Source: Thermalbibacter longus
Lineage (GTDB): Bacteria; Chloroflexota; Chloroflexia; Thermomicrobiales; Thermomicrobiaceae
Length of the DNA stretch: 64,000 bases
Direction of reading: 5' to 3'
NCBI RefSeq assembly: GCF_023806485.1
Contig: NZ_JAMSLR010000005.1
Coordinates: 1-64,000, forward strand
The notes below the pieces were generated by a model. The model had not been told where the DNA came from. It saw nothing but the letters and a program-made list of their open reading frames with translations, and did no database searches. The position numbers were made by a program, and so were the translations under genes. Positions 1-64,000 of the stretch are shown here, piece after piece. Every line of letters starts with the position of its first letter. The first letter of the stretch is position 1.

Positions 1-1
1 G

Positions 2-451
2 GAGGTGCTGGAGCACGTGGCGCGGGCTGGCTTCGACCCGGACGCGCGAGAGCGGGCTGGTGGACGACTGGCGGGGCTCTCGTGGCGGGGCCGGGTGCTG
101 CGGGGAAGTGATCTCCTGTCACCTGCCGAGGCTCACTACTTGCGGCACGTCGTTGCCCAACGGGAATGGCCGCTAGGCACGACGCTGGACGACTACCTAG
201 CCAGCATTCCCCGGGTGATCCTCGATCCGCGTAGTGGGGTGCTCATCAGCCAGTACCAGGGCAAGGGCTGGCACCTCGCGGTCGTGCGTCGTTCCGAGGA
301 GTTCCGAGGTCCCGAAGGGTCCGATTGGATCCTGGTAGAATACCGGCTGGCGACCGGGCACTGGATGACGGCGTTTCAGCCCAGGACAGGGCTCACCTAT
401 TTCGACGATCCGAGACGGGGGGACAAGCGATGGGTTCGCCGGCCACGGTAA
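2..451 (+). CDS. Hypothetical protein, 5'-partial
   Basis: The frame is open from the first bases of the window, and the first possible GTG (5-7) overlaps a GGAGG, so the true start probably lies upstream. About 149 residues are visible. The C-terminal half is rich in aromatic and charged residues (DPRSGVLISQYQGKGWH, then a WILVEYRL segment), a compact alpha/beta pattern of the kind found in small toxin or effector domains, but no family motif can be named. The next gene starts inside its last 22 bases, so the two are translationally coupled. A toxin-immunity relationship is possible but is inference only. Confidence 0.5.
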   Translation, partial: EVLEHVARAGFDPDARERAGGRLAGLSWRGRVLRGSDLLSPAEAHYLRHVVAQREWPLGTTLDDYLASIPRVILDPRSGVLISQYQGKGWHLAVVRRSEEFRGPEGSDWILVEYRLATGHWMTAFQPRTGLTYFDDPRRGDKRWVRRPR

Positions 452-741
452 GGGATCCGATCGACCTTGCCTTGTGGGGAATTACCGCTGAGGTGGAGTT
501 CCTCCCTAAGCTCGCGGAATTCTGGACACACAACCCACGGGAGGCGGATCAGAGTTCCTTCCCGTACGAGTGGTACGACCTGATGGGTCAGCTTGAGACA
601 CTCGACCGCGCCTACCGAGCCGGTAGGATGACGCCGGAGCAGGCCGAGCGGTACCGCGAGCTACTGCGCAAGCTCGAAGAGGCCCTGCCCATTATCGAGC
701 GGCTGGGCTTGACGAGCCCGCCGGTGTCGCTCCAGCCGTAG
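430..741 (+). CDS. Hypothetical small acidic helical protein
   Basis: A 103-residue protein starting at the ATG that overlaps the end of the preceding gene; the frame is open further upstream, but this start gives the tightest coupling. It is mostly alpha-helical, with a charged C-terminal helix (residues about 60-90, rich in Glu, Arg and Leu) and no membrane segment or signal peptide. I do not recognise the family. Its size, acidity and overlap with the preceding gene resemble immunity or antitoxin partners, but nothing in the sequence proves this. Confidence 0.5.
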   Translation: MGSPATVRDPIDLALWGITAEVEFLPKLAEFWTHNPREADQSSFPYEWYDLMGQLETLDRAYRAGRMTPEQAERYRELLRKLEEALPIIERLGLTSPPVSLQP

Positions 742-1051
742 GCTGCCCCTCGACGTACCTGCTCACCTCGCGTTGCCCCTTCCTACTGGCAAGACCTTCG
801 CCGTCGAGCGGATCCTTCCGCGTTTTACCTCGATACCGCCGCTGATTCGGACGACGGTGTTGTTCGGCCATCGGCGTTTCGGCGCCAGCCGGACACCTGT
901 CCAGCGCTCGTGCTCCCCGGAGTGCCGGGCTTGTCGGCAGGGAGGGCTCGTGCTACTGGACGATCACTCGCCCAAGCAGTGCCCTCCTTGCCGAAACCGC
1001 GCGAGCGAGGCAAGATCCTCGAGCAGGACGTCAGCAGGGGAGGGTTACGCA
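742..1051. other. Gene-free stretch with one imperfect hairpin
   Basis: This 310-base gap separates the first gene pair from the methyltransferase gene. An open frame runs through it in phase with the methyltransferase, but its translation is low-complexity Arg/Pro/Ser with no conservation-like pattern. The only visible structure is an inverted repeat, CGGCAGGGAGGGC (935-947) with GCCCTCCTTGCCG (981-993), one mismatch in 13, enclosing a 33-base loop. It ends 58 bases before the methyltransferase start and could be a terminator for the upstream genes or a leader structure. No riboswitch class was recognised. Confidence 0.35.
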
Positions 1052-1648
1052 ATGGTTCCAGAGCACGCGCTCGCCGATGATCGGGCTCGGCCGGTACTCG
1101 AGCGGCTGCACGCTCTCGATCAGGCCCAGCGAGAGGCCGGGCTCCCGACTGAGCAGCGGATCCGCAGCGTCACGCCACCGACCGGGGCATTTCTCTATGC
1201 CACTGTCCTGGCACTGCGGCCGTCCCGGATCTTCGAGATGGGATCGTCCGTCGGCTACTCGACGATCTGGCTGGCGCTGGCCGCCCGCGCATACGGCGGG
1301 CGGGTGATCGGCAGCGAGTTGCTGCCCGAGCGCGCTGAGGCGGCGAACCAGCATCTCCGCGAGGCGGGACTCGATGCGGTGGCCGAGGTCCGTACCGGCG
1401 ACGCGGCCGAGATCGCCGGTGAGCTGGATAGTCTCGGACTCGTCTTCATCGACGCGGAGAAGGACGACTATACGCGTCTCTTCGAGGCAGTGATCGACCA
1501 CGTCCTGCCCGGTGGACTGATCCTGACCGACAACGTGGTCTCGCACGACTGCACTGCCTATCTCTCGTTCCTGCGGCAGCGGAGCGACGTGACCACCGTC
1601 ACGCTCTCCTACGAGCGCGGGATCGAATGGACAGTCAAGGGGTGGTGA
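1052..1648 (+). CDS. SAM-dependent O-methyltransferase (catechol/caffeoyl-CoA type)
   Basis: A 198-residue class I methyltransferase of the O-methyltransferase family 3 type, predicted to move a methyl group from S-adenosylmethionine to a hydroxyl of a small, often catecholic, substrate with divalent metal help. The SAM-binding loop FEMGSSVGYSTIW lies near residues 60-72, the metal-binding segment FIDAEKDDY near residue 132, and LILTDNV follows as the usual metal-ligand strand. The length is slightly below the family norm of about 210-220. The ATG at 1052 is chosen because AGGGGAGGG lies just upstream; the longer frame back to 773 has no supporting signal. The substrate cannot be read from sequence. 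Confidence 0.85.
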   Translation: MVPEHALADDRARPVLERLHALDQAQREAGLPTEQRIRSVTPPTGAFLYATVLALRPSRIFEMGSSVGYSTIWLALAARAYGGRVIGSELLPERAEAANQHLREAGLDAVAEVRTGDAAEIAGELDSLGLVFIDAEKDDYTRLFEAVIDHVLPGGLILTDNVVSHDCTAYLSFLRQRSDVTTVTLSYERGIEWTVKGW

Positions 1649-1674
1649 GCACTGCCGGGTAGGGGAGCGCTGCG

Positions 1675-2835
1675 GTGCGTGGGGCATCCTACGATGTCGC
1701 TATCGTCGGCCTGGGCATTATGGGCAGCGCGGCGGCCTGGCACCTCAGCCGGCGCGGCTACCGCGTCCTCGGGCTGGACGCCTACCACCGGGGTCACGAC
1801 CGCGGGTCGTCCCACGGGCGCACCCGGATCATCCGCCAGGCCTACTACGAGTCGCCCGACTATGTGCCGCTGGTCCGGCGCTCCTACGATCTCTGGCATG
1901 CCCTGGAGCAGGAGAGCGGCAAAGCCCTGCTGACTGTCACCGGCGGGATCTACCTCGGCCGGCCGGAGGCGGAGCTCGTGGCAGGCGCGCTGGCCAGCGC
2001 CCGACGACACGGAATCCCGCACGAGGAACTGGACGCCACCCAGGTCCGGCAGCGCTTCCCAGCCTTCCGTATCCCGGACGACTTCGTTGGCCTCTACGAG
2101 CCGGGCGCTGGCCTGCTCGACGCGGAAGCCTGCCTGGCCGCCCTGCTCGATATCGCGGCCGCCCGCGGGGCCGAGCTGCGCCACCGGGAGCCGGTACGGC
2201 GCTGGCGGGTCGACGGGGATGGGGTAGTGCTCGAGACCGATCGGGAACGCTACCGTGCCAACCGGCTGGTATTGGCGGCCGGCTCCTGGATCGGCCAGCT
2301 CCTCGCTGACCTGCGGCTCCCGCTGGAGATCTGGCGCATCCTGCACGTCCACTTCGAGCCGGAGCGCGACGACCTGTTCGTGGCTGGCCGCTATCCCTTC
2401 GCGCTCTGGGAGATCCCGGAAGGGATCTACAGCGCCTTCCCCGCGCTCCCTGGGCAGGGGGTGAAGTTCGGCCGGCACGACACCGGCGAGGTCTGCACGC
2501 CGGAGACCGCCCGCCGCGAGGTCAGGCCCGAGGAGGTCGAGTCGCTGCGGGCCATGCTCAACCGCTTCCTGCCGGGAGCCGGGGGGCGAGTGCTCTGGAC
2601 GTTGACCTGCCTCTACACGATGACGCCTGACCACCACTTCGTCATCGACCGCCACCCGCGGTACCCGCACGTCGTCCACGCCAGCGCCTGCTCTGGCCAC
2701 GGCTTCAAGATCGCCACTGTCGTCGGCGAGATCCTAGCTGACCTCGCGACGGAGGGCACGACCCCGCACCGGATCGAGTTCCTCTCGGCTGCACGCTTTT
2801 GGCCGGACGAAGCGGGCGAGGGGTCACGACCGTAG
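1675..2835 (+). CDS. solA: FAD-dependent N-methyl amino acid oxidase (monomeric sarcosine oxidase / N-methyltryptophan oxidase)
   Basis: A 386-residue flavoprotein that oxidatively demethylates N-methyl amino acids such as sarcosine or N-methyltryptophan, giving the amino acid, formaldehyde and H2O2. The N-terminal Rossmann motif VGLGIMGSAAAWHL binds FAD. The Cys in TCLYTMTPDHHFVID (about residue 312) matches the cysteine that carries covalent FAD in monomeric sarcosine oxidases, and SGHGFKIATVVGE matches the conserved C-terminal FAD-contact block. Translation starts at GTG 1675 behind AGGGGAG. Its 3' end overlaps the convergent thioredoxin gene by 12 bases. The choice between sarcosine and N-methyltryptophan as substrate is open. 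Confidence 0.85.
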   Translation: MRGASYDVAIVGLGIMGSAAAWHLSRRGYRVLGLDAYHRGHDRGSSHGRTRIIRQAYYESPDYVPLVRRSYDLWHALEQESGKALLTVTGGIYLGRPEAELVAGALASARRHGIPHEELDATQVRQRFPAFRIPDDFVGLYEPGAGLLDAEACLAALLDIAAARGAELRHREPVRRWRVDGDGVVLETDRERYRANRLVLAAGSWIGQLLADLRLPLEIWRILHVHFEPERDDLFVAGRYPFALWEIPEGIYSAFPALPGQGVKFGRHDTGEVCTPETARREVRPEEVESLRAMLNRFLPGAGGRVLWTLTCLYTMTPDHHFVIDRHPRYPHVVHASACSGHGFKIATVVGEILADLATEGTTPHRIEFLSAARFWPDEAGEGSRP

Positions 2836-3423
2836 GCCGAGCCGCTGCAGCTCCTGCTCCAGCTCCTGGCGACTGAGCGGTCCCAGCCAGGACTTGACGA
2901 TCTTTCCCTCACGGTCGATCAAGTAGCTCTGGGGGATACCGAAGACGCTCCAGCGCTGGCTGACCGCGCCGTCCTGGTCGAGGGCGAAGATCCAGGTGAG
3001 CTGGTACTCATCGACGAAGGAACGCACCTCCGGCTCCGGTTCGAGCTGGTTCACGCCGATAGCGACGAAGCCGGCGTTGCGGTAGGCACGATAGACGTGC
3101 TCGATCTCTGGCATCTCAGCCCGGCATGGGCCACACCAGGTCGCCCAGAAGTTGACCAGCACCACCTGGCCGCGGTAGTCGGAGAGCCGGACCTCCCCGC
3201 CGCCGAGCCCTGGCAGGGTGAAGTCCGGTGCTGGCACTCCCGTTCCGATCGCCTGGCCCGCCGGCTCAGGCAGGCTGGTCTCGCCCCGGTCGAGATACCA
3301 GCGGAGCAGGTAGAGGCCGCTGACCAGCGTCGCGGCCAGGGCCGCGTTGAGCAGCAGGATCAGCCCGATCGGGCGGTGCCGCCCGGCTGGCCGGGTGGTG
3401 GACTGCTCGTGCTCGGCATGCAT
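2824..3423 (-). CDS. TlpA/ResA-like membrane-anchored thiol-disulfide oxidoreductase
   Basis: A 199-residue protein with a basic cytoplasmic start, one membrane helix (about residues 19-40) and an extracytoplasmic thioredoxin fold. The redox motif WCGPC is at residues 96-100 inside VLVNFWATWCGPC, and the cis-proline region appears as FGIPQSYLID. The family reduces or isomerises disulfides outside the membrane, for example during cytochrome c maturation (ResA, CcmG) or as a peroxiredoxin-like TlpA. No cytochrome biogenesis gene lies nearby, so the client is unknown. The end overlaps the convergent oxidase gene by 12 bases. Confidence 0.85.
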   Translation of the reverse strand: MHAEHEQSTTRPAGRHRPIGLILLLNAALAATLVSGLYLLRWYLDRGETSLPEPAGQAIGTGVPAPDFTLPGLGGGEVRLSDYRGQVVLVNFWATWCGPCRAEMPEIEHVYRAYRNAGFVAIGVNQLEPEPEVRSFVDEYQLTWIFALDQDGAVSQRWSVFGIPQSYLIDREGKIVKSWLGPLSRQELEQELQRLGLRS

Positions 3424-3543
3424 GTTGGCGCGCTCCCCTGCTGGGCGGCGCTCGGCGCTCCGTGCCTATGCCCACACGAGCAAGCCGGAGCGTTCGCCGC
3501 TGTAATGATGCCTGAGCGCGCGCCGGCGGGGCAGGGCTGCCGC

Positions 3544-4029
3544 TTATCCCCACGCGAGCTCCTGGAACGCGCGGTCGTAGTAGATGAGCGGGTCGTCGCT
3601 GGGACCGAGCTCGAGCGAGGCGACCTCGCCGACGAAGATCGTGTGGTCGCCGCCCTCGTAAGCAGCCCAGGGACGACACTCGATCCAGGCCAGGCAGCCC
3701 TCGATCAGGGGCGGGCCGAGCGCGCCGATACGGTGGGGCACTCTGCTGAAGGTGGGATCGGCCAGCGGTGCCCGGCCGGAGAACTGCTCGGCCAGGAACT
3801 CCTGGTCGCGAGACAAGAAATTGATGACCCAGGCTGGCGCCTCGGCGATCAGCCGGTGACTCTGGATCGAGCGGTCGATACAGATCAGCACCAGCGGGGG
3901 CTCGAGCGAGACAGAGCAGAACGCGGTGACGGTCACGCCGTGGTAGCCGCGCTCGCCGGCCGTGGTGACGATCGTTACGCCGCTGGCGAAACGCGCCATC
4001 ACGTCGCGGAATAGCTCTGGACTGACCAC
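3544..4029 (-). CDS. Flavin reductase-like protein (HpaC/FMN-binding split-barrel family)
   Basis: A 161-residue protein of the flavin reductase-like domain family, which either supplies reduced FMN/FAD to a monooxygenase partner or acts as a stand-alone flavoprotein. Family hallmarks are FASGVTIVTT at the N-terminus, GVTVTAFCSVSLEPPLVLICID in the flavin-contact region, and the late GDHTIFVGEVASLE strand. GTG start behind GAGGGGA. No oxygenase component lies adjacent; the nearest neighbours are the thioredoxin-like gene (same strand, 120 bases downstream) and the broken ureohydrolase on the other strand. Confidence 0.8.
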   Translation of the reverse strand: MVSPELFRDVMARFASGVTIVTTAGERGYHGVTVTAFCSVSLEPPLVLICIDRSIQSHRLIAEAPAWVINFLSRDQEFLAEQFSGRAPLADPTFSRVPHRIGALGPPLIEGCLAWIECRPWAAYEGGDHTIFVGEVASLELGPSDDPLIYYDRAFQELAWG

Positions 4030-4193
4030 GCTCGTCCCCTCTTCGATGCGGCTCCCGATCGGCTCCTCCGGAGGAGAGTATGGACGAGAGCCGTCAGGCG
4101 AGCCAGGGCGAGGAGTTGTCCTCGATCGCGCTGGCCCCAGGTGGGCGTGGCTCGCGCTGTGGCACTCCCGACGATTTTGATCTCATAAAACCG

Positions 4194-4222
4194 TTGACGC
4201 GCTGCCCATGGCTGCCGACAAT
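4194..4222 (+). promoter_or_regulatory. Predicted sigma-70-type promoter for the ureohydrolase locus
   Basis: TTGACG (4194-4199), a 17-base spacer and GACAAT (4217-4222) lie about 57 bases before the ATG of the ureohydrolase remnant. The -35 element matches the consensus at five of six positions, the -10 at four. Confidence 0.45.
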
Positions 4223-4278
4223 AGCGCTAGCGTTTCACTGTGTGAGCGGTGCTCGCTGGCCCCGATCAGGGGAGTTCG

Positions 4279-5245
4279 ATGACCTCGCTCATCCAACCAG
4301 TCCCGCCTGGAATGCCGTCGTTTCTCGATATGCCGCGGCTCGAGCGGCTCGACCAGCTCGAGGCCGATGTCGCTCTCCTCGCCATACCCTACGGCGTGCC
4401 GTACGACATGGAGGGTTCCCGCTTCCCCTCAGCTCCCGCGCCCTGGGCCATCCGCGAGCAGTCGCTCTGGTTCCGCCGGTACGTGCGCCACTAGGACGTC
4501 GACTTCGGCGGTGATCTCTTCGCCGGGCGCGAAGTACGGATCGTCGACTGTGGCGAGGTGTCGATGGAGCCCGGTCAGTATCAGGAGAACATGCGTCGCG
4601 CGACCGAGGTGGTGCGGGCGATCCTCCGGCACGGCGCGATACCGATCATCCTCGGTGGGGATCATTCGGTACCGATCCCGGTGCTCCGGGCCTATGAGGC
4701 CTTCGGCCCGATCTTCGTTGTCCAGATCGATGCTCATCTCGACTGGCGCGACGAGGTAAACGGGGTGCGCGAAGGCCTGAGCAGCCCGATGCGGCGTGCC
4801 TCGGAGATGCCCTGGGTTTCCGGCATGGCTCAGATCGGCCTGCGTGGAGTGGGCAGTGGCCGGCAGCAGGAGTTCGACGATGCACGCGCCTACGGGAGCA
4901 TTCTGGTCACGGCCCGCGAGGTGCACGAGCACGGCGCCACGGCCGCGCTGCAGCGGATCCCGGCGGCCGAGCGCTACTACCGTAACCTTCGACGCTGACG
5001 GGCTCGACCCTGCGATCGCTCCCGGCGTCAATGCCCCGACCCCCGGCGGGCTGACCTACTACCAGGCGTTCGACCTGCTGAGAGGGTTAGCTGAGCGGGG
5101 CCGGATCGTGGGCTTCGACTTCGCCGAGGTCGCACCGGCTCGCGACCCGGCCGGGATCACGAGCCTGCATGCCGCCCGGCTGATCCTCAACCTGATCGGC
5201 GCGCTGGCGCATACCGGGCAGATCGGTCATGATCGGGCGGGATGA
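4279..5245 (+). pseudogene. Arginase/agmatinase-family ureohydrolase, interrupted by a nonsense codon and a frameshift
   Basis: Conceptually a 321-residue Mn2+-dependent ureohydrolase (agmatinase, guanidinobutyrase or related). The metal-binding motifs are intact: GGDHS, DAHLDWRD and FDADGLDPAIAPG, followed by PGGLTYYQ and FDFAEVAPARD. Two lesions break the frame. An in-frame TAG at 4492-4494 replaces what is normally an aromatic codon in RHxDVDFGGDLF. One extra C at 4981, after TACTAC, shifts the frame exactly before VTFDADGLDP; removing it restores the match. The start at ATG 4279 follows AGGGGAG. Because everything else is well kept, inactivation is recent or reflects sequencing error. Confidence 0.85.
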
Positions 5246-5413
5246 ACGTGGGGCGTGGAGGTGAAGAGCGCATCGCAGGTCCAGCACATGGTAGAGAGAC
5301 AGTCTCCGATCGCTGCTCGCCGCGGTCGAGCCGGGCGTCTGCCTGCCGATCATGACCGGGTGAGCACGCTGGGTCCCACGTGTATCGGTCCATTCCAACA
5401 TTGGGAGGTACGC

Positions 5414-5776
5414 ATGCGTCATCGTGAGGGCCTGAGGCCGATCGAGCCGGCGACGCCCGTCATGTCGGGAAAGGTCTTCATCATCGGGACGGCCTTCCTG
5501 GTGACCGGTGCCACCTGGGCGCTGATGAGCTACTACCAGCTTGCGGGAGGGAGCCGGCCGATCGGAACGATCGATGTCCTGCTCGTGGTGATTCACCTCT
5601 TTGCCGGCCTGCTGGTCTACCGCCGGGTGCCGTACGCAATCCCGCTGGGCTTGGTGGTGGTCTTCCTCGGGCTAGCCGCTGCGCTCCTGAACGACTACCT
5701 ATTGCTTCTGGTTCCCGATGGTCTGACTGGCCTGCTCCTGATCCTCGGGCGTCACGCGGTGAGGCGCGCTGGGTAG
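5414..5776 (+). CDS. Small integral membrane protein of unknown function
   Basis: A 120-residue protein with four likely membrane helices: a first at about residues 18-42 (VFIIGTAFLVTGATWALMSY), then hydrophobic stretches near 55-70, 75-95 and 97-115. The start at ATG 5414 follows GGGAGGT at a good distance; an upstream in-frame extension lacks a ribosome site. No motif for a known transporter or enzyme is visible. It stands alone between the ureohydrolase remnant and the Lrp regulator. Confidence 0.6.
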   Translation: MRHREGLRPIEPATPVMSGKVFIIGTAFLVTGATWALMSYYQLAGGSRPIGTIDVLLVVIHLFAGLLVYRRVPYAIPLGLVVVFLGLAAALLNDYLLLLVPDGLTGLLLILGRHAVRRAG

Positions 5777-5992
5777 GCACGGCAGGTCTGTCGAAGAGAT
5801 GGAGTGCGGGAAAGGAGCTAGTTCACGTCGAGAATCTGCTAGAATCGGGCCGTTCGCATGGCAATGCGGGTGCCATTCCGGCAAACGCCGGCGATAATGC
5901 GTACGGAGCGCGGACAATGATTGGTCCGGGGCTGGTACAATGCCGTGCTTCGGGTGGTCAGAGGCGACCGTAGTGGTAGGAGCGATGGGGCT

Positions 5993-6580
5993 ATGGGCCG
6001 ACCGATCGACGAACTGGACCTAGCGATCATACGCCTGCTGCAGCAGGATAGCCGCATGCCGAGCGCGGAGATCGCCCGGCAGCTCGGGGTCGCTGAGCGG
6101 ACGGTGCGGGCCCGCATCAACCGCCTCGTTCAGGACGACGTGATCCGCCTCGTTGCTGTTCTCAACCCAGCGGCACTCGGCTACGAGGTCGTCGCTGACA
6201 TCTTTCTCGAGGTCGAGCCGACCCGGCTCGAAGAGGTCGCCGCTCGCCTGGTGGAGATGCAAGAGGTGAGTTACGTCGGGCTGACGACCGGAGAGCGTGA
6301 TATCAGCGTCCAGGTGTTCGTCCCGTCGATCGATGCGCTCTACCGGTTCATCACCGAGCGGCTGAGCACGATCCCCGGCGTCCTCGGCACCACGACCTAC
6401 ATCGTGCCGCGGGTGCTCAAGTGGCTGCACAACTGGTCACTCCCCGACGATCTCTTCCGAGAGGAGGCCCCACGACCGGCTAGGCGGCGGCGCGCTCCCG
6501 AGCGGTCGGGGGGTGGCAGTCAGCCGAATGGGAAGGGGCGGCGGAGCAGGCGAACGATGGAAGTGGGGGCCGAATCATGA
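5993..6580 (+). CDS. Lrp/AsnC-family transcriptional regulator
   Basis: A 195-residue regulator with an N-terminal winged helix-turn-helix (IDELDLAIIRLLQQDSR then AEIARQLGVAERTVRARI, residues about 4-45) and an AsnC-type ligand-binding beta-alpha-beta domain (residues about 60-150, ending TTTYIVPRVLKW). An Arg/Lys-rich tail of about 40 residues (PARRRRAPERSGGG onward) is longer than usual and may be disordered. The ATG at 5993 is preferred over an upstream in-frame start because the domain begins immediately after it. Its stop overlaps the start of the aminotransferase gene by four bases (ATGA), so it probably controls that gene in response to an amino acid-like ligand. Confidence 0.85.
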   Translation: MGRPIDELDLAIIRLLQQDSRMPSAEIARQLGVAERTVRARINRLVQDDVIRLVAVLNPAALGYEVVADIFLEVEPTRLEEVAARLVEMQEVSYVGLTTGERDISVQVFVPSIDALYRFITERLSTIPGVLGTTTYIVPRVLKWLHNWSLPDDLFREEAPRPARRRRAPERSGGGSQPNGKGRRSRRTMEVGAES

Positions 6581-7878
6581 CGACCGTGACCCGTAGCAGC
6601 GCGCATCAGGCCTGGCTGGCGCGGGCCCGCTCGGCGCTCGGCGGCGCGGTCACCAGCTTCAAGCCACCTGACGAGCTGGCGATCGTGATCTCGCACGGCC
6701 TCGGAAGCCGGGTGTACGATGTCGATGGCCGCGAATACATCGACTACGTGATGGGTTCCGGCCCGCTGATCATCGGCCATGCGCACCCGGCCGTCGTCGA
6801 GGCGGTCTCCCGCCAGGCGGCGCTCGGGTCGACCTTCTACTGGTTGACCGTCCCAGCGATCGAGCTGGCGGAGAAGATCATCGAGGCCGCCCCCTGCGCC
6901 GAGCAGGTGAAGTTCGTCTCCTCTGGCTCGGAGGCGACCTTCCACGCGCTCCGGATCGCCCGCGCCTACACTGGCAAGCAGAAGATCCTCAAGTTCGAGG
7001 GTGGCTTTCACGGCGTCAACGACTACGCCATGATGAGCGCGATGGCCTCGGAGCCGACGCCGTATCCACAGCCGATCCCCGACTCCGACGGCATCCCGCC
7101 CCAAATCGCCGAGACGGTGCTGGTGTCCCGGTGGAACGACGTGGAGCTGACCCGGCGGCTCATCGAAGAGCACGCGCACGAGCTGGCAGCCGTGATCTGC
7201 GAGCCACTGCAGCGCGCGCTCGTCCCGGCACCGGGTTTTCTGCAGGAGCTGCGCCGGCTGACCGAGCAGCACGGTGTGCTCCTGATCTTCGACGAGATCG
7301 TCACCGGCTTCCGGCTGGCGTACGGCGGCGCCCAGGAGCGCTACGGAGTCGTGCCGGACCTGGCCACGTACGGGAAGGCAGTCAGCGGTGGGTATCCCCT
7401 GGCGGCCATCGCCGGCAAGGCGGAGATCATGGCGGTGACCGATCCCTCCCGCCGCGGCCGGGGCGAGCCGGTCGCCCACCTGAGCGGCACGCTCAACGGT
7501 AACCCCGTGGCCGCCGCTGCCGGCCTGGCTACGCTCGAGGTGCTGCGCCAGCCCGGCGTCTACGAGCAACTCTACCGCACCACCGAGTTGCTCAAGTCGG
7601 GCCTGCGGGAGCTCGCGGCCGAGCGCGGCATCGCGGTGCAGGTGCTGGGCGAGGGCCCGCTCTTCCAGGTGCTCTTCGGGGAGCAGGAGCCGAAGGATCA
7701 TCCCGGCGTGCTAGCGACCGACCGAACGCGGGCCCGTCGCTTCGGGCTGGCCTGCCTGGAGCGCGGGCTGTTCGTGAACCCCGGCGAGAAGTTCTACGTC
7801 TCGCTGGCACACTCGACCGAGGACGTGGAGCGCACGCTCGACGTCTTCGAAGCCGCGCTGGACTCCGTCCGCGACTGA
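6577..7878 (+). CDS. Class III PLP-dependent aminotransferase (HemL-like)
   Basis: A 433-residue pyridoxal-phosphate enzyme of the ornithine/GABA/HemL class. FVSSGSEATFHALRIARAYTG binds the phosphate, LLIFDEIVTGFR holds the PLP-pyridine Asp (about D239), and YGKAVSGGYPLAAIAG carries the Schiff-base lysine (about K267). The overall layout resembles glutamate-1-semialdehyde aminomutase, but a stand-alone operon with an Lrp regulator fits a catabolic or omega-amino acid transaminase better than haem synthesis. It overlaps the regulator stop by four bases. The 270 bases downstream (7879-8148) show no recognisable gene. Confidence 0.85.
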   Translation: MTTVTRSSAHQAWLARARSALGGAVTSFKPPDELAIVISHGLGSRVYDVDGREYIDYVMGSGPLIIGHAHPAVVEAVSRQAALGSTFYWLTVPAIELAEKIIEAAPCAEQVKFVSSGSEATFHALRIARAYTGKQKILKFEGGFHGVNDYAMMSAMASEPTPYPQPIPDSDGIPPQIAETVLVSRWNDVELTRRLIEEHAHELAAVICEPLQRALVPAPGFLQELRRLTEQHGVLLIFDEIVTGFRLAYGGAQERYGVVPDLATYGKAVSGGYPLAAIAGKAEIMAVTDPSRRGRGEPVAHLSGTLNGNPVAAAAGLATLEVLRQPGVYEQLYRTTELLKSGLRELAAERGIAVQVLGEGPLFQVLFGEQEPKDHPGVLATDRTRARRFGLACLERGLFVNPGEKFYVSLAHSTEDVERTLDVFEAALDSVRD

Positions 7879-8148
7879 GGCGCTGGAGCTTCCGGTTCCG
7901 GCCTGGTCGAGTCCGCCCACGTGATGCTGGCCCGCCTGACGCGCGGTTTGGCCTCTCGCCGTACGACCCGGCGTCTGCCGTGACGCCCTTGGCGCTCGAA
8001 CGAGCTGCTGCCGGACGTGCGGCCTTCCATGTTCTCGGACGAGGCGCGCTTCGACAGCATCGTGCCGCACCACCGATCTGCCTCTTGCGAGACTCCCTGT
8101 CGTGACTTATGCTCCGAGACTGCCAAGCGATAGAGCGAGGTGGAGGTC

Positions 8149-11100
8149 GTGGCTGCGGCAGCGCCGTGGAAAGCGTCCTACATCGCGGCGGCATACGCTG
8201 CGGATGGTGTCGTCCGGGTGATCGACGACCGCAGAGAGAGCGACGAGCTGTTCGTCTTCCACTCGCCGCTCATGCGCCGCTTGATCGGCGTCCGGCGGGG
8301 CGTGACGTTTCCCGGTTCACGCGAGCGAGCGACCGCTGAAGAAGTCAGGTTCGCCGGGGCAGTGCTGACGAAGATCGGCCAGCGGGGATACCCCGCTCCC
8401 TGTTCCCTGCGCCTCGAACGCTGGCTCTGGGAGCGGGCGGCGGCGCTCGGGGTGGCAGAAGCGGCCGAGCGTCGGGAGGGCGGGGTCTTGACCTTCCGTG
8501 TCTACGAGCGCGCTGGGACCCTTCGGGCGCGGCTGCTCGCGAGCTTCTTTCCGGAGTTGCTCTTGCCGGAGGATGCTGCGGAGCAGGCTCTGGATCTCGT
8601 CCGTGGGTTCTGCACGGAAGCGGAGGCGTCGGTATTCGACGACCTCGTCGCCCTGCTTCCAGATAAGCGCCTCGGGCTGTTGCTGATCCCGCAGCGGCCG
8701 ATACGCACAATGGTTCCCAACACTGCAGAGATACCGGGGGATCTCGCCGGTGAGCGCGTGGTCGACTTCGCGGTCGAGGTGCCGTGTCTCCAGTCTACCG
8801 GCTCGGTTCCCTGGCACCGGCTCGTCGTCGAGGTCGACGATGGGTCGCACTCCGATGCGGCCCAGGCAACTTACGACGCAAGCCGCGATCAGGCGCTCGC
8901 GAGGTTCGGCTGGAAGACCTACCGGATCCGTCTGGCGGCGAACCCGTCGTCCGAGATCACCCGAATAGCGGACGAGCTAAGGGGGATGATCCCGGCCGAT
9001 ATCCTGCGTTCCGCATGGCAGATGAGAGACGAGTGCGATGCACCGATGCTCGACATGCATCGCAGGCTCGTGTGGCTGCCGATTCTCGAGGCGCAGCTTA
9101 CGACTGCTCTCGGGCAATGGCTGTTGCGGCGCGGCACGGCTTCGCTGCGCGTGTACGCCTCTCGGGAGGGCGAGGGAGTCGCGGTCATCTTGGAGGCCCT
9201 CGGCGAGCTCCTGGACAACCTGGAAGAGCTGTACCAGCTCCCGCCACTGGGGCGTCCCATGCTGGTCGAGCAGCCACAGGAGGCCGACCTCGCATACTTT
9301 CCGGTGCTCAACCACGAGGCGGTAACCCGTCACGCGCACGGTGCACCCGCAGTCCTGCTGCCCATACCGGTCTCCCCCGAGTATCACGATCCGCTCGAAC
9401 CGGTATTGCCGCGCCCCACGCCGCATCTCGACCCTGGTTCGGACGCATTCCGGCGCCCGCTCGAGAGGCTGCTGCAAATCGTGTTTCGATACGTCGCGTT
9501 TCGCCCCGGCCAGCTCCCGATCGTCCACCGGGCGCTTCGCTTGCAGCCGACGGTCGGGCTTCTGCCGACCGCTGCCGGGAAGTCTTTGTGTTATCAGCTT
9601 GCCGGCCTGCTCCAACCGGGGATGACGCTCGTCTGCGAGCCCTTGCGCTCGCTCATGGTCGATCAGGAAGACCACCTCGTGAGCTTCGGGATCCATCGCA
9701 GCGCCGCGATCGTCCCGCTGAGCGAGCAACCGCAGGGATACAATCCCCGAGGCAGGGACGAGATCCTGCGGGCGCTCGCCAACGGAGCGCTCCTGTTTTG
9801 TTTCATTTCTCCCGAGCGATTCCAGATTCCTGACTTCCGCCGGCAACTGCAAGACGCAGTTGCCCGGATCCCGGTCAACTACTTCGTCGTCGACGAGGCA
9901 CACTGCGTGAGCGAGTGGGGACATGATTTCCGGCCTGCCTACCTATCGTTGGGGCGAACCGTGCCCACGGTCTGTCGTGCCCTCTCCGGCTATGTTCCAC
10001 CCTTCGTCGCCTTGACCGGCACGGCGTCCGAAAACGTGCTCGTGGACGTGCTGCGCGAGCTCCAGATCGATGATCCCGGCTCGGTCGTGCGTCCTCAATC
10101 GTTCGACCGGCCTGAACTCGAGTTGAGCATTGTCCGTATCCGGACGGGGGAGCGCGTCGACCGGCTCGTGTCGGTTCTCCGGGAACTGCTGGGCTGGCGC
10201 CCTGGCCAGCCGTTCGATCCGCCGAGCGGCATCGTCTTCTGCTATTTCGTGGGAGGCAAGCTCGGTGTGGCTGAGTTCGAGCGCCAGCTTCGCGCGCGAT
10301 TGCCGGATCTCGTAGACTGGCTCGGCACGTATTCGGGCCGACGGCCCGACGATCGGCTGGCAGCCGATTGGGAGCAGGAGAAGATCCGGATCCAGCGGGC
10401 GTTCGTCGCGAACGAGATTCGGGTGCTCGTCGCGACCCACGCCTTCGGGATGGGTATCGATAAGCCGGATATCCGCTTCACCGTGCATACCATGCTGCCG
10501 CGTTCCCTCGAGGAGTTTTACCAGCAGGCCGGGCGTGCCGGCCGAGACGGGAAGCGGGCGTGCTGCATCATCCTGTTCTGCGATGACCATCCCAGACTCG
10601 CCGATGAGGCGCTCGACCCGGTCAGGACGCCCGCCGACCACTTGCCGCAGAAGCGAGCGATGACCCGCCCAGGCGCGCCGGCCGAGAGTGACGCCGTGCA
10701 GCATCTGTGGTTCGTTTCCCAGGCCTTTCGGGGCAAACAGTTCGATCAAGACACGATCGCCTTCGTGTGGCGCTCCCTCGCCCGTGCTCTCCCTCAGGAC
10801 ACCCGCCAGTTGCTGTCCATCCCCATCCGTTTCACCTTTCTCCTCGACCAAGGTGGGGCGGCTCATCCGGCCTTCGGGCACCAGATCCAGGGCCAGGAGG
10901 ACGCGGCGTCGCTCCTCGAGAAGGCACTGTACCGGCTGACGATGGCTGGGGCGATCGTCGACTACACGAAAGACTGGCAGCGGCAATGCTTCGTCGTCGA
11001 TCTGCGCCGCCGGACGACCGAGGACGTGATCGAGACGTTCCGCAGCTACCTCCTGCGCTATACGACGGAAGGCCAAGCGCGGCGGTACCTGAGCGACATC

Positions 11101-11775
11101 CCAGCAGGGTCGTACGAAGACGTGGTGGAGCATGTCGCTCGACGCATCGTCGCGTTCGTGTACGACCACATCGAGGCGCGCCGGCGCCTGGCGATGCGCC
11201 AGATGCTCGAAGTCGCTCGCGCGGCGACGGCGGTCGACGCCAGCGGAACGCAGAAGTTTCGCGATGAACTGCTGCGGTATCTGGAAGAATCCGAGTACTC
11301 GGATGCGGTGCGATCGCTCAGGGAAGACCTCCCCGATGACTGGCTCGCACTCTTCCGCCGGGCGAGCGCGCCCGACGCCCTCCCCAAGCTGGCTGGCGCA
11401 GTCCGGCGGCACCTCGAGGAACGGCCGTTCCACCCCGGGCTCCTGCTGCTCCGTGGCTTGGTCGAGGTCACTCGCAGCGGTGGCGGCGAATACATCGACA
11501 GCGCGTTCAGGATTCTGGCGCAGGATTACCCGCAGGTCGATCTCGATCGCCTCGCGTGGCAGCTCCTGCACGTCCTGGCAGAGGAAATCGGTTCGGGCAA
11601 TCCTGAGAGGCTCGATGCCGTCATCGAGATGCTCCTGCGGTGTCGCGAGACGCTCGGTTTCGCCCGGCTGTGTTATCAGCTCGCCCCTGAGCACGGATGG
11701 GCACATCTGCGTGCCGTGGTACGGCTCGCTGAAGGGGTGGCAGAGGCGATGAGAGGAGCCTCGGATGTTCGATGA
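8149..11775 (+). CDS. Fusion of a DUF559/Vsr-like nuclease domain to a RecQ-like DNA helicase
   Basis: A protein of about 1208 residues. Residues about 155-285 carry a PD-(D/E)XK-like core: [10 protein letters not shown] (about 203-212), [11 protein letters not shown] (about 226-236), then [21 protein letters not shown], as in DUF559 and Vsr nucleases. Residues about 445-830 form a superfamily 2 helicase of RecQ type: Walker [14 protein letters not shown] (about 470-482), DEAH (about 582), [25 protein letters not shown] and [10 protein letters not shown] (about 792). The usual RecQ zinc cysteines and HRDC domain are absent; about 380 other residues follow. GTG 8149 has GCGAGG eight bases upstream, better than GTG 8140. 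The next gene overlaps its end by 11 bases. Role in repair or anti-phage defence is inferred. Confidence 0.8.
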
Positions 11776-12205
11776 TACTGAGCAGCGGCGTGATCTGATT
11801 CTCCAGGCGGAGCAAGCTATCCGCGCTCTCGCCGGGGAGCTGGCCCGGACGGCGACCCTGGCGCAGGAGGCAGAAGCCGCACGCGCAGCGCTTCAGGGCG
11901 CGGCCGATGAGGTCCGGCACGTGCGATCCCAGGTCGAGGACGTGATCGCCGAGAATCGAGCGGTGCGCGAAGACCTCCTCACGGTCGCGAGACAAGCCGA
12001 GAGGGTTGTCGCCCAGGCGGAGCAGGCGCTCTCAGACGCCTCGACACGGCTCATCGCTGCGAGCGAGCAGCTCTTGCAGGCATCCAGCGAAGCGCGTGAT
12101 GCCACCGTTCGTGTCAGTGCTCAGCTCCGCCGCCTTCAACTGATGGTCGCGCTGAATCTCGCCCTCGCGCTCGCGCTGCTCGTCGCAGTGCTGATCGCGC
12201 TGTGA
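11765..12205 (+). CDS. Coiled-coil protein with a C-terminal membrane anchor
   Basis: A 146-residue protein. Residues about 5-115 are one long, Ala/Glu/Arg-rich coiled coil with heptad-like spacing, and the last 22 residues form a single membrane helix ([20 protein letters not shown]), giving a tail-anchored topology with the coiled coil in the cytoplasm. The gene begins inside the last codons of the nuclease-helicase gene, so the two are almost certainly made together. A structural or sensing partner that ties the helicase to the membrane is a reasonable inference; no enzymatic motif is present. Confidence 0.7.
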
Positions 12206-12333
12206 TGACGCTTGCTCACCGGTGCCGGCGAGCTGGTGGGAGCTCTCCCCTGCCTTGCCCGCCGTTCACCTGCCCGGTACGCTTGCCCTACGAACGCATC
12301 TGGTTTAACGACCGGACGGAACGGAGAGTTCTC

Positions 12334-13338
12334 ATGCGTGCAGCACGATTCTTCGGCCCAGGGGACTTCCGGCTCGTCGAGGTCGAGCGGCCGTCGCCCG
12401 GCCCGGGTGAGGTGCTGCTGCGGGTGCGGGCGGCCGGGCTGTGCCACTCGGATCTGCACATCATCCACGATGAGCTCGGAGGCTACCCGTTCCCCGTGCC
12501 GCTGACGCTCGGGCACGAGATCGCTGGCGAGGCGGTCGAGACGGGCCCCGGCGTCGATCCGTCGCTCATCGGGCGGCGCTTCGCCGTCTTCGGCCCGGCG
12601 GGATGCGGGCAGTGCGCGTTCTGCCGGGCAGGGCGGGATAACCTCTGCACCGAAAGCCTCGCGATCGGCCTGGCACGGGACGGCGGCTACGCCGAGTTCG
12701 TGGCCGTGCCGGCGCATGCGCTGGTGCCGGTGCCGGACGGGGTCGGCGACGCTGAGGCCGCGGTGGCCACCGACGCCGTGCTGACGTCCTTCCACGCGCT
12801 TGCGAACGTGGCGCGTGTCCGGCCTGGCGAGACCGTCGTCATCATCGGGGCCGGCGGGCTCGGCTTGAACGCGATCCAGGTCGCCAGAGCGATCGGCGCG
12901 TACGTGGTGGCGCTCGACGTCCAGCCACGCAAGCTGGAGCTGGCCAGGCAGTTCGGGGCCGACCTCGCGCTCGACAGCCGCAGCGTCGACCCGGAGAAGC
13001 CACTGCTCGACCGGAGGATCGACGTGGTCGGCGACTTCGTGGGCAACGACGCGACGAAGCTGCTAGCCCAGCGGCTGGTGAGCCGGGGTGGCCGCGTGGT
13101 GCTCGTGGGCCTCGGCAGCGTCGCCGGGTCGCTGCTCGGACTGCGGATCGTTGCGGACGAAGTCGCCATCCTGGGGAGCTTCTGGGGTACCCGCGCGGAG
13201 CTAGCAACCGTCCTCGACCTGATCGGCCGGGGGGTCCTGAGGCCACCGGTGGAGACGCACCCGCTGGACGAGATCCTTACCTGGATGCAGCGTCTGCGCG
13301 AGGGGGCGGTCGAGCACCGGGTCGCGCTGGTACCCTGA
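12334..13338 (+). CDS. Zinc-dependent alcohol dehydrogenase (MDR family)
   Basis: A 334-residue medium-chain dehydrogenase/reductase. Catalytic zinc ligands are seen in GLCHSDLH (about C37) and GHEIAGE (about H61-E62). A structural-zinc loop has four cysteines in CGQCAFCRAGRDNLC, and the NAD(P)-binding Rossmann motif is IIGAGGLGLNAIQVA. It oxidises alcohols or reduces aldehydes; the exact substrate is open. ATG 12334 follows GGAGAG; the longer frame back to 12202 is not supported. It stands alone, 128 bases after the coiled-coil gene and 86 bases before the Ddn-like gene. Confidence 0.88.
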   Translation: MRAARFFGPGDFRLVEVERPSPGPGEVLLRVRAAGLCHSDLHIIHDELGGYPFPVPLTLGHEIAGEAVETGPGVDPSLIGRRFAVFGPAGCGQCAFCRAGRDNLCTESLAIGLARDGGYAEFVAVPAHALVPVPDGVGDAEAAVATDAVLTSFHALANVARVRPGETVVIIGAGGLGLNAIQVARAIGAYVVALDVQPRKLELARQFGADLALDSRSVDPEKPLLDRRIDVVGDFVGNDATKLLAQRLVSRGGRVVLVGLGSVAGSLLGLRIVADEVAILGSFWGTRAELATVLDLIGRGVLRPPVETHPLDEILTWMQRLREGAVEHRVALVP

Positions 13339-13424
13339 TCCTGGCGGGAACGGCCCGCGCTGGTGGCGGCCCAGTGCGCTGGCTGCCCAGCACGGGGACT
13401 GAAGATACGGAGGTGGACCGGGGA

Positions 13425-13853
13425 ATGCGTGAGGGACGCTCTCGGGCCTATCTGCGGCCGGGCTGGCTGCTCCGGCGCGTGGTCAACCCGTTGATCGCGC
13501 GCCTGGGGATCACGCCGGTGCTGGCGGTACGTGGTCGAAAGACCGGCCGCTGGCATGCCGTCCCAGTCAACGTCCTCGAGCACGGAGGACAGCGGTATCT
13601 GGTCGCGCCGCGGGGCGAGACCGACTGGGTGCGCAACCTGCGGGCGGCCGGCGAGGGTGAGCTGCGCTGGCGGGGCCGGGTCGAGCGCTTTCGGGCGGTC
13701 GAGGTGCCGGATGCGCAGAAGCCACCGCTGATCGAGGCGTACCTGCAGCGCTGGGGCGCGCAGGTGCGAGCGCAGTTCGCCGCGCTGCCCGACCCGGCCG
13801 ACCACCCGGTGTTCCGGCTCGAGCCGGTCGCGCCTGCGGGACGTCGGTCATGA
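13425..13853 (+). CDS. Ddn-like deazaflavin (F420)-dependent nitroreductase-family protein
   Basis: A 142-residue split-barrel protein of the family that includes the mycobacterial F420H2-dependent nitroreductase Ddn. Family features are RVVNPLIARLGI near the N-terminus, the VRGRKTGRWHAVPVNVLEHGGQRYLVAPRGE core, and WVRNLRAAGEGELRWRGR, the usual cofactor-contact segment. The ATG at 13425 is taken because the conserved domain starts soon after it; a GTG at 13374 in the same frame is possible. If F420 is used, the organism must make it; no F420 biosynthesis gene lies in the window. Confidence 0.75.
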   Translation: MREGRSRAYLRPGWLLRRVVNPLIARLGITPVLAVRGRKTGRWHAVPVNVLEHGGQRYLVAPRGETDWVRNLRAAGEGELRWRGRVERFRAVEVPDAQKPPLIEAYLQRWGAQVRAQFAALPDPADHPVFRLEPVAPAGRRS

Positions 13854-13977
13854 GTGCAGGGGGCGACACGCGGTCGCCAGGCTCCGCTGCCGCGGCGCCC
13901 TCTAGAGCGACCTCGGACGCAGCTCCGAGCGCGATGTCCTGGACGGGCTCGCGCGCCATCTTCGCGGAGCGAACGGC

Positions 13978-15588
13978 ATGATGCCCGTTCGACGCCAGCT
14001 TCTCGCCGAGCCGGTCGCCCCCTCGACCGACCCGGCTGCCCAGCCTGGCCTGCTCGCGGCTGGGCTCTGCCTCTGGGCCACGCTCGTGGCTGCCTGGGTC
14101 GCGACGGCCATCTTCGAGCGACTGCCGCACGTCGAGGATGAGGTCGCTTTCCTCTTCCAGGCACGCACCTTTGCGGCCGGTACGCTCGTGGCGCCGGCGC
14201 CGGCCCTGCCTGAGTTCTTCTCGATCCCGTTCGTCATCGTGCGCGACGGCGAATGGTTCGGCAAGTACCCGCCGGGCTACCCGCTCGCCCTGGCGCTCGG
14301 CGTGTTGGCTGGCCAGCCCTGGCTCGTCAACCCGATCGCCGCTGGGCTGGCGGTAGCGCTGGTCTACCGGCTCGGTCGCCGGATCTACGACTCCGTGACC
14401 GGGCTGCTCGCGGCGCTGCTGCTGGCTACCTCGCCATTCCTGCTGATCCAGGCCGGCAGCTTCCTCTCGCACGTGGTCTGCCTCGTCTGGACGCTCCTCT
14501 TCCTCGTGGGGTTCGAGGCGGCGCGGCGGCGCGGCTCGCCGGCCCTCGGACTCGCCGCCGGGGCGGCGCTGGGGATGCTGCTGCTCAGCCGGCCGCTCAC
14601 CGCGGTAGGGATCAGCGCGCCGTTCGCGCTGTGGGCTGGCATCGAGTCGCTCCGGTATCCAGTTCGGCTGCGGGTCTACGGCCCGATGGCGGGTGCGGCG
14701 CTGGCCTTCAGCGGGCTGCTGCTCGGCTACAACTGGCTGACTACCGGGCATCCGCTGCGCTTCGCCTACGAGCTCTGGTGGTCGTTCGACCGGGTCGGTT
14801 TCGGGCCCGGCGCTGGGCCGGGCGGTGGCCATACGCTCCAGGGAGGCTGGATCAACACCCGGTTCAACCTGAAGGAACTGGAAACCTACCTCTTCGGCTG
14901 GCCATTCCGGCTGAGCCTCGTCCCGGCGATCCTGGCCGTGCTGGTCGCGCTCGCCCGTGCCGTTGTGGCTGCCGCGCGAGCCGAAGCAGGCGAGGAGTGG
15001 CCCGCGCTGGGCGAGGCGATCGCCTGGGATCTGGCGCTCGGCGGGCTGGCGCTGGGCCTGATCGCCGTACATCTCGCCTATTGGACCAGTGGCCAGATGT
15101 ACGGCCCTCGCTACTACTTCGAGGCCACTGGCGGGCTGGCGCTGCTGGCCGCCCGCGGCCTGCGCCAAGCAGATGGCTGGTTCGGTTGGGCAGCGCGGCG
15201 CGCTCTGGGAGATAGCCGGTTCGGGCGTGTACTCAGCGCCGGGCTCCCGGTCGTCCTCCTTGTGCTCCTGATCGGTTATGGACTCTTCTGGACTGCGCCG
15301 CGCTGGTTCGTCAGCTATCGCGGCTGGTACGGAATCACCGCGGACGGGCTGCGCGCGGTCGAGGCCGCCCGGCTGGACAACGCAGTCGTCTTCGTGCGGG
15401 CTCAGTACTGGACTGACTACGCGCCGTTCTTCGCTCAGAACTCGCCGCTGCTCGACGGCCGTGTGGTCTACGCGCTCGACCTCGGTGATGCTCGGAACCG
15501 GCTGCTGGCCGAGCAGTACCCCGGGCGCGCCTTCTACGCGTGGCGCGACGGCGCGCTGGTGCCGCTCGACCCTGGCGCCATCCGGTGA
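13978..15588 (+). CDS. GT-C-type polytopic glycosyltransferase (ArnT/PMT-like)
   Basis: A 536-residue membrane protein with about ten hydrophobic helices. After the first helix comes HVEDEVAFLFQA, an acidic first-loop motif like the catalytic Asp/Glu motif of dolichyl-phosphate-mannose mannosyltransferase, ArnT and other GT-C enzymes, followed by FGKYPPGYPLALALG. Such enzymes move a sugar from a lipid carrier to a protein or glycolipid on the outer face of the membrane. The C-terminal 100 residues are soluble and probably extracytoplasmic. Donor and acceptor are unknown, and no partner glycosylation gene is adjacent. Confidence 0.7.
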   Translation: MMPVRRQLLAEPVAPSTDPAAQPGLLAAGLCLWATLVAAWVATAIFERLPHVEDEVAFLFQARTFAAGTLVAPAPALPEFFSIPFVIVRDGEWFGKYPPGYPLALALGVLAGQPWLVNPIAAGLAVALVYRLGRRIYDSVTGLLAALLLATSPFLLIQAGSFLSHVVCLVWTLLFLVGFEAARRRGSPALGLAAGAALGMLLLSRPLTAVGISAPFALWAGIESLRYPVRLRVYGPMAGAALAFSGLLLGYNWLTTGHPLRFAYELWWSFDRVGFGPGAGPGGGHTLQGGWINTRFNLKELETYLFGWPFRLSLVPAILAVLVALARAVVAAARAEAGEEWPALGEAIAWDLALGGLALGLIAVHLAYWTSGQMYGPRYYFEATGGLALLAARGLRQADGWFGWAARRALGDSRFGRVLSAGLPVVLLVLLIGYGLFWTAPRWFVSYRGWYGITADGLRAVEAARLDNAVVFVRAQYWTDYAPFFAQNSPLLDGRVVYALDLGDARNRLLAEQYPGRAFYAWRDGALVPLDPGAIR

Positions 15589-16004
15589 CGCAGACGCGGG
15601 CTGGCTCGTGGCTCCACTGCTCGCGGCCGTCCTCCCTCTGCCGCGCTCGCTGTATTACGGGTACTGTCCACGAGGCACGCCACTCTCGGCCGGGAGGCGA
15701 CACCTCGGCCTGTCCAGCGGTAGGGGCGACCGGCCGGTCGCCCCTACACGTTTCGCCGAGGAACTCGATACGGGCGAGACCCCTTCGCCAGGCGGCGCGC
15801 TGCCGAGCGTCGATCGCGTTCTCCTCGTACGCTCCTGACCTAGACGGCCGGCTCCGATGCGCATGCTGCCGCCCCGGCGGGCGGCCCCGGGATTCGAAGC
15901 CCCGGGCTTGCGTCTCCGAGCGCGCTGAAGCTGATGGGGCGTGTGGGGCTAGCTTCCCGATGCAGGCCACGCGAGCGCATTCCGAATGCCCGCACTGGGC
16001 TCGC
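15589..16004. other. Gene-free stretch between convergent genes
   Basis: These 416 bases lie between the ends of the glycosyltransferase and the ferredoxin-reductase-like gene. Apart from the perfect palindrome at 15720-15747 no gene or RNA is recognisable. Short open frames here have no ribosome site and no family-like pattern. Confidence 0.5.
15720..15747. repeat. 28-bp perfect palindrome (interspersed repeat and/or bidirectional terminator)
   Basis: GTAGGGGCGACCGG is followed directly by its exact reverse complement, giving a 28-base palindrome without any loop base. It sits between the 3' ends of two convergent genes, where a hairpin could stop transcription from both sides. No T-run follows. 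From general knowledge, palindromes of this GTAGGGGCGA-type recur as interspersed repeats in several bacterial genomes, Chloroflexota included, so it may be a repeat-family member and not a dedicated terminator. Confidence 0.7.
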
Positions 16005-17246
16005 TCACTCCGCCTGGCGTGCTGGCTGCGCCAGCGCCCGCAGGTCGGTCGAGGGGTCGGCGAGCACCGCCGGGTCGACCCGCGCCTGCGCTTCGACCAG
16101 CCGCCGCCCGGGACGCAGCTCCCGCGGCCGGTTGATGGTCACCACTGCCTCCACCACTCCCTGCCGCAGGTAGAAGGCGGTGACCGACGGCGCCGCCTTG
16201 TCGCCGCGTAGGACGACCTGATCCCACGGCCCCGGGTAGCCGGCATACTGGAGGTTCAGGTCGAACTGGTCCGACCAGAAGTAGGGCACTGGAGCATAGG
16301 GCTGAGGATCCCCGGCGATGGCCCGAGCCGCCGCCGCGCCCTGCTGCGCCGCGTTGTCGAAGTGCTCCACCCTCAGCCGGCGGCCAATGGCCGGATGCCA
16401 CCAGTTCGCAACGTCGCCGGCGGCGTAGACGCCAGGCACGCCGGTCGCGCAGTGCTCGTCGACCAGGATGCCGTTCTCGATCTGGAGCCCGCTGCCCTGG
16501 AAGAGCGCCACTGCGGGCCGCACGCCGACCCCGACCACCACCAGGTCGCAGGCGATCCGCTCGCCGCTCTCCAGGACGGCCTCCTCGACTGACCGGTGCC
16601 CTCGCAGCTCCGCCACCTTCTGCCCCAGGCGCAGCTCTATCCCGTGTCGTCGGTGTACCTCGGCCAGGATGCCCCCCACCTCCTCGCCTAGCGGCCCAGC
16701 CAGCGGCACCGGCAGCGGATCGACCACAGTGACCTGCTTGCCCAGCATGCGGGCACTGGCTGCCACTTCGGCGCCGATGAACCCGCAGCCGACGACCAGC
16801 ACGCGCTCGGCCCGCGAGAGATCCTCTCGCAGTGCCTGCGCATCGGCCAGCGAGCGCAGGTAGCGCACTCCGGGCAGGTCGAACCCCGGGAGGCGTAGCC
16901 GCACCGGCTCGGCTCCGGTCGCGATCAGGAGCACGGCGAACGGGAGCCGCTCGCCCGGCTCGAGTACCAGCTCGCGGCGATCGAGGTCGACCGCGGTGGC
17001 CCGCTGCCCCAGCCGCAGCTCGATCCCCAGCCTCTGGTAGTGTTCGGGTGGCTTGAGCAGGATCTCTTCGGCCGTCTTCTGGCCTTGGAGAAACGCTTTG
17101 GAGAGTGCCGGGCGGTCATAGGGGACGACCGGCTCGGCGCTGACCAGCGTCACCGGGCCGTCGTAGCCGGCGGCCCGCAGCGCCTCGGCGGCGCCGTAGG
17201 CCGCAACACCGCCTCCCAGGATGACGCAGGGACGCGGGTCGGCCAT
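16005..17246 (-). CDS. FAD/NAD(P)H-dependent ferredoxin reductase-like oxidoreductase
   Basis: A 413-residue two-dinucleotide-fold flavoprotein of the rhodocoxin/putidaredoxin reductase type. The FAD motif is VILGGGVAAYGAAEALRAAG, PYDRPALSK is the family's conserved segment, VLVVGCGFIGAEVAASA is the NAD(P)H fold, and GVYAAGDVANW is the second FAD contact. No redox-active cysteine pair is seen, which fits the oxygenase-reductase class. It starts four bases after the stop of the Rieske gene, so electrons probably pass from NADH through this protein to the Rieske protein. No terminal oxygenase gene is nearby. Confidence 0.85.
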   Translation of the reverse strand: MADPRPCVILGGGVAAYGAAEALRAAGYDGPVTLVSAEPVVPYDRPALSKAFLQGQKTAEEILLKPPEHYQRLGIELRLGQRATAVDLDRRELVLEPGERLPFAVLLIATGAEPVRLRLPGFDLPGVRYLRSLADAQALREDLSRAERVLVVGCGFIGAEVAASARMLGKQVTVVDPLPVPLAGPLGEEVGGILAEVHRRHGIELRLGQKVAELRGHRSVEEAVLESGERIACDLVVVGVGVRPAVALFQGSGLQIENGILVDEHCATGVPGVYAAGDVANWWHPAIGRRLRVEHFDNAAQQGAAAARAIAGDPQPYAPVPYFWSDQFDLNLQYAGYPGPWDQVVLRGDKAAPSVTAFYLRQGVVEAVVTINRPRELRPGRRLVEAQARVDPAVLADPSTDLRALAQPARQAE

Positions 17247-17249
17247 CGC

Positions 17250-17582
17250 TCATCCCTGCCGCGGCTCGCGCGAGACGTAGACCACGCCGTCAACGATCTG
17301 GACATCGTAGACCGGCAGCGGCTGGGTCGCCGGCAGCGAGGTCACCCTGCCCGTCTCCAGGTCGAAGCCGGAACCGTGCAACGGGCAGTAGATCACGTGG
17401 TCTTCGAGGTCACCTTCGGCCAGCTCCGCGTACTCGTGGGTGCAGATTCCGCTGAGGGCGTAGACGTTTCCCTCCAGCTTGACCAGGATCCGCTCGTCGT
17501 CGTCGACCTCGAACGGGACGATTCCTCCCTCCGGGATCTCGTCGTAGCGCTTGACCGCGACGTAGCCTTCTGGAGTCGCCAT
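17250..17582 (-). CDS. Rieske [2Fe-2S] ferredoxin-like protein
   Basis: A 110-residue soluble Rieske protein. The cluster ligands are in ICTHEYAEL (Cys-x-His) and YCPLHGSGFD (Cys-x2-His), the order and spacing of dioxygenase ferredoxins and NirD-type subunits. There is no membrane anchor or signal peptide. It lies between the CDGSH gene (89 bases upstream) and the FAD reductase gene (three bases downstream) on the same strand, suggesting a small electron-transfer chain. The final acceptor is not encoded here. Confidence 0.88.
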   Translation of the reverse strand: MATPEGYVAVKRYDEIPEGGIVPFEVDDDERILVKLEGNVYALSGICTHEYAELAEGDLEDHVIYCPLHGSGFDLETGRVTSLPATQPLPVYDVQIVDGVVYVSREPRQG

Positions 17583-17671
17583 CCAATCCTCCCGGTACGG
17601 CAGGGGAGCGGCTCGCGCCGGGCTTCCCCGCCTGCTCTCGCTGATCTCGCTCGACGCGCCAGGGTGGCCAG

Positions 17672-17899
17672 CTACGACGACTCGCCCGCAGCCTTGACCG
17701 GCACGGCGATGGCGCCCTGGAATCCGATCTTCCGGTGCGTGCCATCGCAGAACGGCTTGGTCTGCGAGCCGCCGCAGCGGCAGAGCCAGACCTCGTCCCC
17801 CTCGTAGGGGATCTCGTTGCCGCGGTGGTCAACCAGCTTGACCGGCCCCTTCACGTGGTACGGGCCATTCCGCGTCACCGTGATCTGGACCTCAGCCAT
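17672..17899 (-). CDS. CDGSH-type [2Fe-2S] iron-sulfur protein
   Basis: A 75-residue protein with the CDGSH signature LCRCGGSQTKPFCDGTH (residues about 39-55), whose three Cys and one His hold a redox-active [2Fe-2S] cluster as in mitoNEET-like proteins. The ATG at 17899 has GGAGG just upstream; the longer frame to 18121 is unsupported. It leads a same-strand group with the Rieske and FAD-reductase genes. Its role may be electron transfer or cluster transfer; this is inferred from neighbours. Confidence 0.88.
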   Translation of the reverse strand: MAEVQITVTRNGPYHVKGPVKLVDHRGNEIPYEGDEVWLCRCGGSQTKPFCDGTHRKIGFQGAIAVPVKAAGESS

Positions 17900-18091
17900 C
17901 GGCCACCTCCCGTCGGTGAAACGCCATACTATCGTATCGCTACTATAGCGCCTGGTAGCCAGAAGCGACCAGATCATCGCTCCTGGATCGTTAGACGCGC
18001 GAGCGGCCCTCATCTTCCGCTTGACCATACCAGCTCGCGCGGTCACACTTGGCACACCAGGCGAGCGGCGACGAAGCCGGAGAGGCGAGGT

Positions 18092-18304
18092 ATGCGTGAC
18101 GAGATGAAGCGCGCGGAGCAACGTCCCTGGGGCCAGGTGCTCGAGACCTTCGCCGCGGCGCTCTACGGGCCCGAGCGCGCCCGCGAGCTGGAGACCGAGA
18201 TCGCGCGGATGGCAGAGGCGTTGGAGCGCCTGAGCGAGGAGGGGCTGGATCTGTGGGATGCTGCCCCGGATCTGCGCGGAGTGCCTGGAGAGGAGAGCGC
18301 GTGA
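18092..18304 (+). CDS. Small AtzG/GatC-like amidase partner subunit
   Basis: A 70-residue acidic helical protein, start ATG 18092 behind GAGAGGCGAGG. A short hydrophobic helix (LETFAAALYG) followed by ELETEIARMAEALERL resembles AtzG-type small subunits that bind and stabilise an amidase, as GatC does for GatA. Its stop overlaps the GTG of the amidase gene by four bases, the arrangement known for atzG-atzE. The family call rests on size, pattern and context. Confidence 0.6.
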   Translation: MRDEMKRAEQRPWGQVLETFAAALYGPERARELETEIARMAEALERLSEEGLDLWDAAPDLRGVPGEESA

Positions 18305-19605
18305 GCGATCAACCGGCTTTCTCCATCTGCGGGCTGGTGAGCCAGATCAAGGAGCGGCGGCTGCGTGCCTCGGAGATCGTCGCCGCGTGCCTCGAGCGGA
18401 TCGAGCGCTTGGAGCCGAAGCTCCAGGCCTGGGCGTTCCTCGACCCGGAGGGGAGCCGGCGCGAGGCAGAGCGGCTCGACCGGCTGGCCGGCTCCGGCAC
18501 TCTGCTTCCCCTTCACGGGGTGCCGGTCGGGGTCAAGGACATCATCGACGTCGCCGGGATGCCGACAGCCGCCGGCTTCGAGCCGTACCGGGGGCGCGTC
18601 GCCCGGGAGGACGCGCCGATCGTGGCCCGGCTGCGGGCGCTCGGGGCGGTCGTCCTCGGCAAGACCCATACCACCCAGTTCGCCTTCGCCGACCCTGCGC
18701 CGACCGTCAACCCTTGGCACCCCGAGCGGACCCCCGGTGGATCCAGCTCCGGCTCCGGGGCGGCGGTCGCCGCGCGGATGGTCCCGTTCGCGATCGGGAG
18801 CCAGACAGCCGGCTCGGTGCTCCGCCCAGCCGCCTACTGCGGCGCAGTCGGCTTCAAGCCCAGCTACGGCTGGTTCTCGACCAGCGGCGTCGTCCCGCTC
18901 GCCTGGTCGCTCGATCACCTCGGCCTGATCGCCTGTACCGTCCAGGACACGGCGCTGGCCTACGTCGCACTCCTCGAGCAGCGCGTCGACTTCTCATTTC
19001 AGCCCCAGCCGCCTCGCCTGTTGCTCCTCACTGATTTCCTCGACCGCTCCGAGCCGGTCGTGCGTGCCAACCTGCTGGAGGTCGCACAGGCCTTCCGCGC
19101 TGCCGGTGCGACAGTCGAGGAGCGGCGTCTCCCGGTCGACCTCGACCTGCTGCTCGCCGTGCACCACGTGCTGATGACGGCCGAGACTGCGGCCGTCCAC
19201 CGCGAAAACCTGTCCCGCTACCGTGAGCACTACGGCCCGCGCCTGCGCGCGGCTGTGGAGACTGGCCTGCTCGTCCCGGCGGCGCTGGAGCTCCACGCCC
19301 GCCGGCTCCGCGCGCGACTGGCGCGGGTGATCGACGAGCTGCTGGGCCAGGCCGACGCTGCCCTGCTGCCCACTGTGCCAGCCCCGGCGCCGGGGCGCGA
19401 GACCACCGGCGACCGCTCGTTCCAGGCAGTCTGGACGCTCTGCCGCGTGCCGAGCATTAGCCTGCCCAGCGGGCTGAGCCCGGATGGCCTGCCACTGGCG
19501 ATCCAGCTCGTCGCTCGCCAGGGGCACGACCGGGGACTGCTCCAGGTGGCGGCCTGGTGCGAGCGGGCGTTGCCGCGCCTGCCGGAACCGCCGGTCGTGG
19601 CGTAG
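18301..19605 (+). CDS. Amidase-signature hydrolase (AtzE-like)
   Basis: A 434-residue amidase-signature enzyme with the Ser-cisSer-Lys triad: Lys in GVPVGVKDIID (about K79), the cis-Ser within TPGGSSSGSGAAVA (about residue 148) and the nucleophile in SQTAGSVLRPA (about S172). It starts with GTG overlapping the stop of the small-subunit gene. Relatives split 1-carboxybiuret and other amides, or act as transamidase GatA; absence of GatB here and the AtzG-like partner favour a small-molecule amide hydrolase. The substrate is not readable. Confidence 0.85.
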   Translation: MSDQPAFSICGLVSQIKERRLRASEIVAACLERIERLEPKLQAWAFLDPEGSRREAERLDRLAGSGTLLPLHGVPVGVKDIIDVAGMPTAAGFEPYRGRVAREDAPIVARLRALGAVVLGKTHTTQFAFADPAPTVNPWHPERTPGGSSSGSGAAVAARMVPFAIGSQTAGSVLRPAAYCGAVGFKPSYGWFSTSGVVPLAWSLDHLGLIACTVQDTALAYVALLEQRVDFSFQPQPPRLLLLTDFLDRSEPVVRANLLEVAQAFRAAGATVEERRLPVDLDLLLAVHHVLMTAETAAVHRENLSRYREHYGPRLRAAVETGLLVPAALELHARRLRARLARVIDELLGQADAALLPTVPAPAPGRETTGDRSFQAVWTLCRVPSISLPSGLSPDGLPLAIQLVARQGHDRGLLQVAAWCERALPRLPEPPVVA

Positions 19606-19679
19606 CCCTGAGCAGGGCATGGCCCGGCGAGCCGCTCGCCCAGCGATCGGGCATGGCGTATCGCCGGAAGGGAGCCAGT

Positions 19680-20195
19680 ATGGGGATCCTGACCCGCTCG
19701 GAGATCCTTCGGCTGATCGAAGAGCGAGCGCTCGTCATCGAGCCGTTCGATCCCAGCCAGGTGGGGCCAGCATCGATCGACCTGCACCTGGGCCGGGAGT
19801 TCCGGATCTTCCGGCCGGCGCGCGAGATCTTCCACGTGACCGATGAGGCCGATCACCGGCTGGTGACCGAGCTGGTGGAGGTGGAGGACTACTTCCTCCT
19901 GCTCCCTGGCCAGGCAGTGCTCGGCATCACCGAGGAGCGGATCACGCTACCGGACGACATCTGCGGCTGGATCCAGGGGCGCAGCCGCTTCGCGCGGGTG
20001 GGCTTGATGGTACATGTGACCGCCAATTTCATGCAGCCTGGGATGGTGCGTACCCGGCAGGTGCTGGAGATGAACAACGCAGGGCCGATCCCGCTGGCGA
20101 TCCACCCGGGTACGGCCATTTGCCAGATTATCCTGGAAGAGTGCACCGGCCGCGCGCGCTACGAGGGCCGCTTCCAGGGCCAGGAACACCCGTAG
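19680..20195 (+). CDS. dcd: dCTP deaminase / dUTPase-family protein
   Basis: A 171-residue trimeric-type enzyme of the dUTPase superfamily. GPASIDLHLG, GRSRFARVGLMVHVTA and QVLEMNNAGPIPLAIHPG match dCTP deaminase blocks; the Glu of VLEM is the expected catalytic residue. dCTP deaminase makes dUTP for dTMP synthesis and some relatives also hydrolyse dUTP. The ATG at 19680 follows GGAAGGGAG. It stands alone between amidase and molybdoenzyme genes. Some residues of the nucleotide pocket differ from E. coli Dcd, so a related activity is possible. Confidence 0.8.
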   Translation: MGILTRSEILRLIEERALVIEPFDPSQVGPASIDLHLGREFRIFRPAREIFHVTDEADHRLVTELVEVEDYFLLLPGQAVLGITEERITLPDDICGWIQGRSRFARVGLMVHVTANFMQPGMVRTRQVLEMNNAGPIPLAIHPGTAICQIILEECTGRARYEGRFQGQEHP

Positions 20196-20291
20196 CGGTG
20201 TGCTGCGTCCCGAGCCTCCACGGAGCATGCTCGTCCCAGCCCCCGGGATGCCCGCTCGCACTGCGGCGGACGGTCGCTCGCCCCGCTCATG

Positions 20292-20320
20292 TTGCTGGCT
20301 TACCTGGTTCCAGCTATCCT
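20292..20320 (+). promoter_or_regulatory. Predicted promoter for the sulfite oxidase-like gene
   Basis: TTGCTG (20292-20297), a 17-base spacer and TATCCT (20315-20320) lie 124 bases before the start codon. The same -10 hexamer and spacing occur before the iron operon at 59319, which supports it as a real element in this genome. Confidence 0.45.
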
Positions 20321-20444
20321 CAGCGCCCGGTCGGTGTTCGAGTGTCGCTGCCGGCTCCTGCCCGCGATGGTCAGGGCTCGGGTCGGCGACGGGTGCCAGG
20401 AGCCTCGGACTGAGCTATCGCTATCAGGAAGGGAGATGCTGACG

Positions 20445-21488
20445 ATGCGCCTCGTCATCGTGGAGCGGGAGCCGCTGAACGCCGAGACACCGCCGGACGC
20501 GCTGGCGGAGCCGCTCACGCCGGCCGAGCTCTTCTACGTGCGCAACCACTTCGCTGTCCCCCGTATCGATCCGCACGCCTGGCGGCTCCGGGTGGAGGGG
20601 GCGGTCGAGCGCGCGCTGGAGCTGTCGCTGGAGGACGTGCAGCAGCTCCCCTCCCGGACGATCACCGTCACGCTCGAGTGCGCGGGCAACGGCCGCACCC
20701 TGCTGACCCCCACGCCCGGCGGTACCCCCTGGCGCCTGGGCGCGGTCGGCACTGCCCGGTTCACCGGCGCGCCGCTCTCCCTGCTGCTGGATCGGGCGGG
20801 GCTGCGCCCGGAGGCAGTGGAGCTGCTGTTCGTCGGCGCCGACCAGGGGGAGGTCGAGCCGGGCCGGGTGGAGCCCTTCGCGCGCAGCTTGCCCGTCGAG
20901 GAGGCGCGTGGCCCGGACGTGCTCCTGGCCTGGGCGATGAACGACGAGCCGTTGACGGCCGACCATGGATTTCCGGTGCGGCTCGTCGTCCCCGGCTGGT
21001 ACGGCATGGCCTCGGTCAAGTGGCTCGCGCGCATCGTCGCGCTGGAGCAGGCGTTCGAGGGCTACTTCCAGCGCGAGCACTACCGGTACGTCCAGAGTGA
21101 CGACCCGGTGGAGGATGCCCCACCGGTCACGCGCGCGAGAGTGAGGAGCCTGATCGTCCGGCCAGCGGACGGCGCGCGGCTGCCGCTCGCTCCGGTCGAA
21201 TTCAGCGGCATCGCCTGGTCGGGGTACGGGCCGGTGACCCGCGTCGAGGTGAGCATCGATGGCGGCGCGAGCTGGGCGGCGGCCGAGCTCGGAGCCGACC
21301 AGGGGCTGTACGCGGCGCGCCCCTGGAGCTTCCGCTGGCATCCCCCGCAGCCCGGTCGCTACACCGTGCTTGCCCGGGCGACCGATGCGCTCGGGAATTC
21401 CCAGCCGCTCAGCCCGCAGTGGAACCGCCAGGGATACGGGAACAACGCCTGCCAGGCGATCCAGGTGGTCGTCGGCCAGGAGGATTGA
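20445..21488 (+). CDS. Soluble molybdopterin-dependent sulfite oxidase-family enzyme
   Basis: A 347-residue protein. The N-terminal 210 residues are an oxidoreductase molybdopterin-binding domain: VTLECAGNGR carries the Cys that should bind molybdenum, and FPVRLVVPGWYGMASVKWLARI is the conserved cofactor-binding block. Residues about 235-345 form the Mo-co dimerisation Ig-like domain (VEVSIDGGASWAAAEL). This is the two-domain architecture of sulfite dehydrogenases and plant-type sulfite oxidase without haem. No Tat signal is seen, so it may be cytoplasmic. ATG 20445 is chosen for spacing from AGGAAGGGAG; ATG 20436 lies too close. Confidence 0.82.
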   Translation: MRLVIVEREPLNAETPPDALAEPLTPAELFYVRNHFAVPRIDPHAWRLRVEGAVERALELSLEDVQQLPSRTITVTLECAGNGRTLLTPTPGGTPWRLGAVGTARFTGAPLSLLLDRAGLRPEAVELLFVGADQGEVEPGRVEPFARSLPVEEARGPDVLLAWAMNDEPLTADHGFPVRLVVPGWYGMASVKWLARIVALEQAFEGYFQREHYRYVQSDDPVEDAPPVTRARVRSLIVRPADGARLPLAPVEFSGIAWSGYGPVTRVEVSIDGGASWAAAELGADQGLYAARPWSFRWHPPQPGRYTVLARATDALGNSQPLSPQWNRQGYGNNACQAIQVVVGQED

Positions 21489-21665
21489 GGCGCTGGGGAG
21501 TCGCAGGGTGAGCGCCGATCACGCTGTGCGGCTCTCACCACGACTCGGTCTCGCGCGACCGCAGGCGATGAGGCGCTGACCGAGCCTACGAGTGGCCTCG
21601 TTCCTCCACAAAGACTGGCGCCGAACCGGGAAGAGGCCGGCGGCGCGAGCGTCGTTCTGACCGGT

Positions 21666-21727
21666 GTTGCCAGATCGTGCTCGGTGGTTCACTGGCCGGG
21701 CGCGGTTATGCGCCGGTTGCCAGATCG
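21666..21727. repeat. Direct repeat pair of 12 bp, 50 bp apart
   Basis: GTTGCCAGATCG occurs at 21666-21677 and again at 21716-21727, in the 253-base gap between the molybdoenzyme and uracil phosphoribosyltransferase gene ends. The spacing may be chance; no binding-protein family is recognised. Confidence 0.3.
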
Positions 21728-21741
21728 GTTCGGCTGCTGGG

Positions 21742-22443
21742 CTACGTCGTGCCGAAGAGGCGGTCTCCGGCGTCGCCGAGACCGGGCACGATGAAGCCCT
21801 GGTCGTTGAGCCGCTCGTCCAGCGCTGCCAGGTAGATGTGGACGCCAGGATCCGCCTGGAGGAGCTGCTGCACCCCGTACGGTGCGCCGATGATGCCGAG
21901 GTAGGAGATCGGCCCGGGGTACGTCTGCCGAAGGAGCTGGACCGTGACGACCGCCGAGCCACCGGTAGCCAGCATCGGGTCGAGCAGGAGCACGTGCCTG
22001 AGCCGGTGCAGCGGCCCGGGCAGGTTCTTGTAGTAGATCGTCGCGGCCAAGGTCTGCTCGTCGCGCCGTGCCCCGACCAGGTAGATCGGCGCGGCCGGGA
22101 CGAGCTGCCGCAGCGGCGCGATCATCCCGAGCCCGGCTCGCAGGATCGCCAGGGCGGCGAGGCCGTCGGCGAGCCGGCCGCCGTCCGCCTGGACGCCGGT
22201 CGGGCTGGAGACTGAGACGCTCGAGATCTCGGCGTCCTGGAGGGCGTGCCACAGGAGAAAGCGAGTGAGCTCGTGCAGGCAGCGCTCGAACTCGGCCGGC
22301 GGCGTGCCCTGGTCACGGACGGTCGTCAAGAGTGACGTGACCAGCGGGTGGTCGAGCACGGTGAGCCGCGGGTGACCGATGACCTGCTCGCGGCTCGGCT
22401 GTGGCTTGCCGCGCATCGGGGTCGGGATCTCCAGGGTCGCCAT
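21742..22443 (-). CDS. upp: Uracil phosphoribosyltransferase
   Basis: A 233-residue salvage enzyme converting uracil and PRPP to UMP. The PRPP loop appears as LLLDPMLATGGSA and the uracil-binding C-terminus as GLGDAGDRLFGT, both diagnostic. Other conserved blocks are LTRFLLWHAL and LAILRAGLGM. ATG 22443 has GGAGGCGCTCG upstream; an in-frame extension to 22548 is unlikely. The N-terminus is about 20 residues longer than in E. coli. It diverges from mgtE with 255 bases between the start codons. Confidence 0.92.
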   Translation of the reverse strand: MATLEIPTPMRGKPQPSREQVIGHPRLTVLDHPLVTSLLTTVRDQGTPPAEFERCLHELTRFLLWHALQDAEISSVSVSSPTGVQADGGRLADGLAALAILRAGLGMIAPLRQLVPAAPIYLVGARRDEQTLAATIYYKNLPGPLHRLRHVLLLDPMLATGGSAVVTVQLLRQTYPGPISYLGIIGAPYGVQQLLQADPGVHIYLAALDERLNDQGFIVPGLGDAGDRLFGTT

Positions 22444-22538
22444 CGAGCGCCTCCTCGAACGCATGCAGCTCGGTTCGATCGCCTCGCCGCGCCGGCGAGC
22501 CGGGTCGCGGCACGGCGGAGTGGGGGGATCGGGCAGGC

Positions 22539-22610
22539 GAGCGAACATTCTGGGGCGGGATTATACCGCCAGGCAGCCCGCCGCCCCTGGTGCGCCGGCG
22601 AGGTTCGCTC
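22539..22610. other. Long-range inverted repeat between upp and mgtE
   Basis: GAGCGAAC (22539-22546) pairs with GTTCGCTC (22603-22610), and inside it GGCGGG (22554-22559) can pair with CCCGCC (22577-22582), giving a two-part stem-loop. It lies in the divergent region, within the likely leader of mgtE or the promoter of upp (an ATTATA at 22560 reads TATAAT on the minus strand). It does not match the known Mg2+ M-box layout. Confidence 0.3.
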
Positions 22611-22698
22611 CAGTATGCTTGCCCGGCTGGGCCGAGACGCGGCCGTGCCCGCGGCGATGTCCGGCGGCTGGGCGCTGGCACGGGTGGAGGCGGCAGTC

Positions 22699-24057
22699 AT
22701 GACGATCGAGCAGTTCGGTGGGCAGGCTCTCCAGGTGGCTCTGAGAGACGCCGTCGAGCGGCGGCGCCGTGACCAGGTTCACGACATCCTCCAGCAACTC
22801 TCTCCGGCGGAGGCCGTGGATTTGCTGTGTGGGCTACCACCCAGCGCCCTGGCGAGCGCGGTCGCGCTCGCCGGTGAGGAGCTGGCTGGGCTGCTCGAGC
22901 AGGTCGATGCGTCCGTTGCCGTCCAGCTCATCGTCAAGCTGAGCCGCTCGCAGGCAGCCGATGTGCTCGAGGAAATGGCGCCCGACGACGCCACCGACAT
23001 TGTCGCCGAGCTGGAACCGGCCCAGGCCGAGGCCATCCTGATCGAGATGGAGCCGGCGGAGGCGGACGAGATCCGGGAACTCCTCGCCTACCCGCCGGAT
23101 ACCGCCGGTGGCCGCATGACACCGGAGTTCGTCGCGATCCTCCCCGACCTCACCGCCGACGAGGCGCTGGCCGCCTTGCGCCGCCTGGCGAGCGAGGTGG
23201 AGACGATCAACGACGTCTACGTCGTCGATGCGGAGAACCATCTCTTGGGAGTGCTGAGCCTGCGCGACCTGGTGCTCGCGCCGCCTGGCACGCCGGTCAG
23301 CAAGCTTACGGTCTACGACCCAGTGAAGGTTCGCGCCGACGACGACCAGGAGGTCGCGGCTCGCCTTCTAGTCGAGCACCGGCTGCTCGCGATCCCGGTC
23401 GTCGACGCCGAGAACCGGCTCCTGGGCATCGTCACCGCCGACGATGCGGCGGACATCCTGGAGCGCGAGTTCAACGAGGACTACTTGCGGCTGGCTGGCA
23501 CCGACGCCGAAGCCATGGAGCGCCGGCGGCCGGTGGAGGTCGCTCGCCTCCGGTTGCCCTGGCTCCTGGGGACGATGGGGATCGAGCTGCTCGCTGGGCT
23601 GGTCATCGCGCGCTTCGACGCCGTGCTCCGGCAGGTAATCCTGCTGGCCTCGTTCATGCCCGTCATCTCGGCCGTCTCCGGCAACGTCGGGCTGCAGGCG
23701 GCCGCGATCGTCGTGCGGGGGCTCGATACCGGGCACGTCAGCCTGCGCCACTGGGGCCGGCAGGTGTCGAAGGAGTTCGCCACGTCCCTGCTGATGGCGC
23801 TGGTGTGTGGGACAGTGCTCGGCGTCATCGGGGCAGTCTGGTCGAGGCATCTGCCCTTCGGGCTGGTCATCGGTGGGGCGCTGCTCTGCGCGATGGTCAC
23901 CGCTGGCATCATGGGCAGCATCGTTCCGATGCTCTCCAAGCGTCTCGGGTTCGATCCAGCCACCACCGCCGGGCCGTTCGAAACCGCGTTCCAAGACGTG
24001 GTCGGCTTTGCCGTCTTCCTCTGGCTGGCCTCCCTGCTCCTGCGCTGGCTGCAGTAA
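22699..24057 (+). CDS. mgtE: MgtE-type magnesium transporter
   Basis: A 452-residue Mg2+ channel/transporter. The N-domain of helical repeats (residues about 10-125) includes DVLEEMAPDDATDIVAEL and ends in YPPDTAGGRMTPEFV, the family hallmark. Two CBS domains follow (about 130-260), then about five membrane helices (about 310-452), including the pore-type segments PVISAVSGNVGLQAAAIVVRG and TAGPFETAFQDVVGF. ATG 22699 has GGAGG eight bases upstream. The cytoplasmic domains are known to close the pore when Mg2+ is plentiful. Confidence 0.93.
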   Translation: MTIEQFGGQALQVALRDAVERRRRDQVHDILQQLSPAEAVDLLCGLPPSALASAVALAGEELAGLLEQVDASVAVQLIVKLSRSQAADVLEEMAPDDATDIVAELEPAQAEAILIEMEPAEADEIRELLAYPPDTAGGRMTPEFVAILPDLTADEALAALRRLASEVETINDVYVVDAENHLLGVLSLRDLVLAPPGTPVSKLTVYDPVKVRADDDQEVAARLLVEHRLLAIPVVDAENRLLGIVTADDAADILEREFNEDYLRLAGTDAEAMERRRPVEVARLRLPWLLGTMGIELLAGLVIARFDAVLRQVILLASFMPVISAVSGNVGLQAAAIVVRGLDTGHVSLRHWGRQVSKEFATSLLMALVCGTVLGVIGAVWSRHLPFGLVIGGALLCAMVTAGIMGSIVPMLSKRLGFDPATTAGPFETAFQDVVGFAVFLWLASLLLRWLQ

Positions 24058-24230
24058 CGGTGAGCGCCCGTCCTGGCTCTGGACAGCGGCCCGAGCTTCA
24101 GAAATACTGGTCAGCGAAGACTCATCGAGGACTGGAGCATGACCGGCCTCGCACCTGCTGTGCGTGTCCACCGGCCATCAGGGCCGTCTCGCCTGCTCGG
24201 CTATTCCCTGGCTGAGCGGCGAGATCCCTC

Positions 24231-25175
24231 ATGGGAAGGAGCTGTGCCATCGAGAGGGGAAATGGAGGACAGCACTCCGGCGAGCACCTGGCCGATCCTG
24301 GGGCGACCGGATCGTTCCTCTCGCTCGTGAGCCGCTACCGGGACAGCGTGGGGCAACGGCGCTTCGTCGGCGAAGACCCGGTGGTGCACCCGCTCCGGGA
24401 TGCTCCCGAGGAGATCGCCGCCGCTGCCATCGCTGCCGAGCGGCTCGGCGGTCTGCTCCGGCTCGACGGCAAGGCGATCAGCCCGGCCGAAGACCTGGCG
24501 GTGGCCGAGCTGGATGCCGGGCTGCGCGCGCTGGCCAACTGGGACGTGCGGCTCGCCCGCTGGCGGCTGGCGATCGCCGCCGAGCATGCCCACCTCCCCG
24601 AGCAGCAGCAGCGGGTGAGCCTGGCGCAGGCGCTCGCTCAGACCGTGCGCGACGTGCTGTACGAATATCCAGGCCAGTCGCGGGTGAAGCCGGAGGCACC
24701 GGTGGTCGCGCTGGGGCCGACGCTGGATCGGTTGCCGAAAGAGGAGCTCGACTTCTACGTCGAGGAAGCGAAACGCCTGGCCGGGCTCTGGCGCCAAGCC
24801 AAGGAGGACGTGCTGCTGTGGACTGGCTGGGCCCTGACGCGAGTCCGGACGATCCTACGCGACGGGGAGCCCGACGCGGCGCTGGCCTGGCTGCTCCGCA
24901 TCTACCGGCGCAATCGCGACCGCTTGACCGGCGATGACTACCTCGAGCGCCTGGTGCGCCGGGCCGAGGCGACCTTTCGGCTCCTCCTACTCGCCGAGGG
25001 CGAAGACGATGCCGAGCTGCGCAAGCTGGCCGAGGACGCCTCGCCGCACGACTTGCTGGTCACGACGGTCGCGATGCTGAGCCAGGCCTGGGACACCGAC
25101 GTGGTGCAGGTGAGCAACCGCTTCGCGCTGGTGCTCTACCAACGCACCGAGCTGAACCCGGAGCGCTCCTCATGA
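24231..25175 (+). CDS. Helical protein of unknown function, first gene of the Dna2-like operon
   Basis: A 314-residue, mainly alpha-helical, Arg/Leu/Glu-rich protein with no signal peptide, membrane helix or known catalytic motif. Dense helices (for example LPKEELDFYVEEAKRLAGLWRQA) suggest a scaffold or binding role. The start is uncertain: ATG 24231 has no good ribosome site, and GTG 24327 would also give an intact core beginning SRYRDSVGQ. Its stop overlaps the start of the nuclease-helicase gene by four bases (ATGA), so the proteins likely act together. Confidence 0.65.
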   Translation: MGRSCAIERGNGGQHSGEHLADPGATGSFLSLVSRYRDSVGQRRFVGEDPVVHPLRDAPEEIAAAAIAAERLGGLLRLDGKAISPAEDLAVAELDAGLRALANWDVRLARWRLAIAAEHAHLPEQQQRVSLAQALAQTVRDVLYEYPGQSRVKPEAPVVALGPTLDRLPKEELDFYVEEAKRLAGLWRQAKEDVLLWTGWALTRVRTILRDGEPDAALAWLLRIYRRNRDRLTGDDYLERLVRRAEATFRLLLLAEGEDDAELRKLAEDASPHDLLVTTVAMLSQAWDTDVVQVSNRFALVLYQRTELNPERSS

Positions 25176-28100
25176 TCGGCGGGGCGACGACCTGGGCGAG
25201 CCAGGAGGCCGAGCGTGCCTGGCAGGAGCTGCACCAGGAGCCAGGTAAGCCGAAGTGGCTCGACGTGCCGATCCTGGTACGGCCAGTGGGCGAGCTGCGA
25301 TCAGGCCGCATCGTGCTCGAGGCGCTGACCGAAGACCGGCAACTGCTCGGCACCTGCGCGGTCTTCAACGGCGAGTGGTACCCGGGTTGCCCCGGATCGA
25401 CGCCCTATTCCCACTACGCGCCGACTCTCTACCGGGTGCTGCTAGCCCGGCAGCGCCGCGAGGAGAACGAGCCGCTCCGCCTCCAGGTCTTGAAGGCGGT
25501 CGCTGCCCAGACGCGCAGCGGGCGACTCTTGCCTGTCCTGCTCAAGTTCATCATCGCGCCGGAGCACACGCTCACCGGCGCGCAGCTCGAGCAGGTCTAC
25601 GGCTGCCCGCTCCAGGTCTTCTACACGCGCTTCGTCGGCGTCAGCTACGACGTGCTCCGCCCGCGAGACGGCGGGGGCGATGTCCGCGGCCGGGCGATCC
25701 ACGAGGGCTACCGTCGCGCAGCGGCCGAGTTCGTCGCCAGCGGCGACCTGGAACGGGCGCGTGCCGAGTACCTGGAGGGGGTGCGCCGCATCTGGATCGA
25801 GTGGCTGACGACGCTCTGCCTCAAGATCAGCGCGCGGCCGATCATGGATCACACACAACCGCTCCAGGTGGTCGACGAGATCCTGAGCTATTGCAGCCAG
25901 CGCTGGGAGGGGCAGTCGCTCCGGCTCTACCTGGAGCGACTCTTCTACGCGCCGTCGCGGGGCATCTCTGGTCGGGCGGATCGGGTCGAGGAGCCGCTCG
26001 GCGGTGGGCCGCTGCGCCTCGTCGAGATCAAGACGCATGGGATAGACGCCGAGCAGGATCCGCAGACCGGCGAGCGCCACCCGGGTGGACTGCAAGCGCT
26101 GGCCTACCGCGAGATCCTGCACAGTTTCGGTGAGGAGAGCGCTGAAGCCGTCGTCGAGGAGATCCAGGGAGCGCGCATCAAGCCGCTGCCGCTGCAGGCT
26201 CACCCGCTGGTCCGTCGCCTCCGGCTGGATCTCTCGACCCGCGACGAGCGCGTCGTCGATCTGATCGCCCAGGCGCGCAACATCGGCTACTGCGTCGCCA
26301 CCGGCCTCTTCACCGGCTACGACCGGTACCTGCTCGACCGGGCCGGTGACGACTGGCGACTGCGCGAGCTGGGCGGCAGCTTCGAGCTCTTGCGGCCCTG
26401 GCCTCCGTGCCAGATCTGTCCGGCGCAGCGCCGGGGAGTCTGCGTCTACGGCACCCGGCGCGCTGGCCCGCGGCTCTACTCGCTCTTCCGCTATGCCCCG
26501 AGCCGGCTCTTCGCCTACTGGGCTTGGTTCCATCGCCAGCTCAAGGCTGAGGAGCGCGCCTCGCGAGAGTTGCTGTTCCACCTCGTCACCACGCCGGCCG
26601 AGACGCTGGAGCAGTCGGAGGGGATCACGATCAGCCGGTTGCGGCTGGCCGAGCAGGCCGGCCTCGTCGCGGTCTTCACCCGCGATGAGCGGATCGAGAC
26701 GCGGATCCGCGAGGACGACCGGGTGCTGGTGACTCCAGAACGGCGCGCGCCGGGCCAGATCTTCTCGGTCGAGGGTACGGTGCAGACCGTGGGCGAGCGC
26801 GAGATCGCTCTCCGGCTCAATGACCGGGTCGATCCCGAGGGAACCTACCGCGTCGACCTGCTCGGCGGGTACGACATGCGCCAGTGGCAGCTCGAAGGTC
26901 TGACCGACTTTCTGGTCTCGGCGATGGCTAGCACCGGCATTCGTGGCCGCAAGGTGCTGGTCGACGAGCTTCCGCGGCTGGCCCGCATCCTGCTCGGTGC
27001 CGAGCGGGCGTCTCCACCGGGCCAGGCTCCAGCGCCGCCAGCGCCCGACCTGAACGCGACCCAGCGGCGCGCGCTGGCGGCCGTGCTGGCGATGGAGCCA
27101 GGAGATCTGCTGCTGATCCAGGGGCCGCCCGGCACCGGGAAAACCTCCCTGATCGCCCACCTGGCACGGGCAGCCCTGGCCAGGCATCTCTTCGACTACG
27201 ACGGCAGGGCCCCGCAGGATCGCCGCCCCGTGCTCGTCCTCACCAATACCCACCGCGCCGCCGACGAGGTCGTGCTCAAGCTACTCGACCGGTTTCCCGA
27301 GGTGGCGCCGTTCGTCATCCGGGTCGGCGGGCGGCGCGCCGACATGGACGAGCGGGTTGCGCGCCAGACCCTGGCCGAGCGCGCCGGCGCGCGCGAGGTG
27401 CTGGGCGAGGCCGATCTGGCCGGGAACGGAGCGGCCGTCCTCTTCCGGCTGATCCGGCGAGCCCAGACCTACCACGACCATGCCGGCATCTTCGTCGGCA
27501 CGCTGGGCTCGGCCGATGCCGCCGAGCTGCGCGGGCTGAGCTTCGAGCTCGTGATCGTCGACGAGGCCGGGCAGGCGACCGAGCCGGCCATGCTGCAGGC
27601 GCTGCGTCACCTCCCGCCCGGCTACGCCGGCCGCCTGGTGCTGGTCGGCGACCACCGCCAGCTTCCGCCGGTGGTCTCGGATGAGCTGGTACCCCCGCCG
27701 GTGCCCGAGGCCTTCCGCCAGCTCGGCCTGCAAGCGGGCGACAGCCTGCGCACTTCGGCCTTCGAGCGGCTGGCGCGCCTCTACCCGCACGCGCTGATCA
27801 CCCTCACCGAGCAGTACCGGATGAACGCGCCGATCTGTAGCCTGGTCAGCGAGACCTTCTATGAGGGACAACTGGTGCCCGGAACCCAGGAGGTGGCGGA
27901 GCGGGCGCTGGCCGGCTGGCTCTCCCGGTTCGGCCTCTCCGTGCCGGCGAGCTCAGTCTGGAGTGGGCCGCCGGTCGTCCTGATCACCACCGAAGCTGAC
28001 CCGGATGCGCGTGACAGCGGGGCGCGCTTCATCGCCGGCCGCTCGCCGGACGAAGCGCGCGACAACCCGCGCGAGGCGACGATCGTCGCCGCGCTGCTCG

Positions 28101-28540
28101 GCGAGCTGATCGGCTCGTTGCCTCCAGACTGGCGCGCGGAGGTCGCACGCGAGATCGGCGTCATCTCGCCCTATCGCCGCCAGAACAACCGGATCCGGCA
28201 GGAGTTGCTCCGGCGTGACCCCGCTCTGGCCGCGGTGCGGGTCGACACGGTCGATCGCTTCCAGGGCGGCGAGCGCGAGGTGATCGTGGTCAGCCTGGTC
28301 AACAGCAACGACGAGGCCGCCATCGGCCGGCTCCACGCCGACTGGCGCCGGATGAACGTCGCGATCTCCCGCGCGCGGCGAGCGCTGGTGATCGTCGGCG
28401 ACCGCTCGACGTTCACCCACGATCCCGGCCGGCCGGAGGAGGACGAGGCCAGACGGTACTACCGGGCGCTCTTCGATGGGATCGAGCGGCTGGCGCGTCA
28501 GGGGCAGGCGCGCGTGCTGGATAGCCGAACGCTGCCCTAA
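25172..28540 (+). CDS. Dna2-like Fe-S nuclease fused to a superfamily 1 helicase
   Basis: An 1122-residue enzyme. After about 140 residues of unknown fold comes a RecB/Cas4-like nuclease: GRADRVEE (about residue 266) and LVEIKTHG (about 283) hold the catalytic Asp and Glu-x-Lys. Its Fe-S cluster ligands are Cys about 145 (YGCPLQVFY) and three in CQICPAQRRGVC (about 413, 416, 424). A UPF1/Dna2-type helicase follows: GPPGTGKT (about 650), DEAGQ (about 797), GDHRQLPPVV, EQYRMN, DTVDRFQGGEREV and NVAISRARRAL. The layout matches eukaryotic Dna2, which trims and unwinds 5' flaps and DNA ends. It is coupled to the genes on either side. Repair or defence role is inferred. Confidence 0.82.
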   Translation: MIGGATTWASQEAERAWQELHQEPGKPKWLDVPILVRPVGELRSGRIVLEALTEDRQLLGTCAVFNGEWYPGCPGSTPYSHYAPTLYRVLLARQRREENEPLRLQVLKAVAAQTRSGRLLPVLLKFIIAPEHTLTGAQLEQVYGCPLQVFYTRFVGVSYDVLRPRDGGGDVRGRAIHEGYRRAAAEFVASGDLERARAEYLEGVRRIWIEWLTTLCLKISARPIMDHTQPLQVVDEILSYCSQRWEGQSLRLYLERLFYAPSRGISGRADRVEEPLGGGPLRLVEIKTHGIDAEQDPQTGERHPGGLQALAYREILHSFGEESAEAVVEEIQGARIKPLPLQAHPLVRRLRLDLSTRDERVVDLIAQARNIGYCVATGLFTGYDRYLLDRAGDDWRLRELGGSFELLRPWPPCQICPAQRRGVCVYGTRRAGPRLYSLFRYAPSRLFAYWAWFHRQLKAEERASRELLFHLVTTPAETLEQSEGITISRLRLAEQAGLVAVFTRDERIETRIREDDRVLVTPERRAPGQIFSVEGTVQTVGEREIALRLNDRVDPEGTYRVDLLGGYDMRQWQLEGLTDFLVSAMASTGIRGRKVLVDELPRLARILLGAERASPPGQAPAPPAPDLNATQRRALAAVLAMEPGDLLLIQGPPGTGKTSLIAHLARAALARHLFDYDGRAPQDRRPVLVLTNTHRAADEVVLKLLDRFPEVAPFVIRVGGRRADMDERVARQTLAERAGAREVLGEADLAGNGAAVLFRLIRRAQTYHDHAGIFVGTLGSADAAELRGLSFELVIVDEAGQATEPAMLQALRHLPPGYAGRLVLVGDHRQLPPVVSDELVPPPVPEAFRQLGLQAGDSLRTSAFERLARLYPHALITLTEQYRMNAPICSLVSETFYEGQLVPGTQEVAERALAGWLSRFGLSVPASSVWSGPPVVLITTEADPDARDSGARFIAGRSPDEARDNPREATIVAALLGELIGSLPPDWRAEVAREIGVISPYRRQNNRIRQELLRRDPALAAVRVDTVDRFQGGEREVIVVSLVNSNDEAAIGRLHADWRRMNVAISRARRALVIVGDRSTFTHDPGRPEEDEARRYYRALFDGIERLARQGQARVLDSRTLP

Positions 28541-28556
28541 GCGCAGGAGGGTGCTA

Positions 28557-29141
28557 ATGGCCGATCCCCAGCAGATCCAGCGGCTCCTGATCGAGATCGG
28601 CGAGGACGTCGCCTGCCGGCACTACCACGAGCCGCGGGCTGGCGTCGACTTCAACCTCCTAGCTGGCCTCGGGCTGCTCACTCCGATCAACACGCGGATC
28701 CCGCCCTGCGAGGCGCACGGCTGCCCGCTGCTCGGACAGTGCGAGCATGAGGCCGACTTCGCGCCCGATTCCAATACGCGCACGCCCAGGAGCAACCGCA
28801 AGTTCCGCCGCGCGCCGAAAGGAGCGGACGTCGCGGCGGACGCCGCTCTGCTGGATCGCCTGGCATCCGAGCACCGGCTCGCCGCGCTGGTGGCCGGCGC
28901 GCTGCGAGGCGGGAAGGCGAGCGTCTTCACCCTGGCCCAGGCGCTCCTCGAAGCCGATCTGGCCCAGGTGGAGGCAGGGGGAGAGACTGCCCCGGCCGTT
29001 CGCCGGCGCGAGCTGGGAGCCTTCCTCCGGCTGGTGGAGGCACTGGGCTGGGTGCAGTTCGAGGACGGCGGCCTTACGCTCCGTGCCCTCCGGTTACCGG
29101 AGCCTCTGATGCCGCCTGCCGGGCCTAGCGAGACGGCGTGA
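28557..29141 (+). CDS. Cys-rich small protein, third gene of the Dna2-like operon
   Basis: A 194-residue protein, start ATG 28557 behind AGGAGG, 16 bases after the helicase stop. The N-terminal third contains four cysteines, one in DVACRHYHE and three in PPCEAHGCPLLGQC, a spacing (C-x4-C-x5-C) that could hold zinc or an Fe-S cluster. A charged linker (RSNRKFRRAPKG) is followed by a helical C-terminal domain with a winged-helix-like pattern (ELGAFLRLVEALGWVQFEDGGLTLRAL). A DNA-binding accessory factor is a fair guess. The family is not recognised. Confidence 0.65.
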   Translation: MADPQQIQRLLIEIGEDVACRHYHEPRAGVDFNLLAGLGLLTPINTRIPPCEAHGCPLLGQCEHEADFAPDSNTRTPRSNRKFRRAPKGADVAADAALLDRLASEHRLAALVAGALRGGKASVFTLAQALLEADLAQVEAGGETAPAVRRRELGAFLRLVEALGWVQFEDGGLTLRALRLPEPLMPPAGPSETA

Positions 29142-29230
29142 AGGGCGCTCCCCCCGCGCCGCTGGCGGCGATCAGGCGATACGAGACATAACAATCACGG
29201 CGTGTATCGACGAGAGGAGGGAGGCGAGAG

Positions 29231-30556
29231 ATGCCGGCGACGCTCACCGGGATTCGGGTCTACGACGTGCGGTTTCCGACTTCGCGCACGCTGGCCGGCT
29301 CTGACGCCATGCACCCCGATCCCGACTACTCGGCCGCCTACGTCGTGCTCGCCACCGACAGCCCGGGCCTCGAGGGCCACGGGCTCACCTTCACGATCGG
29401 CCGGGGCAACGAGCTGTGCGTGGCGGCCGTGCGCTCGCTCGCGCCCTTCGTGGTCGGGCAACGGCTGGAAGATATCACTGCCGACTTTGCCCGGTTCTGG
29501 TACCGGCTCACCGCCGATGGCCAGCTCCGCTGGGTGGGGCCGGAGAAGGGCGTGCTCCATCTGGCTACCGCGGCTGTCGTCAACGCGATCTGGGATCTCT
29601 GGGCTAGGGCCGAGGGCAAGCCGGTCTGGAAGCTGCTGGCCGACCTCACCCCGGAGCAGATCGTCTCCTGCGTACCGTTCCGCCACATCACCGACGCGCT
29701 GACGCCGGACGAAGCGCTCGAGATCCTGCGGCGACAGGCCCCCTCGCGCGCCGAGCGCGAGCAGGAGCTGCTGGCTAAGGGCTACCCGGCCTACACCACC
29801 TCGGCCGGCTGGCTCGGTTATCCCGACGAGCAGGTACTGGCGCTCAGCCGGGAGGCGGTGGCCCAGGGCTTCGACGCTATCAAGATGAAGGTGGGGGAGG
29901 ATCTGGAGGCCGACCGCCAGCGGGCACGCCTGATCCGGGAGGCGATCGGGCCAGGGCGGCGGCTGATGATGGACGCGAACCAGCGCTGGGATGTTCCTGA
30001 AGCGATCGCCTGGATGCGGGAACTGGCCGAGTTCGATCCCTGGTGGATCGAGGAGCCGACCCACCCGGACGACGTGCTGGGTCACGCGACTATCGCCCGC
30101 GAGCTCTCCCCGATCGGCGTGGCAACCGGCGAGCACTGTGCCAACCGGGTGCTTTTTAAGCAGCTCCTTCAAGCCGGGGCCATTCGCTTCTGCCAGATCG
30201 ATGCCTGCCGGCTCGGCGGAGTGAACGAGGTGCTCGCGGTGCTGTTGCTGGCGGCCAAGTTCGGCGTACCGGTCTGCCCCCATGCCGGCGGGGTGGGGCT
30301 GTGCGAGTACGTGCAGCACCTGGCGATGTTCGACTTCATCGCCGTGAGCGGCTCGATGGAGAACCGGGTGATCGAGTACGTCGATCACCTGCACGAGCAC
30401 TTCCTCGACCCGGTGGTGATCCGGGCTGCCCGGTACCAGGCTCCCGCGCGGCCGGGCTACAGCATTGCCATGAAGCCGGAGTCGCTGGCGACCTACGCCT
30501 ATCCGGACGGCCCCGTCTGGCGCGACCTGGCATCGCAAGCCCGCGGGATGGCCTGA
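29231..30556 (+). CDS. fucD: L-fuconate dehydratase (enolase superfamily)
   Basis: A 441-residue enzyme of the mandelate racemase/enolase superfamily that dehydrates L-fuconate to 2-keto-3-deoxy-L-fuconate in non-phosphorylated fucose breakdown. The Lys-x-Lys acid-base pair is in [10 protein letters not shown], the metal ligands in [20 protein letters not shown] and GEHCANRV, and the C-terminal block [19 protein letters not shown] is typical of FucD. The N-terminal capping domain begins [28 protein letters not shown]-like, also FucD-specific. GGAGGGAGG precedes the ATG. Other fucose genes are not in the window. Confidence 0.9.
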
Positions 30557-30646
30557 CAGGACGAGAGCGTGCCGTATGGCTAGGAAAGTCTTCCTATCCA
30601 GCCCGCGATCGTCCGCGTCGATCCCGACTGTGGAAGGGGTGCGATC

Positions 30647-31858
30647 GTGCGCGATGTGTACATTGGAAGGCAGCCGATCTACGATCGCGGGCTCGAGGTC
30701 TGTGGCTACGAGCTCTTCCTCCAGCCAGCCGGCGTGCGCGCGAACGGCAGCTTCGAGAGCAAGCGAGCGGCTGCGCAGCTCGTGCTCGACACCCTGGTCG
30801 AGATCGGCCTGGAGGCGATCGTCGGCGACAAGCTCGCCTTTCTCAACCTGCCGAGCGAGCTCGTTCTCTTCCTGCTAGAAGACCTGGCCCCGGCGCTGCC
30901 ACAGGAGCGGCTGGTCATCCAGCTCGACGAGCAGGTTGCGGCCGATCATTCGGCGCTCGAGCTGGCGAGGAACCTGACGCTCCAGGGCTGCATGGTCGCG
31001 GTGGACGGGTTTGCCGGACAGCCGGCCCTGCTCCCACTGGTGGAGCGGGCGGATATCGTCCGGGTGGACATGCGGGGGCGTGACACAGGGGCACTGCGCG
31101 AGATCATCACGCCGCTCCAGCGCCACGGTGTCCGCTTGCTCGCCGGTGGAGTCGAGACCTATCAGGACTTCGCCCGCTGCCGCGATCTGGGCTTCGACTA
31201 TTTTCAGGGCCCCTTCCTGTACCAGCCCGACATCGTCAGTGGACGGCGCAGCCCGGCGAGTCGAACGCCGCTACTGCTGCTGACCCGGCTGCAAGATCCG
31301 GAGGCCGACTTCGCTGAGCTCGAGGCGCTGGTGGCTCAGGATGTCGGGTTGACCTACAAGCTGCTGCGACTGGTGAATTCTGTGTGGTATGGCCGGCGCG
31401 CGCGCGTCGATTCGGTACGTCAGGCGCTGCTCCTGCTCGGCACGCGACTCGTCAGTGCCTGGCTCAGCCTGATCGTGATGGCCGGCGTCACCGGAAAGCC
31501 GCACGAGCTGATGACCACCGCGATCATCCGGGCGCGAATGTGCGAGCTGCTGGCCGGGGCGATGGGCCGGCTCAACCGGGAGAGCTACTTCCTCGTCGGC
31601 TTGCTCTCGGTACTGGACGCGCTTCTCGACTTGCCGATGCCGAAGGTAGTGGAGATGTTGCCGCTGTCGGAGGACGTGGCTCGCGCGCTGCTGGAGCACG
31701 AGGGTGAGCTGGGCGAGGTGCTGGCGTGCGTGCTGGCCTACGAGCAGGCCAACTGGGATGGGGTAGACCGGACAGGCCTGCGCCCCAGCCTCGTCACCGA
31801 GGCGTTCCTGGACTCGGTCGGATTCGCGCGCGATGTCCGGGCGGTACTGAGAGCCTAG
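30647..31858 (+). CDS. Degenerate EAL plus HDOD domain signalling protein (YuxH-like)
   Basis: A 403-residue protein. Residues about 1-200 are an EAL-type domain: YIGRQPIYDR, GYELFL in place of the EAL motif, VDGFAG in place of DDFG, and GVETYQDFARCRDLGFDYFQG at its end. Loss of the catalytic Glu of EAL and changes in the metal sites suggest no c-di-GMP phosphodiesterase activity, as in YuxH and CdgJ relatives. Residues about 205-400 are an HDOD domain (YKLLRLVNSVWYG, SYFLVGLLSVLDALL), a non-catalytic HD fold used in signalling. GTG start behind GGAAGGGG. No partner is evident. Confidence 0.82.
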   Translation: MRDVYIGRQPIYDRGLEVCGYELFLQPAGVRANGSFESKRAAAQLVLDTLVEIGLEAIVGDKLAFLNLPSELVLFLLEDLAPALPQERLVIQLDEQVAADHSALELARNLTLQGCMVAVDGFAGQPALLPLVERADIVRVDMRGRDTGALREIITPLQRHGVRLLAGGVETYQDFARCRDLGFDYFQGPFLYQPDIVSGRRSPASRTPLLLLTRLQDPEADFAELEALVAQDVGLTYKLLRLVNSVWYGRRARVDSVRQALLLLGTRLVSAWLSLIVMAGVTGKPHELMTTAIIRARMCELLAGAMGRLNRESYFLVGLLSVLDALLDLPMPKVVEMLPLSEDVARALLEHEGELGEVLACVLAYEQANWDGVDRTGLRPSLVTEAFLDSVGFARDVRAVLRA

Positions 31859-31910
31859 CCTGGACTGCCGGACCCGAACATGATCGATTCGAGGAACGCC
31901 GAGCCCGGGA

Positions 31911-32447
31911 TCATCGTCCCCGCACCCGGCGGAGACCCCAGCCAGTGAGTACAAGCCCACCCCCGAGCGCTGTCGTCACTAGTGCGATACTACCTGGCCC
32001 TTGCCAGGGACGACCCGTAGCGGGCGCAACGCTCCGGGGGAGGTTGACGAACCCGGCGCCGGCGAACTCGGTCAACACCTGCGTAGTAATCGGATTCCGC
32101 AGCGGCACCGTGCCGGGCGGCGCGGTCGACACGTCCTCGGTCACGACCACCGTGATCCCCTCCGGCAAGGTGACGACGCAGAGCCCCTGCGCATTCGTCG
32201 TGCAGGTGGCGAGGACAGTTCCGGCGGTGTCCTGGATCGTAAATGAGACGCCCGCGGCAGGCGTGCATTCCGGCGGGATCCCTCTCCCGGTACTCGGCTC
32301 GAAGCTGGGCACGCCAGGACAGGCGACCTTGATGACCCTGAACTCCAATTGCGCTGCGGCGCTCCGCGCGGTGACGCTGAGCAGGGTGACGACCAGAGCA
32401 AGGACGACACAGCACACGGCGAGCAACCGAACCGCTGGTCTGACCAT
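31911..32447 (-). CDS. Secreted surface protein with Cna-B-like domain and membrane-anchor tail
   Basis: A 178-residue protein with a cleavable signal peptide (hydrophobic residues about 7-25, cut near ARSAAA), then an extracellular beta-rich domain (VSFTIQDTAGTVLATCTTNAQGLCVVTLPEGITVVVTE-like pattern) resembling prealbumin/SpaA-type domains, with four Cys that could form two disulfides. The end has the order of a sortase signal: APATG, a hydrophobic stretch and a GWGLRRVRGR basic tail. The motif differs from LPxTG, so it may simply be a membrane anchor. No sortase gene is nearby. Confidence 0.65.
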   Translation of the reverse strand: MVRPAVRLLAVCCVVLALVVTLLSVTARSAAAQLEFRVIKVACPGVPSFEPSTGRGIPPECTPAAGVSFTIQDTAGTVLATCTTNAQGLCVVTLPEGITVVVTEDVSTAPPGTVPLRNPITTQVLTEFAGAGFVNLPRSVAPATGRPWQGPGSIALVTTALGGGLVLTGWGLRRVRGR

Positions 32448-32528
32448 GTCACCTCATCCTTTCTCCTGCCCCGCCCCGCCGCCTCGAGGCCCGAGATGCG
32501 AGGCTGGCTGCGGCAGACGTGCCGGGGC

Positions 32529-33434
32529 CTACGAGCTCTGGCGGGGAACTGCGTCAGGGCGCTCCAGGAACAGACTGATCAGCCGGCCGAGCGCCTGAGG
32601 CCGGTCCTCGGGCAGGAAGTGGCTGGCGTGCGCGAAGAGCACCAGCCGGGCATCGGGGATCAGGCTCGCCAGCTCGCGCGCCTCGTCTGCCCGGAAGAGC
32701 GGGTCGCGTGCTCCCCAGGCGATCAGGCAGGGGACAGCGAGCCGGCTCAGCGCCTCGCGCCAGCGGCGGAAATCCTCAGCCGTCATCGGCGCGCTGCGAT
32801 AGAGCCGCAGCAGCGTGGTACGGAAGCTCCGCTCGAACGGCTCCCAGTAGCCATCCAGGTCGGCCCGTGCCAACCGGCCAGGCTCGGCCAGGAACGGCCG
32901 CATCGCCAAGCGCAGCATCCAGGGCTGGGCCAGCACCATCACCAGCTCTCCGAGGAGCGGGAGGCGCAGCAGCCACAGCGGCGAGGGGCCGGACCAGTGC
33001 TCTGGGCGGAAACTGGTGTTGAGGATGACTAGGTGGGTCACCTGCTCGGGCCGCCGCGCCAACAGCTCTGTCGCGACCAGCACCCCGAAGTCGTGGCCCA
33101 CCAGCGCATACCGCTCGAGCCCGAGCTGCTCCAGCAGCCGGCCGAGCAGGTCGGCCTGGCCGGCGACCGTGTAATCGCCGCCGGCCGGTTTGTCGGAGCG
33201 CCCGAAGCCGAGCAAGTCCGGAGCCAGCCCGCGATAGTCCCGCGCCACCACCGGCAGGACGCGCCGCCAGAGAAAGGATGAGGTGGGAATCCCGTGCAGC
33301 AGGACGATCGGATGGCCGCTACCCGCCTCCCGGAGGAACAGGCGGAACCCCGCGACCGAGACCCAGGTACCTTCCTCGCTGGTCGCTGTGCCTGACAGGC
33401 TCGTCGCTGTCTCCCCGCGCGTCTGGACGGTCAT
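32529..33434 (-). CDS. Alpha/beta hydrolase with aspartate nucleophile (epoxide hydrolase/haloalkane dehalogenase type)
   Basis: A 301-residue alpha/beta hydrolase. The oxyanion motif is LLHGIPTSSFLW, the nucleophile elbow is GHDFG (Asp, not Ser, as in epoxide hydrolases and dehalogenases), the acid lies in WGARDPLF and the base in FAHASHFLPEDRP. A cap region spans residues about 150-220. ATG 33434 follows GGGAAAGGGG; a longer in-frame start at 33482 would run into the ECF gene end. Its 3' neighbour on the same strand is the surface protein gene. The substrate cannot be assigned. Confidence 0.82.
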   Translation of the reverse strand: MTVQTRGETATSLSGTATSEEGTWVSVAGFRLFLREAGSGHPIVLLHGIPTSSFLWRRVLPVVARDYRGLAPDLLGFGRSDKPAGGDYTVAGQADLLGRLLEQLGLERYALVGHDFGVLVATELLARRPEQVTHLVILNTSFRPEHWSGPSPLWLLRLPLLGELVMVLAQPWMLRLAMRPFLAEPGRLARADLDGYWEPFERSFRTTLLRLYRSAPMTAEDFRRWREALSRLAVPCLIAWGARDPLFRADEARELASLIPDARLVLFAHASHFLPEDRPQALGRLISLFLERPDAVPRQSS

Positions 33435-33481
33435 AGCTCTGCCCCTTTCCCAGCCGGGGAGGCGATCAGGGTGATCCGGCA

Positions 33482-34276
33482 CTATCGTAACGCTCGGCCC
33501 AGCCCTTCCGCCAGCGTGAGCCAGAGCAGGGCGAGCCCGGCCGCCAGCCCGGCCGCGAGCGCCAGCCAGTCAGCCGGCCGCATCGCCAGGTCACGCAAGG
33601 TAGTACGCCGGACTGGCGCGCCGACACCGCGGGCGGCCAGCGTCCAGCCGAGCTGCTCGCTCATCCGTAGCGCGGTCACCAGCGCGGCCACCAGGATCGG
33701 GAGCATCGCTTGTAGCCGGCGCAGCCCGCGCGGGGGCAGGGTCAGCCCGCGTGCCTGGAACGCCTCGGAGACGGTCTGGTAGACGCCCGCGAAGGTGGGG
33801 ATGAACCGCAGGCCGATCGTCAGCGCCATGCCCAAGCTGAACGGCAGGCCGAGCCGCACCAGGCTGCGAACCAGTGAGCGCTGGTCGGTTGTGCCCAGCC
33901 AGAGCAGCAGGGTGAACGAGAGGGCGGCGATCCGCAGCGCGGTAGCCAGACCGCGCAGGAGCGCCTCGCCGGTGACGATGAGTGGCCCCAGGGCAAGCAG
34001 GACGGGCTCTCCGCGCCGGTCGAAGACTGGCCAGAGCGTGACGATGAGGATCAAGAGCGGAGCCAGCGCGCGCCAGACTCCGATGGCCAGCCCACGCGGG
34101 TAGCGGGCCAGCGCCAGAAGCAGGTGAGCCAGGGCCAGGGCAGCGAGCAGCAGCGGCAGGCTGCTCCAGAGCAGGACGAGCAGCGCAGCCATGGCTGTGA
34201 GGATGAGCTTGACCCGTGGGTCGAGCCGGTGCAGCCAAGAGTCTCCCGGCGCGTAGAGGTCGTAGCCGGCACTCAT
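33482..34276 (-). CDS. ecfT: ECF transporter T component
   Basis: A 264-residue membrane protein with about six helices and two Ala-Arg-Gly coupling motifs (EAFQARGLTL and TLAARGVGAP) that transmit ATPase motion to the S component, as in EcfT. It begins inside the last codon of the ATPase gene (ATGA overlap at 34273-34276) and is the last gene of the S-A-T group on this strand. Together they form a group I ECF importer for a vitamin or metal. Confidence 0.88.
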   Translation of the reverse strand: MSAGYDLYAPGDSWLHRLDPRVKLILTAMAALLVLLWSSLPLLLAALALAHLLLALARYPRGLAIGVWRALAPLLILIVTLWPVFDRRGEPVLLALGPLIVTGEALLRGLATALRIAALSFTLLLWLGTTDQRSLVRSLVRLGLPFSLGMALTIGLRFIPTFAGVYQTVSEAFQARGLTLPPRGLRRLQAMLPILVAALVTALRMSEQLGWTLAARGVGAPVRRTTLRDLAMRPADWLALAAGLAAGLALLWLTLAEGLGRALR

Positions 34277-36171
34277 CCTGGCCCTCCTTCCCGGGTCAGG
34301 CCTGAATGCCCGGTACCCGCAGCCAGCCGCGCCAGCACGGCCTCAGCGAGTTCGGCCTCCGTCAACGACGGTAAGATGCCGTAGCGCGACAGACCCCGGC
34401 TCAGCCGGGCGATCGTGAGAGGTGCCATCCCCGCTCGCGCCAGCAGTGCCTCATCGGTCAGGATCTGGCGCGGCGGGCCGTCGCCGAGGATCCTTCCCTC
34501 GTGCACCAGCACGACCCGCCGGGCGTGCTCGGCCACTAGCCGGAGATCGTGCGTGATCAGGAGCACGCTTCGGCCTTCGGCGACCAGCTCCTCGATCGTG
34601 GCCATCAGCCGTCCGGTGGCCTGGCCGTCCAGGCCGCACGTCGGCTCGTCGAGGATCAGCAGGCGGGGCGACAGAGCGTAGACCGCGGCGATCGCGACGA
34701 GCTGCCGCAGTCCACGTCCTAAGAGTGTCGGGTGGCGGTTGCGCAGCTCGGCGAGCCCGAAGCGCTCGAGTGCCTCATCGACTCGCGCGCGCAGTTCCGG
34801 GCCACGCAGCCCGAGGTTCCGTGGCCCGTAGGCCAGCTCCTCCGCCACGCTGGGCAGGAAGAGCTGGTGGTCGGGGTTCTGGAAAGCGTAGCCGACAGTT
34901 CGCGCGAGCTGCCCGACATGCGTGGTGCGCGTGTCCTGGCCAGCGACGAGCACTCGGCCGGATTCCGGCCGGAGCAGCCCGTTACAGTGCTTGGCCAGCG
35001 TCGTCTTGCCTGAGCCGTTCGGGCCGATCAGCGCCAGGAACTCGCCGGCCCCGATCCGTAGCGAGACCCCGTTGAGCGCCGGGTAAACGCCGCCGTAGCG
35101 GTAGCGCGCATCCTCGATCTCGATCAACGAGGCCGGCTCTCGGGCGTGCAGAGTCTGATCATCGCGCTCGCTGGCCAGCGTGAGAAGCGAGCCCGCTCTC
35201 GCCTGGCGCGGTGCAGGGACGGGCTCGGCAGCGGGGCGTTCCTGGTGCCCGGCGCGGGGTGGTTGATCGTTCGACCTGGTCAGGCCGGTCTGTTCGAGCA
35301 GCCGGGCCAGTGCTGCCTCGGCCTCGGTCTGGCTGAGGAAGGAGAGTTCGGCTCCCAGCGCGCGATTGAGCCGAGCTGCCAGCTCGGCGAGTGGTGGAAT
35401 CCGGATCCCCAGTGCGGCTAGTTCCTGGGTTCGGCTGAAGACGGCCCGCGGCGACCCCTCCAGCGCGACCCGGCCAGCGTGGAGCACGACGATCCGATCG
35501 GCGAAGCGGCTGAGCAGCTCGGTGTCGCTCTCTACCAGGACGATGGTGAGCCGGCGACCCAGTTCCTGGCGTAGCCGCTCGACCGCAGCGATCACCTCCT
35601 CCTTGCCCACCGGGTCGAGCTGCGCCGTCGGCTCGTCGAGCACCAGGATCTGGGGCTGCATGGCCAGCACTGCAGCGATGGCCAGCCGCTGTTTCTGGCC
35701 GCCGGAGAGGTGGGCCGAGAGCCGGTTGCGCTCGTGGGAGAGCCCGACGACCTCCAGCGCCCAGTCCACCCGGCGGGCGATCTCAGCCGGCGGGATCCCC
35801 AGGTTTTCCGGCCCGAAGGCGACCTCGTCCTCGACGCTGAGCCCCACCAGGTTGCTCTCGGGATCCTGGAAGACGACCCCGACCCGGGTGGCGAGCTGGG
35901 GCACCGGCGTGTAGCGGGTGTCCCAGCCAGTCACCACCACGCTCCCGCCGACGATTCCGCCGGTCTCCTGGGGTACCAGCCCGGCGATCGCCAGGCAGAG
36001 GGTGCTCTTGCCGCTGCCGGTGGAGCCGGTGATACCCAGGAACTCCCCGGCAGCGACCTCCAGCGAGATCTCCTCCAGCGCCGTGACCGGAGCGGCCCCG
36101 GCGACCGGCGGATAGCGAAAGGTGAAGCGTTCGAACCGGATCGGCGGCTCGCCCGGCGCGGTCGCGTCCAT
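34273..36171 (-). CDS. ecfA: Fused tandem ECF transporter ATPase
   Basis: A 632-residue protein holding two ABC ATPase domains. The first has Walker A GSTGSGKST, signature LSGGQKQRLAIAAVLA and Walker B ILVLDEPTAQLDP. The second has GPNGSGKTT, LLILDEPTCGLD and an altered signature LLGRGLRQLVAIAAV, where LSGGQ is normal. A Pro/Arg/Glu-rich linker joins them (about residues 300-365). It replaces the separate EcfA and EcfA' subunits. ATG 36171 is used because the longer frame back to 36825 covers the S-component gene. The altered second signature suggests the two ATP sites are unequal. Confidence 0.88.
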   Translation of the reverse strand: MDATAPGEPPIRFERFTFRYPPVAGAAPVTALEEISLEVAAGEFLGITGSTGSGKSTLCLAIAGLVPQETGGIVGGSVVVTGWDTRYTPVPQLATRVGVVFQDPESNLVGLSVEDEVAFGPENLGIPPAEIARRVDWALEVVGLSHERNRLSAHLSGGQKQRLAIAAVLAMQPQILVLDEPTAQLDPVGKEEVIAAVERLRQELGRRLTIVLVESDTELLSRFADRIVVLHAGRVALEGSPRAVFSRTQELAALGIRIPPLAELAARLNRALGAELSFLSQTEAEAALARLLEQTGLTRSNDQPPRAGHQERPAAEPVPAPRQARAGSLLTLASERDDQTLHAREPASLIEIEDARYRYGGVYPALNGVSLRIGAGEFLALIGPNGSGKTTLAKHCNGLLRPESGRVLVAGQDTRTTHVGQLARTVGYAFQNPDHQLFLPSVAEELAYGPRNLGLRGPELRARVDEALERFGLAELRNRHPTLLGRGLRQLVAIAAVYALSPRLLILDEPTCGLDGQATGRLMATIEELVAEGRSVLLITHDLRLVAEHARRVVLVHEGRILGDGPPRQILTDEALLARAGMAPLTIARLSRGLSRYGILPSLTEAELAEAVLARLAAGTGHSGLTREGGPG

Positions 36172-36191
36172 CACGCGGGCAATTCTAGAAC

Positions 36192-36225
36192 GCGCCGTCT
36201 CCTCTTCGCGATGAGGAGACGGCGC
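36192..36225 (-). terminator. Perfect 13-bp hairpin between the S-component and ATPase genes
   Basis: GCGCCGTCTCCTC (36192-36204) and its exact complement (36213-36225) flank an 8-base loop. No T-run follows on the minus strand, so it may attenuate, protect an mRNA end, or tune S-component versus ATPase levels instead of fully terminating. Confidence 0.55.
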
Positions 36226-36245
36226 TCCGGTGGGGAGTGAATGTC

Positions 36246-36806
36246 TCAGCGGGGTTCCTCTTGCCAGACCCGCCGGGCCGTCCAGGTCTCGATGGGAGGA
36301 TAGACCTTGCGGACGGCCAGCACCAGCGGGATCGAGACGATAGCTCCGGTGGCAGCCTGGCCCAGGTTGAACCAGACGTCGGCGATCGCCGTGCCGGTGC
36401 CGACCCGCAGGATAAAGAAGTCGTAGATGAAGTAGCCGCCGACCAGGATCACCCCGCCGACCAGGCCGGCCAGCGCCATCCGCCACAGACCAGCGCGCCA
36501 GCCGATCAGCCCGGCGACCAGCCCCTGCAGGCCGTGGATCACGAAGGTGCCCGGCGCATAGTTCGCGAACCCCGAGCTCAGGTCGGCCAGCGTGGGCCCG
36601 AGCGCGCCGGCGATAGCGCCGACGAGCGGGCCGAACGTGAAGCTGGCGAAGTAGATGGCAATATCCCCGAGGTGGACGTAACCACCTGGGATCGGCACCT
36701 GGATCAGCCGGGTCGCCACGAAGACGACTGCGATCATTACCCCGGCGAGCGCGATCAGGCGTGGCGTGAGCTCGAACCCTCCGCGGACGACTCGACCCTG
36801 CTGCAT
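36246..36806 (-). CDS. ECF transporter substrate-binding S component
   Basis: A 186-residue membrane protein with five to six helices. LGDIAIYFASFTFGPLVGAIAGALGPTLADLSSG is the conserved stretch of ECF S components of the HmpT/PanT-like class, and the N-terminal helix is followed by the QVPIPGGYVHLGD loop that lines the substrate pocket. It lies 74 bases upstream of the ATPase gene, separated by a perfect hairpin. The substrate (hydroxymethylpyrimidine, pantothenate or another vitamin) is not readable; no riboswitch was found in its 207-base leader. Confidence 0.78.
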   Translation of the reverse strand: MQQGRVVRGGFELTPRLIALAGVMIAVVFVATRLIQVPIPGGYVHLGDIAIYFASFTFGPLVGAIAGALGPTLADLSSGFANYAPGTFVIHGLQGLVAGLIGWRAGLWRMALAGLVGGVILVGGYFIYDFFILRVGTGTAIADVWFNLGQAATGAIVSIPLVLAVRKVYPPIETWTARRVWQEEPR

Positions 36807-37013
36807 CCTCTTGCACCCTCCTCACCGGCCTGTGGGGCAGCGCGCTTCCTCCACAATCACGGCTCTATCGCAAGCGTGCGCTCTGGACGTGGGGTCCTCA
36901 ACAGCCAATTGGAGCAGTCCAATCTTTGTGATGCCCTGTTGCTCAGGCTGGGGAGCAGAGCATTGCAGCGCAACGCCCTGTTGGTACGGCTGTGACGCCA
37001 GCGAGCGCGCCGG

Positions 37014-38309
37014 TCAGCTCGCCCGCTGGTGGTCTGGCTGGACCGCATGCATGGGTAAGCGGGCTCCGGTCGTCTCGGCCAGATAGGCGGCCAGGCCGGC
37101 GACTAACCCGCCGAGCGCGAGTGCCCAGAAGATCGGCTCGTAGCGGCCGAGCAGGTCGTAGAGCGTACCGGCGCCGACCGGAGCCGCGGCACGAGCCAGC
37201 GTGGCCCACAGCGCCATCACGCCGGCGATGCTCCCGTACGCGGCCGCGCCGAACAGCTCGGCCACCCTGGCTGCTCGCAGAAGCGTAGCCATGCCGTTGC
37301 TCATGCCGAAGACCACAACGAAGGCCAGCACGCCGGCTGCCCCGGGCATCACGAGCAGGATGCCGAGCGCCGCACCCTGGAGCAGGAACACTAGCACGGT
37401 CATCAGGCGAGCCGGCAGTACCCGGCCCAGCGGAGCGAACAGCAGCCGGCCGGGGAGCTGCATCCCTCCGATCAAGCCGGTGACGGTGGCGGCGAAGGCC
37501 GAAGAGTATCCCCTTCCCAGCAGGTACGGAATCAGATGGACGTTCATCGCCACCACCGCCAGCGCGTTGAGGACCATCGCCACTGTCAGCGCCCAGAACG
37601 TCGCTGTGCGCAGCGCGGCTCGCGCGGGGATACCAGGTTCGCGCGCTTCAGGAGCCGGGCCACTTGAGCGAACCGGCTCACCGTCGGGAGCCAGCCCCAG
37701 TGCCTCTGGGCTTCGGCGAAGCACCAGCCCGTGCAGCGGAATCGTGCTGGCGCCGAGCAGAATGGCCAGCGCCAGGAGCGCCTCGCGCCAGCCGAGCAGC
37801 TCGATCAGCCAGTTGCACAGAGGGGTGAAGATCACGCTGGCGAGCCCGGCGACCAGCGTCAGCGCCGTAAGCGCCTGGCGGCGCCGGCGCGAGAACCACT
37901 TGGCGACCACGGCGAAGGCGGGCTCGTAGAGCACTGCTGCCATCACCAGCCCGATGCCGATCCAGATGGCATAGAAGGCAGTCAGGCTACCGACCCGCGA
38001 CCAGGCTAGCACCAGCAGCGTCGCGGCGATGGATCCTGCCGTCATCAGCAAGCGCGGGCCGTTCCGGTCGATCCAGCGGCCGACGAGCGGGGCAGCCAAT
38101 CCCGAGAGCAGAAGGGCGAGCGAGAACGCGCCGGTGACCGACGGGCGCGACCATCCCAGCTCGCGCTCCATCGGGGTCAGGAAGACGGCGAAGCCGTAGT
38201 AGAGGATTCCCCAGGAGATCGTTTCGGTCACCGCCAGGGCTGCGACGATGTACCAGCCGTAGTAGAGGCCGCGCTGCCACCCATGCCGGCTACCCGGCGT
38301 CGCTTGCAT
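37014..38309 (-). CDS. Major facilitator superfamily transporter
   Basis: A 431-residue protein with twelve membrane helices in two halves joined by a loop with GEPVRSSGPAPEAREPG. The first half carries VGRWIDRNGPRLLMTAGS, the MFS motif A, and GWSRPSVTGAFSLALLLSG, typical of the oxalate/monocarboxylate branch. It starts at ATG 38309 behind GAGGGGG. The second MFS gene at 52648 has the same style, so the two are paralogues. Substrate unknown. Confidence 0.82.
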   Translation of the reverse strand: MQATPGSRHGWQRGLYYGWYIVAALAVTETISWGILYYGFAVFLTPMERELGWSRPSVTGAFSLALLLSGLAAPLVGRWIDRNGPRLLMTAGSIAATLLVLAWSRVGSLTAFYAIWIGIGLVMAAVLYEPAFAVVAKWFSRRRRQALTALTLVAGLASVIFTPLCNWLIELLGWREALLALAILLGASTIPLHGLVLRRSPEALGLAPDGEPVRSSGPAPEAREPGIPARAALRTATFWALTVAMVLNALAVVAMNVHLIPYLLGRGYSSAFAATVTGLIGGMQLPGRLLFAPLGRVLPARLMTVLVFLLQGAALGILLVMPGAAGVLAFVVVFGMSNGMATLLRAARVAELFGAAAYGSIAGVMALWATLARAAAPVGAGTLYDLLGRYEPIFWALALGGLVAGLAAYLAETTGARLPMHAVQPDHQRAS

Positions 38310-38423
38310 GCAATCCCCCTCAGCGGTGCGCGGAGCCGCGCCGTCGCTGGCTCCCTGGAGCACTGCCCGGCGCGGAGAGTATCCCGCTCAGCGAGCGGAG
38401 TGTACCGGCTGTATCGATAGCGG

Positions 38424-38903
38424 TCAATGCCGCGTAGCGACGCTCGTGGTGATGATCCGTGCCATCTGAGCAAGATGAATCGCGTCGTGCGCTGCCATAT
38501 GCCGGGTGAGCGACTCGACCGTGATCGTGCCGGTCTCCTCATGCTGGCCGGTGCGTGCCCAGCCGGTGGCGTCGAGCCGCGCGAGCGTGGCCACGTGCTC
38601 GGCCCGCAGCCGCTCGAACCGCTCGAGCGCCGCGGCGAGGGACATCGACCGGTAGCCGCGCTGCTCAGCCAGAACGGCGGGATCGTAGGCGGGCAGGAAC
38701 GGGTGCTCCTCCTGGAGCATTCGTCGTACCCGCTCGTGGGCGCGTTCCTCGGCGTCGCCCAGGTGGGCTACCACCTCGACGATCGACCATTCGTCCTCGC
38801 TCGGGCGCTGGCGGGCCTGCTCGTCAGTGATTCCCCGCAGGAGGGCGCGCAGGGTCACCGGCGTGGCCTGGTAGGTCTCGATCAGCTCCGCCCGCTCGTC
38901 CAT
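38424..38903 (-). CDS. DinB-like metal-binding four-helix protein
   Basis: A 159-residue protein of the DinB/YfiT fold. VAHLGDAEERAHERV supplies the first metal-binding His and HMAAHDAIHLAQM supplies the paired His residues of the third helix, which normally hold nickel or zinc. Relatives include thiol-dependent (bacillithiol, mycothiol) transferases and unnamed hydrolases. The ATG at 38903 is chosen; GTG 38912 overlaps the GAGGGGG ribosome site. Function remains open. Confidence 0.78.
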   Translation of the reverse strand: MDERAELIETYQATPVTLRALLRGITDEQARQRPSEDEWSIVEVVAHLGDAEERAHERVRRMLQEEHPFLPAYDPAVLAEQRGYRSMSLAAALERFERLRAEHVATLARLDATGWARTGQHEETGTITVESLTRHMAAHDAIHLAQMARIITTSVATRH

Positions 38904-39171
38904 CGTCCTCACCCCCTCAGTGTCCCGTGGCCTCCAGGTCGACTCGCTGCTGTATACCCTCTCGTGTCCCCGTCCACAACCCCGCGCCAGTCGTCGCTGG
39001 TGGGCGAAACCGCGTCAGCGTATCACCGGCGGGCACGCCGCATCCCGGACGGCGCCGGCCGAGCTGGCGGGGCCTGCTCCATCGGGCGGCTCGCGCTCAC
39101 CGGCGATGGCCTGGAGTGCCGCTGGCACAGCGCCGACAGCATGGACGAGCGGAAGAGGGCGGGTGAAATGG

Positions 39172-40092
39172 CTACCGCTTGCGGACTCGTGGGTCGAGCG
39201 CGTCCCGCAAGCCATCGCCGAGCAAGTTCACGGCGAGCACGGTGAGGAAGAGGAACATGCCCGGGAAGACCGCGATCCACCACGCGCGCTGGAGCTGAGC
39301 CTGGCCATCGCTCACCATGTTGCCCCAGGTCGGGATACCGGGTGGCACCCCGGCACCCAGATAGGACAGCGACGACTCGGCCAGAATCGCGAAGGCGACG
39401 ACGAAGGTGCACTGCACGATGAGCGGCGACAAAGAGTTGAGGAAGATGTACCGGCGCAAGATCACCGAGTCGCGCAGGCCGATGGCGCGGGCAGACTCGA
39501 CATAGGGCTGGCGCTTGTTCATCAGCGTCGTGCTGCGCACCAGCCGGGCGATGTTAGGCGCGTAGACCACGGAGAGGGCGATGATGACGTTCTCCAGCGC
39601 CGATCCCAGCGTCGCCATGATCGCGATCGCCAGAAGGATGCTCGGGAACGCCTCGAGCCCGTCCATGATCCGCATCAGCAGCGTGTCGACGCGCGCGTAG
39701 TACCCGGCGATCAACCCGATGAGCGAGCCGAGCAGCATGCTCCCGACCATGACCGCGAGCCCGACCACGAGCGAGATCCTGGCGCCGTAGACGGCCCGGC
39801 TGAACACGTCGCGCCCGAGGTCGTCGGTGCCGAACCAGTGCTCGCGAGAGGGCGGCCGGAGCCGCTCGGCTGGATTGACGAAGGTCGGCTCGTACGGGGC
39901 GATCCACGACGCCAGGACAGCCAGCACGACGATCAGCCCGATGAAGCCGATGCTCAGGACAGCCGCTGGGTTCTCCAGCAGCAGGCGGAGCCAGTAGTAG
40001 CGCGACGAGGGGGTGATCGACGAGAGCCGGAAACGCCTGGCCCGGGGCGCGGTCACTTGAGTGATCGTCGTGCGGGTCTCAGTCTGAGCCAT
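39172..40092 (-). CDS. Peptide/nickel-type ABC transporter permease (DppC-like)
   Basis: A 306-residue permease with an N-terminal OppC-type first helix (VLSIGFIGLIVVLAVLASWIAPYEPTF), then GTDDLGRDVFSRAVYGARISL, the DppC/OppC hallmark, and five more helices with the EAA-loop region ARAIGLRDSVILRRYIFLN. It is the last gene of the substrate-binding protein, DppB, DppC order on this strand and overlaps the DppB gene by 14 bases. No ATPase genes of the system are in the window, so they must lie elsewhere or be shared. Confidence 0.9.
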   Translation of the reverse strand: MAQTETRTTITQVTAPRARRFRLSSITPSSRYYWLRLLLENPAAVLSIGFIGLIVVLAVLASWIAPYEPTFVNPAERLRPPSREHWFGTDDLGRDVFSRAVYGARISLVVGLAVMVGSMLLGSLIGLIAGYYARVDTLLMRIMDGLEAFPSILLAIAIMATLGSALENVIIALSVVYAPNIARLVRSTTLMNKRQPYVESARAIGLRDSVILRRYIFLNSLSPLIVQCTFVVAFAILAESSLSYLGAGVPPGIPTWGNMVSDGQAQLQRAWWIAVFPGMFLFLTVLAVNLLGDGLRDALDPRVRKR

Positions 40093-41029
40093 AGCGCACC
40101 CTGGGATCGATATAGACGTACAGGATATCGACGAGCAGCATGACGAGTACCTCCACCGCCGCGACGACCATGACGGCCGCCTGGACGACCGGGAAGTCGC
40201 GCCGGGTAACGCTCTGCACCAGCAGCCGGCCCATGCCAGGGATGTTGAAGACGGTCTCGATCACCACCGAGCCGCCGAGCATGCCGGCCAGCGAGATGCC
40301 GACGATGGTCAGAAACGGGATCAGCGCGTTGCGCAGGGCGTGGCGGAGGATGACGTGGCGATGTGGCAAGCCCTTGGCGTAGGCCGTCCGCACGTAGTCG
40401 TCGTGGAGCACATCGAGCATGGACGACCGCACGAGGCGGGCCATCAGTCCGGCGGCAGAGAAGCTCAGGGCCAGCGTGGGCATGACCATGTGCTTGAGAT
40501 GCTCGACCGGATCGTCGGTGATGTCGACGTACCCGCCGGATGGCAGCCAGCCCAGGATCACCGCGAAGAGGAGGATCAGCAAGATGCCGAAGAAGAAGTT
40601 CGGGATAGCCACCCCGCTGATCGAGAAGACCATCAGCAGGCGGTCGAGGAGCGAGTTCCGGCGAACCGCTGCGACGACGCCAGCAGGGATCGCGATGAGG
40701 ACGGCGAGTGTCAGCGAGTAGAGGGTCAGCAACCCGGTGGGCTGGACGCGATCGAGCAATGCTCTGGTGACCGGCTGGTCGAGGAAGAGGGAGTTTCCGA
40801 AGTCGAGCCGCAGCACGTTGGTGAACCACTTGAAGAACTGGACGTGAAACGGCTCGTTCAGGCCCAGCCGCTCGCGCAGCGCCTCCACCTGCTCGCGGGT
40901 GGCCTCGCGCCCCAGCATGACCGCCGCGGGGTCGCCGGGAATCAGGTGGATCAGGGTGAAGACGATCACCCCGACGACCAGCAGCACGGGGATGAGCAGC
41001 AACAACCGGCGCAGGATATAGGCGGTCAT
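40079..41029 (-). CDS. Peptide/nickel-type ABC transporter permease (DppB-like)
   Basis: A 316-residue permease with six helices. TAYILRRLLLLIPVLLVVGV and FTLIHLIPGDPAAVMLG are the DppB/OppB N-terminal signature; RTAYAKGLPHRHVILRHALRNALIPF holds the EAA loop that contacts the ATPase. The ATG at 41029 follows GGGAGA. It lies 105 bases after the binding-protein gene and overlaps DppC by 14 bases. Confidence 0.9.
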   Translation of the reverse strand: MTAYILRRLLLLIPVLLVVGVIVFTLIHLIPGDPAAVMLGREATREQVEALRERLGLNEPFHVQFFKWFTNVLRLDFGNSLFLDQPVTRALLDRVQPTGLLTLYSLTLAVLIAIPAGVVAAVRRNSLLDRLLMVFSISGVAIPNFFFGILLILLFAVILGWLPSGGYVDITDDPVEHLKHMVMPTLALSFSAAGLMARLVRSSMLDVLHDDYVRTAYAKGLPHRHVILRHALRNALIPFLTIVGISLAGMLGGSVVIETVFNIPGMGRLLVQSVTRRDFPVVQAAVMVVAAVEVLVMLLVDILYVYIDPRVRYGSD

Positions 41030-41134
41030 TCGCCGTCTCCCGTCAGCATGCGTCGGGCACCGGATTCGTCTCCTCACAGCCACTAGCGCCGGCCGGGAGG
41101 CGGTAGCTCGGCCCTCCCAGCCGGCGCGGCGCGC

Positions 41135-42871
41135 CTACTCCTCGAGCCAGCAGTTCGTGAACTCGGGCTCGATCTCGAAGTGCGTGGTCTCGAGGACGTT
41201 CTTGACCTTGGCCGAGAGCGGCGCGATGCCGAGGTTGTTGACCAGCTTGACGGCTGGAGCCTCGGTGTACCAGAGCATCTGCAGTTCCTCGAAGGCCGTG
41301 AAGCGGGCCCCCGGATCCGTCTCCGTCTGGAGCCGCCGGGCGACCTCGACCTTCGGGTCGGAGCACCAGCCGCCGTCGGCAGTGCAGCTCGCGAAGGCAG
41401 CGATCAGCACCGGATCCGGCCGGAACACGTACGCGTTGGTGGTCATCTCCCACCGGTTGTCGTCCTCCAGCATCTCGTCGAGCGTCGCCTCGTCCATCAC
41501 CTCGAGCTGGACGTTGAAGCCGGCTTGCTGGAGCTGCTGCTGGATCACCACCGCAGCGTTATAGTCGCCGAGGTCTTCCTGCGTCGTCAAGATACGAAGC
41601 GGTGTCCCGTCGTAGCCCGCCTCCTGGGCGAGCTGCCGTGCCCGCTCCGGGTTGCCCTGGTCGTAGTACTCCTGCCCGACCGTGGAGTGCCACCGCGTCT
41701 GCGGCAGCATGATTCCCGGATCCGGCTCGAAGTAGCCCTCGCCGTGCGATGCCTGGCCGGTCGCCTCCACATCGACTGCCGCCAGCACCGCCTGGCGGAG
41801 CTTGACGTTGGTCATCGGGCCGGCGATCGTGTTCATGATCAGCACGCCGTAGCTGCGCGGCGGCAGGATCTGGATGTTGAGACTGGGATCGTCCCCGATC
41901 GCCTCCACCTGGTCGGGGATGATCTCCTCCAGGTAGTGGAAATCGCCCGCCTGCAGCCCGGCGACGCGAGCCGCCTCGTCGGGCATCGGGACGAACTCGA
42001 TCTCGTCGAGATACGCCGCCTTGCGCCCAGCGTAGCCGCTCGGCGGGCTGTCGAGCCCGACGTAGCCATCGAAGCGCCGGAGCAGCGTGAAGCGGTCTGG
42101 CTGGAAATCGACGAGTTGGTAAGGCCCGGTGCCGATGTACAGGTCGGGCGTAAGTGGCTCGGTGCCGACCTGGTCGAGCACGCTCTTGGGGTGGATAGAG
42201 AGGCCACCGCTCTGGCGGGCCAGCATGCTGGGCAGGGCGACGAGTGGACTCGACAGCCGGAACTCGACCGTATAGTCGTCGACCTCGACCACCTCTCGCA
42301 GGAACTCGCTGATCGCGATACCCAGGCTGCTGACCTCAGCCCAACGCTCGAACGAGGCGACCACGTCGGCCGCGCGCATCTCCTCGCCGTTGTGGAAGCG
42401 GACGCCCCGGCGCAGCGGGATGGTCGCTGTCAGCCCGTCGTCGCTGACCTCGTACCCGGCAGCGAGCATCGGGACGGTCTCGTAGTTGCCGTCGAAGGTG
42501 AAGAGCGCCTCGTACATATGCCAGCCGATCAGCGTGATGGTGCGCTGGGCCCGGATGTGCATATCGAGCCCGGCTGGCTGCCCGGTCGTGGCCACCCGCA
42601 GGCGGCCGCCGCGGCGTGGCTCGCCCGCGCTCGTGGGGGCTTGCGTCGGCTGCCCGGCCGCTGGGGTCTGCCCCGCGACAGGCGACGTTGCCTGCGGGCT
42701 GGCGGACGGAGCTGCCGGGCTGGGAGCGGCTGGCTCCTCGCCGCGGCAGGCGGCTCCGAGCCCAGCCAGGGCTGGGGCGCCGAGGCCGAGGATCGCGGCC
42801 CGCTTCAGCAGAGCGCGCCGGCTAGACCTCCGTGACAGCATCTGTGCGAGCAGCGCGTCGTGATGTGCCAT
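41135..42871 (-). CDS. ABC transporter substrate-binding lipoprotein (SBP family 5)
   Basis: A 578-residue solute-binding protein. The N-terminus has twin arginines (SRRSSRRALLKRAA) and a lipobox-like GLGAAC, so export by Tat or Sec with lipid attachment is likely. A Pro/Ala/Ser-rich spacer follows, then the family 5 fold: GRLRVATTGQPAGLD, LYIGTGPYQLVDF, and ADGGWCSDPKV near the end. Family 5 proteins bind peptides, nickel or other bulky solutes. The nearby acylpyruvate-hydrolase genes suggest uptake of an organic acid or aromatic fragment. ATG 42871 follows GGGGGAG. Confidence 0.88.
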   Translation of the reverse strand: MAHHDALLAQMLSRRSSRRALLKRAAILGLGAPALAGLGAACRGEEPAAPSPAAPSASPQATSPVAGQTPAAGQPTQAPTSAGEPRRGGRLRVATTGQPAGLDMHIRAQRTITLIGWHMYEALFTFDGNYETVPMLAAGYEVSDDGLTATIPLRRGVRFHNGEEMRAADVVASFERWAEVSSLGIAISEFLREVVEVDDYTVEFRLSSPLVALPSMLARQSGGLSIHPKSVLDQVGTEPLTPDLYIGTGPYQLVDFQPDRFTLLRRFDGYVGLDSPPSGYAGRKAAYLDEIEFVPMPDEAARVAGLQAGDFHYLEEIIPDQVEAIGDDPSLNIQILPPRSYGVLIMNTIAGPMTNVKLRQAVLAAVDVEATGQASHGEGYFEPDPGIMLPQTRWHSTVGQEYYDQGNPERARQLAQEAGYDGTPLRILTTQEDLGDYNAAVVIQQQLQQAGFNVQLEVMDEATLDEMLEDDNRWEMTTNAYVFRPDPVLIAAFASCTADGGWCSDPKVEVARRLQTETDPGARFTAFEELQMLWYTEAPAVKLVNNLGIAPLSAKVKNVLETTHFEIEPEFTNCWLEE

Positions 42872-43088
42872 CGTGTCTCCCCCTCTCACGCCGACTCCTC
42901 TCGATTCGAGCCGAGTGCTCTGATCTGCGGCTACGGTTCGGGGCGAACCTCCTCTCCAGCGAACGTGCAGTCGGCTGGTGAAGATCGAGGCATGCGTGCC
43001 CGGCACGGGGCATCAGAGGGACGCGCATGGGCCGGGGATCGCCTCTCCCTTCACCCGTAGCCGAGCAGCAACTCGACGCATCTCTGCC

Positions 43089-43982
43089 CTACGATCTCGC
43101 GGCCCCGCGAGCCCTGGCTGCTATCTCCTGGTCGATCCCGCGGGGCCATTCCCGCTTCAGCGAGTCGCGGACGGTGACCTCGAGCGTGCCGATTCGCTCG
43201 ATCGTCATCACCACGTGGTCGCCGTCCTGGAGCGCGCCGAGCCCCTGGTGGTTCGTGCCGCACATGATGACGTCGCCAGGCACCAGCGTCATGTACGAGC
43301 TGATGAACGCCAGGATCTCGACCACGCTGTACTCCATGTCGCTCGTCGAGTAGTCCTGCCGGAGCTCGCCGTTGACCGAGAGCGTCACCCGCAGACTCTG
43401 CGGGTCGGGCACCTCGTCGGTCGTCACGATCGCTGGCCCCAGGGGCGTGAAGGTATCGAACGATTTACCGATGCGGCTGGGCCCCATCCGGCCGAGGCCG
43501 CGTCCCGAGACGTCGATCGCGCAGGTGTAGCCCGCCAGAGCCTCGAGCGCGCGCTCGTCGGCGGGCAGGTTCTTGGCCCGCGCGCCCACTACCAGGGCCA
43601 GCTCGGCCTCGTGATGGAAGATCGTCACCGGGTGGGGCGGGAGGATGACCGTGCCACCCGGGCCGATGACCGAATCGGGGCTCTCCAGGAACATGTCCTG
43701 AGCCTGCCGCTCCCGGTCTGTCCCCTCGCGGTAGTTGCCGAAGGCGGCGATGAGCTTCGGCGGGCGCGGGACGGGAGCCTGAAGGCCGGCGACGCGCATG
43801 GGCTCGCCGCTAGCGGCGAGCTCCTCGACGCGCGCTCGCCGCTCCCGGAGCACGGCCAGGACGCGCGGCATGCGGTCGGCGGACATCCGGTAGGGGATAT
43901 CCGCAAAGGCGGCGGAGACGTCGACGATGCCGTCCTCCCGCTGCACGCCGATCCGGTTGTCGCTGGTGAGCACGAGCCTCAT
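43089..43982 (-). CDS. Fumarylacetoacetate hydrolase-family protein, copy 1
   Basis: A 297-residue FAH-family enzyme, which splits or isomerises 2-keto-acid substrates with a divalent metal. IFHHEAELALVVG carries the Glu-x-Glu metal ligands, DVSGRGLGRMGPSRIGKS the Asp region, and KSFDTFTPLGPAIVT the substrate loop. NYREGTDRE is shared with the neighbouring copy. It lies 16 bases downstream of copy 2, so both are on one transcript, and 217 bases before the solute-binding protein gene. The pair is an evident tandem duplication. Confidence 0.85.
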   Translation of the reverse strand: MRLVLTSDNRIGVQREDGIVDVSAAFADIPYRMSADRMPRVLAVLRERRARVEELAASGEPMRVAGLQAPVPRPPKLIAAFGNYREGTDRERQAQDMFLESPDSVIGPGGTVILPPHPVTIFHHEAELALVVGARAKNLPADERALEALAGYTCAIDVSGRGLGRMGPSRIGKSFDTFTPLGPAIVTTDEVPDPQSLRVTLSVNGELRQDYSTSDMEYSVVEILAFISSYMTLVPGDVIMCGTNHQGLGALQDGDHVVMTIERIGTLEVTVRDSLKREWPRGIDQEIAARARGAARS

Positions 43983-43998
43983 GGAGTTCCCTTCCGTC

Positions 43999-44913
43999 TC
44001 ACTGGGCGGCCGGCCGCTGCCCGACTGCCCGCACCCGCTGCGCCGTCTCTCGATCGATCCCGCGCGGCCATTCCCGTCGGAGCTCGTCGCGCACGTAGAA
44101 GGTGAAGGAGCCGATGCCCGAGATCGAGGTCACCACCACGTCGCCGTCCTGCAGGGCGCCGAGTCCCTGGTGATTCGTGCCACAGCAGATCACGTCGCCC
44201 GGATGCAGGGTGCTGACCGAGGAGATATAGGCCACCAGCTCATGGATCGGGCGCTCCATATCGCTCGTGGGGTAGTCCTGGCGGCGCTCGCCGCTGACGT
44301 CGACCGTCACCTGGAGGGCGTACGGATCCGGGATCTCGTCCTTGGTCACGATCCACGGCCCGAAGGCGGCGAAGGTATCGAAGGATTTGCCGAGGAAGCT
44401 GCTGATCCCGGATCGGCCGAGGCCACGGGCCGAGATGTCGTTGAAGATGGTGTAGCCGAAGATGGCATCCATGGCGTCCGCTTCGGCGACGCTCTTCGCC
44501 TCGCGGCCGATGACGACTGCCAGCTCGGCCTCGTGGTGGAAGATCGTGGCGGGATGCGGTGGCAGGACAACAGTATCGCCGGGGCCGATGATCGCTTCCG
44601 GCGACTTGAAGAAGAAGTCGAGGATCTGCGGCGGGCGATCGGTTCCCTCGCGGTAGTTGCCGATCAGGCAGACGATTTTCGTGGGCCGGGTGACCGGCGA
44701 GCGGAGCCGCACCCGGTCGAGCGGGAGACCGGCCCGGGCGCCGGCACGGCGCTCGATCTCGGGCTTGAGCTCGCCGAAGTGCGTGATCAGGTCGGGAAGC
44801 AGGTCTTCGGGCCCCAGGGGTTCATACTGCTGCAGCAGGTCGGTGATATCGACAAGCGTGCCGTCTGCCCCGACGACGCCGAGCTTGTGGTCGTCGAAAG
44901 CGGCGATGCGCAT
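43999..44913 (-). CDS. Fumarylacetoacetate hydrolase-family protein, copy 2
   Basis: A 304-residue paralogue of the adjacent gene: IFHHEAELAVVIG, ISARGLGRSGISSFLGKSFDTF and NYREGTDRPP correspond block for block. ATG 44913 is preferred since GAGGAGGGGGTGGG sits directly upstream; an ATG at 44931 lies before that ribosome site. As first gene behind the promoter at 44953-44981 it leads the operon. The two copies may handle different substrates or form a hetero-oligomer. Confidence 0.85.
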   Translation of the reverse strand: MRIAAFDDHKLGVVGADGTLVDITDLLQQYEPLGPEDLLPDLITHFGELKPEIERRAGARAGLPLDRVRLRSPVTRPTKIVCLIGNYREGTDRPPQILDFFFKSPEAIIGPGDTVVLPPHPATIFHHEAELAVVIGREAKSVAEADAMDAIFGYTIFNDISARGLGRSGISSFLGKSFDTFAAFGPWIVTKDEIPDPYALQVTVDVSGERRQDYPTSDMERPIHELVAYISSVSTLHPGDVICCGTNHQGLGALQDGDVVVTSISGIGSFTFYVRDELRREWPRGIDRETAQRVRAVGQRPAAQ

Positions 44914-44952
44914 CCCACCCCCTCCTCTCATGGCCTTCTTGGATTTATTTCC

Positions 44953-44981
44953 ACTCTAGAAGCAATTCTCTCGTGTGTCAA
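44953..44981 (-). promoter_or_regulatory. Strong sigma-70-type promoter of the FAH/ABC operon
   Basis: On the minus strand, consensus TTGACA (44981-44976), a 17-base spacer and TAGAGT (44958-44953) lie about 40 bases before the ATG of FAH copy 2. The -35 element is perfect. Confidence 0.7.
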
Positions 44982-44987
44982 CTGACA
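44976..44987. promoter_or_regulatory. Operator-like inverted repeat over the -35 element
   Basis: TGTCA-AC-TGACA is a perfect 5-2-5 inverted repeat that covers the whole -35 hexamer, so a dimeric repressor bound there would block RNA polymerase. GntR-type regulators often use TGT-N-ACA-like sites, but no regulator gene is adjacent. Confidence 0.55.
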
Positions 44988-45321
44988 AATAATCGAAAGT
45001 CTCCGCCATCGCCCGGGCTGAATCTGGTGAGATTCTGCTCGAACCCGAGATCCAGGCAAACGCGCGGGCGACAGTATCCTGCACGGTACGGACGTGAGGA
45101 GAGGACAGTCTACTCGTATGATCGGGAACAAAGCTAATACAAGTTAATCCCCCTGGCTTGGCTGTAGCGTGCGGTTGCCGGCTGGGCAACGGCGAGCCCG
45201 GGCCAGGGCCGAGGATTGCCCTGCGGTGCGCTCGGCTGAGGCCAGTGGGCGGTGCAGAGTCGGCGAGGATGAGCTAGAGAGGCGAGCGAACCGGTCAGGT
45301 ATACTCCGGCTGGAGGTGCGG

Positions 45322-45723
45322 ATGGACCGGAGTGCCGACTGGCTAGCGCAAGCCCAGGCCGACCTGGCGGCGGCCCGCCACATGCTCAGCGCCGGCTTCC
45401 ACGAGTGGGCCTGCTTCGCCGCCCAGCAGGCCGCCGAAAAGGCGGCCAAGGCCGCCCTGCAGCGAGCCGGGCGCGACGCCTGGGGGCACAGCGTGGCCGC
45501 GCTGCTGCTGGCGCTGCACGAGCTGGCGGCCGTTCCGGATCCGCTCGTCGACGCCGCGCTCGAGCTCGACAAGGTCTACATCGGCACGCGGTATCCGGAC
45601 GTTCACCCGGCGGGCGCGCCGCACGCGCTCTACACCCGCGGCGAGGCGGAGCGGTGTCTCGGCTATGCGGAACGAATCGTCGAATTCTGTGCGCATCTGG
45701 TCGCCGCGCACAACACAGGATGA
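45322..45723 (+). CDS. HEPN-domain protein (HEPN-MNT module)
   Basis: A 133-residue HEPN protein. The N-terminal helix WLAQAQADLAAARHMLSAGFHEWACFAAQQAAEKAAKAALQ is the classic HEPN start, and RDAWGH matches the R-x4-H motif of HEPN ribonucleases. The ATG at 45322 follows GGAGG. It pairs with the downstream nucleotidyltransferase gene, overlapping it by up to 59 bases. HEPN-MNT pairs act as toxin-antitoxin modules in which the nucleotidyltransferase AMPylates the HEPN toxin; here HEPN comes first. Confidence 0.85.
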   Translation: MDRSADWLAQAQADLAAARHMLSAGFHEWACFAAQQAAEKAAKAALQRAGRDAWGHSVAALLLALHELAAVPDPLVDAALELDKVYIGTRYPDVHPAGAPHALYTRGEAERCLGYAERIVEFCAHLVAAHNTG

Positions 45724-46033
45724 GCTGGTCACGCACCTGCGAGCGCGCGTGCGGGAGCTGGCGCGGTTGCTTCCGGTGCGCCGGGCCGTCCTCTTCGGCT
45801 CCTGGGCCAGGGGACGCGCGACCGCCCGGAGCGACGTGGACGTCCTCGTGATCTACGCCGATCCACCGCGCGCTGACGCCTACGCGCTGGTCTGGCGGAC
45901 GCTCCGGACACCTGGCCTCGAGCCCCACGTCTACGCGGAGTCGGAAGCCGTCGCGATCCAGGAGACGCTGGAGCGGATGACCGCGGGCGGCATCGATCTC
46001 CTCACCCCGCTGCCCGGTGCGGAACATTGCTGA
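45665..46033 (+). CDS. Minimal nucleotidyltransferase (MNT antitoxin type)
   Basis: A 122-residue polymerase-beta-fold protein. LFGSWARGRATARSDVDVLVIY gives the G-S-x10-D-x-D motif that binds Mg2+ and nucleotide. The start is uncertain: ATG 45665 overlaps the HEPN gene by 59 bases, GTG 45689 by 35; both retain the domain. With the HEPN gene it makes the first of four toxin-antitoxin modules around comM. The comM promoter lies over its last bases. Confidence 0.82.
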   Translation: MRNESSNSVRIWSPRTTQDELVTHLRARVRELARLLPVRRAVLFGSWARGRATARSDVDVLVIYADPPRADAYALVWRTLRTPGLEPHVYAESEAVAIQETLERMTAGGIDLLTPLPGAEHC

Positions 46034-46055
46034 TTCCCATACCGGCCCCTACAAT
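46027..46055 (+). promoter_or_regulatory. Predicted comM promoter
   Basis: TTGCTG (46027-46032), a 17-base spacer and TACAAT (46050-46055) lie 54 bases before the GTG start of comM and overlap the end of the nucleotidyltransferase gene. TTGCTG is also the -35 predicted at 20292. Confidence 0.55.
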
Positions 46056-46109
46056 CGGGTTGCCCAGCCGGGCTTATGTGTGGTGTGGGGCGACCGAGTA
46101 GGGGGCGTA

Positions 46110-47627
46110 GTGCTGGCGCGAGTCCTGAGCTGCGCGGTGGTCGGGCTGGATGGCGTCCTGGTGGAGGTCGAAGTCGACGTCGGTCAAGGAGTGCCCGGAT
46201 TAACTATAGTTGGTTTGCCCGATACCGCGGTGCAGGAGTCGCGCGAGCGGGTGCGCGCGGCCATCCGCAACTCCGGAGCGAAGTTCCCGCTAGGCCGCAT
46301 CACCGTCAACCTCGCGCCGGCCGACATCCGTAAGGAGGGGCCAGCCTACGACCTGCCGATCGCGCTCGGCATCCTGCTCGCCTCCGGCCAGGTCGTTGCC
46401 GACCTCGACGGGGCACTAGTAATCGGCGAGCTGTCGCTGGACGGCAGTCTTCGTCACACGGCCGGCGTGCTTCCGATGGTGGGCCTCGCGCAGGAGCGGG
46501 GGCTGCGGCGGGCGTTCGTGCCGGCGGCCGACGCGGCGGAGGCGGCGCTCGTGGAGGGGATCGAGATCGTGCCGGTGGAGACGCTGGCCGCCCTGGTGCG
46601 CCATCTCACCGGCGAGGAGCCGATCCCGCCGTTTCACCGGGCCGGCGGGCTGCCCGAGCCGGAGGACGAGGCCGGTGGCGTCGACTTCGCCGAGATCCGG
46701 GGCCAGGAGCACGTCAAGCGCGGCCTGGAGCTGGCAGCGGCCGGCGGGCACAACCTGCTCGCTGTGGGGCCGCCCGGCGCCGGCAAGACGCTCCTCGCCC
46801 GCGCGCTGCCGACCATCCTGCCGCCGCTCAGCCGCGAGGAGTCGCTGGAGGTCACCCGGATCTACTCGGTGGCCGGGTTGCTCCCCTCCGACCGGCCACT
46901 GGTGCGCCAGCGCCCCTTCCGCGCGCCGCACCACACCATCAGCTACGCCGGGATGATCGGTGGCGGAGCCTGGCCCCGGCCGGGCGAGGTGACGCTGGCG
47001 CATCGCGGCGTACTGTTCCTGGACGAGCTGCCGGAGTTCAGCGCGCGGGTGCTGGAGGTGCTGCGCCAGCCGCTGGAGGATCGGATCGTCACCATCTCGC
47101 GGGCCAGCGGCGCGATCACGTTTCCGGCTAACTTCATCTTGGTCTCCGCCATGAATCCCTGCCCCTGCGGCTACTACGGCGATCCGGCCCGCTCATGCAC
47201 CTGCTCGCCCTCGGCCATCACCCGCTACCAGAAGCGCATCTCCGGCCCCCTGCTCGATCGGATCGACATCCACCTCCAGGTGCCGCGGGTGGAGTACGAG
47301 AAGCTGGCCGACCGCCGGCCGGGCGAGCCCTCGACGGCAGTGCGGGCCAGGGTCGAGGCGGCGCGGGCGGTACAGGCCCGCCGCTTCGGCGACACCCGGA
47401 AGCTCAACAGCGACATGGGGCCGGCCGAGGTGCGGGCGCACTGCCGCCTGGACGAGGCCGGCGAGCGGCTGCTGCGGGCGGCCATGCAGCAGCTCAACCT
47501 CTCGGCTCGCTCCTACCACCGGGTGCTCAAGCTGGCCCGAACGATCGCCGACCTGGCGGGATCGGAGCGGATCGCCGTCGCCCACCTGGCCGAAGCCCTC
47601 CAGTACCGGCCGCAGGAGATGGGATAG
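46110..47627 (+). CDS. comM: ComM/YifB-family AAA+ Mg-chelatase-like ATPase
   Basis: A 505-residue hexameric AAA+ protein; ComM is a branch-migration helicase that helps integrate DNA during natural transformation. The N-terminal Lon-like S5 domain contains VPGLTIVGLPDTAVQESRERV and VNLAPADIRKEGPAYDLPIA. The ATPase core has Walker A GPPGAGKT (about residue 219), APHHTISYAG, FLDELPEF and four Cys in NPCPCGYYGDPARSCTC. The C-terminal Mg-chelatase domain ends HLAEALQYRPQEMG. GTG 46110 follows AGGGGG. Its last 46 bases recur 734 bases downstream, flanking a toxin-antitoxin module. Confidence 0.92.
   Translation: MLARVLSCAVVGLDGVLVEVEVDVGQGVPGLTIVGLPDTAVQESRERVRAAIRNSGAKFPLGRITVNLAPADIRKEGPAYDLPIALGILLASGQVVADLDGALVIGELSLDGSLRHTAGVLPMVGLAQERGLRRAFVPAADAAEAALVEGIEIVPVETLAALVRHLTGEEPIPPFHRAGGLPEPEDEAGGVDFAEIRGQEHVKRGLELAAAGGHNLLAVGPPGAGKTLLARALPTILPPLSREESLEVTRIYSVAGLLPSDRPLVRQRPFRAPHHTISYAGMIGGGAWPRPGEVTLAHRGVLFLDELPEFSARVLEVLRQPLEDRIVTISRASGAITFPANFILVSAMNPCPCGYYGDPARSCTCSPSAITRYQKRISGPLLDRIDIHLQVPRVEYEKLADRRPGEPSTAVRARVEAARAVQARRFGDTRKLNSDMGPAEVRAHCRLDEAGERLLRAAMQQLNLSARSYHRVLKLARTIADLAGSERIAVAHLAEALQYRPQEMG
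47581..47626 (+). repeat. Direct repeat A: 3' end of comM
   Basis: The last 14 sense codons of comM and most of its stop codon. Identical at 44 of 46 positions to 48315-48360. Confidence 0.85.
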
Positions 47628-47709
47628 GAGAGAACACGGTTACGAGGGTATGCTTGTCGATATCTGCCAGAAGCAGGGCTGTCGCAGGTTGGAATCGGAG
47701 GCTCTCCCC

Positions 47710-47931
47710 ATGTACCGTACGGTTGAAGCTGTCATCGATGAGAAGGGGAATGTACGGCTGCTCGAGCCCATCCGCCTTCCCGGTGCGCGCCGGGCACTCG
47801 TGGTCATTCTCGAGGCCGAAGAGGCCATGCCGATCGCTGACACTGCGCGATTGAGCGAAGCGGCACTGGCTGTGGACTGGAGCCGGCCTGAGGAAGACGC
47901 GGCATGGTCGCACCTACAGCCGGAACCGTAG
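47710..47931 (+). CDS. Small antitoxin-like protein upstream of MazF/PemK
   Basis: A 73-residue protein with an N-terminal beta-hairpin YRTVEAVIDEKGNVRLLEPI, a pattern seen in small AbrB/DUF104-like antitoxins, and an acidic tail rich in Trp and Glu (VDWSRPEEDAAW) that could bind the toxin. ATG 47710 is chosen because the fold begins there; the frame opens at 47650. It overlaps the toxin gene by 28 bases. The module lies between two copies of the comM terminus. Confidence 0.7.
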   Translation: MYRTVEAVIDEKGNVRLLEPIRLPGARRALVVILEAEEAMPIADTARLSEAALAVDWSRPEEDAAWSHLQPEP

Positions 47932-48245
47932 TACTGGTGCCATTCCCGTTCTCTGATCTCTCACGGGCCAAGTTGCGCCCGGCACTGGTCTTAGCCGATG
48001 CCGGCCGTGGCGATTGGATCCTGTGCCAGATCACGAGCAAGGCCTATGCTGACCCTCGCGCCGTGACCCTGACCGACAACGACTTTCGGGTCGGCTCGCT
48101 TCGGGCTACCAGCTACGCTCGCCCCGGCAAGCTGTTTACGGCCAATCGTGAGCTGATGGTGGCCGAGGTAGGGATCCTGACGGACGATGCATTTCGCCGC
48201 GTTCTCGACGCGGTACTCGATCTCTTCAGCAGTCACGCTCCGTAG
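47904..48245 (+). CDS. MazF/PemK-family toxin
   Basis: A 113-residue endoribonuclease toxin of the MazF/PemK fold. GTVVLVPFPFSDLSRAKLRPALVL is the family signature including the catalytic Arg region, and ILCQITSK follows as the next strand with its conserved Ser/Thr position. The frame appears intact and full length, unlike the HepT and RES genes further on. It is coupled to its antitoxin by overlap. Confidence 0.88.
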   Translation: MVAPTAGTVVLVPFPFSDLSRAKLRPALVLADAGRGDWILCQITSKAYADPRAVTLTDNDFRVGSLRATSYARPGKLFTANRELMVAEVGILTDDAFRRVLDAVLDLFSSHAP

Positions 48246-48314
48246 CGAGCGGTTCGCTGACCAGCGCGCCAGGGTGTGGAGCTGTCTTCCGTCTCCCCGA
48301 TCACCAACCCGAAC

Positions 48315-48360
48315 CCCACCTCGCCGAAGCCCTCCGGTACCGGCCGCAGGAGATGGGATA
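48315..48360 (+). repeat. Direct repeat B: second copy of the comM 3' end
   Basis: Reads HLAEALRYRPQEMG in frame and is followed by its own TAA (48359-48361). It matches 47581-47626 at 44 of 46 bases. Sequence before and after the repeat does not match, so it is a fragment left beyond the inserted toxin-antitoxin segment. Confidence 0.85.
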
Positions 48361-48407
48361 ATCGAGGCTGGTACGAGTGGAGACAGCCCAGGTTGCAGGA
48401 GCAGCAC

Positions 48408-48713
48408 ATGGTGCAGGCAGGACGCGGATTGACGCTCGAAGACTTGCGAGCGCGGCGGGAGGAGATCCAGCGCATCGCCGCGGCGCACGGCGCCCGCAAC
48501 GTCCGGGTGTTCGGCTCGGTAGCCCGCGGTGAGGCCGGCCCGGACAGCGATATCGACTTCCTGGTCGAGATGGAGCCGGGCCGGAGCGTGCTCGACCTCA
48601 GCGAGCTGATCCTCGATCTGCACGAGGCGCTCGGTCAGGACATCGATGTCGTCGAGATCCGCCGGCCGTCCGAACTCGCTGAGCGCATCCGGCGTGAGGC
48701 CATTCCACTGTGA
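48408..48713 (+). CDS. Minimal nucleotidyltransferase (MntA-like)
   Basis: A 101-residue nucleotidyltransferase: RVFGSVARGEAGPDSDIDFLVE holds the G-S and D-x-D motifs, and QDIDVVEIRRP the late Asp strand. ATG 48408 follows AGGAGC. The stop overlaps the HepT-like gene start by four bases (GTGA). In intact MntA-HepT modules this protein modifies and silences the HEPN ribonuclease; here the partner is damaged, so the gene may be a leftover. Confidence 0.85.
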   Translation: MVQAGRGLTLEDLRARREEIQRIAAAHGARNVRVFGSVARGEAGPDSDIDFLVEMEPGRSVLDLSELILDLHEALGQDIDVVEIRRPSELAERIRREAIPL

Positions 48714-49077
48714 GCGCCGACCGCGACCGCCGCTATCTCCAATACATCCGCGAGGCGATCGGCCTGATCGAGCGACGCACGCGCGGCGGCCGCGACGCGT
48801 TCCTCCAAGACCTCGACGTCCAGGACGCGGTGCTCTGGCGGTTGCAGACGCTCGCTGAAGCCACTGGGAAGCTCTCTGAAGAGCTGAATCGGCGTCACCC
48901 CGAAATTCGGTGGCGCGCGGTGCCAGAAACGATATCGGGAACGTGCCAGGCCTGGGTTTCGCGCGACTGCGACTGAGAGAAGGCCGGCGCGACCCGTGCT
49001 CTTGCCGGTCACCGGTACGGGTGTAGACCGACTGTGGATCGTGCTCACTGCTCGAGCTGCCACTCATCGGGGAGCGA
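48710..49077 (+). pseudogene. HepT-like HEPN toxin, C-terminally frameshifted
   Basis: The first 65 residues fit HepT (DUF86): YLQYIREAIGLIERRTRGG, then VLWRLQTLAEATGKLSEEL and HPEIRWRAV. After this the frame continues as VPETISGTCQAWVSRDCD and stops at 48976, so the R-N-x-L-V-H catalytic segment is missing. Remnants lie downstream in other frames: GVDRLWIVLT (49020-49049) and ELPLIGER (49054-49077), both typical of the HepT C-terminus. At least two indels are needed. The ribonuclease is therefore very likely inactive. Confidence 0.72.
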
Positions 49078-49098
49078 CCTCATCTCAGCATGAGCGCG

Positions 49099-49130
49099 TG
49101 TCCGACAAGAAGCGCCGGACATGGTATGCT
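49099..49130 (+). promoter_or_regulatory. Promoter and inverted repeat of the Xre-RES module
   Basis: CCGACA (49102-49107), 17 bases, TATGCT (49125-49130), 29 bases before the antitoxin GTG. TGTCCG (49099-49104) and CGGACA (49116-49121) form an inverted repeat overlapping the promoter, a likely autoregulatory site for the Xre-type antitoxin. Confidence 0.5.
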
Positions 49131-49159
49131 CGGAAGGGACAGCATGAGAGAGGGACACC

Positions 49160-49513
49160 GTGGCTGAGGTCAGCATTCTCGAGTGTGGCCCGATTATCGA
49201 GGGCCTTGAGCGGGATCTGGGGATCTCACTCGACACGATCGCGAGAGCGCTCGACGTCGATCGCCGGACGGTCGAGCGCTGGCGGGCGAACCAGAGCGTA
49301 CCGCAGGGGAAAACGCGGCAGCGCCTGGCTGAGCTGGTCGACCTGCGGGACCGGCTCCTGCGCATGTTCGGCGCGCCTGAGACGGCGCAGATGTGGCTCC
49401 GGTCCACTAGCCGCTACCTCGGCGGGTTCACTCCCGAAGAGGCTCTCAAGGCCGGCCGTCTCGACCGTGTGCGTGCCGACCTCGACGGCCTGGCGGCCGG
49501 TGTCTACCTGTAG
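49160..49513 (+). CDS. Xre/ParS-type antitoxin (MbcA/ParS toxin-binding domain)
   Basis: A 117-residue antitoxin of RES-Xre modules. The N-terminal helix-turn-helix is ISLDTIARALDVDRRTVERWRAN (residues about 20-45) and the C-terminal toxin-binding region is WLRSTSRYLGGFTPEEALKAGRLDRV, including the usual DL-x-G-x-AAGVYL end. Starts with GTG after GAGAGGG. Its stop overlaps the GTG of the RES gene by one base (TAGTG). It is intact although the toxin gene is broken. Confidence 0.88.
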   Translation: MAEVSILECGPIIEGLERDLGISLDTIARALDVDRRTVERWRANQSVPQGKTRQRLAELVDLRDRLLRMFGAPETAQMWLRSTSRYLGGFTPEEALKAGRLDRVRADLDGLAAGVYL

Positions 49514-50109
49514 TGCCAGCCGCGATGCCTGCCGAGGGCTGGAAGGCTGAGCAAACCGTCGCGGCCGCGTCAGCTCGCTGCTTCCAGGGCACGGTCTGGC
49601 GTGTCCACTGGCGGGAGGTGGCCCCGACGGACTGAACCCTCTCGCTGCGCACCTCGGGGCGCTACCACCGTGGCCTGGACCTCTTCCCGCCGGACCAAGC
49701 GTTCCCCGCGCTCTACACCTCGCTCGCGCCGGAGATTGCCATCTGGGAGATGGTACGGCGCAGCGCCGCACGCAACCTGGCATACTTCGAGAACAATGTC
49801 CTAAGTGAGCTCGAGGTAGACCTCAGCCACATCCTCGATATTTCCGATCCGGCCGCTGTGGGATTGACCGCAGCCGACCTGACGGGCCCCGACCACCAGC
49901 CATGCCAGGAACTCGCCGAGGCGGCGTTAGCCCGGGGGTACCAGGGACTGCTGGTCCCATCGGCCGCGCTGCCGGGCCTCAACCTCGTGATTCTTCCCCG
50001 CAACTTGCCCGAGCCATCACCGATCCGGCTCTTGCGCAGCACGGATCTTCCTATTGAGATATTGGCTCACCAACACTCAGAGGATCGACCCGGTCAGGAG
50101 CAGCGCTAG
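49513..50109 (+). pseudogene. RES-domain toxin with an in-frame nonsense codon
   Basis: The frame from GTG 49513 encodes TVWRVHWREVAPTD, then TGA (49633-49635), then TLSLRTSGRYHRGLDLFPPDQ and ALYTSLAPEIAIWE onward for about 150 residues. RES toxins degrade NAD+; their Arg (in WRV) and Glu (in the LYTSLAPE segment) are on opposite sides of the stop. TGA is one base from TGG, a plausible ancestral Trp codon. A downstream ATG at 49750 would give only a fragment without the active-site Arg. The toxin is inferred to be inactive. Confidence 0.82.
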
Positions 50110-50170
50110 CATACCCAAGCTTAGGCGCTTCAATGATGGCCATAGGAGGCTACAGGAAAGAGGAACCTTC

Positions 50171-50199
50171 TTTACCGTAATCGGCTGCTGAAGTACGCT
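50171..50199 (+). promoter_or_regulatory. Predicted promoter for the YbaK-like gene
   Basis: TTTACC (50171-50176), a 17-base spacer and TACGCT (50194-50199) lie 24 bases before the ATG, with AGGAGG (50211-50216) as ribosome site. Confidence 0.4.
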
Positions 50200-50223
50200 G
50201 GGGGCGTTCCAGGAGGTGGCGCC

Positions 50224-50694
50224 ATGCGATGCAAGGACCGCCTGGAGGCCTACCTGCGGGAGCAGGGAGTGCCCTTCCAGACCCAGCACCATCCTATCGC
50301 CTTCACCGCGCAGGAGGTCGCCGCCAGCGAGCACGTCCCCGGCCGGCTGGTGGTCAAAGTCGTCATGGTCGTGGCCGACGGCAAGCCGGTGATGCTGGCC
50401 CTGCGGGCGACCGACCGCGTGGACCTGCGCAAGCTGGCGGCGGTGCTCGGCGTGACGGAGGTTCGGCTGGCCGAGGAGCGGGAGTTCGGCGCGCTGTTCC
50501 CCGATTGCGAGCTCGGCGCGATGCCCCCGTTCGGCAACCTGTACGGCGTGCCGGTCTACGTCGATACCGCCCTGGCCGAAGACGAGACGATCTTCTTCCA
50601 GGCCGGTACGCACACGGACACCATGAGCCTGAAATACGCGGACTTCAACTGGCTCGTCCGGCCGGCGGTCGCCGACTTCGCCGAGCGGATCTAA
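50224..50694 (+). CDS. YbaK/ProX-type aminoacyl-tRNA deacylase
   Basis: A 156-residue single-domain editing protein that hydrolyses mischarged tRNAs (Cys-tRNA-Pro, Ala-tRNA-Pro or similar). Conserved blocks are TQHHPIAFTAQEVA, the GRLVVKVVMVVADGKPVMLAL strand with the catalytic Lys, and AMPPFGNLYGVPVYVD, the substrate-pocket loop. The ribosome site AGGAGG and a promoter precede it. It is a single gene without a coupled neighbour. The 300 bases downstream show nothing recognisable. Confidence 0.85.
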   Translation: MRCKDRLEAYLREQGVPFQTQHHPIAFTAQEVAASEHVPGRLVVKVVMVVADGKPVMLALRATDRVDLRKLAAVLGVTEVRLAEEREFGALFPDCELGAMPPFGNLYGVPVYVDTALAEDETIFFQAGTHTDTMSLKYADFNWLVRPAVADFAERI

Positions 50695-50994
50695 CCGGCG
50701 TGTTTGTGGACCGTCGGAACCCAGGAGCGCAAGCTCACCGGACGACGCAGCAAGAGCGAGCGCCGCTCGCCAGTGAGCAGCCCGGCAATCCTCGGCATAC
50801 TCCCCGGCCCGCGGCGCCGCCTGCCGGCGGACCACGCTGCACATCGTGGCGTCCCAAAGAGGAGCGTTCTCCCTGATAGACCAGGCCATTCTCCACCCCA
50901 GGCTACTTCGAGGCCCGGCGTTCCGGGCAATCCGCAGAGATCACCCAGCCGTAGGCTGTAGTAAGGATGGCGATTAAGCGGCAGGACAACCACC

Positions 50995-52608
50995 GTGCGA
51001 CGATCGATCCTCACCGGGGCGCTGGCCGGCCTCTGGCTCGGCTTGCCCTTCATCGCCCTCTCGCTGCTGGCTGAGCGGCTGGCCGGCCTGCGGCCGCTGC
51101 CGACCAGCATCTTCGACCTGCTGGCCCGGCAGTTGCCCGGCGGCCTGGTCACCGCCGGCATCGAGCTGATGGTTCGCGTGCTCCAGGGGCTCCAGCTCGG
51201 GCGGACCGACGTCCTGGCCAAGCGGCTGGAGCTGGGGCTGGCCTACCTGCTGGCCTTCGGCACGCTGGCGATCCTGGGAGCGCTGTACGGCGCCCTGGCC
51301 GGCCGGCTCGCCGGCTCGACGCTGCGGCGAGGTCTCACGATCGGCCTCGCGCTCTGGGCACTGGCCTGGCTGGTCGACCTCGCCGCGCGCTGGGGCGCCG
51401 TCGGCCCGCTCGACGGGCTGCTCTCGTCCTTCCTGCTCAGCGCCGGCTGGGGCGTGGCGCTCGCCTGGGTCCACGAGCAGGCGATGGCCCTGGCCGGTCT
51501 GCCGCATGCCGAAGCACCGGCAGACGCGAGCCGGCGCGCCTTCCTGGCACGTGCCGGCGGCGCGGCCCTCGCGCTCGCAGTCGCCGGCCTGGCGCTCGAC
51601 CGGCTCCTGGCGGGCCTCGGGCGTGCGGAGCAGGCGACGGGGGCGCTCCCCACCCCCTCGGCGCAGCCGACTCCGAGGTCCTCCAGTCCGCGGCCAGTGC
51701 CCACGCCGGGCTACGTCGCGGCAGAGGCGTTCGAGCCGACGCCGGGCACGCGGCCCGAGCTGACCCCGCTCGACCAGTTCTACCGGATCGATATCAACCT
51801 GAGCCCGCCCCGCGTCGATGTCGCTCAGTGGCGGCTCGCGGTCGACGGGCTGGTCGCGCAGCCGCTGTCCCTCACGTACCAGGAACTGCTCGCCATGCCG
51901 TCCCACGAGCTGTACGCCACGCTCGAATGTATCTCCAACGAGGTCGGCGGAGATCTGATCAGCACCACCCGGTTCACCGGCGTGCGGCTGGCCGACGTGC
52001 TGAACCGGGCGGGGCTTCAGCCCGGTGCCGTCGAGGTCCGCTTCACCTGCGCCGACGGCTACACCGAGTCGCTGCCGGTCGACTCCGCGCTCGACCCGAA
52101 CACGCTGCTCTGCTTCGCGATGGACGGCCAGCAGCTCCCCGAAGAGCACGGGTTCCCGATCCGGCTGTTCACCCCGAACCGCTACGGGATGAAGAACCCG
52201 AAGTGGATCACGCGGATCGAGGCCATCGGCAAGCCGTACGATGGCTTCTGGGAGCAGCGAGGTTGGAGCAAGGAGGCGTGGGTCAAGACCACCTCGGTGA
52301 TCGACGCGGCGCAGGAGGGCGGGCCGGCGCGGCTGGTAGTGGGAGGGATCGCCTACGCCGGCGCGCGCGGTATCGCTCTCGTCGAGGTGCGGCTGGACGA
52401 CGGCGAGTGGGTGCCGGCCGAGCTGAAGGAGCCGCTCTCACCCTTTACCTGGGTGCTCTGGCGCATCGAGCTGGACGCTCCGCCCGGCGAGTACCGGCTG
52501 ACCGTGCGGGCCGTCGATGGCCTGGGCGAGCTGCAGGCCGAAGAGCAGACCGATCCCCACCCCGATGGTGCGAGCGGGTATCACCGCCGTCGCGTCGAGA
52601 TCAGTTGA
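50995..52608 (+). CDS. Membrane-anchored sulfite oxidase-family molybdopterin protein
   Basis: A 537-residue protein in three parts. Residues about 1-165 form four to five membrane helices of unknown family. A twin-Arg-like segment (SRRAFLARAGGAALALAVAGLAL) and a Pro/Thr/Ser-rich spacer follow, then a molybdopterin domain with the Mo-binding Cys in ATLECISNEVGG and FPIRLFTPNRYGMKNPKWI. A dimerisation-type domain ends it (VEVRLDDGEWVPAEL). The catalytic part should face outside. The membrane region may couple electrons to the respiratory chain, which is inference. GTG start with a modest ribosome site. Confidence 0.8.
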   Translation: MRRSILTGALAGLWLGLPFIALSLLAERLAGLRPLPTSIFDLLARQLPGGLVTAGIELMVRVLQGLQLGRTDVLAKRLELGLAYLLAFGTLAILGALYGALAGRLAGSTLRRGLTIGLALWALAWLVDLAARWGAVGPLDGLLSSFLLSAGWGVALAWVHEQAMALAGLPHAEAPADASRRAFLARAGGAALALAVAGLALDRLLAGLGRAEQATGALPTPSAQPTPRSSSPRPVPTPGYVAAEAFEPTPGTRPELTPLDQFYRIDINLSPPRVDVAQWRLAVDGLVAQPLSLTYQELLAMPSHELYATLECISNEVGGDLISTTRFTGVRLADVLNRAGLQPGAVEVRFTCADGYTESLPVDSALDPNTLLCFAMDGQQLPEEHGFPIRLFTPNRYGMKNPKWITRIEAIGKPYDGFWEQRGWSKEAWVKTTSVIDAAQEGGPARLVVGGIAYAGARGIALVEVRLDDGEWVPAELKEPLSPFTWVLWRIELDAPPGEYRLTVRAVDGLGELQAEEQTDPHPDGASGYHRRRVEIS

Positions 52609-52647
52609 TTCGGACAAAACGGGTACGGCTCGCCGTGCCACTCGACG

Positions 52648-53913
52648 CTAGGCGAGCTCGCCCGGTGCGATCACCGGCGCGCGCAGGCCATCGGTACCGA
52701 TCCGCAACGACAGCGCGGCGGCCAGGAAGCCGAGCACCGCTGCGGAGACGAACGCGAGGTGGTAATCGCCTAGGGTATCGCGGAAAAAGCCGCCAGCGTA
52801 GGCGGCCAGCGCCGCGCCGACCATGTGGGAGAAGAAGATCCATCCGTAGAGCGTGCCCACCGAGGCCCGGCCATAGATCGCTGCGGTCAGGTTCGCCGTC
52901 GGCGGCACGGTCGCGATCCAGTCCAGCCCGTAGACGATGGCGAAGAGGAAGAGCTGTGGCACCTCGAGCACGAGCGGCAGCGCCGCGATCGAGAGGGCGC
53001 GAAACGTGTAGTAGGTCGCCAGCAGCTTGCGGTTGTCGAAGCGGTCGGTCAGCCAGCCGGAGAGCAGCGTACCGACGACGTTCATCGCGCCCATCAGTGC
53101 CACGGCGTTGGCGGCCGTGACCTCGGTGAAGCCGTGCTCGACCGCGTGCGGGATCAGGTGGGTGCCGATCAGCCCATTGGTCGTGTAGCCGCAGATGAAG
53201 AAGCTGCCAGCCAGTAGCCAGAAGTCGCGCGTACGGAGAGCGGCTCGCAGTGGGGTGCGCCGGATCTCCTCGGCACGCTCGGCAGCCGGCTGTTCCGCCC
53301 CTCCGTCGCCGAACGGGCGGAGACCGACGTCCGCCGGGCGGTTCCTCATCAGGAGGGCGATCGGCAGCAGCAGTGCCGCGCAGGCAGCCGCTAGCATCCC
53401 GATCGCGCTGCGCCAACCCCCGGTCGCCGTGAGCGTCACCAAGAGCGGCAGAAAGACGAGCTGGCCGGCGGAGGTGGCCGCGCCGAAGAGGCCGATGATC
53501 GCTCCCCGGTGCTTCCTGAACCAGCGGATCGCCACGGTCGCGCCCAGCGCGCCGCTCACTGCCCCGGTGCCGGCGCCGGCGACCAGCCCCCAGAAGAGGT
53601 GCATCTGCCAGAGGTCGTGCATCGCCAAGAGCGGGGCCAGCCCAGCGGCAGTCAACGCCACGCCGCCCAGCATGACCAGGCGTGGGCCGAAGCGGTCGAT
53701 CAGCGAGCCAGCCAGCGGCGCGGCCAGGCCGTAGGCCAGGATGCTGAGAGCGACGGCCAGGGAGATCTCGGCGCGGCTCCAGCCGAACTCGGCCTCCAGC
53801 GGCTTGATCAGCACGCCAGGGGCCGCGCGCACCCCCGCTCCGACCAGCAGGGTGAGTGCCGTCACCGCGACGACGATCCACGCATAGTGCAGTTGCGTGA
53901 CTCGAGACGACAT
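52648..53913 (-). CDS. Major facilitator superfamily transporter (monocarboxylate/oxalate-like)
   Basis: A 421-residue twelve-helix carrier. PLAGSLIDRFGPRLVMLGG is motif A, GWSRAEISLAVALSILAYGLAAPL the typical second-helix region of OxlT/MCT-like members, and a loop with GDGGAEQPAAERAEE separates the halves. It is a paralogue of the gene at 37014-38309. ATG 53913 is chosen over GTG 53919. It converges with the molybdoenzyme gene, 40 bases away. Substrate unknown. Confidence 0.82.
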   Translation of the reverse strand: MSSRVTQLHYAWIVVAVTALTLLVGAGVRAAPGVLIKPLEAEFGWSRAEISLAVALSILAYGLAAPLAGSLIDRFGPRLVMLGGVALTAAGLAPLLAMHDLWQMHLFWGLVAGAGTGAVSGALGATVAIRWFRKHRGAIIGLFGAATSAGQLVFLPLLVTLTATGGWRSAIGMLAAACAALLLPIALLMRNRPADVGLRPFGDGGAEQPAAERAEEIRRTPLRAALRTRDFWLLAGSFFICGYTTNGLIGTHLIPHAVEHGFTEVTAANAVALMGAMNVVGTLLSGWLTDRFDNRKLLATYYTFRALSIAALPLVLEVPQLFLFAIVYGLDWIATVPPTANLTAAIYGRASVGTLYGWIFFSHMVGAALAAYAGGFFRDTLGDYHLAFVSAAVLGFLAAALSLRIGTDGLRAPVIAPGELA

Positions 53914-54069
53914 GACCACCGGCTCGACGCTCGCTCTCCGTCCTGGTGCGGTGCCGTGACACCGCTGACCGTGATAACGCGCTCTGCCCGGCAGTTAATC
54001 CCGCCGCTCGCCGGAGGACGATGCGGCGCACGGTGCGGCGATAGCCAGGAGCGGCGTGGCCCGCGAGGC

Positions 54070-54098
54070 TTGGCCCTGGCTCGGGACTCAGCTAGGAT
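54070..54098 (+). promoter_or_regulatory. Predicted promoter of the SDR gene
   Basis: TTGGCC (54070-54075), a 17-base spacer and TAGGAT (54093-54098), 52 bases before the start codon. Confidence 0.4.
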
Positions 54099-54149
54099 AC
54101 CGGCGTGCGCGGGCAACAAGGGTGAATGGTACCGAGAGGGAGGCGGGCG

Positions 54150-54929
54150 ATGGCTGAACCCCGGGCACTGCTCGACATGCGGGTCGATGGCAAAGTCGCG
54201 CTCGTCACCGGCGCGAGCACCGGCCTCGGCCGGGCGACGGCGCTGGCGCTGGCGGAGGCCGGGGCCGACCTCGTCGTCACTAGCCGGAGCAAGGAGCGCC
54301 TGCGCGAGGTCTGCGCCGAGATCGAGGCGCGCGGGCGACGGGCCGTGCCGCTCGGCGTGGACGTGCGAGACGTGGCAGCGGTGCGGCGCATGGCCGAGGA
54401 GGCACACGCCGCCTTCGGCCGCATCGATATCCTGGTCAACAACGCCGGGCTCAATATCCCCCAGTGGGCAGTCGACGTGACGGAAGATGCCTGGGATACG
54501 ATCATGGACACCAACGCTAAGGGCCTCTTCTTCTGTTGCCAGGCGGTCGGCAAGTTCATGATCGAGCAGCGCTACGGCCGTATCGTCAACATCGGCTCGG
54601 ACATGAGCCTGGTTGGCTGGATCCAGCGCGCCGCCTACTGCGCTAGCAAGGCGGCGGTCGCCCTCCTCACCAAGGTGCTCGCCATCGAATGGGCGCAGTA
54701 CGGGATCACCGTCAACTGCATCGCGCCGACCTTCGTCGAGACGCCGCTCACTCGCCCGATGTTCGAGACGATCCCCGGCTTCCGCGAGCAGGTGTTGCGC
54801 AACATCCCCCTCGGCCGGCTGGGCCGGCCGGAGGAGGTGGCAGCGGCTGTCGTCTTCCTGGCCTCCGACGCGGCCGCGCTGATCACTGGCGTCACCCTGC
54901 CCGTCGACGGCGGCTGGACGGCCTGGTAG
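54150..54929 (+). CDS. Short-chain dehydrogenase/reductase
   Basis: A 259-residue NAD(P)-dependent SDR. TGASTGLGRATALALAEAG binds the cofactor, NNAGLN stabilises the core, and the active site is in NIGSDMSLVG and AAYCASKAA (Tyr-x3-Lys). TLPVDGGWTAW is the common SDR C-terminus. Closest in style to gluconate 5-dehydrogenase and 3-oxoacyl reductases; substrate undetermined. ATG 54150 has GGGAGGCGGG upstream, better than the ATG at 54126. Confidence 0.88.
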   Translation: MAEPRALLDMRVDGKVALVTGASTGLGRATALALAEAGADLVVTSRSKERLREVCAEIEARGRRAVPLGVDVRDVAAVRRMAEEAHAAFGRIDILVNNAGLNIPQWAVDVTEDAWDTIMDTNAKGLFFCCQAVGKFMIEQRYGRIVNIGSDMSLVGWIQRAAYCASKAAVALLTKVLAIEWAQYGITVNCIAPTFVETPLTRPMFETIPGFREQVLRNIPLGRLGRPEEVAAAVVFLASDAAALITGVTLPVDGGWTAW

Positions 54930-54962
54930 CCGCCGGGCCGCGCCCACCGTCGCGGTCTCGCC

Positions 54963-56318
54963 TCACCCCATCACTCGCTCGGCCAGGCGGCCGAAGGCCC
55001 GGATCCAGCGCGGGCACTCGGCGCCCTCCTCGGACAGGAAGTCGACCCGGTTCGGCACTGCGACCGGTAGCCCGCTCACGAACACGTTCCGGCCTACTGG
55101 TCGGAGGAAGAGCGGGGACAGCCGCTGCTCGCGCGGCCGGCGACTGAGCCCGCCGGTCTGCACCACGTCGAGCCAGAGCCCGCCGGCGGCCGGGCGTACC
55201 GTCAGCCGGGCCAGCGGGTAGCTGTACTCGCCAGCGAAGCGGGCCAGCTCGGCTTCGCTCAGGGTCACCAGGGGCGGCGGAGTCGGGCGTAGCCCGAACT
55301 CCTCGGCCAGGAGCCAGCTCTCGACTTCCAGGTAGGCCGCGCTGCCGTCATCGTGGTTCGTCAGGCTGGCGATCGCCGCTCGGCGCTCCGGCAGCAGCGT
55401 CAAGTGTGCCTGGGAGCCGTTCGTCGAGCCGCCGTGGCCGACGACCCGCGTGCCGCCCAGCGACCAGAGCGCCCAGCCGAGCCCGTAGTGGTCGGCCCAG
55501 TTCGCCGCTGGCGTCTGCGGCTCCTGCATCAGCGCGATGCTCGCTGCAGAGACCGGCGAGCGCTCGGGCCGCGCGAGGCCCAGGTGGAAGGCGGCGAAGG
55601 CGAGCAGATCGTCGACCGTCGCGGTGATGCCGCCGGCCGGGTGCACGCTCCGCGGTAGCGGGAAGTCGCGGACGACCTCCGGCTGGCCGTCGTCTCCCGC
55701 GCGGTGACCGACGGCGAGCGGGTAGCCGATGATGTCGTGAGCGAAGAAGAACGCGCGCTCGAGGCCGAGCGGCTCGAAGAGCAGCTCCCGCATGGCGCTC
55801 TCGAACGGCTGGCCGGTCAGGACTTCGATGACCCGCCCGGCGAGCGAGAAGCCGCTGTTGCAGTAGCTCCAGCACCGGCCGAGGGGGTGAACCTGTGGGA
55901 TCTGGTGGAGGTCGGCGACATAGCGCGCGAGCGCGTCGTCGCCGAGGCCGTAGTCCTGGAAGTGGTCGCCGAGGATGCCGCTGGTGTGGGTGAGCAGGTG
56001 GCGCATGGTGAGCCGCTGCTGGGTCTCGGGATCGCTGAGGCGCAGATCGGGCAGGTAGCTAGTCACTGGCTCGTCGAGGTCGAGCCGGCCCTCCTCGACC
56101 AGGCGCATCGCCAGGGTAGCCAGGAAGACCTTGGTGATCGAGCCGATCTGGAAGAGCGTGTCGCGCCGAACCGGGCAGCCGGTCTCGACGCTGGCTACCC
56201 CGTACGCGTGCACGACTCGCTCCGCGTCCCCACGCAACACCCCGATGACCATCCCGGGGACGCCGTGTCGCTGACAGGCCTGCTCCACGACCCGCGCGAG
56301 CTGCTGACTGCCGTTCAC
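54963..56318 (-). CDS. Serine beta-lactamase-like hydrolase (class C/PBP4* family)
   Basis: A 451-residue protein of the beta-lactamase/DD-peptidase fold. The catalytic Ser-x-x-Lys is in FQIGSITKVFLA, Tyr-x-Asn in WSYCNSGFSLAG, and the third motif is GHGGSTNG. A C-terminal beta-domain of about 100 residues follows (FAGEYSYPLARLTV). No signal peptide is seen, so it acts in the cytoplasm, more likely as an esterase or peptidase than in antibiotic resistance. It converges with the SDR gene. Confidence 0.85.
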   Translation of the reverse strand: MNGSQQLARVVEQACQRHGVPGMVIGVLRGDAERVVHAYGVASVETGCPVRRDTLFQIGSITKVFLATLAMRLVEEGRLDLDEPVTSYLPDLRLSDPETQQRLTMRHLLTHTSGILGDHFQDYGLGDDALARYVADLHQIPQVHPLGRCWSYCNSGFSLAGRVIEVLTGQPFESAMRELLFEPLGLERAFFFAHDIIGYPLAVGHRAGDDGQPEVVRDFPLPRSVHPAGGITATVDDLLAFAAFHLGLARPERSPVSAASIALMQEPQTPAANWADHYGLGWALWSLGGTRVVGHGGSTNGSQAHLTLLPERRAAIASLTNHDDGSAAYLEVESWLLAEEFGLRPTPPPLVTLSEAELARFAGEYSYPLARLTVRPAAGGLWLDVVQTGGLSRRPREQRLSPLFLRPVGRNVFVSGLPVAVPNRVDFLSEEGAECPRWIRAFGRLAERVMG

Positions 56319-56644
56319 CGCCTCACACCTCCGCCGGCAGGGCTCTCGTATCCGTCTCGTGCATCATCGCCGGTAGCTCGGTACCAGGCAAGGGAAGCGT
56401 GACAGTGGGGTGTTCGGTACAGCCGCCGCCCGGCCCGAGCCGGCAGTCCTCCTCCGGATGCGCCGCTCGGCGCTGCGGTTCGATGAGCGCCCGTGGGCGT
56501 GTGAGACTCCGTCACGCGGCCATGCCGCCGGGGCTCTCTGAGCGGCACGCTAGCGCGGGTGACAGCACGGGCGCCGCCGCACTGGGAAGAGGCGCTCGTC
56601 GAGAAGGGTGGGGCAGGCTCGGGTACTGCGCTCGAGTTCGGGCG
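56319..56644. other. Gene-free stretch upstream of the serine hydrolase
   Basis: These 326 bases between two minus-strand genes show no gene with a ribosome site, no repeat and no RNA. They presumably hold the promoter of the serine hydrolase gene, but no convincing hexamers were found. Confidence 0.4.
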
Positions 56645-57730
56645 TCAAGCGAGCGGGATGAGGACGGTGGCACGGCTCACGTCGTCGCCGACGCTCTCCA
56701 CCGCCAGGCTGGCTCCCAATCGCTCCAGCCGGGCCTGGAATCCCTCGTCCAGCGAGAGGTCTGCAAGCCGCGGGCGCTGGCCCACGCCGGGGCCCTGCGC
56801 CTCCACGCGCGCCGTCACCTGCGCCGGCTCGTAGCGCAGGTCGACGCTTACCCGTCGCGCGCGCTCGTCGGACGCGGCGGTACCGGCCAGTTCCTGCAGC
56901 AGGCGGTACAGTGCCAGCCGCGCTGCCTCCGGCAGCTCGTCGCCCTCTGGCCCGGTCAGGTCGACCTGAATGTCGTAGAGCCGGGCCAGTTCGGTGAGGT
57001 AGCGGCGCAACGTCGCGGTGACGCCGAGTTCGTCCAGAACCGCCGGGCGCAGCTCGTAGAGCATCCGGCGGAGGTCGAGCAGGGCGCGCGCCGCCGTTGT
57101 CCGCAGGCTGTTCAGTCCCTCCCCGAGCTGTTCCGGTCGCCGCACCAGCAACTGCTCGCAGATCTCCAGCTCCAGCAGCACGTTGCTCAGCGCCTGTGCT
57201 GGCCCTTCCACCAATTGCCGTCCCACTCGACCTCGCTCTGCCTCCTCGGCCAGGATCAGCTCCTCCAGGGGAATGCTCACCAGTTCGGCCGTGTCGGGCC
57301 GCTGCAGTGCTCGAGTACGCCCCTCGCTGCTGCGGGCACGCTCGGCCTCGTGCTCCAGTTGCGCCTCGGCCAGTTCCAGCAGTTCACGCAGCCGTTCCTG
57401 GTAGCGGCGCAGGCTCTCCTGTCGCTCCTGGAGCTGCTCAGCCTGGCTGCGCATCATGAACAGGCGCAGCGTCACCTCCTGAGCCGAGCGATAGGCATCC
57501 CGGATCTCGGCACGCGGGTACGCCTCCAGGTTCGCGTCCACCTCGCGCAGCCGGTTGGTGAGCTGGATCTCGCGCTGGTGCAGCCGCTCGACCTCAGTAT
57601 TGGTCTGATTGAGCAGGAGCTCGATTTCCTGGAGCGAGCGGCCGGTCTCGGCCAGCTCGGCCCGGCAGCCATCGACGATCTGGCGGAGCCGCTCGGTGAA
57701 CTCACGGGTCTGTGGCTTGGGCAAGGGCAT
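56645..57730 (-). CDS. DegS-like sensor kinase relative lacking the phospho-acceptor His
   Basis: A 361-residue cytoplasmic protein. Residues about 10-150 are a long coiled coil (ELAETGRSLQEIELLLNQ onward), as in the DegS sensor. The dimerisation region reads EEAERGRVGRQLVEGPAQALSNVLLE, where active DegS has R-E-I-H-D-G-P-A-Q; the His is Val (about V174). LRRMLYELRPAVLDELGVTATLRRYL matches the HisKA_3 helix. The ATPase part is also worn: the N-box reads LLQELAGTAASDERARRV without the Asn. It is probably a non-catalytic partner or regulator. ATG 57730 follows GGAGGGG. Confidence 0.75.
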   Translation of the reverse strand: MPLPKPQTREFTERLRQIVDGCRAELAETGRSLQEIELLLNQTNTEVERLHQREIQLTNRLREVDANLEAYPRAEIRDAYRSAQEVTLRLFMMRSQAEQLQERQESLRRYQERLRELLELAEAQLEHEAERARSSEGRTRALQRPDTAELVSIPLEELILAEEAERGRVGRQLVEGPAQALSNVLLELEICEQLLVRRPEQLGEGLNSLRTTAARALLDLRRMLYELRPAVLDELGVTATLRRYLTELARLYDIQVDLTGPEGDELPEAARLALYRLLQELAGTAASDERARRVSVDLRYEPAQVTARVEAQGPGVGQRPRLADLSLDEGFQARLERLGASLAVESVGDDVSRATVLIPLA

Positions 57731-57967
57731 GGCGCTGTCCCCTCCGGCTGTCGCTGACGCTGGCAAGACGATAGCGAGAAAGGGTAGGTAACGCAATGGT
57801 ACCGCCGTCCTGATCGGGGGCGGTGCCGGGCGCGATCTGAAAGGATTCTCCCCCACCAGCCAGCAGATGTCCACCGGGGTCTCTGCTCGACATGCATCCC
57901 CCACTGGATGCGAGCCGGCGTGGTCCGAGCGTTGCGGGGCATGCCCCGGTCACCCCGGCACCGTCGC

Positions 57968-57996
57968 TTGACACAGAGGCACCCATGCGCTATAGT
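57968..57996 (+). promoter_or_regulatory. Near-consensus sigma-70-type promoter
   Basis: TTGACA (57968-57973), a 17-base spacer and TATAGT (57991-57996), 45 bases before the ATG of the recombination-type gene. It is one of the best promoter matches in the window. Confidence 0.75.
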
Positions 57997-57998
57997 TA

Positions 57999-58010
57999 GA
58001 ACAGATGTTC
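57999..58010 (+). promoter_or_regulatory. SOS (LexA) box-like operator
   Basis: GAACAGATGTTC fits the Gram-positive-type LexA consensus core GAAC-RNRY-GTTY and begins three bases after the -10 element, over the expected transcription start. LexA bound there would block transcription until DNA damage. Confidence 0.65.
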
Positions 58011-58040
58011 GTATCTGGTGATCGAAGCTCGAGGAGCACG

Positions 58041-58655
58041 ATGATGGTGGACAAGGGTGAGCGGGCCGGGTTCGATCCGGGCAAGTACCTAACCAAGGTC
58101 AACGGCCACGACTACCTGGAGGTGAAGTGGCGGCTGCTGTGGTTCCGCACTGAGCACCCCGACGGCGAGATCGAGACTGAGCTGGTCGAGCACCGCAACG
58201 GCGTCGCGGTCTTTCGCGCGCGCGTGCGCATCCCGGGCGGAGGCTCAGCGACCGGCTGGGGCAGCGAGACGCTCGACGACTTCCACGACTATCTGGAAAA
58301 GGCGGAGACCAAGGCGCTCGGGCGCGCGCTGGCTGCGCTGGGCTATGGCACGCAGTTCTGCCCGGACTTCGAGTTCGGTGCCACCGATCGCCGGGTGGTC
58401 GACTCACCGATCGATCTCACCCGCGTGTCCGGCCGGCGTGGAGCCGAAGTGACGGCGACGCCGCGGCAGATCGGTTTCCTGCGCGCGATTGCCCGCGAGG
58501 CCGGCCTCTCCGATGAGGATCTCGACGCTCGAGCGCGCGAGCTGTTCGGCCGCCCGATCGAGGAACTCGGGCGCCGCGACGCATCGCAGCTCATCGATCA
58601 ACTGCGGCAGCGCCGCGACACCGTGATCGAGGAATCGCAGGCGCAGGTGAGCTAG
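58041..58655 (+). CDS. Phage-type recombination-related protein (Rad52/ERF-like annealing candidate)
   Basis: A 204-residue protein. The first 120 residues (YLTKVNGHDYLEVKWRLLWF, then AVFRARVRIPGGG and DYLEKAETKALGRALAALGYG) resemble phage and mobile-element proteins related to Rad52/ERF single-strand annealing factors; this assignment is by pattern only. The C-terminal 60 residues (ATPRQIGFLRAIAREAGLSDEDL, then GRPIEELGRRDASQLIDQL) are a small helical module often fused to such proteins. ATG 58041 follows GAGGAGC. The promoter and SOS-like box support a DNA-damage role. No other phage gene lies nearby. Confidence 0.6.
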   Translation: MMVDKGERAGFDPGKYLTKVNGHDYLEVKWRLLWFRTEHPDGEIETELVEHRNGVAVFRARVRIPGGGSATGWGSETLDDFHDYLEKAETKALGRALAALGYGTQFCPDFEFGATDRRVVDSPIDLTRVSGRRGAEVTATPRQIGFLRAIAREAGLSDEDLDARARELFGRPIEELGRRDASQLIDQLRQRRDTVIEESQAQVS

Positions 58656-58729
58656 ACCCGCGTAGTACCCGGGAGCCGGTTCAGTCCCGGTTCCCTGAAG
58701 AGGCACACATGCCCCCTCCCTCCCCACGC

Positions 58730-58765
58730 GCAGCCGGCTGTGATCCCCTCCCCACAGCCGGCTGC
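58730..58765. terminator. Bidirectional hairpin terminator
   Basis: GCAGCCGGCTGTG (58730-58742) and its exact complement (58753-58765) enclose a 10-base loop, between the convergent ends of the recombination-type gene and the small membrane protein gene. No T-run; the position and 13-bp perfect stem support terminator function in a GC-rich genome. Confidence 0.6.
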
Positions 58766-58904
58766 CCCTTCTCCCGTGTCGTTCGTACAGGAACCTCAGC
58801 AGCGCTGAGCGCATGAGAGGCGTCATCCTCACCCGCACGTCATGCGGGATCCGGATGCCAGGCCACCGCGCGAGCTCCGGAATAGGGCAGTGCGGGGCGA
58901 GAGG

Positions 58905-59132
58905 CTACCAGAGTAGAGTCACGAGGACGACGATGCCTGCGATGAGGACAACGACCGCGCCGGCGAGCAGCAGGAGCGCTCGCCGCACGGCGCGGTCGAA
59001 GCTGTCCGACGGTACTCGTTTCGCGTGGGAGGCCGCTCGCTCTGAAAGATCGCGCGCCGCGCTCGTGGCCATCCGCGCCTCCTCGTCCATGCTCCACTCG
59101 TTCGATTTTCCGGTTTGCGTCCACTCGCTCAC
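58905..59132 (-). CDS. Small single-pass membrane protein
   Basis: A 75-residue protein with a hydrophilic N-terminal half (EWTQTGKSNEWSMDEEARMATSAA-like, positions 2-50) and one strong C-terminal helix (residues about 52-73, ALLLLAGAVVVLIAGIVVLV). GTG 59132 has GGAGG eight bases upstream; an ATG at 59192 gives an extension without support. No family is recognised. It lies alone between the terminator and the iron operon. Confidence 0.6.
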   Translation of the reverse strand: MSEWTQTGKSNEWSMDEEARMATSAARDLSERAASHAKRVPSDSFDRAVRRALLLLAGAVVVLIAGIVVLVTLLW

Positions 59133-59318
59133 GGCTCTATCCTCCCACTCCAGAGCCACCGGATGGTGAACGTTACGTGAAGCCTCGGACAAGCGATGCC
59201 GGCAGGCGTGGCGCTGCAGGAGTCCCTTCCGACCAGCGCGGCCCGCTGGCCCGCGTCATGGAGGTTCGTTCCAGGCCGCCGGCCGATCGCTGCTCAGGAC
59301 GAATTTCCGGCGGGTGGC

Positions 59319-59347
59319 TTGACAGGCTGGCGACAGGTCGCTATCCT
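59319..59347 (+). promoter_or_regulatory. Promoter of the iron uptake operon
   Basis: TTGACA (59319-59324), a 17-base spacer and TATCCT (59342-59347). The -35 element is perfect. The leader to the first gene is about 140 bases. It lies in the 360-base gene-free stretch 59133-59492. Confidence 0.7.
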
Positions 59348-59350
59348 AAA

Positions 59351-59369
59351 CCCGACTAATATAGTCGGG
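59351..59369 (+). promoter_or_regulatory. IscR/Rrf2-type operator
   Basis: CCCGACTA-ATA-TAGTCGGG is a perfect 8-3-8 inverted repeat starting three bases after the -10 element. Its core matches the IscR type 1 pattern GACT-RWWWY-AGTC exactly. A repressor of the Rrf2 family, which senses iron-sulfur cluster status, is the expected ligand. A second perfect repeat GTGCGT-G-ACGCAC follows at 59378-59390. Confidence 0.65.
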
Positions 59370-59492
59370 ATTGTGCAGTGCGTGACGCACGCGATTATAG
59401 GCCAATCTATACAGGCGCGCCTGCCGAAGTCAAGCGTTCCAGTGTCCGGTCCGCACGCGGAGCGGGCCTGCGCTGAGGGAGGGAGTGAGAGC

Positions 59493-60647
59493 GTGCTGCG
59501 TGCCGGGCAGTGCCTGCTCAGGCCAGTGACCCACAGCATCGTTGCGGCTGTCCTCGTCCTGTTGCTCAGCTCGTGCGGAGGCGAACCGTCGCCATCGGGT
59601 TCACCAGTCGATACTCCGGCAGCCGCGCCGTCGACGCCGGCGGCATCGGTGGCTCCATCCCCGGCTACCACGCCGGCAGCCGCTGTCGACGAGGAGGCGC
59701 TCGAACTGGTCAGCGCGCTCGCGCAGATCTGGGGGCACCTGGAGGCGAGCGCGGCGAGCATCGAGGCCGGGGATTGGGCCTATGCCGAAGCCCATGCTGG
59801 CCATCCGGTCGCCGAGTATTGGGAGCAGGTCGAGGGCCCGCTCGACGAGCAGGGGCTCGCGCAGCCGTTGCGCGAGGCGCTGGATCGCTACCTGCAGGCG
59901 GTCGAGAGCCAGGCGAGCGACTACCAGCAAGCCCTCCAGGCGGCGGTTTCGCGGACTCGTGAGACGATGGAGACTGTCGCCGGCGACGACTGGAATAATC
60001 CGGCTTTCCGGGCGGAGCTCATCCGCCACCTCCTGGAGTCCGTCGAGCACGAGTACAGCGAAGCGGTTCAGGACGGGCAACTCGCCGAGCTCGTGGAGTA
60101 CCAGGATGCCTGGGGGTTCTTCACCGTCGCCCGGCAGCTCTACCCGGACATCGCGCAGCAGGTGCAGACCGGCTCGAGCGAGGCTGCTGAGGAGATCGAG
60201 CACGAGCTCGCTGAGCTCGATCGGATCTTCGGCTCCTTCATCGTCCAACCTGGCCAGGCGCCGGCCTCGCCCGAAGAGGTCGACGAAGCCGTCGGCGAGG
60301 TGCGGGCCGAGCTAGCCAAGGCGCTCCAGCTCGCCACTGCCGAGCCGAAGGGCCCGGCCGAGACGGTCGCCGAGATCAAGGAGATGATGCGGCAGGCGCT
60401 CGATGCCTACGCCCGGGGTGAGCAGGACGAGGCCTACGATCTGGCAGCAGACGCCTATCTGGAAGGGTTCGAGACGATCGAGGGCGACCTGATCCAGCGA
60501 GGCGAGCGGGAATTCGTCGAAGAGGTGGAGATCCAGTTCAAGGAGCTCCGTGACGGGATCCGCGAGGGGCGCTCGCAGGAGGAGCTTCAGGCGCTCGTCG
60601 ACGAGATCAGCGGCAAACTCGACCAGGCGTTGGAGGTTCTGCAATGA
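59493..60647 (+). CDS. Lipoprotein partner of the FTR1 iron permease
   Basis: A 384-residue exported lipoprotein: signal helix IVAAVLVLLLSSC with the lipobox Cys, a Ser/Pro/Ala/Thr-rich spacer, then two helical domains. The second (residues about 230-380) has AYARGEQDEAYDLAADAYLEGFETIEGDL, the pattern of the extracytoplasmic helical domain fused to many bacterial FTR1 proteins. GTG 59493 follows GAGGGAGGGAG. It overlaps the permease gene by four bases (ATGA) and probably captures or hands over iron at the membrane. It lacks EfeO's cupredoxin domain. Confidence 0.75.
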   Translation: MLRAGQCLLRPVTHSIVAAVLVLLLSSCGGEPSPSGSPVDTPAAAPSTPAASVAPSPATTPAAAVDEEALELVSALAQIWGHLEASAASIEAGDWAYAEAHAGHPVAEYWEQVEGPLDEQGLAQPLREALDRYLQAVESQASDYQQALQAAVSRTRETMETVAGDDWNNPAFRAELIRHLLESVEHEYSEAVQDGQLAELVEYQDAWGFFTVARQLYPDIAQQVQTGSSEAAEEIEHELAELDRIFGSFIVQPGQAPASPEEVDEAVGEVRAELAKALQLATAEPKGPAETVAEIKEMMRQALDAYARGEQDEAYDLAADAYLEGFETIEGDLIQRGEREFVEEVEIQFKELRDGIREGRSQEELQALVDEISGKLDQALEVLQ

Positions 60648-61927
60648 CGATCGCTGGCCTCGCGCCCGGCAGGCAGGGTGGGGTGCCGCGGTGCCTGCTG
60701 GCCCTGTTCGCGGTGGCAGTGCTCCTCGTGCTCCTCGGCGGGGTGGCCCCGCCGGCCGCGCGGGCCGCGGAGCCGCAGGTGGACGTGCAGCGGGAGCTGG
60801 CCGCGATCCGAGCACTGATGCAGCAGAGCCAGGACGCCTATCGCGCCGGTGACGCCGAGACGGCCCTGCGGCTGGCTCGCCAGGCGTATCTCGACCACTT
60901 CGAGCTCGTCGAGATCCCGCTGCGCGTTATCGACCCGAACTTCACGCTCGAGATGGAATACCGGTTCGCCGAGTGGCGCAACCAGATCGAAGCCGGCGCG
61001 CCCGCTGCCGAGGTCGACGTGACCGTCCAGGAGCTCGAGCGCGGTCTCGACGAGGTCGAGGCACTCTTCGAGGGGCCGGGCCTGGTCGCCCCGACGCTGG
61101 TGACAGTTGCTTCCTTCTCGATCCTCTTCCGCGAGGGCATCGAGGTCATCCTGGTTCTCGCCGCCATCCTGGGGTACATCCAGACCCAAAACCCGAGGCT
61201 GCGACGCCCGTTGTGGTGGGGCGCCGGACTCGCCGTCCCGGCTAGCGTCCTGACCTGGTTCGTCTTGAACTGGGTGCTGCGCGTGGCGCCGATCGGCCGC
61301 GAGGTGATCGAGGCGCTGGTCTCCCTCTTCGCCGTCGCGTTGATGTTCTACATCAGCTTCTGGCTGCTCCGTCGTCTCGATGTCCGCCGGTGGATGGAGT
61401 TCCTACGGGCGAAGGTCTGGGATGCGGTGGCCGTCGGCAACACCGGTGCCGTGGCGGCGCTCGGCTTCGTCTCGGTCTACCGTGAAGGGGCGGAGACGGC
61501 GCTCTTCTACCAGGCGCTCCTGCTGATCGCCCAGCGTCTGGAGCTGTGGGTCTTGCTCGGCATCGGTCTGGCGATCCTGGCCTTGAGTGTCATCGGCTGG
61601 GCGATCATCGCCCTCGGGGCCCGGCTGCCGCTGCGGGCCTTTCTGGGGATCGCCGTGGCCGTTATCATGCTGCTCTCGGTCGGGCTGCTCGGCAACGCCG
61701 TGTGGGAGCTGCAACAGATCGGGGTGATCCCGATGACGTTGCTGGATGACTCGTTCCCGCGCTTCAACCGGTTCCTGGCCGACCTGCTCGGGCTGCATGC
61801 CACCCTAGAGACGGTGGTAGCGCAGAGTGTGCTTCTGCTGGTCTACCTGGCGGCCTGGCTCTATGCGTTCTGGTGGCAGCCGGGCGGGGCAGGAACCTGG
61901 CGACGCCAGGGAACAGGAGCTCGGTGA
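60644..61927 (+). CDS. FTR1-family iron permease
   Basis: A 427-residue permease. A signal-like helix (residues about 16-40) precedes an extracytoplasmic helical domain (SQDAYRAGDAETALRLARQAYLDHFELVE). The membrane part has about seven helices, with both iron-binding motifs: FREGIEVIL (helix 1) and YREGAETALF (helix 4), the R-E-G-x-E pairs of FTR1/EfeU. It starts within the stop of the lipoprotein gene. Iron may enter as Fe3+ with an oxidase partner or as Fe2+; no EfeB peroxidase or multicopper oxidase is encoded nearby. Confidence 0.88.
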   Translation: MTIAGLAPGRQGGVPRCLLALFAVAVLLVLLGGVAPPAARAAEPQVDVQRELAAIRALMQQSQDAYRAGDAETALRLARQAYLDHFELVEIPLRVIDPNFTLEMEYRFAEWRNQIEAGAPAAEVDVTVQELERGLDEVEALFEGPGLVAPTLVTVASFSILFREGIEVILVLAAILGYIQTQNPRLRRPLWWGAGLAVPASVLTWFVLNWVLRVAPIGREVIEALVSLFAVALMFYISFWLLRRLDVRRWMEFLRAKVWDAVAVGNTGAVAALGFVSVYREGAETALFYQALLLIAQRLELWVLLGIGLAILALSVIGWAIIALGARLPLRAFLGIAVAVIMLLSVGLLGNAVWELQQIGVIPMTLLDDSFPRFNRFLADLLGLHATLETVVAQSVLLLVYLAAWLYAFWWQPGGAGTWRRQGTGAR

Positions 61928-61955
61928 CCTGGAAAACCGTGCGAGTGAGGCGGTC

Positions 61956-64000
61956 GTGGGTATCAGAGTCGGCATCGACGTCGGGGGCACATTTACCAAG
62001 GCGGTCGCGATCGAGAGCGTCTCGGGCGCTCTCGTCGGCAAGGTGACCGTGCCGACCACGCACCACGCGGCTGAAGGGGTCGCGCGCGGCCTGGTCGAAG
62101 CGTTCAAGTCCCTCTTGCAGCGGACCGGGATCGATGTCGAACGCATCGAGTTGGTCGTGCTGAGCACGACACAAGCGGTTAACGCCCTGCTAGAGGGCGA
62201 TGTCGCCCCGGTCGGCGTCGTCGGCATCGGGCCGGAGGCGAACCGCAAGGAAGCGTTCCGGCGGACGCGGATCGACTCGGTTCAGTTGACGCCCGAGCGC
62301 CGCCTGCCGGTCTTCCACGCCTTTCTGGAGGTCGAGGAGCTCAGCGAGGAGCGGATCGCCGATACCCTGCGGGCCCTCGTGGCACGTGGGGCGCGGGCGA
62401 TAGCGGTGAGCGCGGCGTACGGCGTGGAAGACCCTGCGCCGGAGCGAGCGGTTCTGGAGGTAGCGACGGGCCTCGGCCTCCCGGCGACTGCCGGCCATGA
62501 GATGAGCGGGCTCTACGGCCTGGAGGTGCGCACGCTCACCGCCGCTGTCAACGCCAGCATCCTGCCGCGCATGGCCGAGACGACCCGGTGGGTCGAGCAG
62601 AGCCTGGCGGAGAGCGGCCTCCAGGTACCCCTGATGATCATGCACGGTGACCTAGCGGTCAGCCCGCTGGAAGAGGCGCGCCGGCTGGCCGCTTCCACGA
62701 TCCTGTCCGGCCCGGCCGCCAGCGTCGCCGGCGCCTTGCTCTACCACAAGCTGCTCGACGGGCTCTTCATGGAGGTCGGCGGCACCAGCACGAACGTCGG
62801 CGTCATCCGCCAGGGGCGACCGGTCATGAAGTACGTGCGCATCATGGATCACCCGACCTGCCTGCGCTCGGTCGATGTCCGCGTCGCCGGGGTGGCGGGT
62901 GGCAGCCTGGTGCGCCTGAGAGGCCGCAAGCTGGCAGGCGTCGGGCCTCGCAGCGCCCATATCGCTGGCCTGCCGTATCCCTGCTTCGTCCCCCCGGAGA
63001 TGCTCTCGAACCTCCGGCTGGTGACGCTGGCCCCGCGCCCGGGCGACCCGGAGGACTACGCGGCCCTTGAGGACGACGAGGGGCGGCGCTATGCCGTCAC
63101 GCTGACCGATGCCGCGAATGCCCTCGGACTGGTGCCTGAGGGAGACTACGCGCGTGGCTATCAGGAGTCAGCTCGGCGAGCCATCGCGCCGCTCGGCGAG
63201 CGACTCGGTCTGCCGGTCGAGCGGGCTGCGCAGCTCATCATCGACCAGGCTGCCAGAGAGGTCGAGCCGCTCCTCCGCGACCTGGTGCGGGAATATCACC
63301 TGCGCCGGCCCGTGCTGCTGGGGCTCGGTGGTGGCGCAGCGGTGCTGGTGCCGGCGCTCGCTCGTCGCCTGGGGGTCGACTACCAGATCGTCCCGCACGC
63401 GGAGGTGATCTCCTCGATCGGCGTCGCGCTCGCGCCGATCAGCGTGGAGGTAGAGCGAAGCTTCAACCCGACTGAGCCCGCGAAGTTACTGGAATGGGTG
63501 CGCGAGCTGGAGCAAGTGGCCATCCGCTACGGGGCCGATCCCCAGACCGTGCAGGTCACCGTCGAACCGATCCCCGAGCGCGCGGCCGTTCGCCTGCGGG
63601 CAGCCGGGAGCTGCCGGGGTACTGCCGGCAGTCGCCTCGGCACCGTCGATGCCGCCACGGCCCGCTCGCTGGCCGCCCAGGCGCTCGGAGTACGGCCGGA
63701 GACGCTAGACCTGGCCTTCGACAATGGGTTCTATCGGGTCTTCCAGGCAGAGGCCGGATGGGGCTTCGGGCCCTTCCGCCGCCGGTGCCGGCTCGCGGTG
63801 ATCGACCGCGAGGGCGCGGTGCGCTTCGTCGCCGACGATGGCACCTATCTGAGCGGCGAGCCGCAGGAACTCGAGCAGAAACTCCGCGAACTCGGCCACG
63901 CCCACGCGCGCTGGTATGCCGTGCGCCCGAACCTGCTGGTCGTCCAGGGCCCGCGCTGCCTCAATCTGCCTGACTGGGGGCCACACCGGTTCGACCTGAG
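61956..64000 (+). CDS. Hydantoinase/oxoprolinase-family protein, 3'-partial
   Basis: An open frame of more than 680 residues that runs off the window. The N-terminus VGIDVGGTFTKAVAIE is the HyuA-type nucleotide-binding start, STTQAVNALLEGDVAPVGVV follows, and MEVGGTSTNVGVIRQG and LLGLGGGAAVLVPALARRLG complete the actin-like ATPase fold. The family hydrolyses hydantoins or 5-oxoproline with ATP, or forms part of acetone carboxylase; the partner subunit (HyuB) would be expected downstream. GTG 61956 follows GAGTGAGG. Substrate cannot be told from this fragment. Confidence 0.82.
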   Translation, partial: MGIRVGIDVGGTFTKAVAIESVSGALVGKVTVPTTHHAAEGVARGLVEAFKSLLQRTGIDVERIELVVLSTTQAVNALLEGDVAPVGVVGIGPEANRKEAFRRTRIDSVQLTPERRLPVFHAFLEVEELSEERIADTLRALVARGARAIAVSAAYGVEDPAPERAVLEVATGLGLPATAGHEMSGLYGLEVRTLTAAVNASILPRMAETTRWVEQSLAESGLQVPLMIMHGDLAVSPLEEARRLAASTILSGPAASVAGALLYHKLLDGLFMEVGGTSTNVGVIRQGRPVMKYVRIMDHPTCLRSVDVRVAGVAGGSLVRLRGRKLAGVGPRSAHIAGLPYPCFVPPEMLSNLRLVTLAPRPGDPEDYAALEDDEGRRYAVTLTDAANALGLVPEGDYARGYQESARRAIAPLGERLGLPVERAAQLIIDQAAREVEPLLRDLVREYHLRRPVLLGLGGGAAVLVPALARRLGVDYQIVPHAEVISSIGVALAPISVEVERSFNPTEPAKLLEWVRELEQVAIRYGADPQTVQVTVEPIPERAAVRLRAAGSCRGTAGSRLGTVDAATARSLAAQALGVRPETLDLAFDNGFYRVFQAEAGWGFGPFRRRCRLAVIDREGAVRFVADDGTYLSGEPQELEQKLRELGHAHARWYAVRPNLLVVQGPRCLNLPDWGPHRFDL

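Follow-up and report, generated by a model that had tools for sequence, protein, structure and literature searches.

In Zorya, Kiwa and SNIPE, placement at the membrane has been reported as a means of targeting DNA on entry (PMC12904381). Coupling of a nuclease to a helicase has been demonstrated for Hachiman (PMC12278908), and for the type III-B CoCoNuT systems a fusion of a Vsr-like nuclease with a helicase, accompanied by a separate coiled-coil protein, has been predicted (PMC11090510). Each piece of the locus analyzed here is likewise familiar, i.e., a RecQ motor, a Vsr-like nuclease and a putative coiled-coil membrane tether. To our knowledge the combination is new, as the three have not been described together. 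Literature searches that combined RecQ either with DUF559 or with coiled coils and phage defence returned no description of the pair, within a coverage that left out subscription papers and bioRxiv.

The locus lies in the window, i.e., the whole 64,000-nucleotide stretch of DNA that was analyzed, which has a base composition of 69% G+C. It comprises a gene for a large protein and a small partner gene, with the following features.

8140-11775, forward strand: nuclease-RecQ fusion gene, 1211 amino acids with a GTG start, from the ORF and domain matches.
8761-8973, forward strand: DUF559/Vsr-like PD-(D/E)XK nuclease core, residues 208-278 (VDF...VVEVDDGSH...YDASRD), from Pfam DUF559 and MTES_1575.
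9463-10584, forward strand: RecQ-type SF2 helicase core, residues 442-815, from NCBIfam TIGR00614 and TIGR01389, PDB RecQ matches and motif positions.
10585-11772, forward strand: family-specific C-terminal region, residues ~816-1211, a wHTH-like stretch followed mostly by helices.
11765-12205, forward strand: partner gene, an ORF for a coiled-coil protein of 146 amino acids with a C-terminal membrane helix.
11765-11899, forward strand: best-conserved partner segment, the N-terminal ~45 residues, from alignment and pairwise profile scores, with a consensus like LEAEQxIRxLAxELxRL.
12140-12196, forward strand: predicted transmembrane helix at the C-terminus of the partner, spanning residues 126-144 and followed by 2 residues.

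Using the large protein or its C-terminal region as query, we found full relatives in seven Chloroflexota genomes (G025, G149, G153, G288, G322, G329 and G449), among them the public MAG contigs VXPS01000163.1, JAJDUF010000006.1 and JAJDZR010000216.1. Three more came from searches of plasmids, namely in Rhodothermus marinus (two strains, counted once), Haliscomenobacter hydrossis and Salinibacter ruber M8. The family thus comprises 11 loci, i.e., the window and 10 further ones, from the phyla Chloroflexota, Rhodothermota and Bacteroidota. Known relatives of the large protein are roughly 25-38% identical to it, and the genome of the window encodes a single full copy, the remaining matches of the genome scan being weak and restricted to the helicase core. 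A search with a four-row alignment returned only three loci, all of them already in the family. The genome scan with a single protein gave no loci, and none of the viral contigs and phage records encodes a relative. Two further candidates were rejected: G093 (E 5.6e-4) is a false positive without a RecQ-type gene, with only a LuxR-like ATPase at the site, and G015 (E 8.3e-4), a marginal RecQ protein, was set aside with its contig stopping before the possible partner position.

The first-pass annotation had made its reading of the locus depend on conservation of the gene pair in relatives. In all 11 loci, spanning three phyla, the small coiled-coil gene is the next gene downstream of the helicase gene and on the same strand (WP_012845333.1 and WP_012845332.1 in R. 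marinus). The two genes overlap by 4-14 nt in most loci, with a gap of 10-20 nt in three and of ~100 nt in S. ruber. Leave-one-out partner profiles were run on a set of about 4,500 ORFs taken from the loci analyzed. With other family copies disregarded, among them the deletion scars of G002 and G003 (see below), which are themselves family sequence, they recovered 10 of 11 partners as best match; the G149 partner failed. This set of 11 takes in the partner of a second, SF1-type protein of R. marinus and does not contain that of S. ruber, which scored E 1e-10 from outside the profile set. The window partner was the top match of its held-out profile at E 5e-6. When the partner profile was run against 400 Chloroflexota genomes, matches occurred only in helicase-bearing genomes, i.e., the coiled-coil gene was never found without the helicase; since these matches are mostly training sequences, the informative part is the absence in other genomes. 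When the loci of 17 further RecQ-core proteins of the same order were searched by profile, no partner was detected. As 10 other loci show this arrangement, it exceeds chance, and we regard the pair as almost certainly a conserved two-gene unit.

Turning to the large protein, its start had previously been put at 8149. An in-frame GTG indeed stands there, the next alternative start after 8140, but the ORF call begins at the upstream GTG at 8140, and either GTG may be the true start. The central part belongs to the RecQ family of SF2 helicases: NCBIfam recQ_fam (TIGR00614) matched residues 444-814 at 251 bits, over its cut-off of 219.8, Pfam placed DEAD at 456-632 and Helicase_C at 746-804, and PDB matches were restricted to residues ~404-842, all strong ones being of the RecQ/BLM/WRN type. 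Helicase motifs could be placed as motif I PTAAGKS at 476-482, DEAHC at 585-589, LTGTAS at 625 and AGRAGRD at 797, and the helicase motifs are conserved in the family. Forms of motif I with A for G occur in active Ski2/Hel308-like helicases, and PTAAGKS in place of PTG-GKS is therefore not read as inactivation. Pfam models for the RecQ zinc-binding, RQC and HRDC domains gave no match at E<=1 in the large protein, in agreement with the earlier description of a RecQ-type helicase that lacks zinc and HRDC domains.

The N-terminal nuclease core, first noted at residues ~155-285, was placed by sequence at ~208-278. Pfam DUF559 matched residues 226-264 of the window protein at 21.0 bits against a gathering cut-off of 20.6, and reached 27.2 bits in the R. 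marinus homologue; the Pfam MTES_1575 REase model covered residues 208-278 at 20.7 bits, under its cut-off of 38.2. The motif residues D209, E231, D233, H237, D246 and R249 (window numbering) form the pattern D...ExD...H...D..R. This motif, whose conservation had likewise been held decisive, is kept in all nine members with a complete N-terminus, a count that leaves out G322 and G449, in which contig ends remove this part. It is found in none of 17 control RecQ-core proteins of the same order. In the AlphaFold2 model the nuclease region is of low confidence (mean pLDDT 36.7), with a beta-beta-alpha-beta order at 210-264 only. The nuclease is presumably active.

The C-terminal 380 residues, previously noted as unexplained, are a blank to Pfam over the whole region (~380-400 amino acids), yet they are conserved in relatives, with 19-22 invariant columns, and only within the nuclease-RecQ family. 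AlphaFold2 modeled this region with low overall confidence (mean pLDDT 51.9; local values of ~80-86 in parts), and Foldseek returned nothing at E<=1e-3 with this low-confidence model.

The ORF of the partner overlaps that of the helicase by 11 nt and encodes one strongly hydrophobic stretch at residues 126-144 (Kyte-Doolittle mean 2.89), which bears out the overlapping coiled-coil gene with a single C-terminal membrane helix proposed at first. In the large proteins, no segment comes close to the hydrophobicity of this helix (maximum hydropathy 1.83). Among the 11 loci there are 10 complete RecQ-linked partners, as the G153 partner is truncated at a contig end. Seven of the 10 carry a terminal hydrophobic helix followed by 1-6 residues (the window, G025, G149, R. 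marinus, H. hydrossis, G449 and S. ruber). The other three, from the Chloroflexota genomes G288, G329 and G322, have no membrane helix and end in K-G-L-V/L-F. Tethering is thus common, not universal, among the members, and the label "membrane-tethered", applied to the pair by the first-pass annotation, suits the seven partners with a predicted helix but not these three. Where the helix exists, membrane placement is probably functional.

Clear copies are present in six of 400 genomes of the phylum and three of 61 of the order. In a helicase-core tree, for which the tool flags long branches, a 100/100 branch split the 11 family members from 18 controls, and within the family G322 (Chloroflexota) and R. 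marinus formed one pair, H. hydrossis (Bacteroidota) and S. ruber another. These cross-phylum sister pairs imply transfer between phyla. A broken copy with an adjoining IS5-like transposase ORF was found in G040, and two genus-mates of the window genome have lost the following intervals (window coordinates, no strand assigned).

8039-11959: interval missing in G002, a deletion scar; flanks 7867-8038 and 11960-12305 at 80-82% identity.
8085-12038: interval missing in G003, a second deletion; flanks 7865-8084 and 12039-12334 at 81-82% identity.

In both genomes the aminotransferase and alcohol dehydrogenase flanks are in place and the pair is gone, apart from a retained 3' remnant of the partner gene. 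The two deletions are not nested and hence of separate origin, and the scars imply that the ancestor of the window genome, G002 and G003 had the pair. The dN/dS values of the leftover coding stretches are about 0.31 and 0.40, compared with 0.06 for the neighbouring aminotransferase; time after the loss inflates these values, which indicate a coding sequence that appears to have been constrained before the loss and fast evolving.

Defence genes accompany the pair on plasmids. On pRMAR01 of R. marinus, which has a type III CRISPR-Cas region, the pair and a CARF-HEPN gene are ~5 kb apart. On pHALHY02 of H. hydrossis it is followed by the DISARM genes drmE and drmA and a DUF1998 (drmB-type) gene, and on pSR56 of S. 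ruber it is preceded by a type I R-M cluster. In G025, the gene of an HSDR_N_2 protein is found directly upstream. Most chromosomal Chloroflexota copies, including that of the window, lie amid housekeeping genes and not in a defence island. The interception of incoming DNA suggested by the first-pass annotation is favoured by the defence neighbours on three plasmids, a small sample of three species for guilt by association, together with the sporadic distribution and the independent deletions.

With modest confidence, we favour the view that the two genes form one system against invading DNA, consisting of a helicase-nuclease and an oligomeric, usually membrane-tethering adaptor. An anti-invader function as such is likely, and the large protein and its partner very likely form a physical complex. 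The RecQ motor would bind and unwind foreign or abnormal DNA, be it phage, plasmid or transforming DNA, and the N-terminal Vsr-like nuclease would cut the DNA unwound by the motor. As the obligate partner, the coiled-coil protein would oligomerize and bind the large protein, probably by contacting its family-specific C-terminal part. In most members it would also fix the complex to the inner membrane, the site of DNA entry. We infer that invading DNA is the target and that the membrane helix places the enzyme at the entry sites; with three partners devoid of the helix, tethering cannot be essential in every member. If true, this would extend by a simple example the short list of defences thought to work at the point where DNA passes the membrane, and as the anchor is naturally present in some members and missing in others, these would allow a direct test of the role of membrane placement.

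The same defence pair could also work with the coiled-coil protein as the effector, the RecQ-nuclease sensing phage DNA or DNA damage and then setting free the tail-anchored protein, which would disrupt the membrane and kill the cell in an abortive infection. An oligomerizing coiled coil with a single C-terminal membrane helix, as in seven of 10 partners, would fit such a role, as would the defence-gene neighbours. Membrane disruption is harder to reconcile with the three partners that have no helix and with a partner whose best-conserved part is the N-terminus and not the membrane helix; moreover, the fully kept nuclease motif gives the large protein a cutting module of its own. We consider this division of labour unlikely.

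Rather unlikely, too, is a host function in place of defence, in which a helicase-nuclease with a membrane adaptor would serve DNA repair, recombination or natural transformation. RecQ cores are the classical repair motors, and the housekeeping surroundings of most chromosomal Chloroflexota copies are what such a role would lead one to expect. The rare, scattered distribution with its cross-phylum sister pairs, the two separate deletions in genus-mates and the plasmid copies beside CRISPR, DISARM and R-M genes argue against it.

The small protein might instead act as a restraint or antitoxin that holds a toxic helicase-nuclease in check until DNA is sensed, as HamB does on HamA in Hachiman, where there is a precedent for a nuclease restrained by its partner (PMC12278908). 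Strict co-occurrence and translational overlap are compatible with such a relation. However, the partner gene comes after the helicase gene in every locus, whereas in many cases an antitoxin gene stands before that of the toxin, and restraint alone leaves the membrane helix unaccounted for, which makes this explanation quite improbable. That a RecQ-like gene merely neighbours an unrelated coiled-coil gene by chance, a notion fed by the weak and unspecific profile matches that coiled coils give, has next to no probability, being contradicted by the 11 of 11 linkage across three phyla and by the homology of the partners in held-out profiles.

In R. marinus, a second, convergent gene pair lies beside the RecQ pair.

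L039, 10505-13468, reverse strand: SF1/UvrD-like ATPase of the second R. marinus pair.
L039, 9985-10539, reverse strand: coiled-coil protein with a terminal helix of the second R. marinus pair.

The SF1-linked coiled-coil protein is homologous to the RecQ-linked partner (E 6e-9 with the partner profile), and the SF1 and RecQ large proteins of R. marinus have ~80 C-terminal residues in common (BLAST E 2e-5 in a small set; 4e-5 with a profile for a single sequence). No partner gene follows the SF1 homologue of a cyanobacterium. On the thin basis of one organism, this suggests that the adaptor may serve different motors. Tentatively, the coiled-coil, usually tail-anchored protein could be a general adaptor by which different DNA motors are coupled to the membrane, an idea we consider possible but less likely than not. 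If true, membrane-tethered motor-nuclease defences would form a modular class in which the engine can be exchanged.

In its helicase core the large protein resembles cellular RecQ, the source of its best PDB and NCBIfam matches. It is nevertheless not a cellular RecQ, as the TIGR01389 equivalog scored 261.5 bits against a cut-off of 640.2 and the zinc, RQC and HRDC matches are missing; the extra nuclease and C-terminal region, and a clade distinct from the other RecQ-core proteins of the order, set it further apart. The best PADLOC match was DpdF, which likewise has a RecQ-like core. This assignment was rejected, as the NCBIfam DpdF model reached 164 bits against a cut-off of 550 with a match confined to the helicase core. 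No Dpd genes were seen among the adjacent genes examined. PsyrTA is also a two-gene system with a RecQ-like helicase. Its antitoxin is of the phosphoribosyltransferase type, whereas the partner found here is a coiled coil, and the PADLOC match to PsyrT is limited to the core; PsyrTA was therefore rejected as well.

Hachiman HamAB shares with the nuclease-RecQ pair the two-gene layout, the association of helicase and nuclease and the SF2 motor. HamB, however, is Ski2-like and works with a separate nuclease, HamA (DUF1837), whereas in the present pair a single protein unites nuclease and RecQ core and the other subunit is a coiled coil. Pfam and PADLOC found no DUF1837/HamA match in either protein, and an assignment to Hachiman was rejected. 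CoCoNuT CnuH/CnuA has the same arrangement of a helicase with a fused Vsr-like nuclease and a coiled-coil protein apart. CnuH is a UPF1-like SF1 helicase that works with the McrB-type GTPase CnuB and with CnuC, whereas the nuclease-RecQ protein has an SF2 RecQ core and the adjacent genes that were examined include no McrB-like one; an assignment to CoCoNuT/McrBC was rejected.

Unlike Zorya, Kiwa and SNIPE, the pair comes without a ZorA/B motor, KwaA or DUF4041, and has in their place a RecQ motor fused to a Vsr-like nuclease, together with a tail-anchored coiled coil whose anchor is missing in three members; it does not match these families. As in these three systems, a membrane protein or segment would, by prediction, put a DNA-acting effector at the membrane, and with Kiwa the nuclease-RecQ pair has a two-gene logic in common.

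On plasmid pRMAR01 of R. marinus, the RecQ pair is adjoined by a second gene pair, convergent with it:

L039:9985-13468, minus strand, SF1/UvrD-like ATPase and coiled-coil protein

The coiled-coil protein of this second pair is homologous to the RecQ-pair partner and carries a C-terminal membrane helix. Three RecQ-pair partners, those of the Chloroflexota genomes G288, G329 and G322, have no such helix:

L033:6374-6970, helix-free partner
L037:6946-7464, helix-free partner
L035:1204-1635, helix-free partner

The helix was either lost or never present in them. All three end in K-G-L-V/L-F, possibly a binding tail.

Two nuclease-RecQ genes and one window gene deviate in structure:

L034:4146-4300, extra N-terminal CxxC...C-x(n)-C stretch, G149 member
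L038 (G040:C339), about 5503-9493, broken nuclease-RecQ copy, split over frames
Window 4249-5245, arginase/agmatinase-like gene, split over three ORFs

The G149 stretch, found in no other family member, looks like a zinc ribbon. Two ORFs lie near the G040 copy, one for an HTH protein and one for an IS5-like transposase. The arginase/agmatinase-like gene is a single 321-aa ORF in the genus-mates G002 and G003, which points to either a frameshifted pseudogene or sequencing errors in the window.

The R. marinus SF1/UvrD-like ATPase matched none of the PADLOC models. Its homologue on a Picosynechococcus sp. PCC 7117 plasmid (L089) has no coiled-coil partner gene beside it and is adjoined by a DUF1156-DUF499-AlkB cluster.

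Follow-up and report, generated by a model that had tools for sequence, protein, structure and literature searches.

A three-gene unit around a DNA2-like helicase-nuclease in Thermomicrobiales, a candidate system for DNA-end resection

The window, a stretch of 64,000 nucleotides of Thermalbibacter longus DNA, carries three genes (here A, B and C) whose central member has the sequence features of a DNA2-like helicase-nuclease. AddAB is the machine that bacteria usually employ to trim broken DNA ends. We put at about even the chances that the A, B and C products form a DNA-end resection complex standing in for AddAB/RecBCD in Thermomicrobium and close relatives. A more elaborate version of this proposal is possible, if doubtful: a three-subunit double-strand-break resection machine, made of a DNA2-type motor-nuclease, a helical scaffold and a subunit that combines metal binding with a winged helix, that would replace AddAB in a thermophilic lineage of Thermomicrobiales.

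Results

The window comes from a genome of the family Thermomicrobiaceae, and its closest named relatives are bacterium HR26 and Thermomicrobiaceae MAGs. The three genes lie head to tail on the forward strand, as follows.

24231..25175 (+): gene A; 314 aa, helical, partly TPR-like; undescribed family, putative scaffold or DNA-binding partner
25172..28540 (+): gene B; 1122 aa; DNA2-like, with a predicted Fe-S RecB-type nuclease, stalk and barrel, and an SF1B (UPF1-type) helicase
25604..26443 (+): nuclease part of B with the putative Fe-S cysteines; invariant columns, and PDDEXK_1 detected by Pfam in 10 of 16 family members
27044..28423 (+): SF1B helicase core of B; AAA_11/AAA_12, alignment with DNA2 and UPF1
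28557..29141 (+): gene C; 194 aa; N-terminal Cys/His cluster and predicted C-terminal winged helix (about residues 106-179)

The overlap of A and B is 4 bases long, and 16 bases separate the B stop codon from the C start; these junctions and the coordinates agree with the initial annotation, and the three genes make up a tightly coupled operon. Purifying selection acts on all of them, the dN/dS ratios within the genus being 0.18-0.26 for A, 0.17-0.22 for B and 0.20-0.44 for C. The arrangement is not due to chance, since the unit is found again in 15 other loci.

Protein B had been described at the outset as a four-cysteine RecB-type Fe-S nuclease joined to a UPF1/Dna2-type helicase, in the domain order of eukaryotic Dna2. 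All the signatures are indeed present, and they are invariant in 16 homologs. In Pfam searches PDDEXK_1 covers residues 137-321, and AAA_11/AAA_12 extend from about 627 to 1078. The invariant cysteines, arranged as in AddB and DNA2, are C145 and C413-x2-C416-x7-C424; the nuclease residues H177, D270, E285-x-K287 and Q308-x3-Y312 are equally conserved, as are the helicase motifs GPPGTGKT (Walker A, 651-658), DE (797-798), QYR (881-883), RFQG (1029-1032) and SRA (1066-1068). The domain order holds as well: DNA2 is the best solved match of the B family profile (203 bits), aligned over mouse DNA2 440-1022, which runs from the stalk across the beta barrel to where the helicase ends (terms of the DNA2 structure paper, PMC4716839). 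UPF1 comes next with 166 bits, in the helicase only. With an N-terminal four-Cys RecB-type nuclease bearing the H/D/ExK/QxxxY residues, and with a stalk and beta barrel preceding an SF1B helicase of the UPF1 type in the profile alignment, B is by its sequence a member of the DNA2-like helicase-nuclease class, and an Fe-S cluster is predicted. The nuclease region alone gave no significant match to solved structures in profile searches, and only its GRxDR...KT core aligned with AddB in a profile-profile comparison (probability 42%). The kinship of the nuclease is therefore drawn from PDDEXK_1 and from a motif layout in common with AddB, namely the same ordered landmarks C...H...GRxDR...(D/E)xKT...Q...Y...CxxCx(5-7)C.

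To judge from sequence searches, the families of A and C are undescribed. Gene A of the window has no Pfam or NCBIfam match and fits no PHROGs model; gene C fits no NCBIfam or PHROGs model; and no member of either protein family has a Pfam match above noise. Against PADLOC, C gave no match and A only AbiEi at E 0.003, which is noise level. The AlphaFold model of A (pLDDT 86) is all-helical save for a short strand pair and includes a TPR-like stretch, in keeping with the unknown helical protein that had been noted to overlap the helicase gene. Its likeness to the helical part of Csm6 (Z 10.8, rmsd 7.2) is ambiguous, as such matches are for helical proteins. The Csm6 fold matches raised the question of a HEPN ribonuclease, an assignment that we rejected: the A family has no invariant R-x4-6-H motif, and Z values below 13 mean little for helical models. 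Residues 1-19 are weakly conserved and weakly modelled, which makes the start codon of A uncertain; the real start may lie further in. In genome G027, gene A (locus L039, 12619-13709, minus strand) is broken over two reading frames, possibly through a frameshift or an assembly error.

The C family has five invariant columns, C20, C51, H54, C56 and C62, all in an N-terminal Cys/His domain that is likely to be a metal site. In the model (pLDDT 87), this small domain precedes the winged helix, which matches known winged helices with Z about 9. Thus the portrayal of C as a Cys-rich protein with a winged-helix-like end stands. C was also considered as a relative of cullins or of PadR/MarR; those matches span the generic winged helix only, their sequence support is negligible, and the assignment was dropped.

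Among 61 genomes of the order Thermomicrobiales, full-length B was found in 15, and A and C in the same 15. In a sixteenth genome, G041, a contig end cuts the unit after A and the initial 60 codons of B. Gene order is conserved as A-B-C, and the two junctions range from -14 to +11 and from -11 to +32 bases. Two genomes are exceptions: in G023, A lies inside another contig and C upstream of B; in G027 it is C that is found within a different contig. All three genes are retained in both despite the split operon, which indicates that they form a unit. The initial annotation had proposed such a self-contained unit, and the partners do accompany the helicase elsewhere; nor is the trio a named family, no PADLOC system fitting it. 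In T. roseum the genes are TRD_RS12340, TRD_RS12345 and TRD_RS12350, annotated as hypothetical, AAA domain-containing and hypothetical in this order, and located on the megaplasmid. A 400-genome sample of the phylum contained no relatives outside the family; the contig scan for relatives used a single query sequence and may miss distant ones outside Chloroflexota. In families f3 and f4 the distribution of the trio is patchy.

AddB-AddA-like pairs, as detected by a PDDEXK_1 search, are confined to genomes without the trio. The pair of G004 matches AddB and AddA models, and its AddB has orthologs in G006, G009, G010, G012, G013 and G015; G017, also devoid of the trio, has an AddA fragment. Within family f1, AddAB thus occurs only in genera g2 and g4 (seven genomes and the G017 fragment), all lacking the trio, and none was found in the 11 trio genomes of this family. 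The same search revealed no other large RecB-type helicase-nuclease in trio genomes G005, G008, G014 and G016, which are 96-99% complete. In AddAB genomes G004 and G012, the corresponding S8 protease-upp-X locus, with the same S8 protease, is present with no trio in between; the X gene beyond this empty site lies about 11 kb downstream of the trio start in trio-bearing G005. The exclusion of trio and AddAB gives a Fisher p of 0.001 by genome in f1, uncorrected for relatedness, of 0.17 over the whole order and of 0.4 by genus (3 versus 2). With so few independent events, one swap may explain the pattern, which may then reflect a single evolutionary event. Both the trio and AddAB orthologs are missing from most f3 genomes, so that each is dispensable in the order.

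Other helicase-nucleases were met in these genomes. An AddB-AddA pair of the sister genus (L090, 3739-10318, plus strand), its genes one base apart, is a counterpart useful for replacement tests. A fusion of PcrA and a RecB nuclease, which stands alone and could resect ends, is encoded by five trio genomes, from g1 and part of g6; the copy at L091 (4546-7470, plus strand) has 974 aa, joins a PcrA-type helicase to a RecB/Cas4-like nuclease and has no gene for a second subunit next to it. Many f2 and f3 genomes have a separate UPF1-type helicase of 1400-1500 aa that weakly matches a RecB-like nuclease close to the N-terminus (L096, 4963-9357, minus strand), another DNA2-like arrangement, devoid of A or C. 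A rule by which each genome would have exactly one of AddAB, the trio and this protein of about 1500 aa was abandoned: genus g2 combines AddAB with the 1500-aa protein, and pieces of the latter accompany the trio in G041 and G057. A dependence on RecQ as in eukaryotic DNA2 was likewise discarded, RecQ presence not tracking the trio across genomes. Elsewhere in the window (8140-11775, plus strand), residues 444-814 of a 1211-aa protein form a helicase core of the RecQ family (251 bits, above the family cut-off); the protein also resembles DpdF, and its layout is not that of a canonical RecQ.

The main lineage of the family has the trio in one stable place, beside upp. This gene lies upstream, on the opposite strand, in g1, g3, g6 and T. 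roseum; it adjoins A directly in all of these except g1, where one gene intervenes. Proteins flanking the trio in the window are an amidase, dCTP deaminase, molybdopterin oxidoreductase, UPRTase, MgtE, an enolase superfamily member and an HDOD/EAL protein; at more distant loci, where a family was recognised, they are amylases, a PLP enzyme, Memo and MutS. The scan of flanking proteins revealed no methyltransferase. Of 72,556 plasmid records, that of the T. roseum megaplasmid alone contains the trio. Viral contigs scanned with A and B yielded no relative of either and the B nuclease had no phage match; a viral origin of the trio was accordingly set aside. PADLOC matches of B are at the helicase level only: MkoA with 280 bits (B 599-1110) and PLuB with 205 bits.

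Discussion

The finding that in family f1 the trio occurs only in genomes without AddAB hints that it serves as a stand-in for this machine. DNA2 and the Geobacillus enzyme Bad, which combine a 5'->3' motor with a single-stranded DNA endonuclease and an Fe-S cluster (PMC7430649), provide the analogy on which a mechanism for B can be proposed. B would load on a broken or frayed DNA end, threading the 5' single strand, and would move 5'->3' by means of its SF1B motor, unwinding the duplex. Its predicted Fe-S nuclease would cut the translocated strand and leave a 3' single-stranded tail for RecA. A and C are natural candidates for partners of B: the putative helical scaffold and the predicted metal-binding, winged-helix protein could be core subunits that bind duplex ends or regulate the nuclease. 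We infer all of this, from the physical complex, its polarity and its resection activity to the substitution for AddAB and the functions of A and C. Should the resection proposal be true, bacteria would be able to run end resection with a eukaryote-style enzyme. A lineage that has a DNA2-like enzyme, no AddAB and two partners that always travel along makes the role of bacterial DNA2-like enzymes addressable.

One could also imagine that the trio is a specialised repair or replication factor, acting on flaps, forks or R-loops beside other resection enzymes, and that lineage sorting produced the AddAB exclusion by coincidence. Flaps and stalled forks are substrates of DNA2 itself (PMC4716839), few independent events underlie the exclusion, many f3 genomes get by with neither the trio nor AddAB orthologs, and the lone PcrA-nuclease coexists with the trio in g1. 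However, AddAB is in no trio genome, and no second large RecB-type helicase-nuclease was found in the four near-complete ones; we consider this alternative unlikely, if worth keeping in mind. An RNA-directed role, with B as a UPF1-like RNA helicase and nuclease and with A and C targeting RNA, would fit the presence of RNA helicases among UPF1-type enzymes and the ambiguous Csm6-like helices of A. Nonetheless, the substrate of RecB-type nucleases is DNA, the best overall match of B is DNA2, and A is devoid of the ribonuclease motif, all of which makes such a role highly improbable.

The initial annotation had left the choice between defence and repair open. Of the two, repair or end processing has come out better supported. 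In an anti-phage or restriction-type system, the nuclease-helicase would destroy invading DNA, and A and C would act as subunits for sensing or specificity. The likeness of the B helicase to the defence helicases MkoA and PLuB speaks for this, as do the patchy occurrence in f3 and f4, the DNA-binding-like winged helix predicted for C and the methyltransferase link of Bad (PMC7430649). But A and C have no PADLOC match beyond noise, the flanks scanned include no methyltransferase, the trio is nearly absent from plasmid records, and neither a phage or viral relative of B nor a viral relative of A was found. Moreover, the variable islands in which the trio might have been expected did not materialise: the loci of three genera (g1, g3 and g6) share synteny next to upp, metabolic genes make up the flanks examined, and the idea of a defence island was given up. 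A defence function thus strikes us as quite improbable.

Among named defence systems, Mokosh pairs the MkoA helicase with phospholipase D, either as a separate partner (MkoB) or in one fused protein. Pfam detects no phospholipase D domain in A, B or C, which places the trio outside Mokosh; MkoA and PLuB are similar to B in the helicase part only, and neither A nor C matches the partner genes required by the systems named in PADLOC 2023. AddAB differs from B in having a UvrD-type SF1A motor and two subunits, against a UPF1-type motor fused to the nuclease. This UvrD-type motor, common to AddAB, AdnAB and RecBCD, is not found in the trio, B being of the AAA_11/AAA_12 type and A and C having no helicase match; sequence searches show A and C to be unrelated to AddAB.

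The resemblance to eukaryotic DNA2 (mouse 5EAW and human) extends over an N-terminal RecB-type nuclease with a predicted Fe-S cluster, stalk, beta barrel, SF1B helicase and similar size. From the nuclease Asp to the Walker Lys there are 387 residues in B and 377 in human DNA2 (D277 and K654, PMC5030094). B differs from DNA2 by its private partners A and C, by the absence of a RecQ link, by an OB domain not seen in B and by a nuclease that profiles do not detect against solved structures. By published description, the closest enzyme is Bad of Geobacillus stearothermophilus, a bacterial fusion, like B, of a four-Cys Fe-S nuclease and an SF1B helicase (PMC7430649). Bacterial DNA2-like enzymes were therefore already known, a precedent that the initial annotation overlooked. 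The gene for Bad neighbours a methyltransferase gene and a restriction-related role was considered for it in the paper on Bad, which also notes that AddAB/RecBCD already take care of resection (PMC7430649); the trio, in contrast, has no methyltransferase among its scanned flanks. Bad is a monomer without described protein partners, and D150 and K815 are 665 residues apart in it (PMC7430649), as against 387 for the corresponding distance in B, a spacing that leaves no room for the large extra central domain of Bad. What is new here is a DNA2-like protein that does without this central domain and is accompanied by two partners of its own, A and C.
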